Assembly: GCA_022703375.1 (NCBI GenBank)
Contig: JAKLDS010000011.1
Location: forward strand, 1-52,646
Reading direction: 5' to 3'
DNA length: 52,646 nt
DNA from: Deltaproteobacteria bacterium
Lineage (GTDB): Bacteria; Desulfobacterota; Syntrophia; Syntrophales; Smithellaceae
Made by a program: the position numbers and the translations under genes
Notes under the pieces: generated by a model
Seen by the model: only the letters and a program-made list of their open reading frames with translations
Told to the model about the DNA's origin: nothing
Database searches by the model: none
In this document: in pieces, positions 1 through 52,646 of the stretch
Position numbering within the stretch: the stretch's first letter is position 1
How the letters are laid out: each line of letters begins with the position of its first letter

Positions 1-1
1 C

Positions 2-568
2 GATGTTATTATGGTTGGCGAAATGCGTGATTTTGAAACCGCCAAGACAGGTGTGGAAGCCTCACTCACCGGACATCTGGTCTTAAGCACCCTGCACACC
101 AACAGCGCACCGGAAACAATTGTCCGGCTGCTGGACATGGGCATTGATCCCTTGAACTTCGCCGATGCCCTGCTGGGAATTCTGGCTCAACGTCTAGTGC
201 GGACTCTTTGCAAAAAATGCAAGGAAGCTTATCACCCCAGCAAAGATGAATACGAAGAAATGGTGGAAGCTTACGGCAAAGAATATTTCGCCCGGCTTAA
301 TTTGCTTTACAATAACGACCTTACCCTTTACCGCCCGAAGGGATGCGATGATTGCGACCGCACCGGATACAAAGGCCGGATGGGAATTCATGAACTGCTG
401 ATAGCAACCGACAATATTAAAAGGTTAGTGCAGAAACGCGATACCGCTGAAAATATCCGCAAAACGGCGATTGCCGAAGGCATGACTACCCTGCTGCAGG
501 ATGGTATTGTGAAAGCTATTCAGGGTCATACGGATTTGAAACAGGTGAGAAGAGTCTGCATCAAATAA
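2..568 (+). CDS. Type II secretion / type IV pilus assembly ATPase (GspE/PilB family), C-terminal part
   Basis: This is the C-terminal ~189 residues of a hexameric secretion ATPase; the 5' end lies outside the window and the frame is open from base 2. The first visible residues are the Walker B-like stretch [10 protein letters not shown], followed by the histidine box ([13 protein letters not shown]). A tetracysteine zinc module follows: CKKC near residue 65 and CDDC near residue 118, the latter leading into the family signature [12 protein letters not shown]. Such ATPases sit on the cytoplasmic face of the inner membrane and drive pseudopilin or pilin assembly. The tail ([17 protein letters not shown]) fits the family end. 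GspE and PilB cannot be told apart from this fragment, and the next gene (mutS) is on the other strand, so no pilus or secretion neighbour helps. Confidence 0.93.
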
Positions 569-570
569 GT

Positions 571-698
571 TAATACCAAGTCGCATTCTTTGGCTAACTT
601 TGTTGGTTGCGTCGTCGGCGTCCTCAACGTATCAATAAATACGCCTGCGGCGCCTCCTCCTTACCGCCTCGTTATCCTGTGAATGCAACATGGTATTA
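571..698. repeat. Palindromic intergenic element, AGGCGTAT-N6-ATACG core family, copy 1
   Basis: A 128-bp element begins two bases after the ATPase stop codon. Its ends are an inverted repeat matching at 16 of 18 positions (TAATACCAAGTCGCATTC at 571-588 against the reverse of 681-698). Near the middle, read on the minus strand, is AGGCGTAT-N6-ATACGTTGAG. The same core with the same N6 spacing occurs in the element at 13906-14060, so they belong to one family. It carries no open frame of interest and could act as a bidirectional terminator between the convergent ATPase gene and mutS. The rest of the 569-812 gap shows nothing else. Confidence 0.7.
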
Positions 699-812
699 AT
701 GAAATTGTCCAGAATACGCCTCATACCGAAGGTCTTGTACGCCTCTCCTCTGGATTTTTTTAAGAGGTCGTCGAACTTTCTTCCTGACCTCTTTCTTCTG
801 ACTTCTAAAAGA

Positions 813-3431
813 CTATAATTTTTTTTTCAATTCACTGAGTAGATTTAGCGCATCGAGCGGCGTCATGGAAGTGATATCAATATTTCTCAATTCACTGATG
901 ACCTCATCTTCTTCTTCAACAAAGAGATTCAACTGAGGATTATTATTTTTTCGGGCATTCAAGCCGCGGGCAATCCGGGGCATTCCTATTTCATCAAATT
1001 CCCCCTTTTCCAGATTGCGCAAAATCTCTTTTGCTCTTTTTACAACATCCTGCGGTACTCCGGCGATGCGCGCAACTTCAATGCCATAACTGCGGCTCGT
1101 GCCCCCTTCCATTATCTTGCGCAGAAAAATAATTCTTTCACCCCATTCCTTGACGGCAATATTATAGTTTTTAACACCGCTGTTGGTGGCAATCAAATCC
1201 GTCAGCTGATGGTAATGAGTGGCAAACAGAGTCCGCACGCCCCGTCCCTGAAAATCATGGATGTATTCCGCCACAGCCCAGGCAATGCTGAGTCCGTCGA
1301 AGGTGGATGTACCTCGTCCCACTTCGTCCAGAATTATCAGACTGCGCGGTGTCGCCTTTCGCAAAATATCGGCCATTTCGATCATTTCCACCATGAATGT
1401 ACTCTGCCCGCGTGCCAGATTATCGGAAGCACCGATGCGCGTGAATATCCTGTCAACAATGCCGATCTGTGCCTGCGCCGCCGGAACAAAACCTCCCATC
1501 TGCGCCATTAAAACAATCAACGCCACCTGGCGGATATAGGTTGATTTACCGGCCATATTCGGCCCGGTAATAATAAGCAGCTTATCGGCAGCCATATTCA
1601 GCAGCGTGTCATTAGGCACAAATCCTTCTTTTTTCGCCGCCAGTTCAACAACAGGATGACGGCCGTCTTTAATCATAATCGTGTCATCGTCATTAATTGC
1701 GGGACACGAATAGTTGTTTTTTTCCGCGACTTCCGCCAGCGCTGTCAGAGAATCCAGCTCGGCAACCAGGCGGGAATTTTTTTGAATGCCACTAATATAA
1801 CGGCCGATTTCAGCGCGCAGCGCAAGAAACAGTTCCTGTTCCCGGGCCCGGATTTTTTCTTCCGCACTGAGTACGGTCTGTTCAAACTCCTTTAATTCCT
1901 GATTGATATAGCGTTCCGCATTGACCAGCGTCTGTTTGCGTACATACGAGTCAGGAACCAGCGCAGCATTGGCCTTGGTAACCTCTATATAATAACCGAA
2001 AACACTGTTAAAGCCGATTTTCAGCGAATTAATTCCTGTTTTTTCTCTTTCTCCCGCTTCCAGCGAGGCAATCCATTTTTTGGCATCATGGCTGATTGAT
2101 TTCAGGGAATCGAGCTCTTCATCGTAGCCGCTTCTGATGAAGCCTCCTTCCAGAATTCCCGGCGGCGGATCTTCGGCGATTGCTGCGGCAATCAAACCCG
2201 CCACTTCCGGCATTTCATCCAGTGCCCGGGCGATGGCCAAAAGAGATGGAGCGGATAATTCCATAAGCAGTGATTTTAAATCCGGCACCGCAATGAGCGA
2301 TAATTTCAGCGCATTGAGATCGCGAGGATTGGCCACTCCCAGCGCAACTCTTCCGGCCAGCCTCTCCAGATCATAGATGCGGGACAGGAACTTGCGCAAA
2401 TTTGACCGAGAAAGATGATTTTCCTTGATATCCGCCACCGCAGCCAGTCGCGCCGTAATTTTCTTGGTATCCGCCAGTGGATACCCCAGCCACCAGCGCA
2501 GCATCCTTGCGCCCATCGGCGTCAGTGTTTCATTAATCATTGCAAAAAGGGAACCGGCGCGCGAATTATCCTGAATTGTGGCAAAGAGCTCCAGATTGCG
2601 GCGGGCGGTTTCATCAACTACCAGATAATTATCTGCGGCATGCCATCTGATTTCATTGATGTGCGCCGGATATATTTTCTGTGTTTCCTCGACATAGCGC
2701 AAGACGGCACCGGCGGCGGCCATAACTGCGGGATGTTCATAAATTCCGGCCAGGTCGGCTGCGGGAAACTTCTGCTCCAGCACCGCCCTGGCCTGCTCTG
2801 GACTAAAATAATTTTCCGGCCGGCGATTGATAAGCAGTGCTGGCCACTGCACGGTCAATCTTTTTATCATTGCATTGCCCGACGGCCCTTCGGCCATAAC
2901 CAGTTCTTTACACTCCAGCGCCGCCATAGCCGCGAGAAGCTCTTCCTGACCGTCATATTCGGCTATCTGAAATTCACCGGGGGACACATCCAGAAAAGCC
3001 AGACCCAGCAGATTGTTCTTTTCATGCAGGCAGGCCAGATAATTATTCTCGCCGGCGCGGAGATTCTCTTCATCGAGAATCAGGCCGGGTGTGATGATCC
3101 GCACAACTTCTCTCTTGACAATCCCTTTTGCTTTGCGGGGATCTTCAACCTGATCGCAAACAGCAACCTTGTAACCGTTTTCAATCAGCCTGGTAATGTA
3201 AGCCGCCGCCGCATGATGAGGAAAACCGCACAGCGGCACACTGTCTTTCTTGCCCTTATTACGTGAGGTCAGGGTGATTTCCAGCACCGGCGCAACTTTT
3301 ACCGCATCTTCAAAAAACAGTTCGTAAAAATCGCCCATCCGGTAGAGTAAAATGCAATCGGGATATTTTTCTTTTATCTCCACGTATTGCTTCATGGCGG
3401 GAGTTAAATTCGTTGTCGAGCTCAACGCCAT
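813..3431 (-). CDS. mutS: DNA mismatch repair protein MutS
   Basis: Full-length MutS, 872 aa, the cytoplasmic ATPase that recognises base mismatches and small loops and recruits MutL. The N-terminal mismatch-recognition domain has the family motif GDFYELF near residue 37 (Phe-x-Glu contacts the mismatch). The C-terminal ATPase has Walker A GPNMAGKST near residues 621-629, the DEVGRGTSTFDG segment and the ATHYHQL motif. The start is preceded by a G-rich ribosome-binding site (GGGGGAG). Its first 10 bases overlap the end of the holin-like gene at 3422-3841, so translation is probably coupled and mutS is probably the last gene of the minus-strand operon running from the flavodiiron gene. Confidence 0.98.
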   Translation of the reverse strand: MALSSTTNLTPAMKQYVEIKEKYPDCILLYRMGDFYELFFEDAVKVAPVLEITLTSRNKGKKDSVPLCGFPHHAAAAYITRLIENGYKVAVCDQVEDPRKAKGIVKREVVRIITPGLILDEENLRAGENNYLACLHEKNNLLGLAFLDVSPGEFQIAEYDGQEELLAAMAALECKELVMAEGPSGNAMIKRLTVQWPALLINRRPENYFSPEQARAVLEQKFPAADLAGIYEHPAVMAAAGAVLRYVEETQKIYPAHINEIRWHAADNYLVVDETARRNLELFATIQDNSRAGSLFAMINETLTPMGARMLRWWLGYPLADTKKITARLAAVADIKENHLSRSNLRKFLSRIYDLERLAGRVALGVANPRDLNALKLSLIAVPDLKSLLMELSAPSLLAIARALDEMPEVAGLIAAAIAEDPPPGILEGGFIRSGYDEELDSLKSISHDAKKWIASLEAGEREKTGINSLKIGFNSVFGYYIEVTKANAALVPDSYVRKQTLVNAERYINQELKEFEQTVLSAEEKIRAREQELFLALRAEIGRYISGIQKNSRLVAELDSLTALAEVAEKNNYSCPAINDDDTIMIKDGRHPVVELAAKKEGFVPNDTLLNMAADKLLIITGPNMAGKSTYIRQVALIVLMAQMGGFVPAAQAQIGIVDRIFTRIGASDNLARGQSTFMVEMIEMADILRKATPRSLIILDEVGRGTSTFDGLSIAWAVAEYIHDFQGRGVRTLFATHYHQLTDLIATNSGVKNYNIAVKEWGERIIFLRKIMEGGTSRSYGIEVARIAGVPQDVVKRAKEILRNLEKGEFDEIGMPRIARGLNARKNNNPQLNLFVEEEDEVISELRNIDITSMTPLDALNLLSELKKKL

Positions 3432-3841
3432 TTGCCGTCTCCCCCTCTTTCCAGATCAATAACATCGGGATTCTGCGGCCTGGCTGATTTGACGATAGTT
3501 GCTTTAATTAGGAAGGTATTGGCAAGCCAGCTGACAACGCTGATAACCAGTGATCCAAGCAGCGCCGGCAGAAAGCCGGCCACTTCCATACCGGAGACAA
3601 AATAAGCAACCAGCCTGAGTAAAAATGCGTTGATAACAAAAGTGAATAAGCCCAGCGTCAGAATATTCAGCGGCAAGGTCAGAATTATTAAAAGCGGACG
3701 CAATACAACATTAATCAATCCGAGCAGACCGGCGGCGAAAATCGCCGTCCCCAGAGTATCCACCCGGATACCCGGAACAAATGAAGCGGCAAGGATGATT
3801 GCCGCAGTAATGATTAACCAGCGTATGATAACAAAAAGCAT
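3422..3841 (-). CDS. Small integral membrane protein, phage-holin (YvlD/DUF360) family
   Basis: A 139-aa protein with four hydrophobic segments (about residues 4-22, 30-50, 55-78 and 88-110) and a hydrophilic tail. The pattern FVPGIRVD, followed by a first hairpin ending GLLGLINVVLRPLL, then LTLGLFTFVINAFLL, matches the family often annotated as phage holin family / YvlD. These are ordinary chromosomal inner-membrane proteins of unknown function, not evidence of a prophage. It overlaps mutS by 10 bp and lies 9 bp after the MipA-like gene. Confidence 0.85.
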   Translation of the reverse strand: MLFVIIRWLIITAAIILAASFVPGIRVDTLGTAIFAAGLLGLINVVLRPLLIILTLPLNILTLGLFTFVINAFLLRLVAYFVSGMEVAGFLPALLGSLVISVVSWLANTFLIKATIVKSARPQNPDVIDLERGGDGKWR

Positions 3842-3850
3842 CGTTCCTTC

Positions 3851-4684
3851 CTATTTGCCGGCTTTTACTTTTTTAGCCGATTGAAAAAACAGCCAGGTAA
3901 TACTGAAACCGCTCATGACGGACGTCCTGGTTTTCACCAGCGGACTGTCCGCAAAAACAGCGCCGTCGAGAAAATCAGCGCTGACAAATGTATGAAAGAT
4001 GAATTGCCCGTAATGTTTGCTTAAACCGAGAGTGGCCACAGTTCCGCTGTAGCCGCCGCCTGCGGAATATGCGGGACGCTGAGCTGTCGCATAAGCCGGC
4101 TCCACCGTGTAGAAATAAGCATTGTAGGCATTGTCCGCAAACATGGGGCCTGCGGAAACTCCAAGATGCAAGCCGGTTTGCGGAATGACATCGCCAAATT
4201 CCATCGTGAGGCGCGGGCTTACAATCCAGCCTTCATGGCGCACGGAATGAAAATCTGTGGAGAAAAACGCCCGCACGGGCAGTGACATTCTTAATTTGAA
4301 CTTATCATAATCATTTCCCCGAATATTGAAGCGCAGGGCGGGGCCCAGTTCAAAAGTCGGATCAAGGTCGGGCATGCCGGCGCGTGCTTCATTATCCGTA
4401 CTTTTTACCGGCACTGCACCGTAGCCGCTGAAATCAAGCAGAATCCTATCCGTTTTGAATATCTGTCCGGAGATGCGCCTGTCCTGGATTTTTAAAAAAT
4501 CACCGCGATAAACAACATAAGGAAACGGCAGGACATATAAACGGTTTTTATCCGAACCCCGGTAATCCGGCATCTGCAGAATTCCGGCTCCGATGCCGAG
4601 TTCCCATAATGGTTTTTCTTCGCCCCGGCCGGTGCCCGGCAAAAGTAAAACCAACAGCACCGGAATAATAAAGATATTTCGCAT
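3851..4684 (-). CDS. MipA/OmpV family outer-membrane protein
   Basis: A 277-aa protein with a signal peptide (about residues 1-20, RNIFIIPVLLVLLLPGTGRG) followed by beta-strand-rich sequence. The mature start (LWELGIGAGILQMPDYRGSDKN) and the closing strands match the MipA/OmpV family, whose members form an outer-membrane barrel; MipA scaffolds murein enzymes in E. coli, but most homologues have no assigned role. Its ATG overlaps the rubrerythrin stop codon by one base (TAATG), so the two are translationally coupled. That linkage to oxygen-defence genes is positional only. Confidence 0.85.
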   Translation of the reverse strand: MRNIFIIPVLLVLLLPGTGRGEEKPLWELGIGAGILQMPDYRGSDKNRLYVLPFPYVVYRGDFLKIQDRRISGQIFKTDRILLDFSGYGAVPVKSTDNEARAGMPDLDPTFELGPALRFNIRGNDYDKFKLRMSLPVRAFFSTDFHSVRHEGWIVSPRLTMEFGDVIPQTGLHLGVSAGPMFADNAYNAYFYTVEPAYATAQRPAYSAGGGYSGTVATLGLSKHYGQFIFHTFVSADFLDGAVFADSPLVKTRTSVMSGFSITWLFFQSAKKVKAGK

Positions 4685-5187
4685 TATTCCGAACCTTTAA
4701 ATTCGACAAACTGCTCCTTTTTTGCCGCGCAAACCGGACATTCATCGGGCAGAACACCGTCTGCAACATAACCGCATACCTTGCAAACATAGTAAGTGGT
4801 TTCGCGTTCCTCCATAAAATGCGCCATTGCTTTCTTATAGAGGTTGGCATGTGTTTCTTCCACATCTCTGCTCTGGCTGAAATTCAGTACCGCCGCTTTA
4901 TCGCCTGCTGTTTCGGCAAGTTTCACAAAACTATCATAGGCTACTTCGGCCACCCTCTGTTCCGACTCGAAGCTGGCCGCCAGATTTTCTTCGGTGCTTT
5001 TTATTTCTTTGAGCAGACGCAAAGCACGGCTGCCGTGAATTTCTTCCGAGAAAGCAATCACACGGAAAAGACGGGCAATCTGTAAATAACCTTCCTGCTC
5101 GGCCTTATCGGCATAAACTTTCAGCCGGAGAGCTGCTTTCGCTTCTCCCTCATACGCCTGTCTTAAAGCATTCTTCAAATCATCCAT
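4684..5187 (-). CDS. rbr: Rubrerythrin
   Basis: A 167-aa non-haem diiron protein that reduces hydrogen peroxide in the cytoplasm of anaerobes. Residues 1-135 form a ferritin-like four-helix bundle with the glutamates expected for a diiron site (EGEAKAALR near the N-terminus, EEIHGSRAL near residue 50, EETHANLY near residue 112). The C-terminal ~30 residues are a rubredoxin-like iron domain with paired cysteines (CKVC and CPVC). The size is close to that of short rubrerythrins. It follows the rubredoxin gene after a 242-bp repeat-bearing gap and is directly coupled to the MipA-like gene. Confidence 0.95.
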   Translation of the reverse strand: MDDLKNALRQAYEGEAKAALRLKVYADKAEQEGYLQIARLFRVIAFSEEIHGSRALRLLKEIKSTEENLAASFESEQRVAEVAYDSFVKLAETAGDKAAVLNFSQSRDVEETHANLYKKAMAHFMEERETTYYVCKVCGYVADGVLPDECPVCAAKKEQFVEFKGSE

Positions 5188-5268
5188 ATTTTTCCTTACA
5201 TAAATTTATATTGATTTATTTCTTTTCCACATCAACGGCTTTATAAAAAGCTTCAGAGTCAAGGCGCG

Positions 5269-5410
5269 CATGGTTCGACAAGCTCACCATGACAAGTAAT
5301 GAGTATCCCAGCCCGTCCTGAGCCCGCCGAACGGCCGCAACGCCGAAGGGCGAAGCGCATCCGGCATACGCCGGATATACTCCGCATATGCCTGCCCGGC
5401 ACATGCCGGG
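5269..5410. repeat. Hairpin-rich intergenic repeat between rubredoxin and rubrerythrin genes
   Basis: The sequence GGTTCGACAAGCTCACCATG (from 5272) resembles a short intergenic repeat seen in many proteobacterial genomes, with a degenerate partner arm (GTCCTGAGCCCGCCGAA). It is followed by two perfect hairpins: ATCCGGC-ATAC-GCCGGAT at 5359-5376 and CCCGGC-ACAT-GCCGGG at 5395-5410. The second lies about 20 bases after the rubredoxin stop codon and could stabilise or attenuate the transcript before rubrerythrin. The region looks inserted into an otherwise tight operon. Confidence 0.55.
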
Positions 5411-5429
5411 AACTTTTTACGAAGTCGTA

Positions 5430-5588
5430 TTACTCGGGAGTAAATTCTTCCTTCCCCGCCCCACACACCGGGCAAGTCCAATCCGCCGGCAATTCCGCAA
5501 ACGGAGTTCCTTTTGGCACATTGTTATCCGGATCACCCTGCGCGGGATCATAGACATAACCGCAAATTCCGCAAACATACTTTTTCAT
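5430..5588 (-). CDS. rub: Rubredoxin
   Basis: A 52-aa protein, [19 protein letters not shown] at the start and [11 protein letters not shown] near the end. The two CxxC knuckles (CGIC at residues 6-9 and CPVC near residue 40) bind one iron and are diagnostic of rubredoxin, a cytoplasmic one-electron carrier. The ATG comes one base after the TGA of the flavodiiron gene (TGACATG), and its ribosome-binding site (GGAGG) lies inside the last codons of that gene. This indicates translational coupling with its probable redox partner, the flavodiiron oxygen reductase; rubrerythrin downstream is a second likely electron acceptor. Confidence 0.97.
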
Positions 5589-5589
5589 G

Positions 5590-6798
5590 TCAGCCTCCTA
5601 TTCTTTTTTTTAATTCCGCCGCCACTTTCTTTCCCATCTCCCGGCACTGCAGCAGCACCGCCTCATCGGGAACATTCTTCACCTTGACCGGCTCGGTAAC
5701 AATCTCTATCTTCATGGCTTTTAATATTTCCTGCAAATCGCCGACCGCTTCGCCGCTCCAGCCGTAAGAACCAAACGCTGCCCCGATCAGATTGGCGGGC
5801 TTCAGTCCTTTCAGATAAGTCATGACATCAGCCATCTGCGGCAGGATGTTGTTGTTCAAAGTTGAGGAGCCGACAATCAGAGCGCCGGCATTGAGAACTT
5901 CATAGACCACCTCGCTGCGGTGAAATTCATTCATGGACATCAGCTTCACCCGGATTCCCGCCTCCGCCAGAGCCTCGCCGATGGCTTCGGCCATTTTTTC
6001 GGTGGAATGCCACATGGTTGCATAAACGACAACCGCTTTTTTCTCCGGCATTTGTGTTGCCCATTTCTGATAAAGAGCAAGTATTTTGTCCAAATCCTGC
6101 CGCCAGATAGGGCCATGATCGGGAGCGATTATTTTAATCGGCCAGCCGGTTGCCGTTAATTTTTGCAGTGCTTTCAGGACGATGGGCGAATACGGCAAAA
6201 CAATATTGGCATAGTAAGTGGCCTCTTCGTATTCCAGCGTCGCCCAGGGAATTTCATCGGCAAAACGCTCCAGAGTCGCCAGATGCATGCCGAAAGCATC
6301 CTGCGAAAACAAAAGCTCATCGGCAGGCAAATAGGAAAACATACTGTCCGGCCAGTGAATCATCCTTGTTTCCATGAACCGCAGCTCCATATTGCCGAGG
6401 CTCAATACTTCCCCGTCCTTGACCGGTATGATGGCGCTGATGTCATGAAAATGCTCCTTTAATGTTTTCGCGCCGACTGTTGAAGCAAATACTTTTTCCG
6501 GTTTGATTAAATTAATGGCTTGCGGCAGGCAGCCGGAGTGATCCATTTCCGAATGATTGGAAACAATGTATTTTATTTTTGCCGGATCAACCACTGATTT
6601 AATCCGCGCCATCATCTCATCCAGAAACGGCGCTTTCACGGTGTCAATCAGCGTAATATTCTCGGCCATCACCAGATAGGCATTATAGGTGCTGCCATGC
6701 GGCGTAGTGTAGCCATGGAAATCGCGCACCGTCCAGTCTATCGCTCCCACCCAGTAAACATGCTCACTCACTTTTATCGCGTTATAAATATTTTCCAT
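5590..6798 (-). CDS. fprA: Flavodiiron protein (FprA-type oxygen/NO reductase)
   Basis: About 402 aa in two domains. The N-terminal metallo-beta-lactamase-like domain (residues 1-245) carries the diiron ligand motif H-x-E-x-D-H (NHSEMDHSG near residue 80) and further ligands downstream ([14 protein letters not shown]). The C-terminal flavodoxin domain (from about residue 250) has the FMN loop [12 protein letters not shown] and GSYGWSGEA. Such enzymes reduce oxygen to water or NO to N2O using electrons from rubredoxin, whose gene follows directly. I place the start at the second in-frame ATG (MENIYN), which has an AGG 9 bases upstream; an ATG 15 bases earlier has no better site. First gene of the oxygen-defence operon. 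Confidence 0.95.
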
Positions 6799-6870
6799 GT
6801 TCTTACCTCGCAATGCTTTGATTTTTTAATAAGCTTTTGTCAACATCATCCACCGTTCACTACCGTTTTT

Positions 6871-7065
6871 TTATGATGGAATTTTTTCCGGCGGTATTAT
6901 TTTCACTCTTCCCTTTTCCCATACTGCAATAGAACGTCCCTGACGTTTATGCTCGGCAATTGCTCTGGCTACCGCTTCTTGCAGTGCTATCTGAGCTTTT
7001 TGCTCAAGCGGCAATTTTTTAATATTTTTGTCTATTTTCTTTTTTCTTATTGGCATTGGCTGCAA
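6871..7065 (-). CDS. Small antitoxin-like partner of a zeta-toxin-like ATPase
   Basis: A 64-aa basic protein ending AVWEKGRVKIIPPEKI, a pattern I associate with small proteins encoded just after zeta-toxin-like kinases (AI-x-x-HK-x-x-G...VW-x-x-GKV-x-IPPEEI). The middle is probably helical (QIALQEAVARAIAEHKRQG). It appears intact, while the gene before it (7047-7199) is reduced to an N-terminal stub that overlaps its start. Neutralising or accessory function is inferred from this arrangement, not demonstrated. Confidence 0.6.
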   Translation of the reverse strand: MQPMPIRKKKIDKNIKKLPLEQKAQIALQEAVARAIAEHKRQGRSIAVWEKGRVKIIPPEKIPS

Positions 7066-7199
7066 CTCCTTTCAATCATTCTAAAAACAAAATGAAGGCA
7101 GTCTGCATAAAGCGGTAAAAAATCCTGAATAAAAGTTGTCTTGCCGGCGCCATTTGGCCCCGCCACAATGTAAAGGTTTGGGATTTTCTTATTCTGCAT
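7047..7199 (-). pseudogene. Remnant of a zeta-toxin-like P-loop ATPase
   Basis: Fifty codons from an ATG at 7199. The first 34 residues are an excellent zeta-toxin-like N-terminus: IPNLYIVAGPNGAGKTTF with an intact Walker A (GPNGAGKT), then FLPLYAD. The frame then runs into unrelated sequence (LHFVFRMIERS) and stops at 7047, whereas family members run to roughly 190-200 residues. An internal deletion has apparently joined the first codons to the region just before the downstream partner gene. No kinase activity is expected. Confidence 0.65.
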
Positions 7200-7321
7200 T
7201 TCAGTTTTTACTCAACTATGACTATCAAATAAGTCTTTTATTTTCTTGGTTAATATATGACTTAATAAACTTTCGTCAACACAGGAACTAAATAGGCACA
7301 CTCTGCCTCTCGTTTTACCTA

Positions 7322-8191
7322 TTATTTAATTATTCTTTTAACTTCCTTGGCGTCCATACCATTCGTGCCATCCATCCACTCCACAACCGCTTTAACCACT
7401 TCTTTTTCTTTTCCTCCAAAACCGTGGGGGCCATATGGATCAAGAGGACCAATCGAACCGGCTGCAATTCCACCCTTTACAATAAATAAATCCTTTCTGC
7501 CCCTTGCCTCAAGCATCTCATAATACTGTGTATTACTACTGAAGCCACTACCACCGCCATCTGGTGCCCTATCATCTTCATGTTTTACAATCAATACAGG
7601 ATAAGGCATTTTAATAAACAGGTTAATTTGACCGCTTTGAATTGCGTTAAGGTAGATTCCTCCCATTAAAATTATACCAGATACATCAGACGTGTCATAA
7701 TGAAACAAATGATAGGGGGCTGGCGACCAAACGCCTTCGCTATATCCAAGTAGAAACAATGATTTTTTATTGTACCTATCTTTCAAGTAACTGATCACTT
7801 TTGTAATATCTGCTTGATGTTCTTTCGACCATCTAAATTCAAATGGCTGGTTCCAGAAATTTGATGGCTTATCCTGCAATACAGCAATATACCCCAATTC
7901 AACGAATCTATCAATTTCTCTAACGTGGAAATTAGATGGTTTTATTGAACCGCCTGTGCCTCCAAACATGAGGATGATACCTTTGGCTGTTTGCAAATAT
8001 TTTGGTTCATAAATCTCCAGCTTTACCGTAATGTCCTTTCTGCCTGTTTTAATTTTAACTTCGTCTGTTGTTATTTTTGTTGGATCAACTGTTTTACGGG
8101 GATCAGTTGTCGCGCAACCGGAAATAAAAATAATCGTACATCCGATAACCAGACATAAAATAATTAACAACATTCTTCTTCTGGTTTTCAA
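7322..8191 (-). CDS. Lipoprotein alpha/beta-hydrolase
   Basis: A 289-aa protein with a lipoprotein signal peptide (hydrophobic core about residues 7-24, lipobox ISGC with Cys 26). The rest fits an alpha/beta hydrolase: an oxyanion-type strand ILMFGGTGGS, nucleophile elbow G-Y-S-E-G near residue 150, acidic residue in KHEDD near 198 and histidine in GPHGFGG near 254. It is therefore probably an esterase- or peptidase-like enzyme anchored in the cell envelope; the substrate is unknown. An AGGAGGC ribosome-binding site precedes the ATG. It sits alone between remnants and repeats, which suggests an accessory gene. Confidence 0.75.
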   Translation of the reverse strand: MKTRRRMLLIILCLVIGCTIIFISGCATTDPRKTVDPTKITTDEVKIKTGRKDITVKLEIYEPKYLQTAKGIILMFGGTGGSIKPSNFHVREIDRFVELGYIAVLQDKPSNFWNQPFEFRWSKEHQADITKVISYLKDRYNKKSLFLLGYSEGVWSPAPYHLFHYDTSDVSGIILMGGIYLNAIQSGQINLFIKMPYPVLIVKHEDDRAPDGGGSGFSSNTQYYEMLEARGRKDLFIVKGGIAAGSIGPLDPYGPHGFGGKEKEVVKAVVEWMDGTNGMDAKEVKRIIK

Positions 8192-8261
8192 TGTTGCCTC
8201 CTATTTTGAGATATCACCAATTTCCATCCGTAAATCCAGAATTGCACACTCTTTGTTTACC

Positions 8262-8306
8262 ATTCGGAAAGGAAGGATTTTTCGTCCCGGCAAGGAAATC
8301 GAGGGA
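8262..8306. repeat. Half copy of the palindromic element at 9872-10000
   Basis: This 45-bp stretch (starting ATTCGGAAAGG, ending AAATCGAGGG) matches the left arm at 9872-9916 at 42 of 45 positions. The central palindrome and right arm are missing. The break point abuts an AT-rich sequence (TTAAAATAATTG) that recurs at 8940, which suggests a recombination or insertion event that removed half of the element. Confidence 0.75.
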
Positions 8307-8310
8307 TTAA

Positions 8311-8336
8311 AATAATTGGGCGCTGTCCTAATTACC
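8311..8336. repeat. Left direct repeat flanking the toxin-antitoxin pair
   Basis: The sequence AATAATTGGGCGCTGTCC followed by TAATTAC recurs with four differences at 8958-8983 on the other side of the YgiT/DUF4258 pair. Both copies are preceded by TTAAAATAATTG. The motif, read in reverse (TTAGGGACAGCGCCCAATT-like), resembles REP/RAYT-type transposon ends, but that assignment is from memory. Confidence 0.5.
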
Positions 8337-8352
8337 CTAATTACCTTATTTA

Positions 8353-8580
8353 TCAGGCCGCCAAATATTGGCGAATATCTACAATCGTTCCTGCTTTGAT
8401 CATTTGTTCGGAGGCTTTAAGCAATTCGGCGGCGATTTTTTCATCAACATAATCTTCACCGCAGTTCGGGCAAACCTGTGCGGGAACATCTTTGACAACA
8501 TATGTAAATCCGTCCCGCTCCAGTGTAACGGTTGTCTTTCCCGATACAGTTTCAGCGTGTTTACAGATTACGCATTTCAT
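8353..8580 (-). CDS. YgiT-type zinc-finger antitoxin
   Basis: A 75-aa protein with two CxxC pairs, CVIC at residues 3-6 and CPNCGEDY near residue 37, the zinc-binding N-terminal signature of YgiT/MqsA-type antitoxins. The C-terminal part (EKIAAELLKASEQMI) is helical, but it is too short to hold a full HTH domain as in MqsA. Its ATG overlaps the stop of the DUF4258 gene by 4 bp. This order (toxin-like DUF4258 first, zinc-finger protein second) is a common two-gene cassette; toxin neutralisation is inferred from the family. Confidence 0.85.
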   Translation of the reverse strand: MKCVICKHAETVSGKTTVTLERDGFTYVVKDVPAQVCPNCGEDYVDEKIAAELLKASEQMIKAGTIVDIRQYLAA

Positions 8581-8864
8581 AATATTCTCCTTTTGTAATC
8601 ATTTGACCATTTGTTACTATCAGGTTCATACACAGTAATGACAATTATTTCATTTTCCTCTTTGTTATCTGCCGCCACTATATGTATCGCTCTGTCTCCT
8701 ATCCAGCCGAGAATTAAACGGCTGGGATAAGGCACATCGTCAGAATATTCTTCAATGGTTTCTCCCTTTATCAAAATATGACGAACATCCTGTTCATTAA
8801 TTTTGCGTTGGAACATTCGTTGAACAGCATGCGTGCGAAATACGATTTTCGTTGTATCCTGCAA
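8577..8864 (-). CDS. DUF4258-domain protein, putative toxin
   Basis: A 95-aa protein with the DUF4258 pattern: HAVQRMFQRKI near the N-terminus, then IEEYSDDVPYPSRLILG and a closing strand IIVITVYEPD. DUF4258 proteins resemble RelE/MqsR-fold toxins and pair with YgiT-type zinc fingers, as here (4-bp overlap). It starts with TTG at 8864; a CAGGAG ribosome-binding site lies about 10 bases before it and no in-frame ATG is available. The pair is flanked by direct repeats at 8311 and 8958. Confidence 0.82.
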   Translation of the reverse strand: MQDTTKIVFRTHAVQRMFQRKINEQDVRHILIKGETIEEYSDDVPYPSRLILGWIGDRAIHIVAADNKEENEIIVITVYEPDSNKWSNDYKRRIL

Positions 8865-8957
8865 TTTATATCTGCTCCTGACTTAATCCGCATAATTTAG
8901 ATTTTTCTAATGATGTGAAAACCGATGGAAAATGTCAAGTTAAAATAATTGATTGGA

Positions 8958-8983
8958 AATAATTGAACGCTGTCCGTAATTGC
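8958..8983. repeat. Right direct repeat flanking the toxin-antitoxin pair
   Basis: AATAATTGAACGCTGTCC followed by GTAATTGC, matching the copy at 8311-8336 in the same orientation. The distance between the copies (about 650 bp) encloses exactly the two toxin-antitoxin genes, so the cassette may have been inserted or may be excisable as a unit. Confidence 0.5.
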
Positions 8984-8992
8984 AGAGTCACC

Positions 8993-9319
8993 CTATGTCA
9001 GGGCAACAAGTTCCCCTTCCAGTCTGGCAATTTCAAGCATGGCGCTGGCATCATCATCAACCCATTGGCGCTCGCCGCAAGGTATCGGTTCAATGCGATT
9101 GTCAATGCGCGCCGCGGTGCGCCAGAGAAGATTTATGTCGTCACGCCTTTGCTGATTATCAAAGATGGGGGAAACAACAAGTAAATCAATATCGCTCCAT
9201 GTGTCGCTCTTACCTGTGGCCTGAGACCCGAAAATTACGCCGAATTTTATGGTAATTCCATTTTCCTGCAAGGCGCTAAGGTACTTTTTTACACTATTTA
9301 AAACTGAGTTATTAACCAT
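8993..9319 (-). CDS. MNT-type nucleotidyltransferase, HEPN/MNT antitoxin
   Basis: A 108-aa minimal nucleotidyltransferase with the catalytic motif G-S-x-A-T-G-K-S-D-T-W-S-D-I-D (residues about 31-45), the two aspartates of which bind metal. MNT proteins partner HEPN toxins and can silence them by nucleotidylation. The start overlaps the end of the HEPN gene by 22 bp, the usual arrangement for such pairs. This gene is intact even though the HEPN gene upstream is frameshifted. Confidence 0.85.
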   Translation of the reverse strand: MVNNSVLNSVKKYLSALQENGITIKFGVIFGSQATGKSDTWSDIDLLVVSPIFDNQQRRDDINLLWRTAARIDNRIEPIPCGERQWVDDDASAMLEIARLEGELVALT

Positions 9320-9680
9320 TCATAAACCATTCCCGCCCTGACAATATAAGACAATGCTTCCTCTTTTGTTGGAAGCGCTACTAATCCTTCAGGATATCGT
9401 CCCTCAATATTAAATGAGTTCATTTCAGCTAAAAGGTCGGCCTGATCAGAATTAAGAGCTATTCCCGCCAATTCGGAAAGACGAGACAAATTGTGAATTC
9501 TTGGCGCAAGATTATTAGATTTTTTTGCATATCAGAGCTTTCAGAATTTTTTCAACAGTCAAGTGTGCAAAAAAAAAGTCCATGCCGAATATGGCCGCTA
9601 TTCACCAGTTGTTTTGCCACGCCCCAATCTTCATTTGCGCTATCCCGCCAGAATTTTATCTGTTTATTAATATCTATCAT
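9298..9680 (-). pseudogene. HEPN-domain toxin gene broken by two homopolymer frameshifts
   Basis: From the ATG at 9680 the protein reads MIDINKQIKFWRDSANEDWG and on to IRHGLFF, typical HEPN N-terminus. The frame is lost in a T9 run (about 9564-9572): dropping one T continues AHLTVEKILKALICKK. It is lost again in an A7 run (about 9522-9528): dropping one A continues NNLAPRIHNLSRLSELAG into the open frame that ends at 9298. With both corrections the product is 126 aa, the normal HEPN size. Either the gene is inactivated or these are consensus errors; both lesions are single extra bases in homopolymers. Confidence 0.75.
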
Positions 9681-9685
9681 ATTCG

Positions 9686-9778
9686 CTATTGTATTTTAAC
9701 CAGTCGCTCTCCGGCTATTTCTTTTATCGTCTTTTTCAGGGCAACAAAAATCTCTTTGATAGTATCTTGCTTACATTC
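9686..9778 (-). pseudogene. Possible N-terminal remnant of a second MNT nucleotidyltransferase
   Basis: Thirty in-frame codons directly before the HEPN gene read KQDTIKEIFVALKKTI then KEIAGERLVKIQ and stop. The pattern EI...LK-x-x-AGERLVKI is how many MNT proteins begin, immediately before the strand and GS-x-A-x-G motif, which is absent here. No ATG starts this frame. It may be a truncated gene or a short leader peptide under the promoter at 9785-9813. Confidence 0.4.
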
Positions 9779-9784
9779 GTGGAA

Positions 9785-9813
9785 ATTATAAGTATATTAT
9801 TGTTGTATGTCAA
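9785..9813 (-). promoter_or_regulatory. Consensus sigma-70 promoter for the HEPN/MNT locus
   Basis: On the minus strand TTGACA (9808-9813) and TATAAT (9785-9790) are both perfect matches to the consensus with an exact 17-bp spacer. Transcription would start near 9778 and run through the MNT-like remnant, HEPN and MNT genes. Confidence 0.75.
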
Positions 9814-9871
9814 TGAAATGTTATTTGTCCTGCCGATCCGCTTGCGCCGGATGAAACAATAATTGTTTTCA

Positions 9872-10000
9872 ATTCGGAAAGGAGGGATTTTTCGTCCTGG
9901 CAAGGAAATCGAGGGGTTGCGCGGAGGCGTACTTTACGTACGCCGCACAAACAAGCCCGAAGATTGACGAAGCCAGGGCGGAAAAGAACCCTTTTCGCAT
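9872..10000. repeat. Palindromic intergenic element, copy 2
   Basis: About 129 bp forming a long imperfect palindrome: the left arm GGAAAGG...TTTTTCGTCCTGGC pairs with the reverse of the right arm (GAAAAGGG...TTTTCCGCCCTGGC). The centre is a perfect GGCGTAC-TTTAC-GTACGCC. The central AGGCGTA...TACG motif resembles the elements at 571 and 13906, while the arms match the half copy at 8262. It ends three bases before the cupin stop codon and may terminate that transcript. Confidence 0.7.
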
Positions 10001-10002
10001 AT

Positions 10003-10377
10003 CTAAACCCAATCAATTTTCTCTATAGTCATTTCATTTTTCACATTGCCGGTATTGGAAGTGTCGGCAGGCTCAATGAGCAGAAGTTTATAGCCGGTTG
10101 TCGTTGAAGGTTTATGTTCAACACCTTTGGGAACAACAATCATTTCGCCATTGTTTACAGTCACATTCCGATCACGAAAATTCATCACCATTGTCCCTTC
10201 CAGAACAATGAAAGTCTCGTCGGTATCCTCATGTTTATGCCAGACAAAATCACGTGTGCTTTGGCGCTTTACCACCTTGAATTCATAGTTGTTCATCATG
10301 GCGATGATTCCGACCGCGTAATCCACTTCCGGCAGTTTGGCAAACTTCTCAGAAAAATTGATTTTATCGGCTCTCAT
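10003..10377 (-). CDS. Cupin-domain protein
   Basis: A 124-aa single-domain cupin. The first cupin motif is WHKHEDTDETFIVLEG (residues about 44-59; two histidines and a glutamate for metal), the second PKGVEHKPS (about residue 84). This small cytoplasmic beta-barrel family includes isomerases, dioxygenases and ligand sensors; nothing in the sequence identifies the substrate. The start codon is preceded by an unusual G9 run within a purine-rich stretch (see 10381-10395). Confidence 0.85.
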   Translation of the reverse strand: MRADKINFSEKFAKLPEVDYAVGIIAMMNNYEFKVVKRQSTRDFVWHKHEDTDETFIVLEGTMVMNFRDRNVTVNNGEMIVVPKGVEHKPSTTTGYKLLLIEPADTSNTGNVKNEMTIEKIDWV

Positions 10378-10380
10378 ATT

Positions 10381-10395
10381 CCCCCCCCCTCCCCC
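10381..10395 (-). promoter_or_regulatory. Poly-G ribosome-binding region before the cupin gene
   Basis: On the minus strand the sequence GGGGGAGGGGGGGGG ends three bases before ATG. It contains a G9 homopolymer, the kind of tract that changes length by slippage, and it occupies the ribosome-binding position. Length changes would alter spacing and so translation. Whether this actually varies cannot be seen from one sequence. The rest of the 10378-10548 gap shows nothing else. Confidence 0.4.
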
Positions 10396-10548
10396 AAAAA
10401 AATATTTACTTCAAATCCAATTGCAAATAAATTGAACGATACCCTTATATTGTTACTATTATATTGTCATAACGGTGCAGGCCGGTATTCAGATCTTTTT
10501 CCTTTAATCCTTTTCTAATCCTTTTTGTACTTTTGTTCCTAATATTCT

Positions 10549-13500
10549 CTACTGCACTTTCCCAAAGGGGAAGTTCGCCCCTGCCTCGATAACCGGTGTT
10601 TGCTGTCTGTTAAATACCTTCTCGGAAAGGGTAATAATTTCCTCTTCCATGTAATACTTGAGGCCATTCACCGTAATATACCCTTCTTTCTTGACATCCG
10701 CCTTCCCTCTCATGCCGTCAAGCAGGACATAGCTGAAGAGGCCATGCCCTTTATAACCCTCTAAAGCGGTCTCTCTGTCCAGAGACGCGGCAAATACAGA
10801 TGAACCTATCGCCCGCTGCAAAAGCTTGATTGCCGTTGATTCTGTCAGCCCCCGTGTGCGTTGTTCCAGCAAGGCAAGCTGGATTTGTTTACCCGCCTTG
10901 CCTGCGTGGCAGGTATCCAGAAAAATTATCTTCTTCTGGGCGGGGATAGAACCGATGAGGCTGGCCAGTTCCTTCTGGCTCAGTGCGGCTTGCGCGATCC
11001 GGTCAGATGATAAGAGCAATACATTGCTGGTGATAAGATAATACTGCTCTACACCTTCTAGCTGTTCGATGACACCATGCGAGGCATTGAAAAAGATAAA
11101 GACATCATCGGGCTTGACCGCTGCGGCGGCCTTCACCAGCGCCTTACGGATGGCTTCACTGGTCGTTTCTTCCGGCTTGGAAAGCAGCGTCACACGCACC
11201 TGATCAAACAATGGTTTGGCTTTTGCCTTAAGCACATTTGCAAACTCAGTAGCATCGGAAACAGCAAACTTGAGTGCGATGGATTTATTTTTATATTCGT
11301 CAATGCCTACTACTACGGCATAGAGATTTGACCGCGCCTTATTGATATTAGACGTCACATTAACCTCAGCTGGCACTGACTCCATAGAGCCCTCTCGGTT
11401 CATGGCCACTATGCGGATGTTGTTTTGCCCTTCGCTGAGAGATACATCAAACGGAAATATTTCATCCATACCTTTTTTAGCCCTGATTGCCACGCCGCGC
11501 GTCTTGTTGCCAACCTGCACGCCATTGCGGTAAACAATAATATCGCCAATCCCGCCGCCATTGTCCTTGACGGCTACTTTGATGATAATTGTTTCTCTAT
11601 TGAGATTGATGTCATTTTCCGGGGTAACCAAACTCACTGTCGGCGCGGGCGACCTCTGGGCAAGAGCGCCGATGTCTTCCGTTGCCTTGATTGCCTTGCC
11701 GGCTAGCGCTAGCTTCACCAGCTCCGGCCGGTAAAACCGGTTGTAAAACTGGTCAACCCCGTAAACATTATTGCCCACCCGTACATTGAGATGCTTGGCG
11801 CCATTAGCCGAGGCGTTGAAATAGCCATAAGGAGTGATGACGATCCATTCGCCATCGGTGAAACTGATGAACTGGGCAATTTCCTGGCCGGTGGAAATAT
11901 CCCATTTTCTTATTGTACCGTCAAAACTGCTTGAGAACGCATACCTCGCATCTGAGGAAACGGCAAGAGAGAATGAAGGTCTAGTATGTCCTGTGAATGA
12001 CCGTATCTTACCCCCTGTTGCAACATTAAACAATTCTATATTACCGAGGTCACTTGATGATGATAGGACAAAACGGCTATCCGGAGAAAAAGCCACCCCC
12101 GTACGATATCCTTCTGAAAATTGTCTTACCAGCTTTCCTGTGTTGACCTCCCAGAGCCTAAGCAAACCGTTAATAATATATTTGCCATCCTGGGAAAGGG
12201 CTATATATAAAACAGCATTATACGCCCCGTTATTGATAGGCGAAAAAGTTTTTATTTCCCTTAGCGTAAAGGCATCAAATGCTTTAACTGTTTCGGTACT
12301 ACACACGCCAATAAGCTTCGGATCGAATTTACAATAGCCGGCAAGTATTTGACTGCCATCATGAGAGAAGATAGCACGACCTAAATAATTCTCTTTAGAT
12401 TCCTTTATGATCTGTATCTGTCTTTCTGTAGAGACTTCCCATAGCCTTAAGGTATCATCACCGCCTGAAGACAGGGTGTATCTACCATCAGGAGAAAAAG
12501 CAACAGATTTAATATATTTGGTATGTCCTGAAAAAGTTTTGATTTCTCTCCCCGTAGAAATATCCCATAACTTCAATGCAAAATCCCGCCCTTCATCGCC
12601 GACGCGTGCTGAAGTATATGCGCCGGCCCCAGATAGTACATATTTACCATCTGGTGAAAGGGCAAGAGCGCTAATGTCCTCCTTGTGCGCTAAGAATGAC
12701 TGAATCCTTCGTCCTGTTGATACATCCCAGAGACTAATCCTGCCACTATCAGCCGATAGAACATATTGTCCATCTGAACTGAGAATAACGGAAGTGACAT
12801 TAAAGATATCTCCTCCAAAAGATCGAATTTCCCGTCCAGTTGAAACATCCCAGAGTTTGAGAGTATTATCCCTGCTCCCTGACAATGCATATTTGCCGTT
12901 AGGGGAAAAAGCGACGGAGGTAATCCAGTTCTCATGGCCTGTGAATGACCGTATTTCATTACCAGTATATACATCCCAGAGCTTGAGAGTATTATCCCTG
13001 CTCCCTGACAATGCATATTTGCCGTTAGGGGAGAAGGCGCTGAGTTTAGGCTCAATATCTGAAGTGTTCTTTCGTAGAAAAGTTCGTATTATTTTGCCGG
13101 TAGATACATCCCACACGTTAACGGTATCGGGATACTTAACGGAAAATATATATTTCCCGTCAGGAGAGAAAGATAGCGGTTTATCAGATTTTGAATCTAC
13201 GAATTCTCTTATTTTTTCTCCAGTTGCTACATTCCATAGTTCAATAAATCCCCAACCAGACCCATCACCGGAAAGAACATAACTGCCGTCTGGGGAAAAG
13301 ATTGAGTAGACGGTTCCTTCCGGATATCTTATGGTGATTGCCCTGGTTTCCTTGCCTGTGGCAACATCCCAGAGCTTAACAATGCCGGTCTTTCTATCGC
13401 CACTGCTATACATGACATATCTACCGTCAGAAGAAAAGGCAGCAGAATGCAAATCACCTATTTGCCCTGCGAATGCCCTTATCTCTTTGCCTGCGGCAAC

Positions 13501-13845
13501 ATCCCAGAGCTTGATCTGACTATTTTCACCAATTGAACTTGCAGTAGACACGATGTGTTTACCGTCTCGGGAAAAAACTGCAGAATTAACCCAACTTGTA
13601 TGTCCCTTGAAGTGTCTTATTTCTTTTCCTGTTTCCACATCCCAGAGCTTGAGCGTATTATCCCTGCTCCCTGATAGCGCATATTTGCCATCTGGGGAAA
13701 AAGCGACGGACGAAACACTGCTGGCATGTCCCGTTTGCACAAATATCTCCGGCTTTTCCTTAGCGGCAAAGGCCTCTACCGCTGATATAATCATACCCAA
13801 TATAACCAACGCTGCAATAAACCACCGGGCAGATTTTCTTATCAT
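10549..13845 (-). CDS. Exported WD40-repeat caspase-like (peptidase C14) protein
   Basis: About 1098 aa. A signal peptide (MIRKSARWFIAALVILGMII, then AFA) is followed by 14 WD40 repeats (about residues 35-640), enough for two seven-bladed propellers; the recurring strand is FSPDGKYALSGSRDNTLKLW. Next comes an Ig-like segment (about 715-810), then a caspase-like domain (about 830-1098) with catalytic histidine in FFNASHG near 918 and cysteine in LDTCHAG near 977. It is thus probably a secreted or periplasmic protease activated through protein contacts on the propellers. I prefer the ATG at 13845, which follows GGGGAAGAGGAG and begins the signal peptide, over one 27 bases upstream. It stands alone between repeats. 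Parts of the propeller DNA are nearly identical, indicating recent internal duplication. Confidence 0.9.
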   Translation of the reverse strand: MIRKSARWFIAALVILGMIISAVEAFAAKEKPEIFVQTGHASSVSSVAFSPDGKYALSGSRDNTLKLWDVETGKEIRHFKGHTSWVNSAVFSRDGKHIVSTASSIGENSQIKLWDVAAGKEIRAFAGQIGDLHSAAFSSDGRYVMYSSGDRKTGIVKLWDVATGKETRAITIRYPEGTVYSIFSPDGSYVLSGDGSGWGFIELWNVATGEKIREFVDSKSDKPLSFSPDGKYIFSVKYPDTVNVWDVSTGKIIRTFLRKNTSDIEPKLSAFSPNGKYALSGSRDNTLKLWDVYTGNEIRSFTGHENWITSVAFSPNGKYALSGSRDNTLKLWDVSTGREIRSFGGDIFNVTSVILSSDGQYVLSADSGRISLWDVSTGRRIQSFLAHKEDISALALSPDGKYVLSGAGAYTSARVGDEGRDFALKLWDISTGREIKTFSGHTKYIKSVAFSPDGRYTLSSGGDDTLRLWEVSTERQIQIIKESKENYLGRAIFSHDGSQILAGYCKFDPKLIGVCSTETVKAFDAFTLREIKTFSPINNGAYNAVLYIALSQDGKYIINGLLRLWEVNTGKLVRQFSEGYRTGVAFSPDSRFVLSSSSDLGNIELFNVATGGKIRSFTGHTRPSFSLAVSSDARYAFSSSFDGTIRKWDISTGQEIAQFISFTDGEWIVITPYGYFNASANGAKHLNVRVGNNVYGVDQFYNRFYRPELVKLALAGKAIKATEDIGALAQRSPAPTVSLVTPENDINLNRETIIIKVAVKDNGGGIGDIIVYRNGVQVGNKTRGVAIRAKKGMDEIFPFDVSLSEGQNNIRIVAMNREGSMESVPAEVNVTSNINKARSNLYAVVVGIDEYKNKSIALKFAVSDATEFANVLKAKAKPLFDQVRVTLLSKPEETTSEAIRKALVKAAAAVKPDDVFIFFNASHGVIEQLEGVEQYYLITSNVLLLSSDRIAQAALSQKELASLIGSIPAQKKIIFLDTCHAGKAGKQIQLALLEQRTRGLTESTAIKLLQRAIGSSVFAASLDRETALEGYKGHGLFSYVLLDGMRGKADVKKEGYITVNGLKYYMEEEIITLSEKVFNRQQTPVIEAGANFPFGKVQ

Positions 13846-13905
13846 CTCCTCTTCCCCTGTTTTTTCATCCATAAATTAGAATGCTTGAAATTTCCATTAT
13901 TTTAT

Positions 13906-14060
13906 GGGCTATTCAGAAACCGGCTACGAGGCGCGCAAAAATCGAAGCGCGAGGCGTATATAGATATACGTTGAGCGGTGCGGTTTGCAGCGCAATACAG
14001 TAGATGAGCGTTCGCGTGTCCTCGCGCCACCTTCAGGCGGTCAGGGTATTTCAATAGCCC
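13906..14060. repeat. Palindromic intergenic element, AGGCGTAT-N6-ATACG core family, copy 3
   Basis: A 155-bp element bounded by GGGCTATT (13906) and its inverse AATAGCCC (ending 14060). The centre reads AGGCGTAT-ATAGAT-ATACGTTGAG on the plus strand, the same 8+10 bp core as copy 1. It occupies nearly all of the gap between iorB and the WD40-caspase gene and holds no gene. Confidence 0.7.
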
Positions 14061-14069
14061 AACCATTTT

Positions 14070-14672
14070 TCAAATCATTCCCACGCCCGCATCAAAGGCG
14101 GCGAGGTTAATTTTTTGTTTATCCGCAGTCATATCTTTTTTAATTTCCCGCTGAAACGCGCGACGGTCAATTGGCAATTGTTTAGTCGCCGACAAAGCGC
14201 CAACCATAATAATATTGCTTAAAATCGGATTGCCCAATTTTACCGCGGCGGACGTCGCGTCAATAAACCAGTTTTTTGCCGAATACTTGTCAAATTTTTC
14301 TTTAATGATTTGACTTGACGGATAATTAAGCTCGCCGGTAATGACACCAATGGGATAAACTTCCCGCTCATTGGCTAAAATCACCGTTTGGGGATTGCCA
14401 TATTTCGTCAGTACCCGCAAAGCTTCCACTGGTTCCAGAGCAATGATAATATCCGCCCTGCCCCCTGGAATCTGCGGACTTAAAACAGACTGACGGGAAA
14501 TCCGCAGATGGCTCATCACCGAGCCGCCCCGCTGCGACATGCCGAAGGTTTCGCCGATGGTCACAAAATATCCGGCGCTGACCAGCATGCCCGCCAGAAC
14601 GCGCGAAGCCAGCACATTGCCTTGACCGCCGACACCTGTAATGATTATGTTTACCGGATTCTTCTTAATCAT
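14070..14672 (-). CDS. iorB: Indolepyruvate:ferredoxin oxidoreductase, beta subunit
   Basis: A 200-aa subunit of the oxygen-sensitive enzyme that oxidatively decarboxylates aryl pyruvates from aromatic amino acids to aryl-acetyl-CoA, reducing ferredoxin. The family start IIITGVGGQGNVLASRVLA and the segment GMSQRGGSVMSHLR are characteristic of the gamma-type domain of 2-oxoacid oxidoreductases. I place the start at MIKKNP because its ATG overlaps the TGA of iorA by 4 bp (ATGA); an upstream in-frame extension would lie within iorA. Last gene of the FrhB-like/iorA/iorB group. Confidence 0.95.
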   Translation of the reverse strand: MIKKNPVNIIITGVGGQGNVLASRVLAGMLVSAGYFVTIGETFGMSQRGGSVMSHLRISRQSVLSPQIPGGRADIIIALEPVEALRVLTKYGNPQTVILANEREVYPIGVITGELNYPSSQIIKEKFDKYSAKNWFIDATSAAVKLGNPILSNIIMVGALSATKQLPIDRRAFQREIKKDMTADKQKINLAAFDAGVGMI

Positions 14673-16612
14673 TGGGGCGGTGCCTCCGTTTTGGTAATCG
14701 CCTTTTGCGGGCAAATCGAATAGCAAACGCCACAGCCGGCACAAATCACCTCATCAACAACCGCTTTCTTTTTAACCTTATCCCACACCAGGGCTGGACA
14801 ACGGAATATTCTCGTGCACAGGCGGTTGCAGCCGCATTCCTCACCACGGCAGAGCTCCTCGTTCACTTTCATCAGGTATTTCTTCTTGCCCTTTTTCTCC
14901 GGGCTTAAAGCGCAGATTTGCCTCAGAATCAGAACTTTTACCGTATCTGCTTTTTCCATAAAGGTGGTAAGCTGAGCAGTGGTTTTCTCCAGATCAAATG
15001 GATCGCAGATAGCAACTTCCGCGCCAATGCCCCGGGCTATCTCCGCAATGTCAATGGCGGGCAGTGTTTCCCCTGATGCACCGGAACAAAGTCCGGGATG
15101 AGGCTGAAATCCCGTCATCGCTGTGCCCGAATTATCGAGTACGATCATGGTGAGATTGGCGTTATTATGCCGGGCATTAATAAGCGCGGGTATCGCTGCG
15201 TGATAAAAGGTGGAATCACCGCAGACAGACAGGATCGGATTTTTCAAGCCAAATGCATCCAGTTTGGCAAAGCCGCTCGCAATGCCTGTCCCCGAGCCCA
15301 TGGAATGCGAAGTGCGCACCGTATTGAAACCATTGGCCGGCGTCAACGCTCCCAGCGTATAACAGCCGATATCCCCGCAGACAATTCCTGCGCGGCCGTC
15401 GAGCTTCAGGGCGGCATTGATATTCCAGTAGGAAGCACGATGCGGACAGCCGGCGCAAAAAGTCTGCTGGCGCAGAGGAATAATTTTTTCGATTTCCTGC
15501 ATGGCGTGCGCATAATCATCGGCCACCGGCTTGTATTTAATCCTGAATATTTTACCCAGCGCGGCGGCGACAATATCAGGATTCAACTCACCGACAGACG
15601 GGATGGTGCCGTCATTTTTTCCGTAAAATGCTTTTACACCGATTTCTTTGGCGCACCCGGCATAGAGCGTTTTGACATTTTCTTCCAGAAACGACAGCAC
15701 TTCTTCGACAATCAGAACTTTGCCCGCAGCCTTCAGATGCTTTTTCAGCAGTTGCGGCGGCAGCGGCCAGGTAGAGCCAAGCTTCAAAATCCCGACACGT
15801 TTTTGCAGACCCAGCATACCAATCGCTTCCCGGCTGTAAAGATAGCAGGCGCTGCTGGTTATCACAAGAAGCTCCGGCTTTTTTGGTCCTTCATAATAAT
15901 TACAGAGAATCTTCTCGAAAAGGTTTGCCGTTTCAGCAAGCTTTTTTTGCTGAATTGTATGTTTGGGGACAACCGGCGTGCTCACCACCGGCCCGCGCAG
16001 CGGATCCATCATCGAACCGCTGTAATCGAAATGCGCTTTTGAATTTTTCGCGGGCAACCTGCCGCAAATTACATTGCCGCTGGCATGGGAAAGGCGTGTC
16101 ACCGAACGCAGCATGACGACATTGTGAATTTTTTCCGACAACTCAAAAGCCCATTTTGTCATATCCTTGGCTTCCTGAAAAGTCGCCGGTTCCAAGAGGG
16201 GTATTTCCAGCATCCGTGCGAAATAGCGTGATTCGCCTTCATTGACGCTGGAAAGCGCGCCCGGGTCTTCACAGGTCACCAGCACCAAGCCGCCGCGTGT
16301 GCCCGAAGCGGTTAAATGCAGAAGAAAATCGGAGGCCACATTGACGCCGTTTTGTTTCATGACGCAAAGCGAGCGCAGGGATGCAAAAGAGGCGGCGGCA
16401 GCCACTTCGAGAGCCACCTTTTCATTGGTTGACCATTCCACATAGAGATTCCGCTCCGTCGTAACTTTAGAGAGGCTTTCCACCACCTCTGAGGATGGCG
16501 TTCCCGGATAGCCGCAGGCAACATTAACTCCCGCTTCCAGCGCTCCGCGCGCGATCGCCTCATTTCCCATATAGAGAACAACTTTATTGGCCGGGCTTAA
16601 CAGATTGGACAT
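14669..16612 (-). CDS. iorA: Indolepyruvate:ferredoxin oxidoreductase, alpha subunit
   Basis: A 647-aa protein, the usual IorA length. The N-terminal pyrimidine-binding half contains GNEAIARGALEAGVNVACGYPGTPSS. The second half has the thiamine diphosphate site, GDIGCYTLG near residue 400 and CGDSTFYHA...LDNSGTAMTG around 458-495. The C-terminus carries cysteine-rich iron-sulfur binding sequence ending in a ferredoxin motif C-A-G-C-G-V-C-Y-S-I-C-P (about 623-634). It forms the complex with IorB (4-bp overlap) and passes electrons to ferredoxin in the cytoplasm. Confidence 0.96.
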   Translation of the reverse strand: MSNLLSPANKVVLYMGNEAIARGALEAGVNVACGYPGTPSSEVVESLSKVTTERNLYVEWSTNEKVALEVAAAASFASLRSLCVMKQNGVNVASDFLLHLTASGTRGGLVLVTCEDPGALSSVNEGESRYFARMLEIPLLEPATFQEAKDMTKWAFELSEKIHNVVMLRSVTRLSHASGNVICGRLPAKNSKAHFDYSGSMMDPLRGPVVSTPVVPKHTIQQKKLAETANLFEKILCNYYEGPKKPELLVITSSACYLYSREAIGMLGLQKRVGILKLGSTWPLPPQLLKKHLKAAGKVLIVEEVLSFLEENVKTLYAGCAKEIGVKAFYGKNDGTIPSVGELNPDIVAAALGKIFRIKYKPVADDYAHAMQEIEKIIPLRQQTFCAGCPHRASYWNINAALKLDGRAGIVCGDIGCYTLGALTPANGFNTVRTSHSMGSGTGIASGFAKLDAFGLKNPILSVCGDSTFYHAAIPALINARHNNANLTMIVLDNSGTAMTGFQPHPGLCSGASGETLPAIDIAEIARGIGAEVAICDPFDLEKTTAQLTTFMEKADTVKVLILRQICALSPEKKGKKKYLMKVNEELCRGEECGCNRLCTRIFRCPALVWDKVKKKAVVDEVICAGCGVCYSICPQKAITKTEAPPQ

Positions 16613-16640
16613 TATCTAACGCACCTCTAACAACAAATGT

Positions 16641-16731
16641 ATTCCCTCCCCATAGACGGGGGAGGGTCAGGGTGGGGGTGGATTTTATATTTCTTTCCCC
16701 TCCCCTCAATCCCCTCCCGCAAGAAGAGGGG
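16641..16731. repeat. C/G-run intergenic repeat with hairpins and a G-quadruplex motif
   Basis: Between iorA and the FrhB-like gene is a dispersed-repeat-like sequence. CCCTCCCC (16644-16651) and GGGGAGGG (16659-16666) form a perfect 8-bp stem, and CCCCTC/GAGGGG (16711-16731) a second. The plus strand at 16658-16678 has four G runs separated by 1-3 bases (GGGGGAGGGTCAGGGTGGGG...), a canonical G-quadruplex motif. It interrupts an otherwise operon-like gene order. Confidence 0.6.
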
Positions 16732-16736
16732 ATTAT

Positions 16737-17891
16737 TTATTTTTTTCGACCGCTTCTTTTCAACAGCCCCTTAATTAAAGAATCGTTACTATTTAAATAT
16801 AAAAGATTATTTTCTCTGCCGCTTTTAGCAACAATATTTTTCATCGCCACCTTTTTCTTTTCCAGTGCTGCTTTCTTCAGTTCTTTTAAAATTTCGGATG
16901 GCGCTTCTTTTATTTCCAGGACACCGCGCGCCACCGCCAGATCAATAAGATCGCTGCCCGCCTCCGTCCGGACAATCAACTGATTCCACTTGCGCATTTC
17001 TTCCCAGTCATTACCGAAACGCGCCGCGCCTACGGAAACATCGGCATATTCCGCCGTGCTGTCCACACAGTAACGACAGGCCTCCCTGATGCAATTTTCA
17101 ACCTCTTTCATCGGTATTGTCCTGTTTCCCTGCGGTGTATAAATTTCGAGAATTCCTTTTCCCGCCGGAATTTCCATCCCGACAACAGCGCTCTCATCTA
17201 TATTATTCATTTTTAAAAGTTCGGTAAATTTATCGCGGGCCAGCGTCCAGCCGCAAAACAAACCGACGACCAGTTTTAGCTTGTCTTTTTTGAGGGACGC
17301 ATCCTTATCAGTATATGTTTTTATTTTCGCCAGAGCGAGCGCCTGACAGGGTGTCGCCACCACACCTATTTTAGCAATGTTTTCAGCAGCGATTTCATGA
17401 AAAGTGGCGACAGTGGGTGATACGGTAAATCTGCTTTGCGAGTTTTGCAGCAAATCATCTTTACTTTTTATGGCAACAGGAACGTTTACCTGCCGCTCCG
17501 AAGAAGACACTATGGCTGTTTCAATTAAGCCTTCGGCCAAAGCCAGTTCCATCAGCGCCGTAATCGTGCCGCCATGCTGTGCCCTTTCGCGCAAATTGGA
17601 ATCCGCCGCCCGGGACAGATAATAGCCCTTAACCACCCCGATTTCCGGCGTCACATCGGCCTGCGGAAAAAGTGACTTTCTCAATACAGAAAGGTCAGTT
17701 GAAGAACGCGGGCAAAAGGCATAACACTTGCCGTCGGACAAATCACACGAATGGAGCTGCACGGTGCGGTCACGGTAAATAACCTGATAAGGGCAAAGGT
17801 TAACGCAGGCGCCGCACCCCGTGCAAAGGCCGGCATCCAGCACATTTTTTTTCAGTAATTCCTGAGAGCTGAGTTTCCTGGTTTGCCGCAC
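16737..17891 (-). CDS. FrhB-like ferredoxin/flavin oxidoreductase (coenzyme F420 hydrogenase beta-subunit family)
   Basis: A 384-aa protein beginning with ferredoxin motifs: C-T-G-C-G-A-C-V-N-L-C-P near residues 22-33, then a second cysteine cluster CDLSDGKCYAFCP near 49-61. The rest matches the FrhB N- and C-terminal domains (ATPCQALAL near 184, FCGWTLARDKF near 220, CRYCVDSTAEYADVSVGA near 275). In archaea FrhB binds FAD and F420; bacterial homologues are electron-transfer flavoproteins with other partners. Here it lies directly upstream of iorAB in the same direction, so a role in handling IOR-derived electrons is plausible but inferred. It starts with GTG at 17891 after AAAAGGGTGG. Confidence 0.85.
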   Translation of the reverse strand: MRQTRKLSSQELLKKNVLDAGLCTGCGACVNLCPYQVIYRDRTVQLHSCDLSDGKCYAFCPRSSTDLSVLRKSLFPQADVTPEIGVVKGYYLSRAADSNLRERAQHGGTITALMELALAEGLIETAIVSSSERQVNVPVAIKSKDDLLQNSQSRFTVSPTVATFHEIAAENIAKIGVVATPCQALALAKIKTYTDKDASLKKDKLKLVVGLFCGWTLARDKFTELLKMNNIDESAVVGMEIPAGKGILEIYTPQGNRTIPMKEVENCIREACRYCVDSTAEYADVSVGAARFGNDWEEMRKWNQLIVRTEAGSDLIDLAVARGVLEIKEAPSEILKELKKAALEKKKVAMKNIVAKSGRENNLLYLNSNDSLIKGLLKRSGRKK

Positions 17892-17919
17892 GATCCACCC
17901 TTTTCCAATTGATGAGTTT

Positions 17920-17947
17920 CTTATACCATTATTTTTTATTTTGGCAA
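17920..17947 (-). promoter_or_regulatory. Predicted promoter of the FrhB-like/iorAB genes
   Basis: TTGCCA (17942-17947) and TATAAG (17920-17925) on the minus strand, 16 bp apart, place a start point about 15-25 bases before the GTG. One mismatch in each box. Confidence 0.45.
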
Positions 17948-18220
17948 GCGACTGTCACACACTTTTTGCCGCCGACTATTATAGTCTTTTTTTGCGGGAT
18001 AATCCGATTGGTGAATCTCGAAGAGACACCTCGCCTGGCCTTACTCTTATCAGGTTATATCGGAATTGGCATCTCCTGAAAAATGAACTGAAAAATCAAA
18101 GCACAAACCATTGAACCAAGAAACAGCTTTCCCAAAGGGTGCGTGATGCTCTGGACGGGAAAGCTTAAAACCAAGAATGACTGACCGGCGCTGTCATATG
18201 TTTTTTCGTTGCCTGCCTGA
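17948..18220. other. Intergenic region, no recognisable gene
   Basis: Apart from the promoter next to it, this stretch downstream of the AMMECR1 gene contains only a short minus-strand hydrophobic frame (FLVLSFPVQSI...IFQFIFQEM), which continues a frame passing through the AMMECR1 gene and lacks a start of its own. I see no RNA gene or clear terminator. Confidence 0.5.
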
Positions 18221-18769
18221 TTAATCTGTCGCCCCGAAATACTCGGCGGAAAAGATATATATTTCCGTATCCTCTTCCTGCCAGGCGTTTGCCGGCAAAC
18301 CGGCTTTGTGACATGTCTCCTGCAAAAACGTTTCTCTGTCCCATTTATACTCAACCGCCACCTGCGGCAGCAGCAGTCCCGAATTATAGCCGTTGATTAT
18401 ATACAAACCATGTTTGCCTGTTTCAATTTCGCTGATGTCCTTTATTCGCCGCAACGGAGTTAATACCGATATTTCAAAAGATAAATCTTTTAATTCCTCC
18501 GGCTTAAGAGCGGGGAAACGGGGATCCTGAAAAGCCGCGGCAATTGCCATTTCCTGCACCGTTTCCCAAAGCGGTTTTATCGCCTTGATGTAGCCGATGC
18601 AGCCGCGCAGATGCCCTCTCTTTTTCAGAGTGACAAAAGCGCCCCTCTTTTCTTTCAGGATTGCAGAAGGAACGGCAACCTGCGGCATTTCCTTTTTGTG
18701 CAATTGCGCAGCGATGGTATTTTTCGCCAAATCTAAAAGCGCGTTTTTGTCTTTTTCCGTCAGCCCCAT
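18221..18769 (-). CDS. amrA: AMMECR1-domain protein (AmmeMemoRadiSam system protein A)
   Basis: A 182-aa AMMECR1-fold protein. The signature LRGCIGYI lies near residue 60 and is followed by the conserved DPRFPAL and ISVLTPL segments. The ATG at 18769 has an AAGGAG site 9 bases upstream; the in-frame extension to 18814 would overlap the MEMO gene and is rejected. The MEMO-like gene ends 11 bp upstream. The two usually accompany a radical SAM protein, which is not present in this window. Biochemical function is unknown. Confidence 0.9.
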   Translation of the reverse strand: MGLTEKDKNALLDLAKNTIAAQLHKKEMPQVAVPSAILKEKRGAFVTLKKRGHLRGCIGYIKAIKPLWETVQEMAIAAAFQDPRFPALKPEELKDLSFEISVLTPLRRIKDISEIETGKHGLYIINGYNSGLLLPQVAVEYKWDRETFLQETCHKAGLPANAWQEEDTEIYIFSAEYFGATD

Positions 18770-18779
18770 ATTATTCTCC

Positions 18780-19601
18780 TTATTTACAAAAGACCGCCGC
18801 CGCATACCCCACAACGGAATTTTTATCCCCGGTTACATCGCCGGAATTGGCGTACTTTAAAAGATGTGATTTATCCGCTCCCATCCGGCGCGCCGCCATC
18901 ATTGCCACAGCCATCGGCCCGCCGCCGCACGCTTCACAGGTATCAGCATTCAGGCTGTTCATTAATCCGGCCGCATCACAATCACGCAAATGATTTAAGA
19001 CAATTTCGTCGAGTTTTTCGGCTTCTTTGTAGCTGTGAAAATGCGATAAATCAGAGCTGCCGACTATTAAAACCTTTTTTTCTCCGGCAGCCAGACAGAT
19101 GGCCGCCGCCAGATTGCTGCAAACACTCTCACTTTGTTCTCCCATCACGAGAGGTACAAATTTAAATTGACCGAGCGCTGTTTGCAGAAAGGGAAGCTGA
19201 ATCTCCACGGAATGCTCCTGTAAATGAGCCGCCGGCAATTCAATGACGCCGGCATCCGCTTTTCTGATCGCCTCCGCCATCTCTTCATCAACAGGCACTA
19301 CGCCCAACGGTGTTTCATAACCGCCGCGGGAAAAGACGGATACACCATGAAAAGCTACCCGGTGACTGGGACCGATAACAATGACGGAATCATATTTTTT
19401 TTTGCAGAGCAGTTTATAGGCAAAGGCGGCAACCTGTCCCGAATACATGTATCCGGCGTGCGGCGCCACGAGCGCAACTATTTCTCCCCTGATACCGGAA
19501 TCGGGTACTGCTCCGAAGTATTTTTCGATATCCTGCCGCAGAACAGAAGGTTTCCCCGGATACCAGGAACCGGCAATGGCCGATTTGCGAATGTTATTCA
19601 T
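18780..19601 (-). CDS. amrB: MEMO1-family protein (AmmeMemoRadiSam system protein B)
   Basis: A 273-aa MEMO-like protein related in fold to extradiol dioxygenases. It begins IRKSAIAGSWYPG and has LVAPHAGYMYSGQVAAFAY (histidine near 50), SHRVAFHGVSVF, the segment HSVEIQLPFLQ and SSDLSHFH, which carry conserved metal-site histidines. Adjacent co-directional AMMECR1 and MEMO genes are a conserved pair. A strong GGAGGAG ribosome-binding site precedes ATG. Confidence 0.92.
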   Translation of the reverse strand: MNNIRKSAIAGSWYPGKPSVLRQDIEKYFGAVPDSGIRGEIVALVAPHAGYMYSGQVAAFAYKLLCKKKYDSVIVIGPSHRVAFHGVSVFSRGGYETPLGVVPVDEEMAEAIRKADAGVIELPAAHLQEHSVEIQLPFLQTALGQFKFVPLVMGEQSESVCSNLAAAICLAAGEKKVLIVGSSDLSHFHSYKEAEKLDEIVLNHLRDCDAAGLMNSLNADTCEACGGGPMAVAMMAARRMGADKSHLLKYANSGDVTGDKNSVVGYAAAVFCK

Positions 19602-19636
19602 AAATCTCCTCCGTCTTTCTGATGCAGATGACGCAA

Positions 19637-21979
19637 CTACTCCTCTTTCTGAACAACACCCTGTTTCTGGCGTAATATTGAGCCCGCCGCAGTATCGAGT
19701 ACTTCATATCCCGCAGCGGTAATCTGCGCTCTGAGCTCATCCGCTTCCTGCCAACGGCCGGCAGCTCTGGCCTCATTTCTTTTTTCGCTGAGTTTTTGCA
19801 CATCCGCCGTAACGGTCCGGTCTTCTAAATCCATAATGGCGAGCACTTCATTAATTTCCTTTAACGCCCGGAGAATTTTGCCCGCATCAGTTTTGCTCAA
19901 TTTGTCCTTCGCCAGCGGCAGATTAACCAGACTGATAAAATCAAACAGCGCGGCCAGCGCTCCCGCAATATTCAAATCGTCATCCAGCGCGGCGCTAAAT
20001 CCGTTTTTCAAATTATAGATAAGCTGATCCGTATCGGCAAATCCGCCTTTTTCCTGATGGACAGCCCTGACGCGGCCGATGAAATTATTTAGTTTATCCA
20101 CCGTATTTTTTGCCGCCGCCAGCGCCTTATCGGAATAGTTAAGGGGCTTGCGGTAATGCAGGCTCAACAGCAGAAACCGGACATCAGTGCCGCTGTATCC
20201 CGACTGCCGCAGCTTTCCCAGCGCCACATCCGTACTGGAGGAACGCGACATCTTGGAGCCCTTTACCATTACCATTTCCGTGTTTATCCAATAATTTGCT
20301 CCGCTGCGCCCGAAGCAGGCTCTGTTTATCGCCAGAATATTTTCTCCGTGCGGAAAAGATTCGTCCGCGCCGCTCACATGAATATCGTAGGCCTGCCCGA
20401 GATATTTTTGCGAAATCGCCGCGCATTCCAGATGCCAGCCCGGCCGGATATTGCCCCATCTTGTTTTGAAATAAACTCCCCTTTTCAATTCATTCAGGTT
20501 TGCCCTTTTCAGCAGCGCAAAATCAACCAGGCTGTCCTTTTCATAGTCATCCATGTCCACTGATTTGTTCTGCCTTCGTATCTTGCCCGGATCAATATTG
20601 GTGAGAGCTCCGTATTCCGCCAGCCGGGAAATATCGAAATAAACGGAATGCAGTTTCTCGTACGCATAATTTTTATCTGCCAGCTTCTCCACAATTTTGA
20701 ACATCTCTTCCACATTTTCACCGGCGCGGATATAAATATTATCCTGCCGGATATTCAAATCGCCGGCCTCTGCCAGAAATATTTTTATATATTTATCTGT
20801 ATAAGCGGCCAGCTCCACGGCTGCTTTTTCGGACCCTTTAACGGACTTGTCGCCGATATCCATAATATCCAGAACATGTTTTACCTGATAGCCCTTGTAA
20901 ACAAGATAGCGGTGCAGTAAATCGGCGGCCACCAGGCGGCGATAATTCCCCAAGTGAGGCGCATCGTGGGCAGTAGGCCCGCAGGTGCGCAGCGTCACCT
21001 CACCTGCTTTGAGCGGCTTGAACAGAGTTTTCTGTCTGCTTAAGATATTATAGAGATTGAGAGTGGAGAGTTCCTCCTGGAACGTGAATAAATCGGTGCT
21101 TAAATACCGCTCGCCGCTGTCCGGCAGGATGACAACGATAACACCTTCTTCCATCTGCCTTGCTTTCTCCACGGCGATGTGCATTGCCGCCCCGGAACTC
21201 ATTCCCGCCAGGATGCCCTCTTCACGCGCCAGTCGGCGCGCCATGGCAAAGGCGTCTTCATCCAGAATATTGACTTTTTCATCCAGCCGGTTCTTTTCAA
21301 ATATCCCCGGCCGGTAAGATTCCCGCATATTTTTCAGGCCCTGGATTTTGTGCTGCAAATAGGGCTCCACACCGATAATCTTCACCTGCGGATTTAATTC
21401 CTTGAGCCTTTTGGAAATTCCCATTGCCGTGCCGCTGGTGCCCAGGCTGGCTACCACCATGCTGACCTGGCCGCCGGTCTGTTCCCATATTTCACCTGCC
21501 GTGCCCTGATAATGAGCGGCGACATTATCTTCATTATTAAATTGATCCGCCCCAAAATATTTCCCCGGATTTTCGCGCAGCATCCTGTAGGCGGCTTCGA
21601 TGGCGCCATCGGTGCCCTGATTGGCCGGAGTAAAGTGCAACTCCGCACCGAGCGCCCGCAGGATTTTTTTGCGTTCCTCACTGGCGGCTTCCGACATCGT
21701 CAGGCACAGCTTGTAGCCCTTGACTGCCGCAATCATCGCCAGTCCGATGCCCGTATTGCCGCTGGTTGCTTCCAGAATTATTTTATCCGGAGTCAGGTCG
21801 CCGCGTTTTTCCGCGCCTTCAATCATGAATAAGGCGGTGCGATCTTTTACCGAACCGCCGGGATTGGAGCTTTCCAGTTTGGCAAATATTTTTACTCGAT
21901 GATTGGGATTAAGGCGTTGCATCTCAACTAACGGTGTATTGCCGATGGCTTTGAGAAGGCTATTATTTAATTTATGCAT
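19637..21979 (-). CDS. cysK-cysS: Cysteine synthase fused to cysteinyl-tRNA synthetase
   Basis: A continuous 780-aa frame with two complete enzymes. Residues 1-305 are a PLP cysteine synthase: SNPGGSVKDR with Lys45, TSGNTG near 70, GTSGTAMG near 178 and PDSGERYLSTDLF near 290. Residues 312-780 are a class I cysteinyl-tRNA synthetase: LYNILSRQKTLF, the first zinc cysteine in TCGPTAHDAPHLGN (HIGH equivalent PHLGN near 340), WHLECAA, FPHGENI, KMSRS near 573 and the usual C-terminal KRNEARAAGRWQEADELR. The fusion would make cysteine from O-acetylserine and sulfide and charge it to tRNA. Several motifs deviate: KMSRS for KMSKS, and FPHGENI where FPHHENE is usual, so a zinc-ligand glutamate may be replaced. 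No frameshift or internal stop separates the halves. Confidence 0.93.
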   Translation of the reverse strand: MHKLNNSLLKAIGNTPLVEMQRLNPNHRVKIFAKLESSNPGGSVKDRTALFMIEGAEKRGDLTPDKIILEATSGNTGIGLAMIAAVKGYKLCLTMSEAASEERKKILRALGAELHFTPANQGTDGAIEAAYRMLRENPGKYFGADQFNNEDNVAAHYQGTAGEIWEQTGGQVSMVVASLGTSGTAMGISKRLKELNPQVKIIGVEPYLQHKIQGLKNMRESYRPGIFEKNRLDEKVNILDEDAFAMARRLAREEGILAGMSSGAAMHIAVEKARQMEEGVIVVILPDSGERYLSTDLFTFQEELSTLNLYNILSRQKTLFKPLKAGEVTLRTCGPTAHDAPHLGNYRRLVAADLLHRYLVYKGYQVKHVLDIMDIGDKSVKGSEKAAVELAAYTDKYIKIFLAEAGDLNIRQDNIYIRAGENVEEMFKIVEKLADKNYAYEKLHSVYFDISRLAEYGALTNIDPGKIRRQNKSVDMDDYEKDSLVDFALLKRANLNELKRGVYFKTRWGNIRPGWHLECAAISQKYLGQAYDIHVSGADESFPHGENILAINRACFGRSGANYWINTEMVMVKGSKMSRSSSTDVALGKLRQSGYSGTDVRFLLLSLHYRKPLNYSDKALAAAKNTVDKLNNFIGRVRAVHQEKGGFADTDQLIYNLKNGFSAALDDDLNIAGALAALFDFISLVNLPLAKDKLSKTDAGKILRALKEINEVLAIMDLEDRTVTADVQKLSEKRNEARAAGRWQEADELRAQITAAGYEVLDTAAGSILRQKQGVVQKEE

Positions 21980-22065
21980 AAGCTAAGGCCGACGTAATTA
22001 ATACTGACCATCATAATCTGGCTTGCTAAATATCGTTAAGTACAGGGTTTGTCTTATCGCTGGAT

Positions 22066-22485
22066 TTAGCTATCCATCTTTATCACGGGAATTTTCACAA
22101 AGGGAACGCCCTCTTCTTTCAGCTCTGCTTCTTCCTGAGAGGTGGTCGTGCCTTTGATATTGCGCTTTTCTTCTTCTCCGTAATGAATTTTTAACGCCAC
22201 TTCAGCAAATTTATTGCCTACATCATCAAAGTTTTTATCAATATACTGATGCAGGGCATGCAGCGCTTTGGCCGGCAGAGCTTCATTTTGCGGCAAGCCG
22301 TCATTCACCGGCCTGGTATCCTTTCCCATAATGGTTATATTGGACGGAACAATCTCCACATCTAAACTGTTACAGACGGGGCAGGAAACAAGTTTCTGCC
22401 TGTGCTGTTTGACAAAAGCCTTCCGGTCTTTAAACCATCCTTCAAACCGGTGGCCTTTTTCACATTTAATATCAAATATTATCAC
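22066..22485 (-). CDS. DUF1178 family protein
   Basis: A 139-aa protein starting IIFDIKCEKGHRFEGWFKDR, with CPVCNS near residue 46 and a C-terminal FVKIPVI, all typical of DUF1178. The family may bind zinc through the C-x-x-GH and CPxC cysteines and has no known function. I use the GTG at 22485, because the recognisable domain begins there and GGAAGG lies upstream; a longer frame to 22545 adds 20 non-conserved residues. Confidence 0.85.
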   Translation of the reverse strand: MIIFDIKCEKGHRFEGWFKDRKAFVKQHRQKLVSCPVCNSLDVEIVPSNITIMGKDTRPVNDGLPQNEALPAKALHALHQYIDKNFDDVGNKFAEVALKIHYGEEEKRNIKGTTTSQEEAELKEEGVPFVKIPVIKMDS

Positions 22486-22655
22486 GGAATATTTCCTTCC
22501 CCTGTTTATGAGAGATTTTTTAACATATAAAACGATAAAATACAATTATCATTCCATTAACTTTGCTGAGCGTTTCCGAATCAGAACCGACAGCGGAAAC
22601 CGCCCAGCCGTTTAATGTTCAGCATCTCTAGCGGCTATCCCGGCAGCTCAGGTTT

Positions 22656-22865
22656 CTAATCGACAGCCATCATGACATTGGAGGCTTTGATAATCGCGTA
22701 GGCTTTTTTGCCGGCTTTTAAACCGAGCGCTTTCGCTGATTCTTTGGAAATAATCGAAACAACTCTGGCGCCGCCCGCAAGTTCCAGAATAATTTCCATA
22801 TTTACCGCACCTTTTGTGACTTTAACCACTTTTCCTTTTAATACATTACGCGCGCTTATTTTCAT
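22656..22865 (-). CDS. mop: Molybdenum-pterin/molybdate-binding protein (Mop, single TOBE domain)
   Basis: A 69-aa TOBE-domain protein: KISARNVLKGKVVKVTKGAVNMEI, SIISKESAKALGL and VMMAVD are the canonical molbindin segments. Molbindins oligomerise to bind molybdate or tungstate oxyanions in the cytoplasm, as storage or buffering. The ATG at 22865 follows AGGAGG; a longer in-frame start at 22913 has no such site and would lie upstream of the predicted transcription start. It fits the tungstate uptake locus at 33.7-38.2 kb. Confidence 0.92.
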   Translation of the reverse strand: MKISARNVLKGKVVKVTKGAVNMEIILELAGGARVVSIISKESAKALGLKAGKKAYAIIKASNVMMAVD

Positions 22866-22894
22866 AATGTCCTCCTCTTTTGAGTATATATAAA

Positions 22895-22923
22895 AGTATA
22901 AGGATAAAGCCACTGGCTGTCAA
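22895..22923 (-). promoter_or_regulatory. mop promoter with palindromic spacer
   Basis: TTGACA (22918-22923) and TATACT (22895-22900) on the minus strand with a 17-bp spacer, giving a start about 23 bases before the mop ATG. Directly after the -35 box the spacer holds the perfect palindrome GCCA-G-TGGC (22909-22917), a possible operator. Confidence 0.65.
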
Positions 22924-23020
22924 TGAAATCATCGCGGCAAAAGTCAGGTTATGACGCGCCGGCGCGGTGATCAACTGCCCGCCTTGCTCATAATACTGAA
23001 CAAAACATGATAATGAAGCA

Positions 23021-23049
23021 ATTATCATAATCAGGGACTGCCCTGTCAA
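23021..23049 (-). promoter_or_regulatory. Second upstream promoter-like sequence
   Basis: TTGACA (23044-23049) and GATAAT (23021-23026) with a 17-bp spacer on the minus strand, about 125 bp upstream of the mop promoter. It could add a longer mop transcript. The 22914-23161 gap otherwise contains only a 79-codon hydrophobic frame that I do not consider a gene. Confidence 0.4.
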
Positions 23050-23161
23050 AGATATATTCCATGCGAGAAGAGCGAAAGGCGGCATTTGCCCTGCGGCAGA
23101 TGTCTTTGCCGCTATTGTGTCACGATTTCGCTGGTAAGTTCAAAGGCCATCGTTGCTTCTC

Positions 23162-23707
23162 CTAGGTGATATACAAAATTACAGGCAGTTCCGTTTTTTC
23201 GTCAGAAGGATTGCTCAAAGCACGATGCAGAGCCGAGTTGAAATGGATGCATTCTCCCCGCTCCAGAAGGCTGGTATTTTTACCGACTGAAATCGCCAGC
23301 CGGCCTTTTTAATACATAAATAAATTCTTCGCCTTCGTGGTGGTCCTCAACTCCTTCATGAGCCGTATTCGGTTTGATGGTTACAAGGTATCCGCTCAGA
23401 TGCTTATCGGAACCTGATTTGGTAAGTTGGGTATAGGCGTAAGATCCCGCGCGCTTTTCTGGCTTTTTACCCGGGACTAAGATTTTGAGTTCCTTTTACC
23501 GTCGAGCGCAGCCAAATCAATCTTCAGCGACCTGCTTAACTGCAACGCCAGCGCCACCGGAGTAGTGATTTCATTCTTTTCAACTTTTTCCAGCAACTCG
23601 GCGGGGTATCCTGTTTCGTGGGCGAGTTTTTCAATGTTCAGTTTCCGCTCTTCACGATACGCCTTGACGCTCTGGCCGAATGATTTTTTCTCTTTTGTTT
23701 TTGCCAT
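23162..23707 (-). pseudogene. XRE-family regulator with cupin domain, broken by two frameshifts
   Basis: The first 76 codons give an XRE-type helix-turn-helix (FGQSVKAYREERKLNIEKLA, ETGYPAELLEKVEKNE). After LDGKR the frame ends, but inserting one G in the run near 23494 continues ELKILVPGKKPEKRAGSYAY and on to a cupin (HHEGEEFIYVLK). A second lesion, one extra A in an A5 run near 23308, must be removed to continue GRLAISVGKNTSLLERGE and the end PVILYIT at 23162. Restored, it is a normal ~180-aa HTH-cupin regulator. It may be a pseudogene or reflect sequence errors. Confidence 0.75.
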
Positions 23708-23955
23708 GGTTATTTTCCCGTAAATTGAAGTTTGCGTTTTGGTGAAGACAGGCCGTCACTTTCACGCCTTGTTTGTTATGACCAATGATACATTCGAGCT
23801 TTTGGAAGTCAGGGCAAATAATTGTCTTTGCGGGAACAGGGAAGATTGGCACAAACAAAACTCTCTGTCCCGCGCCAGTCGGGGAAGACAAAGAGTACAA
23901 ATCGGACGTGTTGTGACGGAAATTAATAAAGCGACAGCTTTCCCCTGGGCCGCAG

Positions 23956-24366
23956 TTATTTCTTTTCTGAGTTCGGCGCAATATCATCAATAACATCAGC
24001 CAGCGCTTCTGCATTATTGATAATTACCGTAGAATCAATCAGAGAACCTGACTGGCTCGCGGCGCGCGTGGCGGCCGGTTTTCCAATTTTGATTATCCGC
24101 CGGGAATCTCCCGATGATACCACCTGCCAGTTGTTAAAATCAATTTGGATATCACGCACGTGCTGTAAGGAGGAAATTTCTCCGATAATGGCATCTATTT
24201 CAGAGGCTGTATAATCCCTGTCCGACCGGACCAAATCACCGTAGAGATAAACCGTGCCGCCGGTAGATGAATAGTCTATCCTTGCCATGTCTGCATCATG
24301 GCGCGCAAGAACCATCCTGACATTCCGGTTGATTTCATATCGAGATATCTGGTTTTCCGGCGGCAT
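23956..24366 (-). CDS. Hypothetical protein, possibly BON-like
   Basis: A 136-aa protein I do not recognise with certainty. The segment VRMVLARHDADMARIDYSS, then GGTVYLYGDLVRSDRD and a helix followed by VRDIQID, recalls the alpha-beta layout of BON domains. The C-terminal 55 residues are polar. No signal peptide with the ATG at 24366, which has AAAAGGGGG upstream; a longer frame to 24483 is less likely. Neighbours give no hint; the 23708-23955 gap before the broken regulator shows nothing. Confidence 0.6.
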   Translation of the reverse strand: MPPENQISRYEINRNVRMVLARHDADMARIDYSSTGGTVYLYGDLVRSDRDYTASEIDAIIGEISSLQHVRDIQIDFNNWQVVSSGDSRRIIKIGKPAATRAASQSGSLIDSTVIINNAEALADVIDDIAPNSEKK

Positions 24367-24775
24367 ATTTCCCCCTTTTAAGATTAAACACTTCCAAAAA
24401 CCGGCTATTTTCAGGAACTGGATGACTGAACAAAAAAACGCCGGCGGTAAAGATTTATCCCTTTTACCATTCCCCGGCTCCATTTCCGGCGGAAGGCCGA
24501 TGACCGGGGAACCCCGAAAATTAAAACAATCAAATCTTTCCCGATAGTTATTTTGATTTTATCACAGATTTTATTTTTGACAACAAATCAATTGAACTGG
24601 TTTTTCATTGACAGGGAGCAGCTCTTTCATTATTCTTTTTACCAAAGACGACCGCTCAATAATTACCGCAGCCGTTCGCGGACAGACATTGACAATATCC
24701 GATTTTTACCTATCTTAATGACAACGGCAATTCGGCCTTCGGAAACGCAAGGCGGCATTGCATCAGGTATAAAAC
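24367..24775. other. Divergent intergenic region
   Basis: About 400 bp between the minus-strand BON-like gene and the plus-strand metallo-hydrolase gene. The only element I can support is the plus-strand promoter at 24689-24716; plus-strand frames crossing this region lack coding features. Confidence 0.5.
24689..24716 (+). promoter_or_regulatory. Predicted promoter of the metallo-hydrolase gene
   Basis: TTGACA (24689-24694) and TATCTT (24711-24716) with a 16-bp spacer, about 50 bases upstream of the ATG at 24776. Confidence 0.45.
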
Positions 24776-25939
24776 ATGAATACTATAAAAAAACCGGGAA
24801 TCGCTTTACTGATTTTACTGCTGTGCCTGTTTGCCATAACGGCGCTTGCGCAACGGGAAAACAGCCCCCCGGAAAAAGCAAAATACATATCAGACCATTT
24901 TGACGGCAATACATTCTTTAATCCCAAAGACGAGCAGCCAATGGCCGCCCCGTCCTCTAATCAACCACCGCGCGGCCTTTTCTCCTTTGCCATGCGCTGG
25001 CTGTTTAACAATAACATGCCCCCATGGCCGTCATTCCAGGATATTCCGCAGTCCATTCCCCCTTCTACCCATGTGACTGCGGGAAAAATCAGAATAATCG
25101 TCGTCGGTCATTCCACTTTCCTGATCCAGATGGATGGCTTGAACATGCTGACTGATCCCATCTGGTCGGACCGCTGCAGTCCTGTATCCTGGGCAGGCCC
25201 CAAAAGGCACAAGCCGCCCGGCTTAAAAATGGAAGACCTGCCGCCGCTTGACGCGGTGCTTATCTCCCATAATCATTACGACCATCTTGACCTTCCCACA
25301 CTGAGTGCTCTTACTGCCAGAGGTACCAGGCGGACAATCGTATCGCTCGGCAATACGGAGCTTGTTAAAAGCTCAGGCATGCCGCTGGTCGAAGAACTGG
25401 ACTGGTGGCAATCGGTTTCCCTTTCACCCGAAGTCAGGGTCACACTGGTTCCGGCACGGCATTTTTCCCTGCGCATACCGTGGGATCGCAACAAAACGCT
25501 GTGGGGCGGATTTATTATTTCCGGACCGTCGGGGAATGTCTATTATGCAGGAGATACGGGATACGGTTCCCATTTTCGGGAAATCGCCCGCCGCTTTGCA
25601 CCCATAAAAATTGCGTTGCTTCCCATTGCGCCTTTTCGCCCCCGGAAGGTGATTAATCCTTCCATTCCGGATTACTCGATAAACCACATGGGTCCTGCCG
25701 AAGCGGTGCAGGCCCATATTGATTTGCAGGCGCAAATGAGCGTTGCCGCCCATTTTCAGGTATTTCAGCTGGGATGGGATGGCTTTGATGATGCCGTAAA
25801 CGGATTAGCCGCAGCCCTTATGGAAAACATGCTTTCAGCGGATGATTTTATAGCCCCGGAGCCCGGCCGGATAATTGAATTCTGTTCATCCTCCGGCAAA
25901 ACGCCGACTCAGGCAAAATGGCTATTGGCTGACAGGTGA
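24776..25939 (+). CDS. Exported metallo-beta-lactamase-fold hydrolase (NAPE-PLD/UlaG-like)
   Basis: A 387-aa protein with a signal peptide (hydrophobic core residues 8-22, cut after ITALA). The hydrolase has the zinc motif H-N-H-Y-D-H near 165-170, preceded by GHSTFLIQMDGLNMLTDPIW, a signature of the branch containing N-acylphosphatidylethanolamine phospholipase D and UlaG-like proteins. Further ligands are in PARHFS, AGDTGYG and AAHFQVF. The periplasmic location and WAGPKRHKPPG loop fit NAPE-PLD-like bacterial proteins, which probably cleave phosphodiester or ester bonds in lipids; the real substrate is unknown. Confidence 0.88.
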   Translation: MNTIKKPGIALLILLLCLFAITALAQRENSPPEKAKYISDHFDGNTFFNPKDEQPMAAPSSNQPPRGLFSFAMRWLFNNNMPPWPSFQDIPQSIPPSTHVTAGKIRIIVVGHSTFLIQMDGLNMLTDPIWSDRCSPVSWAGPKRHKPPGLKMEDLPPLDAVLISHNHYDHLDLPTLSALTARGTRRTIVSLGNTELVKSSGMPLVEELDWWQSVSLSPEVRVTLVPARHFSLRIPWDRNKTLWGGFIISGPSGNVYYAGDTGYGSHFREIARRFAPIKIALLPIAPFRPRKVINPSIPDYSINHMGPAEAVQAHIDLQAQMSVAAHFQVFQLGWDGFDDAVNGLAAALMENMLSADDFIAPEPGRIIEFCSSSGKTPTQAKWLLADR

Positions 25940-26052
25940 GAGTTTTCAGCAGAGTAAGCTCCCGTCTTTTTCCTTAATATTTTGAATTGAAATATACCTT
26001 ATTGCGTAGTATGTCGCGGGACAGAAAAAATTTTGACCGGGAGTAAATAGTT

Positions 26053-27270
26053 ATGCCGAAGAAGATTAAGGTAAAAACGCCGCTCGTCGAAATGGACGGC
26101 GATGAGATGACCCGCGTGATGTGGAAGATGATTAAGGATAAGCTGCTTCTTCCTTACCTGGATATGAACATTGATTACTATGATTTGCACGTCAAACACC
26201 GCGATGACACCGATGATAAAGTGACAGTGGATGCCGCCCGCGCTATTATGAAATACGGTGTCGGCATTAAATGCGCTACCATTACGCCCAATGAAGACAG
26301 AGTCAGAGAATATGCTCTCAAGAAAGCCTGGAAAAGCCCCAACGGTACGATCCGCGCCCTGCTGGACGGCACTGTTTTCCGCAAGCCGATATTAGTCAAT
26401 AATATCAAGCCGGCGGTTGCCGCCTGGAAAAAACCCATCACCATCGGCCGCCATGCTTACGGCGATGTTTACAGCAATACGGAATTTGCCGTTCCCTCAG
26501 CGGGAAAACTGGAACTGGTATTTACTCCACGTGACGGCGGCAAGCCGGTTACTGTACCGGTATTCGATTTTCCCGGCAAGGGCATCGCTCAGGTCAACCA
26601 CAATCTGGAGCAGTCCATCCTGAGTTTTGCCCGCGCCTGTTTCACTTACGCGTTGAGCGAAAAAATTGATTTGTGGTTTTCCACCAAAGACACCATTTCC
26701 AAAATATACGACGCCGGATTCCGGGAAATCTTCCAGCAGGAATTTGCCCAGAACTGGCAGGATAAATTCAAAGCGGCGGGAATTGAATACTTCTTCACGC
26801 TGATTGATGACGCCGTCGCCCGAATCATGAAAACGGAGGGCGGCCTGCTCTGGGCGCTGAAAAATTACGACGGCGATGTCCTCTCCGATATGATTGCCTC
26901 GGCCAACGGCTCTCTGGCCATGATGACTTCCGTGCTGGTTTCGCCCAACGGCTGGTTCGAATACGAGGCCGCGCACGGCACCGTGCAGAAGCATTATTAC
27001 AAGCACTTGAAGGGCGAAGAAACTTCCAGCAATTCCATGGCGCTGCTTTTCGCCTGGACCGGCGGCCTGCGCAAACGAGGTGAAATTGATGTCACGCCGG
27101 ATGTTGTTAAATTTGCTGATATGCTGGAAGCTGCGGCGCTTTCCACAGTCGAAGAAGGCATCATGACCGGTGATTTGCTGGCGCTCGCGGAAAAGAAAGC
27201 GACCAACAAAAAGGTAAACACGGAAGGATTCATTGACGCAATTGCCGTCAATCTGCAAAAACGACTATGA
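26053..27270 (+). CDS. icd: NADP-dependent isocitrate dehydrogenase, eukaryotic-type (type II)
   Basis: A 405-aa homodimeric type II isocitrate dehydrogenase, which converts isocitrate to 2-oxoglutarate and CO2 in the cytoplasm. The start [18 protein letters not shown], the phosphate-binding [19 protein letters not shown] near 96 and the catalytic [17 protein letters not shown] near 132 match the family of human IDH1 and many anaerobes rather than E. coli Icd. The nucleotide site has [12 protein letters not shown] near 305. A GGGAG site precedes ATG. The stop overlaps the rlmN start by 4 bp. Confidence 0.96.
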
Positions 27271-28301
27271 ACAGACTTCCCAATCTGCTCGACTTAACGC
27301 TGGAGGAAATGGAAGAATTCATTTCTGCGCTGGGCAAGGAAAAATTCCGCGCCCGGCAAATCAGTAAATGCCTTTATCAGATGCGCCATAAGTCGTTTGA
27401 CGACATGACCACAATATCCCGTGAATTCCGCAACAGGCTGTCCGAAATCTCGCGCATTCAAAGACCGGCCGTAGTTAAAATTCAGCAGGCAAAGGACGGC
27501 ACGAAAAAAGCTCTGCTGCGGCTGGAAGACAACCTCTTTATCGAAAGCGTTCTTATCCCAGGCAAAAGCCATTGGACAATTTGCGTTTCCACTCAGGCCG
27601 GCTGCGCGATGGGCTGTGAATTCTGCCTGACCGCCCGTCAGGGTTTAAAAAGAAACCTGCGGCCTTCCGAAATTACCGGCCAGCTCCTTGCGCTGCAGGA
27701 AAACACGCCGGAAGGGCCGAACATTAAGAATATCGTTATGATGGGCATGGGGGAGCCGCTGCTGAATTATGATAATGTCGTCAAGGCAATCAGAAATTTC
27801 ACCTGCGATTTCGGGCTTGGTTTTTCCAACCGCAAGATTACCGTCTCCACCTGCGGACTTGTCCCGCAAATAATTCAACTGGGAAAAGATATCTGCATCA
27901 ATCTGGCTGTTTCTTTGAACGCTCCCGACAATGAAACCAGAAACAGGCTGATGCCCGTCAACAAAAAATATCCCCTGGAAGAACTGCTGGCAGCCTGCAA
28001 AATGTATCCGATGCCCGGCCGGCGGCTTTTAACCTTCGAATACATTTTGATTGACGGAGTCAATTCATCAGTTCCGGACGCGCGCAAACTGGTGAAGCTG
28101 CTGAAAGGCCAGCGCTGCAAAATGAATTTGATTGTTTTTAATGAATTTCCCGGCTCGCCTTTCAAATCGCCCGCTCCAAAAGATGTCTCCACTTTCCAGC
28201 AGGTATTGTTAGACAATAACTACACGGCAATCTTAAGGAAAAGCAAAGGCAGCGATATCCTCGCCGCCTGCGGGCAGTTAAGCGGCACGGCATATCATTA
28301 G
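27267..28301 (+). CDS. rlmN: Dual-specificity RNA methyltransferase RlmN
   Basis: A 344-aa radical SAM enzyme that methylates C2 of adenosine in 23S rRNA (A2503) and in some tRNAs. The iron-sulfur cluster motif C-A-M-G-C-E-F-C lies near 113-120; the family segments [35 protein letters not shown] and the catalytic cysteine region near the C-terminus (ILAACGQL) are present. It is translated from an ATGA overlap with icd. A 6-bp GC hairpin (CGGCGG/CCGCCG, 28313-28333) just after the stop might help termination but lacks a T run. Confidence 0.97.
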
Positions 28302-28410
28302 CCTTCCTTTTCCGGCGGCAGGAAGAACCGCCGCTATCGGGAACTCTTTTCTCTGCGGTTAATTTCAACGGCATCAACGACATATTTCTCTTGCATACAC
28401 TACCGCTATT

Positions 28411-28462
28411 GATTAATGTTTCTTAACAAAGCCGTGCGGCAACATTGAACGAAACATTAATC
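28411..28462. promoter_or_regulatory. Perfect 12-bp inverted repeat before the short-chain dehydrogenase gene
   Basis: GATTAATGTTTC at 28411-28422 and its exact inverse GAAACATTAATC at 28451-28462, centres 40 bp apart (about four helical turns). The right arm ends one base before the GAGGG ribosome-binding site. It could be a pair of operator half-sites or an RNA hairpin that affects translation of the gene at 28477. Confidence 0.6.
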
Positions 28463-28476
28463 AGAGGGAAAATAAA

Positions 28477-29256
28477 ATGAAATCGAAATTGCTGGAAAAA
28501 TTGTTTTCACTGCAAGGGAAAAACGCGCTGATAACCGGAGGCTACCGGGGCATCGGCAGAATTATTGCGGAAACATACGCTGAGCTGGGAGCTAATGTGG
28601 CCATTGTCGCCAGAAACCGGGAAAAATGTGAACTGGCGGCAAGCGAGTTGGCACAAAAATACGGCGGCAAAGCCATCGGCCTTCCCCTGAACGTCCGGGA
28701 TGCCAAAATGGCAGACAGTATTGTAGGGCAAATTGCCGATACTTTCGGCGGCATTGATATCCTTATCAACAATGCCGGAATTGCGGGAGCCGAAAAAGAA
28801 ATCGTCAGGATGAGCGATGAAGAAATTGATGAAATTATGAATATTAATTTTCGCGGTTGTTTTATCATGGCCAGGGCTGTCGCCCGCATTATGATAAAGC
28901 AGCAGAGCGGAAAAATTATCAACATGGCATCCATTCTTGGGAAAATTGCCGCACGCAATATGGCCGGCTATTGCGCCAGCAAGGGCGCCGTTATCCAGTT
29001 GACGCGGGTCCTCGCCCTCGAACTGGCGCACAACAATATTCAGGTCAACACCTTGTGCCCGGGCTATTTTTCTTCGGATATCAACAGGGAATTTTTCGCC
29101 TCGGAAAAAGGCCGGGAGTTCATAAAAAGAATGATTCCCGTGAACCGGCCCGGCGAACTCAGTGAATTGAAATCCACGGCAATTTATCTGGCAACGTGTC
29201 CGGCATTTTTAACCGGAACGGAGATTTATATTGACGGCGGCCATACGATTTTCTAG
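28477..29256 (+). CDS. Short-chain dehydrogenase/reductase (SDR, FabG-like)
   Basis: A 259-aa classical SDR. The cofactor motif is TGGYRGIG near 20-27 (a basic residue after the second strand, ARNREK, suggests NADP(H)); the NNAG motif lies near 91, the catalytic tetrad serine in NMASILG near 150, and Y-x-x-x-K in GYCASKGA near 164-168. The C-terminus (YIDGGHTIF) is canonical. Members act on 3-oxoacyl, sugar or polyol substrates, and the sequence does not decide which. It stands alone, preceded by an inverted repeat and a GAGGG ribosome-binding site. Confidence 0.93.
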   Translation: MKSKLLEKLFSLQGKNALITGGYRGIGRIIAETYAELGANVAIVARNREKCELAASELAQKYGGKAIGLPLNVRDAKMADSIVGQIADTFGGIDILINNAGIAGAEKEIVRMSDEEIDEIMNINFRGCFIMARAVARIMIKQQSGKIINMASILGKIAARNMAGYCASKGAVIQLTRVLALELAHNNIQVNTLCPGYFSSDINREFFASEKGREFIKRMIPVNRPGELSELKSTAIYLATCPAFLTGTEIYIDGGHTIF

Positions 29257-29417
29257 CGCTTGCGGCAGGTTTTACCGCCGGAAATCCATCAACAGGGCCG
29301 GCTGACGGGCTTGCCCTGCGGAATTAAAGCCCGTTGAGTTGCTGCTTCATCAACTTTTTATTTCCGTAAAATATCTGTAATTATCGCTCCCGCCGGATTT
29401 CAGGTAATTCTTTTGTT

Positions 29418-29705
29418 TTAATAATCATCGCCCCGCTTCACAGCCAGAAGCATTTCGGCGATTTCTGCCGGTTCCCGGCAATCTTCCCTTATTATCAGCA
29501 CCGGCACGGCGCTTGTTTTGGTAATTTTCGTCTCCAGGCAGGAAGCCTCACACCCCTTAATGAGCAAAACCAGTTCATAATCGTCATCCTCAACAGATAC
29601 CCACTGTACCTCTTCCTGCAAAGCGTCAAGGATTCTTTGATAATATCTCACCCGGTCATAACGCGGATTACAGCCGCCGCAATATTTTAATGCAATTTTC
29701 CTCAT
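29418..29705 (-). CDS. Small conserved protein with N-terminal CGGC motif
   Basis: A 95-aa protein beginning KYCGGCNPRYDRVRYYQRI, with further cysteines in KGCEASCLETK near 50-57 and a closing helix. The C-G-G-C pair and second Cys-x3-Cys group suggest metal or cluster binding or a redox-active site. I recognise the CGGCNPRYDR signature as conserved in anaerobes but know no function. It lies 82 bp downstream of the CoA-transferase gene in the same direction, so it may belong with the 4-hydroxybutyrate genes. Confidence 0.7.
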   Translation of the reverse strand: MRKIALKYCGGCNPRYDRVRYYQRILDALQEEVQWVSVEDDDYELVLLIKGCEASCLETKITKTSAVPVLIIREDCREPAEIAEMLLAVKRGDDY

Positions 29706-29787
29706 AATACATATCCGGCAGCCGGCGGCTCGTTTTACTCAACGCCGCCTTTCGCCCGCCCGCCAATTTTAAAAACCACTAATCTCG

Positions 29788-31086
29788 TTATTTTCGACAA
29801 ATGCCGTTATAACTTTCCCGCAAATCATTTCTGAAATCGGGATGGGCGATATTAATCAATTCTTCTGCCCGTTGCTTGATTGTTTTCCCGCGCAGATTCG
29901 CAATGCCGAATTCCGTCACAACATAATGAACATCGGTGCGGTTGGTAACGACAGCCGCTCCCTCGGTTATATGGGGACGGATGCGGGAACTTTTTCCCTT
30001 GTTTGCGGTAGCAGGAAGAGCAATTATCGAACGGCCTCCCTTTGACCAGGCCGCCCCACGGACAAAATCGGCCTGGCCGCCGGAACCGCTGTATTGCTTA
30101 TAGCCGATGGTATCGGAAACAACCTGGCCGCTCAAATCAATTTCCAATGCCGAGTTAACGGACACCATATTGTCGTTTTTGGCAATTACGGCTGGATTGT
30201 TGGTGTAATCAACACTGAACATTTCCACCATCGGGTTTTTATGGACAAAATCATAAAGCTTCTTTGTTCCCATCAGAAAGGTGGCCACCATTTTGCCCTG
30301 ATGAAAAGTTTTCCGGGAGCAGTCAATGACATCGCTTTGGACTAAATCCACCACGCCGTCCGAAAACATTTCCGTATGTATTCCCAGATGCTTCTTGTTT
30401 TTCAGACAGGACAACATGGCATCGGGCACGGCTCCGATGCCCAGCTGCAGGCAATCGCCGTCCCTGATTAATTCGGCGCAATAGCCGCCGATGGCTTCTT
30501 CTGTGGCCGAAATAACCGGGGGATTAAGGACAATAGGGCGGGAATCGCTCTGCACGATGCAATCCAAATCGGAAACATGAATAAAGGAATCGCCTAATGT
30601 CCGCGGCATGTGAGGCGTGATTTCCGCAATGATAACTTCAGCCGCCTGCGCCGCCGGCTTGGTATAATCCACGGAAACGCCGAAGGAGCAGAATCCGTCT
30701 TCATCCGGCTCTGCAAGCATGCACAGCAGCACATCCACGGGAAGTATCTTTTCACTGAATAATTTGGGAATCATGCTGAAATGGCAGGGCGTGAATTCGG
30801 CGCGCCCCTGATTAACCGCGTCCCTTGTGGAAGCTCCGGCGAAAAAAGAATTGTGCACAAAGTAAGGAGCGTTTTCCGGCAGGCAATATTCGCTTTGCCC
30901 CATGGATACCATGTGGGCGATCTCGACATTCCGGCAGGCTTCTTTGTTGGCCAGCAGCGCCTGCAGCAGGAATTCCGGGGAGGCGCAGGCATGGCCTGCG
31001 ACAACTCTGTCGCCGGATTTAATCTTTTTTACCGCTTCAGCCGCTGAGGTCAGTTTGCTTTTGTAGATGTCCCGCCATTTCATCAA
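29788..31086 (-). CDS. abfT: 4-hydroxybutyrate CoA-transferase (acetyl-CoA hydrolase/transferase family)
   Basis: A 432-aa family I-type CoA-transferase of the AbfT/Cat2 group. It moves CoA from acetyl- or butyryl-CoA to 4-hydroxybutyrate. The catalytic glutamate lies in GIHTEMFSDG near 234-243, with the GIGAVPDAM loop before it and QYSGSGGQADFVRGA further on. It overlaps the dehydratase gene by 4 bp (ATGA), so the two are coupled, which supports the 4-hydroxybutyrate assignment over a general acetyl-CoA hydrolase. Confidence 0.88.
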   Translation of the reverse strand: MMKWRDIYKSKLTSAAEAVKKIKSGDRVVAGHACASPEFLLQALLANKEACRNVEIAHMVSMGQSEYCLPENAPYFVHNSFFAGASTRDAVNQGRAEFTPCHFSMIPKLFSEKILPVDVLLCMLAEPDEDGFCSFGVSVDYTKPAAQAAEVIIAEITPHMPRTLGDSFIHVSDLDCIVQSDSRPIVLNPPVISATEEAIGGYCAELIRDGDCLQLGIGAVPDAMLSCLKNKKHLGIHTEMFSDGVVDLVQSDVIDCSRKTFHQGKMVATFLMGTKKLYDFVHKNPMVEMFSVDYTNNPAVIAKNDNMVSVNSALEIDLSGQVVSDTIGYKQYSGSGGQADFVRGAAWSKGGRSIIALPATANKGKSSRIRPHITEGAAVVTNRTDVHYVVTEFGIANLRGKTIKQRAEELINIAHPDFRNDLRESYNGICRK

Positions 31087-32531
31087 TCCTTCTCCTCCAG
31101 ACCAACGAGCTTTCTGGCGGCTTTTCTCTTTTCTTTCATATTGACGGTGCGCGAAATCATTATCCGCTGCGCCTGGGGTGAACCGGCGCCGTGCATTGAT
31201 TCGGTTAAATAACCGACTGCCGCCGTTCCCAGAGTTATGTTCTCTATCAGCCTTAATATGCGCATTCTCTCTTCTGCGGGTATATCGGCGCGTCCCTGCA
31301 AATATTTTTTAATCCATTTTCCCGTTTCCGGTGCCTTTAAATCCTGCTCGGAAGGCATGGTAACCATCAGCCCTCCCGCAATATCCTGCGCGAGCCTTCC
31401 GATTTCATAGGGAAAGCGAGTGATGTTTTGCTTGTGGACATTGGCCAACAGGGTGTTGACCAAAAATGTGCCGCTGGGTTTCCTGCTCCCTTCCGAGGCG
31501 CAGGCGATACAGCCGCAGTATAGGGTTTCGTTGAGATGATTCATTTCGATTATTTTGTCCTTGACATGGGAGGCCTTACCGGCGCCGTTGTATTCGGCGA
31601 TAAGCTGTGTGGCACCGATGAGCACATCGCCCACACCAACTTTGCAGGCATAGCTCTGGCGGTGATAGGAGGCAAAGTTCTCCACCAGTTCTCCGGCAAA
31701 TTCATATTCCCGGAACATGAAAACCCTCTCCCACGGCACGAATACATTGTCAAAAACCACCAGCGCTTCATGTCCGCCGAACAGCACATTGCCCCTGTCC
31801 ATCGTCTCGCCTTCCAGTTTTCTGGTATCACAGGACTGCCGCCCCATAATATAGACAATGCCTCTGGTGTCGCTGGGCAGGGAAAAGGTAACTGCATAGT
31901 CTTTATCCTGTTCGCTCATGGCTATGGTGGGCATGACGATAATCTCGTGGGAATTGACCGCGCCGGTTTGATGGGCTTTGGCTCCCCGCACAACGATACC
32001 GTCTTTCCGTTCTTCTACGATATGCAGATACATGTCGGGATCGCTTTGCTGATGAGGAGCAAGGGAACGGTCGCCCTTGGGGTCGGTCATCGCGCCGTCA
32101 CAGACCAAATCATTATTCTGTACATATTCGAGATATTTGACAAAGCGGTTATAATAAGACGTTTTGTGTTTTTGATCGATATTGAATGTTGTGATGGATA
32201 AGGCGTTCAAGGCATCCATGCCTACGCAACGCTGAAAGCAGCATCCGGTTTCCCTTCCCAGCAGCCGTCCCATTTTACTTTTTTTGATTAAATCTTCCAG
32301 GCTTTGATGGATGTGTGTGAAACGGTTTATCTTTTTGCCGGTCAGGTGCGAGCTGGCAATCATTATGTCTTCATGCTCCCTGCGCTCAGCCAGTTCATAC
32401 GTCTTGGCCACGGCCTGCATTGACGGCCGGATAATCGGATTATCTACGGGATTTTCCACCCGTTTGCCGAACATGTAAACCTGCAAATTCAATTTGCGAA
32501 TGCTTTCCTCATATTGCGCTGCCGTCATCAT
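31083..32531 (-). CDS. abfD: 4-hydroxybutyryl-CoA dehydratase / vinylacetyl-CoA isomerase
   Basis: A 482-aa flavin and [4Fe-4S] enzyme that dehydrates 4-hydroxybutyryl-CoA to crotonyl-CoA through a radical mechanism; cytoplasmic homotetramer in studied cases. Family segments are strong: GKKINRFTHIHQS, CFQRCVGMDA (cluster cysteines 98 and 102), DGAMTDPKGDRSLAP, KAHQTGAVNSHE, and SMHGAGSPQAQR near the end. The other two ligands should be His290 and Cys296 in HRQSYACKVG; the clostridial enzyme, as I recall it, reads HRQSYGGCKVG, one residue longer. The partner transferase follows with a 4-bp overlap. Together they would feed 4-hydroxybutyrate into butyrate/crotonyl-CoA metabolism. Confidence 0.93.
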   Translation of the reverse strand: MMTAAQYEESIRKLNLQVYMFGKRVENPVDNPIIRPSMQAVAKTYELAERREHEDIMIASSHLTGKKINRFTHIHQSLEDLIKKSKMGRLLGRETGCCFQRCVGMDALNALSITTFNIDQKHKTSYYNRFVKYLEYVQNNDLVCDGAMTDPKGDRSLAPHQQSDPDMYLHIVEERKDGIVVRGAKAHQTGAVNSHEIIVMPTIAMSEQDKDYAVTFSLPSDTRGIVYIMGRQSCDTRKLEGETMDRGNVLFGGHEALVVFDNVFVPWERVFMFREYEFAGELVENFASYHRQSYACKVGVGDVLIGATQLIAEYNGAGKASHVKDKIIEMNHLNETLYCGCIACASEGSRKPSGTFLVNTLLANVHKQNITRFPYEIGRLAQDIAGGLMVTMPSEQDLKAPETGKWIKKYLQGRADIPAEERMRILRLIENITLGTAAVGYLTESMHGAGSPQAQRIMISRTVNMKEKRKAARKLVGLEEKD

Positions 32532-32841
32532 ATAAATATCCTTTCTCCCGCCGGCGGGCTGATTCCTCTGTGAATTTTTCCGGTTATTTATTTTAAGCGA
32601 TTTATAAAATCAATTATTCTCCTGTTTGCTTTCGCCGCTGCTTCGAAAATATGCACCTTATTTTTAATTGAGAATTCTTTTCAAAAGCAACCGGACATCC
32701 TTTCCGGCCGGCGTCTGCCGGTTTTTTTTGCGTCATAATTTATCACGAATGCATTGGTAAAACTATAGAAATAATTGGCATTGCAATTGCCCGCTATTTT
32801 AGTTAAGTTTTCTTCAATAAATAAATTGGAGTCATGATAAC
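32532..32841. other. Divergent intergenic region between abfD and the unknown 255-aa gene
   Basis: AT-rich, about 310 bp. It contains the terminator-like hairpin at 32708-32729 and a near-palindrome GGCATTGCAATTGCC at about 32778-32792, shortly before the 32842 gene. No coding frame or recognisable riboswitch is visible. Confidence 0.5.
32708..32729 (+). terminator. Rho-independent terminator-like hairpin with no gene before it
   Basis: CCGGC-GTCT-GCCGG followed by eight T on the plus strand. An upstream AACCGG (32689-32694) could pair with CCGGTT (32718-32723) instead, giving an alternative fold. No plus-strand gene precedes it for more than 3 kb; it may end a small RNA or stop antisense transcription into the next gene. 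Confidence 0.55.
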
Positions 32842-33609
32842 ATGAAACCATTCATGCTGACACCGGCAGCGGGTAAAAGATTAATCGGCAAGGCGCTGGC
32901 TGCACATCCGGCAATAGTAAAAGCGATAAAGTCCAACACCGTCGCCATTATTGCCGGTACGACCAACGGCTATATCGCGGAGGAATTTCTCCAGGCTATC
33001 GGCGTCACGACAGGCTTCTCGAAGCGGCGTTTTTTCCGGGGCATCGTTATGCCGCCATCGCGCCCCACGAGAGAAGACGGCCGTTATCCTGACGAAAGCG
33101 AATTTCCCGGTGATGTCATTATCACAAAAGGTAAATGGCAAAAGGGCAAAACAATTTTTGATGTCGTGGATAATATGCGGGAAGGCGATATTATTTTAAA
33201 GGGAGCCAACGCTCTGGATTTGGCCGGCAAACGCGCCGCTATTTACATTGGAAACGCCAAAGGCGGCACAATCGGAGTTTCTCTGCCGGCTGTTATAGGC
33301 AGGCGCGTGCGTCTGATTATCCCGGTTGGTCTCGAAAAACGCATTTCGGGAAATCTGGATGATTTGGCTTCCAAGCTGAACGCTCCCGGCAGGAAAGGCC
33401 CGCGTTTCTGGCCGGTGCCGGGAGAAGTATTTACCGAAATAGACGCCATCGCCACTCTTACCGGCGCCAAGGCGGAGCTGGTCGCCGCAGGCGGTGTCGG
33501 CGGCGCGGAAGGCTGTATCTGGCTTCTGGCAAGCGGCAATGCTGCACAACTGAAGAAAGCTGAAAAAATTATCAAAGCATGCGCCTCTGAACGTTTGTTT
33601 GAAGTTTAG
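32842..33609 (+). CDS. Conserved hypothetical protein, 255 aa
   Basis: No function recognised. The protein is soluble, with glycine-rich alternating strands and helices: [17 protein letters not shown] near 32, [22 protein letters not shown] near 92, [12 protein letters not shown] near 117, [13 protein letters not shown] near 131, and a C-terminal [16 protein letters not shown] near 217-232. The glycine-rich ends and KGAN motif suggest nucleotide or phosphate binding. It precedes the tungstate-type locus in the same direction, 148 bp from the regulator, so a link is possible but not shown. Confidence 0.7.
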
Positions 33610-33757
33610 AAACCTTACGAGAACTCCTGTTTTGCCAATAATGTGGGCGTAGTTCATCTTATCAAGCCATTTTAAGTAATATTTTGTAATATTTTTCTTG
33701 AAATGAATACCTCCATCATATATTCTTTCTGCCTGATTAATAATACCGGAGGCCGCC

Positions 33758-34675
33758 ATGTCCACAGAATTAATGAACACCAAAGAAGTTGCCGACTATC
33801 TGGACATCCACGAAAAACAGGTTTATCTCCTGATCAAAGCCTCGCGCATCCCCTGTTCGCGCGTCACCGGCAAATGGATTTTCCCCAAAAAGCTCATTGA
33901 TGAGTGGATTGAATTAAATGCCCGGGAAGGCTTAAAACAAGCAAGGCAAAAAAGTAAAAAAATCACCGGCGCTCTCCTGGCTGCCGGCAGCAATGACCCC
34001 CTGCTGGATATGTTTTTAACAGCGACGAAAACAACTCACCCCGATTTTTACATATTTCTCGCCAACACCGGCTCGGTAAGCGGTTTAAAAGCGCTCAATG
34101 ACGGCTATACGGATATCGCGTTTTCTCATTTGTTTGATCCGGAAAGCGGCGAATACAATATACCCTACTTGGCAAGTTATCTGCCACATCTTAATCCTCT
34201 GGTCGTTAACCTTTTCTATCGCGACCTTGGTTTTATTTTCCGCCCGGAGACTGGAAAAAAAATAAAGGATTTTCAATCTCTTGCTAAAAACAAAATCAGC
34301 ATCATCAATCGTCAGGCAGGCTCCGGCACCCGTGTTCTGCTGGATTACAATTTAGATAAACTGGGAATTCCCCCGGAAAAAATCAAAGGCTACGAAAAAG
34401 AAGTTTTCACGCATATTGAAGTCGGGCAGGCTGTTTTATCAGGAGAGGCGGATACAGGAATAGCTTCCATAGCGATTGCCAGACTGCTGGGACTTTCTTT
34501 CCAGGCAATAGCAAAAGAGCGCTTCGATATGATTCTCGACAAAGATACATACTTTCAGCCTGGCATTCAGTCTTTCATAGAAACTTTAAACACAGGTGCT
34601 TTCCGCGAGCGTGTTGAAAAAATCGGCGGTTATGATTTTCAACACTCCGGCAAATTTATATATTCAACAAATTAA
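33758..34675 (+). CDS. HTH regulator with periplasmic-binding-protein-like sensor domain (tungstate/molybdate type)
   Basis: A 305-aa cytoplasmic protein without signal peptide. Residues 5-60 are an excisionase/MerR-like winged helix (MNTKEVADYLDIHEKQVYLL, then GKWIFPKKLIDEW). From about 70 to the end it is a PBP-like domain (GALLAAGSNDPLLDMF, NTGSVSGLKALNDGYTDIA, RQAGSGTRVLLDY, GEADTGIASIA). This architecture senses oxyanions inside the cell and controls transporter genes, and the tup-like genes follow 30 bp later. The first ATG is used because GGAGG lies 5 bases before it. Confidence 0.88.
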   Translation: MSTELMNTKEVADYLDIHEKQVYLLIKASRIPCSRVTGKWIFPKKLIDEWIELNAREGLKQARQKSKKITGALLAAGSNDPLLDMFLTATKTTHPDFYIFLANTGSVSGLKALNDGYTDIAFSHLFDPESGEYNIPYLASYLPHLNPLVVNLFYRDLGFIFRPETGKKIKDFQSLAKNKISIINRQAGSGTRVLLDYNLDKLGIPPEKIKGYEKEVFTHIEVGQAVLSGEADTGIASIAIARLLGLSFQAIAKERFDMILDKDTYFQPGIQSFIETLNTGAFRERVEKIGGYDFQHSGKFIYSTN

Positions 34676-34704
34676 AATAAATAATGAAGAAAGGACTTAA
34701 AAAA

Positions 34705-35562
34705 ATGAGAAAAATATTTGCTTCATTGTTGATAATGACGGCGCTTTTTTGCGGCGCTCATTTATCTCTGGCCGCCAACGGCGATGGGTTTATTCTTCTT
34801 TCCAGCACTATCGGCCCGATTGATTCGGGAATAGTCAGCACGCTGGAGGATCAGTTTGAAAAGGAAACAGGCATCCGCGTGCGTCACGTCGGCGCGGGAA
34901 CCAGTGCGGCGCTGAAAATTGCCACCAAAGGTCAGATCGATCTTGTGATGGCACATGCCAAATCTGTTGAAGAAAAATTTGTCGCGGATGGTTTCGGCAC
35001 AAAAAGAATTCCCGTGATGTATAATGATTTCGTCATCGTCGGCCCTGTTGCCGATCCCGCAGGCATTAAGGGGATGAAAACAGCAGCGCAGGCGCTGCAG
35101 ACAATTTCCGCCAAAGGCTCGCTGTTCATCAGCCGCGGCGATAAATCGGGTACGCATCTGGCCGAATTGGAATTGTGGAAAAAAGCGGGAATAAATCCGG
35201 CTGGTTCCTGGTACTCAATTTACGAAAAAGGAAATGAAGGCAACGCGCCGACACTGAAATATACCGATCAGAAAAACGCTTACACCGTAATTGACCGCGC
35301 CACTTATCTTTCACTGAAAAATCAGATCAAGCTTGCTATCCTTGTGGAAGGAGACGAAGCGCTTCTGAATTTCATTTCTCTGATTCCTGTAAGCAGGGAT
35401 AAATTCCCAAAGGTTAACTCCACTGACACTATGACTTTTGTCAACTGGCTGACCGATCCGCAAAAGGGGCAGTTGATTATCCGCGACTTCGGGAAGGAAA
35501 AATACGGCGCGCCGCTGTTTTTTCCGAATTCCGAGGCCTGGCAGAAACAAAATAAAAAATAA
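34705..35562 (+). CDS. TupA-like oxyanion-binding protein, copy 1
   Basis: About 285 aa with a signal peptide (MRKIFASLLIMTALFCGAH to ALA). The mature part is a type II periplasmic binding protein related to TupA: GPIDSGIVSTLEDQFEKETG, MAHAKSVEEKFVADGFG, YNDFVIVGP and SRGDKSGTHLAELELW. The first anion-binding loop reads SSTIGPIDSG instead of the TupA signature TTTSTQDSG kept by the next gene, so ligand preference may differ. I start at the second ATG (34705), which has AAAGGA upstream. It is co-directional with the regulator and the tup genes. Confidence 0.85.
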   Translation: MRKIFASLLIMTALFCGAHLSLAANGDGFILLSSTIGPIDSGIVSTLEDQFEKETGIRVRHVGAGTSAALKIATKGQIDLVMAHAKSVEEKFVADGFGTKRIPVMYNDFVIVGPVADPAGIKGMKTAAQALQTISAKGSLFISRGDKSGTHLAELELWKKAGINPAGSWYSIYEKGNEGNAPTLKYTDQKNAYTVIDRATYLSLKNQIKLAILVEGDEALLNFISLIPVSRDKFPKVNSTDTMTFVNWLTDPQKGQLIIRDFGKEKYGAPLFFPNSEAWQKQNKK

Positions 35563-35583
35563 TTATAAACAAGGAGATGATAA

Positions 35584-36435
35584 ATGAATAAATTATTTAA
35601 TTCGATAGTTATTGTTTTACTGGTAATTTTAATCGCCGGAATCGGCTATGCCCAGACGCCGCAGCAAAAAAATATAATTCTGGCAACAACAACCAGCACA
35701 CAGGACAGCGGACTGCTCGATGAGTTAATCCCTGTTTTTGAAAAGAAGACCGGGTATTTTGTCAAGACAATCGCTGTTGGTTCCGGACAGGCAATGAAAA
35801 TGGGGCAGAAAGGCGAAGCGGATGTTTTGCTCGTCCATTCGCCGGATGCCGAAATAAAGTTTGTTGCCGAAAACTATGGCGTCAACCGCCGCCTGGTCAT
35901 GCATAACGATTTTATCATTCTGGGCATGGCCGCGGATTCCGCCAAAATAAAAGGAACAAAATCAGCCGGAGACGCTTTTAAAAAAATTGCCGCCGCCGGC
36001 TCCTTGTTTATCTCGCGGGGAGATAAATCGGGAACACATGCCAAGGAAATGAAAATCTGGAATGGTGTCGGCATAAATCCGGAAGGCCAAAAATGGTATC
36101 AGCAGACAGGGTTAGGCATGGGCAATACCCTCGGTGTGGCGGCGGAGAAAAAAGGCTATACGCTGGCCGACCGCGGCACGTATCTGGCAATGAAAAAAAA
36201 TTTGGGGCTGGATATATTAGTGGAAGGCGATGCGGCACTGCTTAATATTTATCATATTATCGAAGTCAATCCGGCCAAATGGCCGAAAGTCAATGCCGCC
36301 GGCAGCAAGGCTTTTGCCGATTTCATGGTCGCTCCCGAAACGCAGGCTGTCATCAAGACATTCGGCGTGGATAAATTCGGTTCGCCTCTGTTTTTCCCGG
36401 ATGCTGGGAAGCGTGTGGATGATTTAGGTAAATAG
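35584..36435 (+). CDS. tupA: Tungstate ABC transporter substrate-binding protein
   Basis: A 283-aa periplasmic protein with a signal peptide ending GIGYA. It has the tungstate-specific signature TTTSTQDSGLLD near residues 37-48, then VGSGQAMKMGQKGEADVLLVHS, HNDFIILG and SRGDKSGTHAKEM. TupA proteins bind tungstate with high affinity for delivery to TupBC; tungsten is used by aldehyde:ferredoxin oxidoreductases and some formate dehydrogenases of anaerobes. It is a clear paralogue of the preceding gene. An AAGGAG site precedes ATG. Confidence 0.93.
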   Translation: MNKLFNSIVIVLLVILIAGIGYAQTPQQKNIILATTTSTQDSGLLDELIPVFEKKTGYFVKTIAVGSGQAMKMGQKGEADVLLVHSPDAEIKFVAENYGVNRRLVMHNDFIILGMAADSAKIKGTKSAGDAFKKIAAAGSLFISRGDKSGTHAKEMKIWNGVGINPEGQKWYQQTGLGMGNTLGVAAEKKGYTLADRGTYLAMKKNLGLDILVEGDAALLNIYHIIEVNPAKWPKVNAAGSKAFADFMVAPETQAVIKTFGVDKFGSPLFFPDAGKRVDDLGK

Positions 36436-36437
36436 TA

Positions 36438-37136
36438 TTGGAACTGTTTCTTGACGGCATTAAAAAAGCGCTGGAGCTGATTTTCAGCTTCGATCCCGAA
36501 GTGCTGGGAATAACTTTCCTGTCCCTGAAGATTTCCGGCACAGCGACGTTGATCAGCATGTTTATCGGCATGTCCATCGGCGTTGCCGTTGCATTGAATA
36601 ATTTCTTCGGCAAACGCCTGATCATCAGCCTCATTAATACCGGCATGGGCCTGCCGCCGGTGGTGGTCGGTCTTTTCGTGACAATTATGCTCTGGCGCAA
36701 CGGCCCCTTCGGCTTTATGGAAATTCTCTATACACCGACCGCCATGATTATCGCACAGGCCATTATCGCCACACCAATTGTCATGGGGATAACGCTTGCC
36801 GCTATTCAGCACCTGCCGGAAAATCTGCGCCTGCAAATTCTTTCACTGGGGGCAACCAGATTACAGATGGTCTGGCTGCTCATCAAAGAGGCGCGCCTGC
36901 CGCTGCTGGCCGCCGTTATGGCGGGCTTCGGCGGTGTTATTTCCGAAGTCGGCGCCTCGATTATGGTCGGCGGCAACATCAAAGGCTATTCGCGCGTGCT
37001 GACCACCGCAACCGTCATGGAAACAGGCAAAGGCAATTTTGATACGGCTATTGCGTTGGGTATAATCCTGCTTATCCTCGCCTTCACCGTCAACGCCATT
37101 TTAACTTCCATCCAGCAAAAGCAGAGGCCGCGATGA
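36438..37136 (+). CDS. tupB: Tungstate ABC transporter permease
   Basis: A 232-aa inner-membrane protein with about five hydrophobic segments and the permease-to-ATPase contact loop EAR...AAVMAGFGGVISEVGAS near residue 155-175. The region SLISLKISGTATLISMFIG-like start and NTGMGLPPVVVGL match TupB. It starts with TTG at 36438, two bases after the tupA stop, and overlaps tupC by 4 bp, so all are one operon. Confidence 0.92.
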   Translation: MELFLDGIKKALELIFSFDPEVLGITFLSLKISGTATLISMFIGMSIGVAVALNNFFGKRLIISLINTGMGLPPVVVGLFVTIMLWRNGPFGFMEILYTPTAMIIAQAIIATPIVMGITLAAIQHLPENLRLQILSLGATRLQMVWLLIKEARLPLLAAVMAGFGGVISEVGASIMVGGNIKGYSRVLTTATVMETGKGNFDTAIALGIILLILAFTVNAILTSIQQKQRPR

Positions 37137-38227
37137 GCAATAACAAGCCTTCCATTCTGGCTGTCAGGAATCTGATAGTCGAGCGCGCCGGCGCTGTGGT
37201 TCTTAATATTCATTCTCTGGAAATCAACGCCGGTGATCTGCTGTCGCTCATCGGCCCCAACGGCGCAGGTAAATCCAGCCTGTTTCTGGCTCTTTCCTTT
37301 CTGATTAAAAATACGGGGGGCGAAATATTTTTTCACGGCAACCGGATTTCGACAAAAGAAGAAATATTCAATTACCGCCGCCAGTTGGTAATGGTTTTTC
37401 AGGAGCCGCTTTTACTGAATACAACAGTCAGGGAAAATATCGCCGCCGGACTGAAGCTTCGCCACAAACCAGCCAATGAAATTGAAAAGAGTGTTGACCG
37501 TTATGCGTCAATGTTCGGCATCAGCCATCTTCTTGATCGTTCGGCGCGGGCGCTTTCCGGCGGCGAGGCGCAGCGCACCAGCCTGGCGCGGGCGCTGGCG
37601 ATTGAGCCGGAGATTGTTTTTCTCGATGAACCTTTCGCCTCATTAGACCAGCCGACAAAAGAATCATTGCTGGCTGATTTGCAACAAATTCTTTGCCGGA
37701 CCAAAACAACGGCCATCATGGCCACGCATGACCGCAATGACGCCTTGCGCTTGTCCGATTATATCGCCGTGATGAATCGGGGAAAAATAGTTCAGTTGGG
37801 CATGCCCGAAGATATCATGAATCGGCCGGCTGATGAATTTGTCGCCTCATTCGTCGGCGTAGAAACGGTTCTGCGCGGTGAAGTGAAAGAAAACAAGGAC
37901 GGCATAAATATCATAACCGTCGCCGGCGGGAATCTGGAAGCAATAGGCGACTTTGCTCCGGGCAGCCATGTCCTTTGCTGCATCCGGCCGGAGTATGTGA
38001 CGCTCGCCGCGGCGGCAGGGGCATCCACCAGCGCCCGTAATGTCTATATGGCCCGCATCGAAAAAATAATCCCGCTGGGCATGTTTTACAAAGTTGAACT
38101 GGATGCAGGCTTTCCGCTCATCTCCTATGTTACCTCCACTTCTTTGGATAACTTATCTTTGGACGCAGGTCAGAATATCAGCGCCTCTTTCAAAGCCACA
38201 GCCATCCATTTGATTCCCGCCAGATGA
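37133..38227 (+). CDS. tupC: Tungstate ABC transporter ATP-binding protein
   Basis: A 364-aa ABC ATPase. Walker A GPNGAGKSS lies near 42-50, Q-loop VFQEPLLL near 88, signature LSGGEAQR near 141, Walker B IVFLDEP near 164 and the switch histidine in ATHDRND near 195. The C-terminal ~120 residues (after FVGVETVLRGEV) form a TOBE/MOP-like regulatory domain that may bind the oxyanion and inhibit transport. It overlaps tupB by 4 bp and is the last gene of the operon. Confidence 0.93.
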   Translation: MSNNKPSILAVRNLIVERAGAVVLNIHSLEINAGDLLSLIGPNGAGKSSLFLALSFLIKNTGGEIFFHGNRISTKEEIFNYRRQLVMVFQEPLLLNTTVRENIAAGLKLRHKPANEIEKSVDRYASMFGISHLLDRSARALSGGEAQRTSLARALAIEPEIVFLDEPFASLDQPTKESLLADLQQILCRTKTTAIMATHDRNDALRLSDYIAVMNRGKIVQLGMPEDIMNRPADEFVASFVGVETVLRGEVKENKDGINIITVAGGNLEAIGDFAPGSHVLCCIRPEYVTLAAAAGASTSARNVYMARIEKIIPLGMFYKVELDAGFPLISYVTSTSLDNLSLDAGQNISASFKATAIHLIPAR

Positions 38228-38300
38228 GCTTAAGGAAAACCCGGAAGGATTCAAAGATGTCCTGAATTACAGGGGATACTGAAAATTTTTTCCACCCGGC

Positions 38301-38330
38301 CCCGCTTTTCCGGAAGCGGGACTTTGTTTC
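38301..38330 (+). terminator. Terminator after the tungstate operon
   Basis: CCCGCTT-TTCCGG-AAGCGGG, a 7-bp GC-rich stem, followed by ACTTTGTTT. The T run is interrupted, so strength is uncertain, but the position 73 bp after tupC fits. Confidence 0.5.
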
Positions 38331-38440
38331 AATAGAATTTCTTTATATATAAGAGCGATTGTGTTAAATTTACAGTCACGTTCTGTTCTTTGCCTGTATC
38401 CAGGAATTATTGTCGTCCATATTAAAAACGGGGCAGTCCG

Positions 38441-40825
38441 ATGATTGCTATTGACATCAGAACAATTTTTATCAGCTATATCCTGTCCAGCCTCCTGTGC
38501 GTTTTCGTAATGGCCTCGTTGTGGCATCAAAACAGGAAACGCTCGCCGGAAATAACTTTATGGCTTGCCGACTACGTTTTGCAATTTTCCGCAATTCTGC
38601 TGATTACACTGCGCGGTATCATTCCCGATTTTTTTTCCATTGTTCTGGCTAACACTTTCATCGTCGGAGGCACAGTTCTCCTCTATCAGGGTCTGGAGCG
38701 CTATGTGGGTAAGGTAACCAGGCAGTGGCATAATTACCTGATGCTGGTCGTTTTTATTTTTTTACATGCGTATTTCACATTCGGATATCCCAGCCTCACT
38801 TTGCGTAACATTAATTATTCAGTTGCCTTTCTTTTTATTTGCGCTCAGTGCTCCTGGCTCATGCTGCGGCGTGTAGATGAGCCACTGCGTGAGGCGACAA
38901 TGGCAACGGGTTTTGTTTTTGCCGCTTTTTGCATCTTCAGCATTATTCAAATCATCACCAATATTACAATGAAACAGACCGGCGATATATTTATGTCCGG
39001 TGTCTTTGCCGCGCTGATAATCATTGCCTACCAAGTGTTGTTGATTGCCCTGACGTTTGTTTTGTTTCTGCTCGTCGGCCGCCGGCTGGCGATGGCTCTG
39101 GAACAAGAACTTACCGACCGCCGGCAGACGGAAAAAACATTACTGGCCAGTGAAGAGCGGGTGCGGCTCTTGCTTGACTCCACCGCTGAGGCAATTTATG
39201 GCATTGATCTGCAAGGCAATTGCACCTTTGCCAATCCTTCCTGCCTGAAAATGCTGGGCTATACGGATATACAGCAACTGCTCGGCAAAAATATGCATTG
39301 GCTGATTCATCATTCCTATCCGGGGGGAACTCCGATGGCTGTTGAAGATTGCCGGATATACCGGGCGTTTCGCAAAGGCCGGGGCGAGCATGTTGAAGAT
39401 GAAGTTTTATGGAAAGCCGACGGCACAAGTTTTCCCGCCGAATACTGGTCCTATCCCCAGATATCCCACGGTGAAATAGCGGGTGCGGTGGTAACTTTCA
39501 TTGACATTACCGAACGCAAGCGAACGGAAGCAGAAATCAGGCGGCACGAAGAAAGTCTTCGCGAAGCACAGAGCATCGCGCGATTGGGAAACTGGGAATT
39601 GGATTTAAGAACGAAAATACTTTACTGGTCGAAAGGCATCTACGAAATATTCGAAATCAACCCCCGGGAATTCGGCGCTTCCTACGAGGCTTTTCTGGAG
39701 GCGATACATCCCGATGACCGAGCATCTGTCAATCAGGCATATACCGAGTCGCTTGAAAAAAGAACACCTTATGAAATATCACACCGTTTGCTGATGAAAG
39801 ACGGGCGAATCAAGTGGGTAAATGAAATCTGCCGCACCGAGTATGACAGGCAGGGCAATCCGGTAAAGTCCATGGGCATTGTTCAGGATATCTCTCAGCG
39901 CAAGCAGTCAGAAGAAGCGCTGGCGGAAGAGAGACAGCGGCTCTCTTACATTCTGGAAGGCACCAACGTCGGCACGTGGGAGTGGAATATTGAGACCGGG
40001 GAAACCATCTTCAACGAACGCTGGGCGGAAATTATCGGCTATACTATCGCCGAGCTCGCCCCTGTTTCTATTGATACCTGGTTGAAATACGCGCATCCGG
40101 ATGATCTGAAAAAATCCGGTGAACTGCTGGATAAACATTTCCGGAAAGAATTGGCTTATTACGAACACGAAGCGCGCATGCTTCACAAAAACGGCAGTTG
40201 GGTCTGGGTGCTCGATAGAGGAAAAGTTGTGAAATGGACGGCTGACGGAAAACCGCTGCTGATGTCGGGAACCCATCAGGATATAAACCAGCGCAAACTT
40301 TCCGAGGAAAAAATTCAGCACATGGCAACTCACGATATGTTGACTGACCTGCCCGGCCTGCGCCTCGCTAAAGACAGAATGACGATGGCAATCGGCATGG
40401 CGCGGCGGCAAATCAATCTGATGGCCGTGATGTTCCTCGACCTCGATGGGTTCAAACTGGTTAATGATACCCTTGGTCATGACGCCGGTGACAGCGTGCT
40501 CCGGCAAGTGGCTCAGCAACTGCTTTTATGCGTGCGGGAAACCGACACTGTTTCCCGCGTCGGTGGAGATGAATTTCTGATTATCGCCACCAATCTGCGC
40601 TCGGTTGATAATGCCGGCGAAATTGCGGGAAAGATAATCAGCCTTTTATCCCGGCCATTCAGCGTCAAAGATAAGCAGGTGACCATAGGTGCTAGTATCG
40701 GCATCGCTCTTTATCCGGACAACGGCACTGATGTCGAAATGCTCATCAAACAGGCTGATGAAGCCATGTATCGCATCAAATACGGGGGCAAGAATGGCTT
40801 TGGCTTCGCCGATACAAATAAATAA
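38441..40825 (+). CDS. Membrane sensor diguanylate cyclase (7TM-like region, three PAS domains, GGDEF)
   Basis: A 794-aa protein. Residues 1-220 hold about seven hydrophobic segments forming a membrane sensor. A short coiled coil leads to PAS domains at about 240-355, 375-490 and 500-620, the second and third of the PAS_3 type (WELDLRTKILYWS, WEWNIETGETIFN). The GGDEF domain spans about 635-790 with RVGGDEF near 707 and an inhibitory RxxD site (RETD) five residues before GGDEF, so it should make cyclic di-GMP with product inhibition. No EAL domain follows. It is transcribed away from the tungstate operon terminator and ends 28 bp from the convergent NCS2 permease gene. Confidence 0.93.
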   Translation: MIAIDIRTIFISYILSSLLCVFVMASLWHQNRKRSPEITLWLADYVLQFSAILLITLRGIIPDFFSIVLANTFIVGGTVLLYQGLERYVGKVTRQWHNYLMLVVFIFLHAYFTFGYPSLTLRNINYSVAFLFICAQCSWLMLRRVDEPLREATMATGFVFAAFCIFSIIQIITNITMKQTGDIFMSGVFAALIIIAYQVLLIALTFVLFLLVGRRLAMALEQELTDRRQTEKTLLASEERVRLLLDSTAEAIYGIDLQGNCTFANPSCLKMLGYTDIQQLLGKNMHWLIHHSYPGGTPMAVEDCRIYRAFRKGRGEHVEDEVLWKADGTSFPAEYWSYPQISHGEIAGAVVTFIDITERKRTEAEIRRHEESLREAQSIARLGNWELDLRTKILYWSKGIYEIFEINPREFGASYEAFLEAIHPDDRASVNQAYTESLEKRTPYEISHRLLMKDGRIKWVNEICRTEYDRQGNPVKSMGIVQDISQRKQSEEALAEERQRLSYILEGTNVGTWEWNIETGETIFNERWAEIIGYTIAELAPVSIDTWLKYAHPDDLKKSGELLDKHFRKELAYYEHEARMLHKNGSWVWVLDRGKVVKWTADGKPLLMSGTHQDINQRKLSEEKIQHMATHDMLTDLPGLRLAKDRMTMAIGMARRQINLMAVMFLDLDGFKLVNDTLGHDAGDSVLRQVAQQLLLCVRETDTVSRVGGDEFLIIATNLRSVDNAGEIAGKIISLLSRPFSVKDKQVTIGASIGIALYPDNGTDVEMLIKQADEAMYRIKYGGKNGFGFADTNK

Positions 40826-40853
40826 TAATTACACATAACAGACGAAGGCCTTT

Positions 40854-42569
40854 TCAGTGATTGAAATGCAAATTGATATGACACAGCCCTTTCTTTACCG
40901 ATGATTCCACCCTGTCCGCATTGCGGCGGATAAGAAACAACGAAAGCCCGGCAGTGCCCAGCGGCGAAGAGAGGATTTCCTCCTCCGAAGGCTTTGTATC
41001 GGTAAACAGCATCGGCTCCCCCCGGTAGGATATATCAACATCAAGGTTGAATTCATCAAACGAAACGGCAACATTCAACGCGCCTGATGTTGCTGCCATT
41101 GACTCCGCCGATTCCAGCGTTTCGTTAATCGCGGAAGCGGCACGTGCTATCACATTCGGCATGGCGCCCCATAAAGCGCCCTGGCGCTGGAGAAAAGTAA
41201 ACACCTTTTCGGAATGGTCAACACCGGGAACCAGTTCGATAGTCGCCGTTTGGGCAATGCCAATTCTCATAAAAATATTCAGAATAATGGCGCAAATGGT
41301 TGCCAGGGAAAGGGATGATTGGAAGAAAGGCTGTATCATGTCGGGTATATTTCGATACAGACCCGGAATAACGTCTACACTGAGACCGAAGACGATGGAG
41401 ATGCCGATGACAAATGTTTTACGGACATCAATCATGCGGGAAAGCATTATCTGTATTCCCGCCACCACCATGAAACTCGCGGCGAAAACAAGGCTGGCGC
41501 CCATGACCGGCGTCGGCATAATGACAAATATTGACGCAATTTTCGGCAGGAAGGCAAACAAAATCAGCAAGCCTCCAATTGCGTAAGCGATTGCCCTGCT
41601 TGTCGCGCCGGTTGCTATGGAAAGGCCGATATTGCTGGATGATGGGGATTGCCCGAACGCACCGGTAAGCCCGGAAAGTATGTTGCCGGATGCACAGGCC
41701 AGAATGCCTCGGCTTACGGATTTCATATCAAGACGTTTCCACCCGGCATCATTTATTTTCTGACAGGTTGTGAGATCGCCCATCGTTTTCAATGCGGAAG
41801 AAAGCGCAGCCACTATAAACGGGATAATCAGGGCAGTGCTGAAACTCATGCCATAGAAGCCTATTGCGGGTACGGAAAACCAGGCAGACCCTCTGATATG
41901 GTCAAACTGATTCTGACCAAAAATACCCGTAAGATAGGCTGTTGCATAACCGATAATCATGCCTATTAAAACTGAATAGAGGCGGATTTTGCCTTTTCCC
42001 CAGACGGTCAGGCCGATCATGGAAGCAAGCGTAATTACGGCAACCATTACGGATGTCGGGTCCAGCATTTGATGAGCCGCATCCAGGCCGAAGAATTTTT
42101 TTACTCCCAGCGGGATAACCTCGATTCCCACCATGGTTACGATAGTACCGATAACCTCCGCCGGGAAGAACGCCCTCAGTTTTATTGCCACGCGGGAAAA
42201 AACGCCCTCGAACAGTCCGCCGATAAAAGTCATGCCGAAAACAAGAGGCAACCCGCCGGTTTTTCCGGCCAGGATGGAAGCGGATAAAAAGGCAGGCCCG
42301 TTTATCAGAGGGCAAAGGTAACCCGAGCCCACCGGCCCTTTGTTCAACCCCTGGAGGATGGTAGCCAAACCTGTAACCAGCATCGCCATTGTGATGATGC
42401 GCCGGGAATCATCGTATGTCCCGCCAATAGCATCAACGATAATGACGGGAATGACAAAGGCAATCGTCATTACAAATATGTGCTGCAAACCCAGCATCAC
42501 AAGAGAGCCAATACCGGGGCTTTCATCAACATCATATATCAGGTTTGCCGGTTTTTTCCGCTCAGCCAT
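40854..42569 (-). CDS. NCS2 (uracil/xanthine) permease with C-terminal HATPase-like domain
   Basis: A 571-aa protein. Residues 1-440 are an NCS2 nucleobase permease with about 14 hydrophobic segments (GLQHIFVMTIAFVIPVIIV, GPAFLSASILAG, TCQKINDAGWKR, SGLTGAFGQSPSSSNIGLS). From about 455 to the end it is soluble and resembles the serine-kinase/anti-sigma HATPase fold: an N-box-like helix VIARAASAINETLESAE, SYRGEPMLF, then GTAGLSLFLIRRNADRVE and a final strand. The catalytic Asn of the N-box is not evident, so it may bind rather than hydrolyse nucleotide. The fusion suggests transport sensing or coupling to a partner-switch pathway, which is inference. ATG start. Confidence 0.85.
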   Translation of the reverse strand: MAERKKPANLIYDVDESPGIGSLVMLGLQHIFVMTIAFVIPVIIVDAIGGTYDDSRRIITMAMLVTGLATILQGLNKGPVGSGYLCPLINGPAFLSASILAGKTGGLPLVFGMTFIGGLFEGVFSRVAIKLRAFFPAEVIGTIVTMVGIEVIPLGVKKFFGLDAAHQMLDPTSVMVAVITLASMIGLTVWGKGKIRLYSVLIGMIIGYATAYLTGIFGQNQFDHIRGSAWFSVPAIGFYGMSFSTALIIPFIVAALSSALKTMGDLTTCQKINDAGWKRLDMKSVSRGILACASGNILSGLTGAFGQSPSSSNIGLSIATGATSRAIAYAIGGLLILFAFLPKIASIFVIMPTPVMGASLVFAASFMVVAGIQIMLSRMIDVRKTFVIGISIVFGLSVDVIPGLYRNIPDMIQPFFQSSLSLATICAIILNIFMRIGIAQTATIELVPGVDHSEKVFTFLQRQGALWGAMPNVIARAASAINETLESAESMAATSGALNVAVSFDEFNLDVDISYRGEPMLFTDTKPSEEEILSSPLGTAGLSLFLIRRNADRVESSVKKGLCHINLHFNH

Positions 42570-42652
42570 GATTCAATCTTTTTTTATGTGATAAAATTCG
42601 ATTTTTGCCAATGAACTATAAGAAAATAAATTTGTTGTGTCAATTCAATAAT

Positions 42653-42668
42653 CAATAATTAATTATTG
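42653..42668. promoter_or_regulatory. Perfect palindrome overlapping the glnS -35 box
   Basis: CAATAATTAATTATTG is a perfect 16-bp palindrome whose last three bases overlap TTGACA of the glnS promoter, a classic repressor position. Confidence 0.5.
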
Positions 42669-42693
42669 ACAAGAAGCCGGTTTTCCTTATAGT
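42666..42693 (+). promoter_or_regulatory. glnS promoter
   Basis: TTGACA (42666-42671) and TATAGT (42688-42693), 16-bp spacer. Transcription would start near 42700, giving a ~37-base leader to the ATG at 42737. Confidence 0.7.
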
Positions 42694-42736
42694 CATGAAT
42701 TGCTGGATAATATGGAGCAAAAGGAGCTTTCAATCT

Positions 42737-44416
42737 ATGACAGAGTCAGAGACATCACTTACCAACGATTTTATCCGTGACATCATTGACGAAGACTTAA
42801 GCATTGGCAAAAACGATGGCAAAGTCGCCACCCGTTTTCCGCCGGAGCCCAACGGCTATATCCATATCGGACATGCCAAATCCGTGTGCCTCAACTTCGG
42901 TATTGCCAAACAGTACCAGGGAACCTGCAACCTCCGGCTCGACGATACCGATCCACTGGGCGAATCCATGGAGTATGTGGAATCAATCATTCGTGATGTC
43001 CGCTGGCTGGGCTTTGATTGGGGAAATCGCCTTTATTATGCATCCGACTATTTCGAGAAACTTTATTCCTTCGCCGTCGAGCTTATCAAAAAAGGCGATG
43101 CCTATGTGTGCAGTTTAAGCGCCGATGAAATACGGGAATACCGCGGCACATTTACCGAACCGGGCAAGGATAGCCCCTTCCGCAACCGCCCTATCGAAGA
43201 GAATCTGAATATGTTTGCGCGGATGCGGCAAGGCGAGTTTGCCGACGGCGCCCATGTTCTGCGCGCCAAAATTGACATGGCCTCGCCCAACATCGTCATG
43301 CGTGATCCCATTATCTACCGCATCAAGCGCGAGCCCCATTATCGGACGGGAAATAAATGGGTGATTTATCCGATGTATGATTTTGCCCACTGCCTTTCTG
43401 ACGCGCTGGAAGGAATCACCCATTCCATCTGCACGCTGGAATTTGAAAACAACCGTCCTTTGTACGACTGGTTTGTGGAAAGATTAATCGAGGGCAACAG
43501 ACCGCGACAGATTGAATTTGCCCGGCTGAATTTAAGTTACACAGTATTGAGCAAACGGCGATTGATTGAACTTGTCCAAAAGAATCTGGTGCAAGGCTGG
43601 GATGACCCCAGAATGCCGACTGTCACGGGAATGCGTCGCCGCGGCTACACGCCTGCCGCCATCCGTAATTTCTGCGTCGCCATCGGCGTGGCGAAAAATG
43701 ATAATTTGATTGATGTGTCGCTTTTGGAGCATTGTGTCCGGGAAGACTTAAACGAAAACGCGCCGCGCGCCATGTGCGTTTTGCGGCCGCTGAAAGTCTT
43801 GATTGATAATTATCCGGAAACGCAGACGGAAGATTTTGAAATTGCCAACCATCCGCAAAAACCGGAAATGGGATCGAGAAAAGTTCCCTTCTCTCGCGTC
43901 CTTTACATCGAGCGCGATGATTTTATGGAAGACCCGCCGAAAAAATATCATCGTCTCGGCACCGGCCGGGAAGTCCGATTGCGTGGCGCTTATATTATTA
44001 AATTTAAAAAAATGGTGAAAGATGAAAAAACCGGTGAAGTGACGCAACTGCATTGTACTTATGACGAGCAAACACGCAATGCGCCGCCCGCGGACGGCCG
44101 CAAGGTGCAGGGAGTTATTCACTGGGTATCGGCCGCGCACTGCGCGCCCGCGGAAGTGCGCCTTTATGACCGCCTTTTCAGCAGCGAAAATCCCGGCGCC
44201 GAAGAAGAATTCATCAATTTCTTAAACAAAGACTCGCTGGAAGTCCTGACCGGCTGCTTCGCCGAAGCGAGCCTGAAAGATGCCCAGCCGCTGAGCAAAT
44301 ATCAGTTTGAAAGACTGGGATATTTTTGCGTTGATGAAAAGGACTCTAAAGCAGATAAACTGGTATTTAACCGTGTTGTGGCGCTGAGGGATTCGTGGGC
44401 AAAGGTCGCCAGGTGA
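42737..44416 (+). CDS. glnS: Glutaminyl-tRNA synthetase
   Basis: A 559-aa class I synthetase that charges tRNA-Gln directly. The HIGH motif appears as [16 protein letters not shown] near 33-48 and the KMSKS equivalent as VLSKRRL near 260; [24 protein letters not shown] and the beta-barrel anticodon domain ([16 protein letters not shown]) are typical of GlnRS rather than GluRS. Start chosen at 42737 because AAGGAG lies upstream; the frame is open to 42695, but that lies at the predicted transcription start. A tRNA-Gln gene is 2.3 kb downstream. Confidence 0.96.
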
Positions 44417-44838
44417 TAGAACCGGCAAAACGAAGATTGTATATATTAAACGGGGCATGAGTTTCGTCGCATATTGCAAAATTGAAGGAGTCTAGAAACG
44501 ATAAAACCGAGGGAAAAGGTGGCGAAAATCGAAAAAGCGTTAAGTTGAGTTAAACAAGGATTTGACCCCCATATCATAAGCGGTTCGACGGGGAAAGGCG
44601 ATTGTGGATGACAATTCATATTTGCTGGAATGAAACTCAGTTGCCTGATTTGCTGGCTGGATTTATATTTTGAAGTACGTCCCTCGTATGCTCGTATCCT
44701 CATATCCCCCCTTGCCTTTTCGGGTAGCCGGATTCGCCATTGTTTCCGGCGAAGGAATATTCCGCAATCACCCGTCAGATTGAAAATGAAATATGTAAGA
44801 AACGGTATTGCAGCAAAAAATAAAACAAAGGATAGACA
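44417..44838. other. Intergenic region before the potassium channel gene
   Basis: About 420 bp without a supportable gene. It holds two mutually exclusive short stems, GCCGGA/TCCGGC (44727-44750) and TTCGCC/GGCGAA (44733-44753), about 90 bases before the channel start. Otherwise I see nothing. Confidence 0.4.
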
Positions 44839-46557
44839 GTGAAATTTCTTCCGGCCATATTCAGTTCGATTTATTCCAGTAAAATAACGAAAGAAAATAT
44901 TTTCGTGCCTCTGAAATACCTGCTGGCGCTGGCTTTACTGGTAACGTTATACAGTACGATATTTCACTTTCTGATGGAACTGGAAGGACAGAACCATTCC
45001 TGGATTACCGGTTTTTACTGGACGCTGGTGGTCATGTCCACTTTGGGATTCGGCGATATCACTTTTACCAGCGACATCGGACGAATATTTTCCATGCTGG
45101 TTCTTCTTTCCGGAGTTGTTTTGCTGCTGGTTTTACTGCCTTTTGTATTCATCAAATTCTTTTTTGCCCCCTGGATGGATGCCCAGTCGCGCAGGCGCGC
45201 GCCGCGCGAACTGCCGCCGGAAACACACAACCACGTTATAATCACTAATTATGATCCTGTGACGGCGGCGCTGATTGAAAAACTTGAAGACCACGGCAGG
45301 GATTACATTGTTATCGTTGAAGAATTCAATAAAGCGATGGGGCTTTACGATAAGAATATCCGCGTGGCCATTGGAAACATAGACGATCTGCAGACATATG
45401 AAAAAATGCGCATTGCAAACTGCGCGATGGTAGTGGCAACAAACTCCGATCAGATTAACACCAACATTGCTCTGACCATCAGAGAAAATCACGAACATGT
45501 GCCTGTTATTACAACGGCGGAATCGCCTCATTCATTTGACATTCTGCAACTGGCGGGAAGTTCTCTGGTGCTGCAACTGCATGAGTTGCTGGGATCATCA
45601 CTGGCTTCCTGGACGCTGATCGGTGATTGCAAATCCAACATTATCGGACGGTACAAACAGCTTGTCGTCGCTCATTCCCCCGTGATGGGAACGCCACTGG
45701 TGGATAAGACACTGGCGGAAAGTAAAATCCGCGAAACTTTCGGCCTGGCTGTGGTCGGTATCTGGGAAAGAGGAAAATTCGTCATTCCGTACGCCGACAA
45801 AAAAATCGAGCGCACCAGCATTCTGGTGCTTGCCGGTTCAGAAGAAGCACTGGCCAATTATGATGAAGTATATTCATTTTATCATATTTACAAAGTGGCG
45901 GGTGATCCGGTGATGATCGTCGGAGGAGGAAGGGTCGGCAAGGCGATTGCCGCCCGGTTTGAACAGTCGGAAATACCATATCTGATTATCGAAAAATCGC
46001 GCCGCCGGAATCAGGAAGATAAAAAATATGTTTTTGGCGACGCCGCCGATATTCACACCTTGGAGAAAGCCTGGTTTGAAAAGGCGCCCGCGGCTCTTAT
46101 TACCTCTCATGATGACGCAACCAATATTTATCTGACAAAATATCTGAGAAGCCTGCGCCCGGATATGCAGATTCTCAGCCGCGCCAGCGAGGACCGCAAT
46201 GTATCCACTCTGCACCGGGCGGGCGCGGATTTCGTCATGTCCTACGCATCGCTCGGTGCCAATGCAGTCTTCAATTTCCTTATCAATGAGGAAACTACGC
46301 TGCTTTCTGAAGGATTGAATTTTTTCCATCTGCAAACACCGGAAGCTTTGATTGGTAAGACGCTTGCGGAATCGGCGATTCGCCAGCGCACCGGCTGCAC
46401 ACTGATCGCCATCCAGAAAAAAGAAGCAACATTGGTCAATCCTGAACCAACGACTGTCATGGAACATGATGACGAACTGATTCTTATCGGAACATTTGAC
46501 GCCGAAGGAACCTTCCTGGACGAGTTCAGTAAAAAACCTGATATCTTCGGTAAATAA
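44839..46557 (+). CDS. Potassium channel with tandem RCK (TrkA-N/TrkA-C) domains
   Basis: A 572-aa protein. Residues 25-115 are a two-helix pore module with filter T-L-G-F-G-D near 68-73, a variant of TVGYGD. Two RCK units follow: TrkA-N from about 132 (HVIITNYDPVTAALIEKL, with a degenerate nucleotide loop) with TrkA-C to about 340, then a second TrkA-N from about 354 with an intact Rossmann loop VGGGRVGKA, and TrkA-C to about 565. It is thus a ligand-gated K+ channel or pump-like regulator of the inner membrane. The start is GTG at 44839, seven bases after AAGGA. Confidence 0.9.
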   Translation: MKFLPAIFSSIYSSKITKENIFVPLKYLLALALLVTLYSTIFHFLMELEGQNHSWITGFYWTLVVMSTLGFGDITFTSDIGRIFSMLVLLSGVVLLLVLLPFVFIKFFFAPWMDAQSRRRAPRELPPETHNHVIITNYDPVTAALIEKLEDHGRDYIVIVEEFNKAMGLYDKNIRVAIGNIDDLQTYEKMRIANCAMVVATNSDQINTNIALTIRENHEHVPVITTAESPHSFDILQLAGSSLVLQLHELLGSSLASWTLIGDCKSNIIGRYKQLVVAHSPVMGTPLVDKTLAESKIRETFGLAVVGIWERGKFVIPYADKKIERTSILVLAGSEEALANYDEVYSFYHIYKVAGDPVMIVGGGRVGKAIAARFEQSEIPYLIIEKSRRRNQEDKKYVFGDAADIHTLEKAWFEKAPAALITSHDDATNIYLTKYLRSLRPDMQILSRASEDRNVSTLHRAGADFVMSYASLGANAVFNFLINEETTLLSEGLNFFHLQTPEALIGKTLAESAIRQRTGCTLIAIQKKEATLVNPEPTTVMEHDDELILIGTFDAEGTFLDEFSKKPDIFGK

Positions 46558-46746
46558 TTTTTCGCGGGAAATCACCTCTGTAAAGCCGGAAGGATTTTCC
46601 CGAATCCCGATGGCAAGCTGTGAAACCGCAGGCGCCATGCCTCACATTTCAGCCGCGTCCTGCCATAAATATTCGTTCACTGGTTGAAACTCTAATTTTT
46701 CCAGAAATAATATTATTATCCGGGTTTATCAGGAAAGATGAAAAAA

Positions 46747-46820
46747 TGGCTGGGGAACAAGGATTCGAACCTTGATTAACGGAGTCAGAGTCCGGCGTCC
46801 TACCATTGAACGATTCCCCA
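46747..46820 (-). tRNA. tRNA-Gln (anticodon CTG)
   Basis: On the minus strand TGGGGAA pairs with TTCCCCA (acceptor stem), followed by discriminator G and an encoded CCA (46747-46749). The anticodon loop ACTCTGACT gives CTG, reading CAG codons; the T arm has GGTTCGAATCC. A T6 run follows CCA. G73 and the weak first pair (T-A) are identity features of tRNA-Gln recognised by GlnRS, which is encoded at 42737. Confidence 0.95.
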
Positions 46821-46878
46821 GTAGGTTTTATTAACAACTTCGCCCGAGGCAGGGTTGCTTGCGCTGGCGGGCGGCGTC

Positions 46879-46907
46879 TATATAATGCTATTGACTTTTT
46901 ATGTCAA
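46879..46907 (-). promoter_or_regulatory. tRNA-Gln promoter
   Basis: TTGACA (46902-46907) and TATATA (46879-46884) on the minus strand, 17-bp spacer. The bases after the -10 box (GACGCCGCCCGCC) are GC-rich, the discriminator type typical of stringently controlled stable-RNA promoters. The leader to the tRNA is about 50 bases. Confidence 0.65.
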
Positions 46908-47018
46908 CAATTTTTCTTCACTTATTTTTCGCTCCAAGTCACCCGTAAAAACCAACAAATATGTGTGTTTTCCATCCTGGCGCTGAGCAAAATTCCATCA
47001 TTTAATACGCCCTTTTTG

Positions 47019-47405
47019 CTACTTCACGCAAACTACCGGGCATTGCGCTTCGAGGATAACGAACTGGGCATTCGAACCCATCAGAAGTTTTCCCACACGG
47101 GATAGCTTCTTTACGCCCACAATTATTTCATCCACCTTATTATCTTTCGCAAAATCAACAATATCCTCGCCGGGAAACGTTCCGCGGATAAGCAGATGAG
47201 TCTGACACTTGATTCCATCTTCGGCAAACAGGGATTTTACTTTTTCCAGATTTTCCAATGCCCTGTTTTCCGCCTCCAGAGAGTTTCCCTTATCCATGGA
47301 AGTGATTACATGAACAGTAGCTCCGAAAGCCAGCGCATGCTTTTTTGCCAGTTGCAGCGCTTTTTTTGCCGGAGCGCCGCCATCATATCCAACTAAAATT
47401 TTCAT
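47019..47405 (-). CDS. Universal stress protein (UspA family)
   Basis: A 128-aa single-domain UspA-like protein. It starts KILVGYDGGAPAKKALQLA and ends with GKLLMGSNAQFVILEAQCPVVCVK. The ATP-binding G-x2-G-x9-G-S/T motif is only partly kept (GVKKLSRVGKLLMGS), so nucleotide binding is uncertain. Cytoplasmic stress-survival proteins; no operon partner here, as the RND genes lie on the same strand 88 bp upstream with their own end. Confidence 0.9.
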   Translation of the reverse strand: MKILVGYDGGAPAKKALQLAKKHALAFGATVHVITSMDKGNSLEAENRALENLEKVKSLFAEDGIKCQTHLLIRGTFPGEDIVDFAKDNKVDEIIVGVKKLSRVGKLLMGSNAQFVILEAQCPVVCVK

Positions 47406-47492
47406 ATTTTGCTCCTCTTTTAATTTAGCCCCGACTGATTTCGTCTGCCGTTGATAATAAGCGGCAGATATCTTTACAACATCAGCCGCCGG

Positions 47493-50400
47493 TTAAACCT
47501 TCCCGGCTTCTGACTTCCGGCGGCTTAATTTGTCCAGATAAACATAAAATACCGGTGTTACGTAAAGCGTCAGCATCTGCGAGAAGAGCAACCCGCCGAC
47601 AACGGCCACGCCCAGCGGCCGGCGTGATGCGCCGCCTGCCCCATAACCGATGGCAATGGGCAGGGCTCCCAGCAGGGCAGCCATTGTCGTCATCATAATG
47701 GGACGGAAGCGAATCAAACAGGCCTGATAGATGGAATCTTCCGCATTCAGTTTGTCGTTTTTCTCCGCCTCCAGAGCGAAATCAACCATCATAATGCCGT
47801 TTTTCTTGACGAGTCCCACCAGCATGATGATGCCGACAAAGGCATAAATATCAAGTTCCAGATTGAAGATGAGCAGGGAAAGAATCGCCCCGAATCCCGC
47901 CAGCGGCAGCGCCGAAAGTATGGTGACGGGATGAATGAAGCTTTCATAGAGAATGCCCAGAACAACATAGATGATAAAAACAGTAACCAGCAGCAGAAAG
48001 CCCAGATTGCCGAACGACTGGCTAAAGGCCGCGCCCGCGCCTTCAAACTGGCCGGAAATGTTGGCAGGCAACTCCGCCCGCGCCAGATCGTTGATTGCCG
48101 CCATCGCTTTATCAATCGGGTAACCGTCTTTAAGATTAAAAGAAATGGTGGCGGAAGGCAGCTGTCCGGAATGATTGACGGCCAGCGGAACGACTCTTTC
48201 CTCCAGTTTCGCAATTGTGCTCAGGGGAATCAGGTTGCCCTTATCCGACTTGATATGCAGTTTGTTGAGAACGGAGGCGTCGCGCTGATACTCATTATCC
48301 AACTCCAGAAAAACATAGTATTCATTACTGGTGCCGTAGATTGTGGAAACTGTCCGGGAGCCGAAAGCGGAAAAAAGCATTTCCTGAATCTGGCCGAAAT
48401 TCAATCCCAGGGCGGCGGCCTTTTCCCTGTCCACTTCAATCTGCATCTTCGGGCTGCGGATTTGCACATCGGACTGGACATCGGCCAGCCCCGGCAATGC
48501 GGCGATTTTATCTTTCATTTTTTCGGCGTAGCTATAAAGATCATTTAAATTATTTGTCTGAAGAGTATATTGCCAGGCGGCATTAACATGCCTTCCCCCG
48601 ACCATAATCGGCGGCGGATTGAAAGGAAAGGCGACAACACCCGGAATAGAATTGATATCCGGACGCAGGCGATTGATAATTTCATCCACCGATTCGCGGC
48701 GCTGCGAGCCTTCTTTAAGAGTAACCAGCGCAAATCCGGAATTGTTGTTTCCTCCCACATAGGCAAACACCGCCTTGACATTCTGGTCTTTGCGCAATTT
48801 TTCATTAATCAGGGTTTGATGATCAACCATATAATTAAAGGAAACCCGATCGTCGGCCTGAGAGGCGACAATGAAATAATCCTGATCCTGGGAAGGAATG
48901 AATCCCTTTTTAACAATCATAAAAAGGAATACCGATGCCATAATCGTCACGAGCGTGAAGAGCAGCGCCCAGCGGCGGTGCACCAGCACCCATTTGAGCG
49001 TCCGGCCGTAGAAGGCCAAAATGCTGTTGAATATCCGCTCGGAAGATTCATAGAAACGCCCTTTGTTTTTCTGGGAATAATCGCTCAGCATTCTGCTGCA
49101 AAGCATCGGCGTCAGTGTCAGCGATATGAAACCGGAAACAACAATCGCCACACCGATGCTGACCGCGAATTCGCGGAACAGGCGGCCGATAATTCCCCCC
49201 ATGAAAAGAATCGGAATAAAAACAACCACCAGGGAAATTGTCATGGAAAGAATAGTGAATCCGATTTCTCTGGCGCCGGTCAGAGACGCTTCCATCGCCG
49301 ATTCGCCCATCTCCATCCTTCTGATGATATTTTCCATCATCACGACGGCATCGTCCACGACAAAACCCACCGATAGCGTGAGCGCCATCAGCGAGAGATT
49401 ATTCAGGCTGTAACCGAGTTTGTACATGACGGCAAACGTGGCAATGATGGAAAGCGGCACCGCGATACCCGGAATAATCGTCGGTTTCCAGGCGCGGATA
49501 AAAAGAAATATCACCAGAACAACCAGGCCGATTGTCAGAAGCAGCGTGAATTGCACGTCGTCAATTGATTCCCGGACATAAATTGACTGATCGTAAAGAA
49601 GAAAGACTTCGATGGCCTTGGGCATCATTGAGCTGAGCCGCGGCATCGTCTTGCGAATATCATCGGCTATGCGCACCGTGTTGGAACCCGGCTGTTTCGA
49701 GATGGCCAGAACAATCGCCGTGTATTGAGAATCTTTTGTCAGAAACCAGAGTTTCGCCTTTTCATAATCAACACCTTCAACAGCTTTGCCGATATCCTCA
49801 ATGCGGACAGGATTGCCGTTCTTTCTCGTAATTATCAGACGGTTGTATTCTTCCGCCGATGTCAGCTGGCCGTTAGAGTCAATTGTAACGTTCTGATAAT
49901 CGCCGTCCAGCGAACCGCCGGGCATATTGACGTTGTTGAGTTTGAGGGCGTTGGCTATTTCATTGAGGCCGATTCCTCTGGCCGCCATGGCATCGGGATT
50001 AATCTTGATGCGAAAAGCCTTCTTCTGGGACCCCATCACCTTGACTTCCGCAACGCCGTCAATCGTGGAGAGATAGCCCGTCACAAAAGATTCCGCGTAA
50101 TCCTGAACCTCCGACATGGGCATGGTCTGGGAAGTCATGATAAAATACATAATCGGCTGTTCGGCCGGATTGGTTTTGCGGAAAGACGGGGGATTGGGCA
50201 TGGTTGTGCTGTCCGGCAGCAGCCCGCGGGCTGCGGCGATGGCCGTATTGACATCCTGAGCGGCGGCATCAATATTTTTTTCCAGGGAAAATTGCAGGGT
50301 AATGGTCGTTGATCCCAGGGTGTTCTGGGAAGACATGGATTCGAGCCCGGCAATCCGGGTGAATTCCTTTTCCAGCGGCGTGGCGACAACCGACGCCATG

Positions 50401-50573
50401 GTTTCCGGGCTGGCGCCTGCGACACTGGCCGTCACCTGAATTGTCGGATAATCAACATTGGGCAGATTATTAATCGGCAGACTTTTATAGCTGAAGACAC
50501 CGAAAAATAAAATAGTAATCATGACCAGAATGGTCATAACGGGTCTGCGTATCCATACTTCCGATAAATTCAA
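47493..50573 (-). CDS. RND multidrug efflux permease (AcrB/MdtB, HAE1 family)
   Basis: A 1026-aa inner-membrane pump subunit with 12 hydrophobic segments and two large periplasmic loops, the standard length. The start SEVWIRRPVMTILVMITI, the proton-relay aspartates in GFVVDDAVVMMENI near 400, GFISLTLTPMLCSRML and the lysine in MLVGLVKKNGIMMVDFA near 930 are typical. It exchanges protons for drugs or other amphipathic compounds and works with the adaptor and TolC-like proteins encoded just upstream. It starts with TTG at 50573, after GGGCGG, 14 bp from the adaptor stop. Confidence 0.96.
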   Translation of the reverse strand: MNLSEVWIRRPVMTILVMITILFFGVFSYKSLPINNLPNVDYPTIQVTASVAGASPETMASVVATPLEKEFTRIAGLESMSSQNTLGSTTITLQFSLEKNIDAAAQDVNTAIAAARGLLPDSTTMPNPPSFRKTNPAEQPIMYFIMTSQTMPMSEVQDYAESFVTGYLSTIDGVAEVKVMGSQKKAFRIKINPDAMAARGIGLNEIANALKLNNVNMPGGSLDGDYQNVTIDSNGQLTSAEEYNRLIITRKNGNPVRIEDIGKAVEGVDYEKAKLWFLTKDSQYTAIVLAISKQPGSNTVRIADDIRKTMPRLSSMMPKAIEVFLLYDQSIYVRESIDDVQFTLLLTIGLVVLVIFLFIRAWKPTIIPGIAVPLSIIATFAVMYKLGYSLNNLSLMALTLSVGFVVDDAVVMMENIIRRMEMGESAMEASLTGAREIGFTILSMTISLVVVFIPILFMGGIIGRLFREFAVSIGVAIVVSGFISLTLTPMLCSRMLSDYSQKNKGRFYESSERIFNSILAFYGRTLKWVLVHRRWALLFTLVTIMASVFLFMIVKKGFIPSQDQDYFIVASQADDRVSFNYMVDHQTLINEKLRKDQNVKAVFAYVGGNNNSGFALVTLKEGSQRRESVDEIINRLRPDINSIPGVVAFPFNPPPIMVGGRHVNAAWQYTLQTNNLNDLYSYAEKMKDKIAALPGLADVQSDVQIRSPKMQIEVDREKAAALGLNFGQIQEMLFSAFGSRTVSTIYGTSNEYYVFLELDNEYQRDASVLNKLHIKSDKGNLIPLSTIAKLEERVVPLAVNHSGQLPSATISFNLKDGYPIDKAMAAINDLARAELPANISGQFEGAGAAFSQSFGNLGFLLLVTVFIIYVVLGILYESFIHPVTILSALPLAGFGAILSLLIFNLELDIYAFVGIIMLVGLVKKNGIMMVDFALEAEKNDKLNAEDSIYQACLIRFRPIMMTTMAALLGALPIAIGYGAGGASRRPLGVAVVGGLLFSQMLTLYVTPVFYVYLDKLSRRKSEAGKV

Positions 50574-50587
50574 TTTTTTTCCGCCCT

Positions 50588-51709
50588 TTAATCAGTCTTT
50601 TTTCCCTTTGATAACTCAGCCTCGACAACCTTGAAGCCTTCTTTCAGCTTGAAGTGGCCATCGGTGACAACAATATCGCCGGCCTGAACGCCTGCGTTAA
50701 TCACTGCTTCGTTGCCGTAAATCCTGTCTACTTCGACCACCTGCCGGTGAACTGTCTTGTCCGCTCTGACGATGAAGACATATTTGCTTTCCTGGGCCAA
50801 CTGAACGGCAGCGGCCGGCACAACCGTGGCGGCCTCCTGCACTCTCAGCCACAGACCGACATTGACGAACTGACCCGGCCAGAGAAAACGATCGGCATTG
50901 GCAAATAATGCTTTGAGTTTGATGACGCCGGTATCGGGATCAACCGTATTGTCAATAAATTCCAGCCGGCCTTGCCGGGATGCTTCTTTTAATCCGGCAA
51001 CCCCGGCTTTGACTATCAACGGACTGACGGCGTTATATTTCTTTATTTCCGGCAAAAGCTTTTCCGGGACCGAAAATTTGACATACACGGGAGACATCTG
51101 GTTTAAAGAAACCAGCGCGGTGGAATTGGCGCTGACAACAGCGCCTTTATTTACCTGAAAGGCGCCTGCGCGGCCGTCCAGAGGAGCGCGAATGGAGCAG
51201 TAGGATAATTTTAAGGACGCATCTTCCACGGCCGCTTTGCTGTTGTTGAGAATGGCCTGTTGAACTGCGGCATTGGTTTTGAACTTCTCATATTCCGATT
51301 TGGCTACCGCTCCCTTTTTCATCAGAAAATCATAGCGTTCGGCCTCGGCGTTGTAATTGTCGAGTTGCGCCTGATCTTTGACCAGCATGGCCTGGGCTTT
51401 TCTCAGTTCCTCGCGGTAAGTCGCCGGATCAATGGTAAAGAGGATATCTCCTTTTTTAACATCCTGCCCTTCGCGAAAATTAATATCCATTATCTGCCCG
51501 GTCACCTGCGGGATGACGGTTACGGAACGGTAAGCCTCGACCGAGCCCACTGCCGGAATTGCGACGGGGATATCCTTTTTGACGGCCTGCCCCATATGAA
51601 CGGCTACGGCAGGATATCCCGCATCACTCTGCTCTTTCTTGCCGCAACCGCCAATAAATGACAAAAGAAGCAAAGAGCATAATCCCAACAACAATGATGT
51701 TTTTTTCAT
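50588..51709 (-). CDS. RND efflux periplasmic adaptor (membrane fusion) lipoprotein
   Basis: A 373-aa adaptor with a lipoprotein signal peptide (lipobox IGGC, Cys 22). The barrel-sandwich hybrid halves (VEAYRSVTVIPQVTGQIMDI near 60 and SIRAPLDGRAGAFQVNKGAVV near 175) flank an alpha-helical hairpin (about 105-165), followed by beta-barrel and membrane-proximal domains. It links the RND pump to the outer-membrane channel in the periplasm. Same operon as the permease (14-bp gap). Confidence 0.94.
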   Translation of the reverse strand: MKKTSLLLGLCSLLLLSFIGGCGKKEQSDAGYPAVAVHMGQAVKKDIPVAIPAVGSVEAYRSVTVIPQVTGQIMDINFREGQDVKKGDILFTIDPATYREELRKAQAMLVKDQAQLDNYNAEAERYDFLMKKGAVAKSEYEKFKTNAAVQQAILNNSKAAVEDASLKLSYCSIRAPLDGRAGAFQVNKGAVVSANSTALVSLNQMSPVYVKFSVPEKLLPEIKKYNAVSPLIVKAGVAGLKEASRQGRLEFIDNTVDPDTGVIKLKALFANADRFLWPGQFVNVGLWLRVQEAATVVPAAAVQLAQESKYVFIVRADKTVHRQVVEVDRIYGNEAVINAGVQAGDIVVTDGHFKLKEGFKVVEAELSKGKKTD

Positions 51710-51801
51710 TTATTATTCCCTTGAATAAATTCAAATAGATTAAACAAATTTAATGACCTCGCAAAATAAGCCGGAGACAGGGCGTCCGGATGCCCCAGTC
51801 A

Positions 51802-52646
51802 TCATTTTTTTCCTACCGCCTTTTCCATATTAGCTTCCGCTTTCTTATAATCATAAAGCGCTTTGATGTATTTCAATTTCGCATCCCCATAGGAAACAGT
51901 GGCATCGGTTACTTCCAGCGGCGTAGCCAGGCCGGCTTCATATTTCAAACCGGCGAGCTCCAGATTTTCCGTTGCCTGCCGCACCTGCAATTCCGTATCA
52001 CCGATTATGCGCGCCGCCTTTTCCATATTCAGGTAGGCTTTGCGCACTTCCATATTTATCTGCAGCCTCTGTGAATCTATCTTCGCCTGCACTTTTTTCA
52101 TTTCCGCTCTTTTTTCCGCCACCCTGTTTTTGGCGCCAAAACCTTCAAACAGGTTAAAGGAAACATTAACTCCGACATTCCAGCCTGACGAAAGAGCAAA
52201 ATCACTGCCGTCGGCGACATAGCCTGCCGTTCCCTTAATGCTGGGAAGATAATCCCGTTGGGCGGCTTCCATGGCTTGTCTGGCCGCTTCCATTTGCAGC
52301 GTCAGCGAGCGCAAATCGGGACGCAAGAGGTTGGCCTGCTGTAAAGATTCTTCCAGACTGAGGGGCTCCTTCCGGTAAGCCAGATTATCTTCGATATCAT
52401 AAGCCGGAGCCGCAAAAATACCCATCGCGTTATTGAGGGAAACCACGGCCAGCTTCAAATCGTTTTCCGATTGCAGCAGATCCAGTTTCGCATTGCTCAA
52501 ATCCACTTCCGCTTTGGTTACGTCATATTTCGATTTCGTTCCGGCCTGAAAGAAGAGCAGCGCCTTTTCCCGGTGACTTCGATATTTGCCGACCTTTTCT
52601 TTATTGACTGCCGTCTCGCGTTTAACGCGCAACAGATCATAGTAAG
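51802..52646 (-). CDS. TolC-family outer-membrane efflux protein, C-terminal part
   Basis: About 280 residues of a TolC-like protein; its 5' end lies beyond the window (the frame is open to the last base). Repeated helical segments (AGTKSKYDVTKAEVDLSNAKLDLL and AGLATPLEVTDATVSYGDAKLKYI) are the two homologous TolC halves, and the beta segment NVGVNVSFNLFEGFG is the outer-membrane strand region. It forms the exit duct for the adjacent RND pump. First gene of the three as seen here. Confidence 0.93.
   Translation of the reverse strand, partial: YYDLLRVKRETAVNKEKVGKYRSHREKALLFFQAGTKSKYDVTKAEVDLSNAKLDLLQSENDLKLAVVSLNNAMGIFAAPAYDIEDNLAYRKEPLSLEESLQQANLLRPDLRSLTLQMEAARQAMEAAQRDYLPSIKGTAGYVADGSDFALSSGWNVGVNVSFNLFEGFGAKNRVAEKRAEMKKVQAKIDSQRLQINMEVRKAYLNMEKAARIIGDTELQVRQATENLELAGLKYEAGLATPLEVTDATVSYGDAKLKYIKALYDYKKAEANMEKAVGKK

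Follow-up and report, generated by a model that had tools for sequence, protein, structure and literature searches.

Within the window, by which we mean the entire 52,646-nucleotide stretch of DNA analysed, a minus-strand frame encodes a 571-residue protein, with an ATG at 42569 and a stop codon at 40854–40856. A preliminary description had delimited this frame correctly without stating its strand, and the motifs which it singled out (INETLESAE, SYRGEP and GTAGLSLFLIRRNADRVE) are all found in the protein. Its central proposal, that a transporter is fused to a HATPase-like tail, is borne out by full-length conservation in relatives and by the profile and predicted structure of the tail. The features of the gene are collected in Table 1. 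The promoter-like site, a good sigma-70-like match, is consistent with transcription of the transporter as a single gene, judged by its letters alone, and no gene for a STAS protein, RsbW-type kinase or phosphatase lies in the window. A plus-strand gene for what reads as a PAS-repeat/GGDEF-like protein (38441–40825) converges on the transporter gene, and three further plus-strand genes (35584–38227) resemble those of an ABC transporter (binding protein, permease and ATPase), which from its motifs we presume to be of the tungstate type.

Table 1. Positions in the window of the transporter gene, its domains and its diagnostic residues.
Feature	Position	Strand	Basis
NCS2-family transporter with C-terminal RsbW-like domain, 571 aa	40854..42569	-	Open reading frame and full-length homologues
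Promoter-like site TTGACA-17-TATAGT, upstream of start	42615..42643	-	11/12 matches; consensus match only
NCS2 membrane domain, residues 20-435	41265..42512	-	PF00860 match and helices of full-length model
Lys261, aligned to UraA Glu241	41787..41789	-	Lys 83, Arg 10, Asp 4 of 97 fused
Ser312, aligned to UraA Glu290	41634..41636	-	Ser in 65/97 fused
Degenerate HATPase (RsbW/SpoIIAB-like) domain, residues ~439-571	40857..41255	-	Predicted fold and profile comparison
Ser487 in place of N-box Asn	41109..41111	-	Asn 0/102 fused vs 26/26 stand-alone
Family signature FDEFNLD, residues 504-510	41040..41060	-	Conserved in tails; search pattern for relatives
Tyr515 in place of G1-box Asp	41025..41027	-	Tyr 101/102 fused; Asp 0/102 fused vs 26/26 stand-alone
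Invariant C-terminal His571	40857..40859	-	His in 100/102 fused

The membrane part of the protein matches the Xan_ur_permease family (PF00860) over residues 22–401 with 186.1 bits, exceeding the curated cut-off of 27 bits, and a model of the full-length protein, with a mean pLDDT of 72.8, has predicted membrane helices up to about residue 435. The five full-length models disagree (48.9–72.8), and we therefore draw no inference about contacts between the tail and the membrane part. The NCBIfam model for PbuX xanthine permease (TIGR03173) gives 263.8 bits, below its curated cut-off of 414.15 bits. In UraA, Glu241 and Glu290 hydrogen-bond uracil (PMC5539350). When the protein is aligned with the UraA sequence from the PDB, Lys261 pairs with the glutamate of AEHVGH and Ser312 with that of YGEN, which we took as Glu241 and Glu290 by assigning the numbering through the motif match; carboxylates are absent from both sites in the window protein. 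Fused proteins without serine at the Glu290 position mostly have other small residues there. Glutamate is the commonest residue at both sites in control NCS2 proteins (22 of 40 at each), and because the other 18 of 40 vary too, the site bears on substrate and not on family membership. The preliminary description had called the transporter a nucleobase permease, for which we find no support: both uracil-binding carboxylates are replaced across the fused family, so nucleobase transport is unproven and the substrate undetermined. That the cargo is an anion is a guess.

The predicted structure of the 138-residue tail (pLDDT 90.8) has its helices and strands arranged in the same order as in RsbW. 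In a Foldseek search with this model the top ranks went to Bacillus subtilis RsbW, mycobacterial UsfX and SpoIIAB (E 1.1e-5 to 1e-4), RsbW itself at E 1.1e-5 with a target-based TM-score of 0.74 to 6m37. VIA-align aligned 115 residues with the anti-sigmaF factor 8ih8_C (Z 13.7, rmsd 2.2) and placed DesK-type histidine kinases lower (Z 8.9 and below). Profile A1, built from 15 tails, was aligned by hhalign over all 138 columns with ten stand-alone RsbW-type neighbours (probability 96, E 2.2e-9), and the tail profile also picked up stand-alone RsbW-like proteins in a small local search (E 5.1e-4 to 6.2e-7). The same hhalign comparison against STAS neighbours gave no match (probability 0.1), which rules out a STAS domain as the identity of the tail; it likewise gave none against the phosphatase neighbours. 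With a single sequence, the HATPase_c_2 family (PF13581) stays sub-threshold (E 0.068–0.082, 13.4–13.6 bits against a cut-off of 27.4), so that the domain inference of the preliminary description needed profiles and structure to support it; 6 of 15 relatives match this family at E up to 10, the best at 5.9e-4. Neither RsbW nor SpoIIAB appeared in the rows returned by PDB sequence searches with the single tail (best E 1.5) or with profile A1 (0.015), and the link to RsbW therefore rests on the fold and on profile–profile comparison. On that footing, a predicted Bergerat fold like that of the RsbW/SpoIIAB anti-sigma kinases is supported, in agreement with the earlier reading of the tail as an RsbW-type HATPase and with the STAS alternative checked and excluded.

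In kinases of this kind the N-box and the G1 and G2 boxes have roles in ATP binding. The missing N-box asparagine, remarked on in the preliminary description for this one protein, is missing throughout the family when 102 fused tails (a redundant set in which some loci occur twice) are compared with 26 RsbW-type neighbours, and the G2 glycines have likewise gone from the fused tails; the N-box glutamate is kept as Glu in 75 and Gln in 27. With the N-box asparagine, the G1 aspartate and the G2 glycines lost, ATP binding of the usual kind by the fused tail is very unlikely. Other positions are invariant or nearly so, namely a Trp (102/102), the Phe-Asp-Glu of the signature (102, 101 and 101), a Tyr (101), a Gly (102) and the final His (100). 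Some other surface of the tail is under strong selection, as in a dead kinase and not a decaying one. Between a kinase-like domain and a module for binding only, the two options raised at the outset, the loss of catalytic residues favours the latter, the binding itself being inferred.

Among 99 genomes, the window's own included, that were searched with the full 571-residue protein, 41 gave some match. Besides the window gene, twelve places matched over essentially the whole length at 44–74% identity and two more at 32–33%. The fusion is kept full-length in relatives down to about 31% identity, and this conservation rules out a chance open frame or a frameshift as its source. Searches with profile A1 found such tails in 27 of the class's 155 genomes and, in a draw of 395 genomes from the phylum, in 17. 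A pattern scan of species genomes returned 252 matches, 161 of which encode relatives; the best 80 were used, so that the 79 loci kept (the named loci below) are not a random draw. These loci place the fusion in Deltaproteobacteria, Bacillota (Sporomusa, Pelotomaculum), Pseudomonadota (Variovorax, Bradyrhizobium), Cloacimonadota, Armatimonadota, Nitrospirae and Methanothrix, among others, and the nearest of them are Deltaproteobacteria bacterium metagenome records with tail identities of 65–69%. One metagenome record is titled Bordetella parapertussis (L118), a name made doubtful by several neighbour genes that it has in common with the Betaproteobacteria record L120. The tail is preceded in frame by at least 77 residues, mostly 430–500, in all 79 loci (the membrane parts were not each scanned with Pfam), and no stand-alone copy of the A1 tail was found in the class, phylum or 79-locus sets, except in frames that are broken or cut by a contig end. 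In a FastTree phylogeny of 39 of the 77 fused rows and 36 others, in which branches are long, the fused label requires three changes, two of them forced by well-supported branches. A single origin of the fused clade with one loss seems likely on this tree and is not demonstrated; the putative loss is L193:5923–7266 (+), a member of the fused clade that ends at 447 residues without a tail, either through loss of the tail or because the gene is split beyond the contig end.

We searched the flanking regions with our own STAS, RsbW and phosphatase HMMs, built from neighbours of the named loci and applied at E at most 1e-4. At least one kind of partner gene lies beside the transporter in 43 of the 79 named loci and two or more kinds in 36, in this set of the best 80 of 161 relatives (STAS in 40 loci, RsbW-type kinase in 23, phosphatase in 35). 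In 36 of the 79 no partner gene was found within the available flank, and some of these contigs end early. Twenty further fused loci, six with partner genes (STAS in six, kinase in two), partly overlap the named set (for instance L243 with L103, L244 with L109) and so do not form an independent sample. Of 60 control NCS2 loci only one (L223) had a partner match, to a 639-residue protein resembling a histidine kinase, and relaxing the HMMs to E below 1 brought up no STAS or phosphatase gene near any of the 60. These controls were hand-picked and mostly high-scoring, with L226–L230 included for their long frames and L231 as a member of the same family. Three of them, L226 (1996–3789, +), L227 (5142–6956, -) and L228 (5830–7656, +), form a divergent NCS2 group with another HATPase-like tail (HATPase_c_2 at E 9.1e-5 for L226, no Pfam match for L228), seemingly without the N-box asparagine; they escape detection by profile A1 and have no partner genes nearby.

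Of 107 partner genes, 91 share the strand of the transporter, and in 31 of the 43 partner-bearing loci a partner gene lies within 400 bp. Clustering of 677 neighbouring frames from the 79 loci gave a STAS cluster with members from 19 loci and another, of phosphatases and kinases mixed, with members from 40. Pfam assigned SpoIIE to 21, HATPase_c_2 to 13 and STAS to 12 of 93 neighbours of fused genes; all three are absent from the 25 commonest families among 94 control neighbours, and the 25 commonest near fused genes include no sigma-factor family. Complete sets of STAS, RsbW-type kinase, phosphatase and transporter genes occur in relatives such as L097, L126, L130 and L158. Phosphatase, kinase, STAS and transporter genes are consecutive in L130, L149, L154 and L155; in L126 the same order is followed by a second transporter, and the open frames overlap. 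Proteins with 5TM-5TMR_LYT plus SpoIIE, STAS and HATPase_c_2 domains are encoded side by side in L097, and in L109 and L132 the phosphatase has the form dCache-HAMP-SpoIIE (Pfam). The motif [FY]x[ST]SxG is present in 41 of 52 STAS neighbours, and we take its serine to be the expected phosphorylated residue. Two fused transporters stand in tandem in L126, L104, L136 and L138, which suggests either a pair acting together or divergent substrates. The 506-residue frame of L079 (genome G497) has an N-terminal RsbW-like domain, the remainder giving the impression, by its letters, of an acetyltransferase.

The window's own genome also contains partner-switch genes. Its single HATPase_c_2 gene over the cut-off lies on contig C117 and is directly followed by a STAS gene and then by a 5TM-5TMR_LYT gene that runs off the contig; another contig, C39, begins inside a SpoIIE domain. 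For C117 and C39, the neighbour HMMs recover the genes for STAS, RsbW and SpoIIE at E at most 2e-30, and weaker Pfam matches, to STAS on C1 (E 5e-4) and SpoIIE on C57 (2e-4), miss the 1e-4 HMM limit. The STAS partners that the preliminary description had recommended looking for thus exist in this genome, and in relatives they lie beside the transporter gene. Neither the window locus nor its closest relatives (L080–L084) have a partner gene next to the transporter, so the link here is one of co-presence in a single genome, and that the C117/C39 set serves the transporter is an inference. None of the class's 155 genomes, the window's included, has a SigB/F/G sigma factor that exceeds the curated cut-off; in the same search one of 14 control genomes does. 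HATPase_c_2 genes counted as strong (best E no higher than 1e-20, tallied by eye) are present in 25 of 27 class genomes with the fusion versus 43 of 128 without; these co-occurrence counts and their Fisher tests ignore relatedness, and the 43 fusion-free genomes imply that such genes serve other targets too. Also in the window's genome, two 160-residue proteins that look alike by eye (L168:2030–2512 and 2509–2991, -) are encoded directly upstream of the RsbW-type kinase; no Pfam family was found for them, and our guess of RsbRD_N has no support from Pfam.

From what is observed, namely the predicted fold, the loss of catalytic residues alongside conservation, the neighbourhoods in relatives and one gene set in the window's own genome, we propose a partner-switching circuit that has the activity of the transporter as its output and in which a STAS protein docks on the dead tail, a reading that we consider probable, if only just. 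The small STAS protein would be dephosphorylated by a SpoIIE-type phosphatase, which brings its own sensor in the form of 5TMR-LYT, dCache-HAMP or a response-regulator receiver, and would be rephosphorylated by an active RsbW-type kinase. In its unphosphorylated form the STAS protein may then dock on the RsbW-like C-terminal domain, for which there are no binding data, and so alter the transport rate in a direction that is undetermined. The dead domain would fill the slot that the anti-sigma/sigma pair occupies in classical systems. Contact of the STAS protein with the tail, gating and its sign, and the substrate are all inferred.

The fused protein might instead be the input of the circuit, a transporter-like receptor whose occupancy sets the hold of the tail on the STAS protein and frees it for another target. 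Replacement of the canonical substrate and proton-coupling residues across the family is what a non-transporting receptor would show, and a tail that is conserved yet dead would suit it as well, so the unusual transport residues keep this possibility alive; we nevertheless regard it as unlikely, as the operon phosphatases bring sensor domains of their own, leaving a second input unneeded, and no gene for another output turns up repeatedly nearby. RsbW and SpoIIAB are dimers, and the tail, sharing its fold with the neighbouring kinase, might pair with the active RsbW-type enzyme and tether it at the membrane without STAS as a direct partner. Kinase genes are indeed present in 23 of the 79 named loci, but STAS genes are found in more loci than kinase genes in both samples (40 versus 23 of 79, and 6 versus 2 of 20), and we judge this arrangement decidedly improbable. 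The tail could also bind some small ligand other than ATP and act allosterically, or serve as a structural element like the C-terminal STAS domain of SLC26 transporters, whose deletion impairs transport (PMC6497670), with the partner-switch genes acting elsewhere. In favour of this, the tail is the same in loci that lack partner genes; it would however leave to coincidence both the enrichment of such genes nearby and the descent of the tail from a STAS-binding family, and we find the idea improbable. Docking of the STAS protein on the tail, with transport as the output, remains our preferred explanation. We extend it only tentatively, and with rather less than even confidence, to a widespread class of partner-switching-gated transporters in Bacteria and Methanothrix, in which a pseudo-anti-sigma domain receives the STAS protein and a substrate site of inverted charge handles a cargo or signal other than a neutral nucleobase, perhaps an anion.

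Sigma factors are the targets for which partner switching is chiefly known; the gene neighbourhood conserved across several phyla suggests that here a membrane transporter is controlled directly, by way of the dead kinase domain fused to it. The model predicts that STAS binds the tail and, if true, genomes that have no SigB/F/G-type sigma factor would gain a target for their orphan STAS/RsbW/SpoIIE sets. Among open-access full texts we found none that describes an NCS2 protein carrying an RsbW/HATPase domain, most subscription journals and preprints being outside the scope of the search; the words 'permease' and 'nucleobase' are absent from a STAS review (PMC8256260). SiaABCD of Pseudomonas aeruginosa is a partner switch with a non-sigma output, SiaC activating the diguanylate cyclase SiaD (PMC8457831). 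The proposed circuit would share this non-sigma character, whereas its output would be a transporter. To our knowledge, docking on SiaD uses no RsbW-like domain. The tail has the fold of the anti-sigma kinases RsbW, SpoIIAB and UsfX and differs from them in lacking the N-box asparagine, G1 aspartate and G2 glycines and in being fused to a transporter. As in UraA, UapA and PbuX-type members of NCS2/SLC23, the fused protein has a full PF00860 domain, with a detectable sequence match to UraA and UapA, but unlike them it carries an RsbW-like tail and has Lys/Arg and mostly Ser at the positions of UraA Glu241 and Glu290. SLC26/SulP transporters combine a related 7+7 membrane fold with a C-terminal domain from the partner-switch toolkit (PMC6497670); theirs is a STAS domain, whereas the tail of the fused NCS2 protein is the opposite half, with the anti-sigma-kinase fold. 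If our model is true, these proteins would be the mirror image of SLC26 transporters, which carry the STAS domain themselves.
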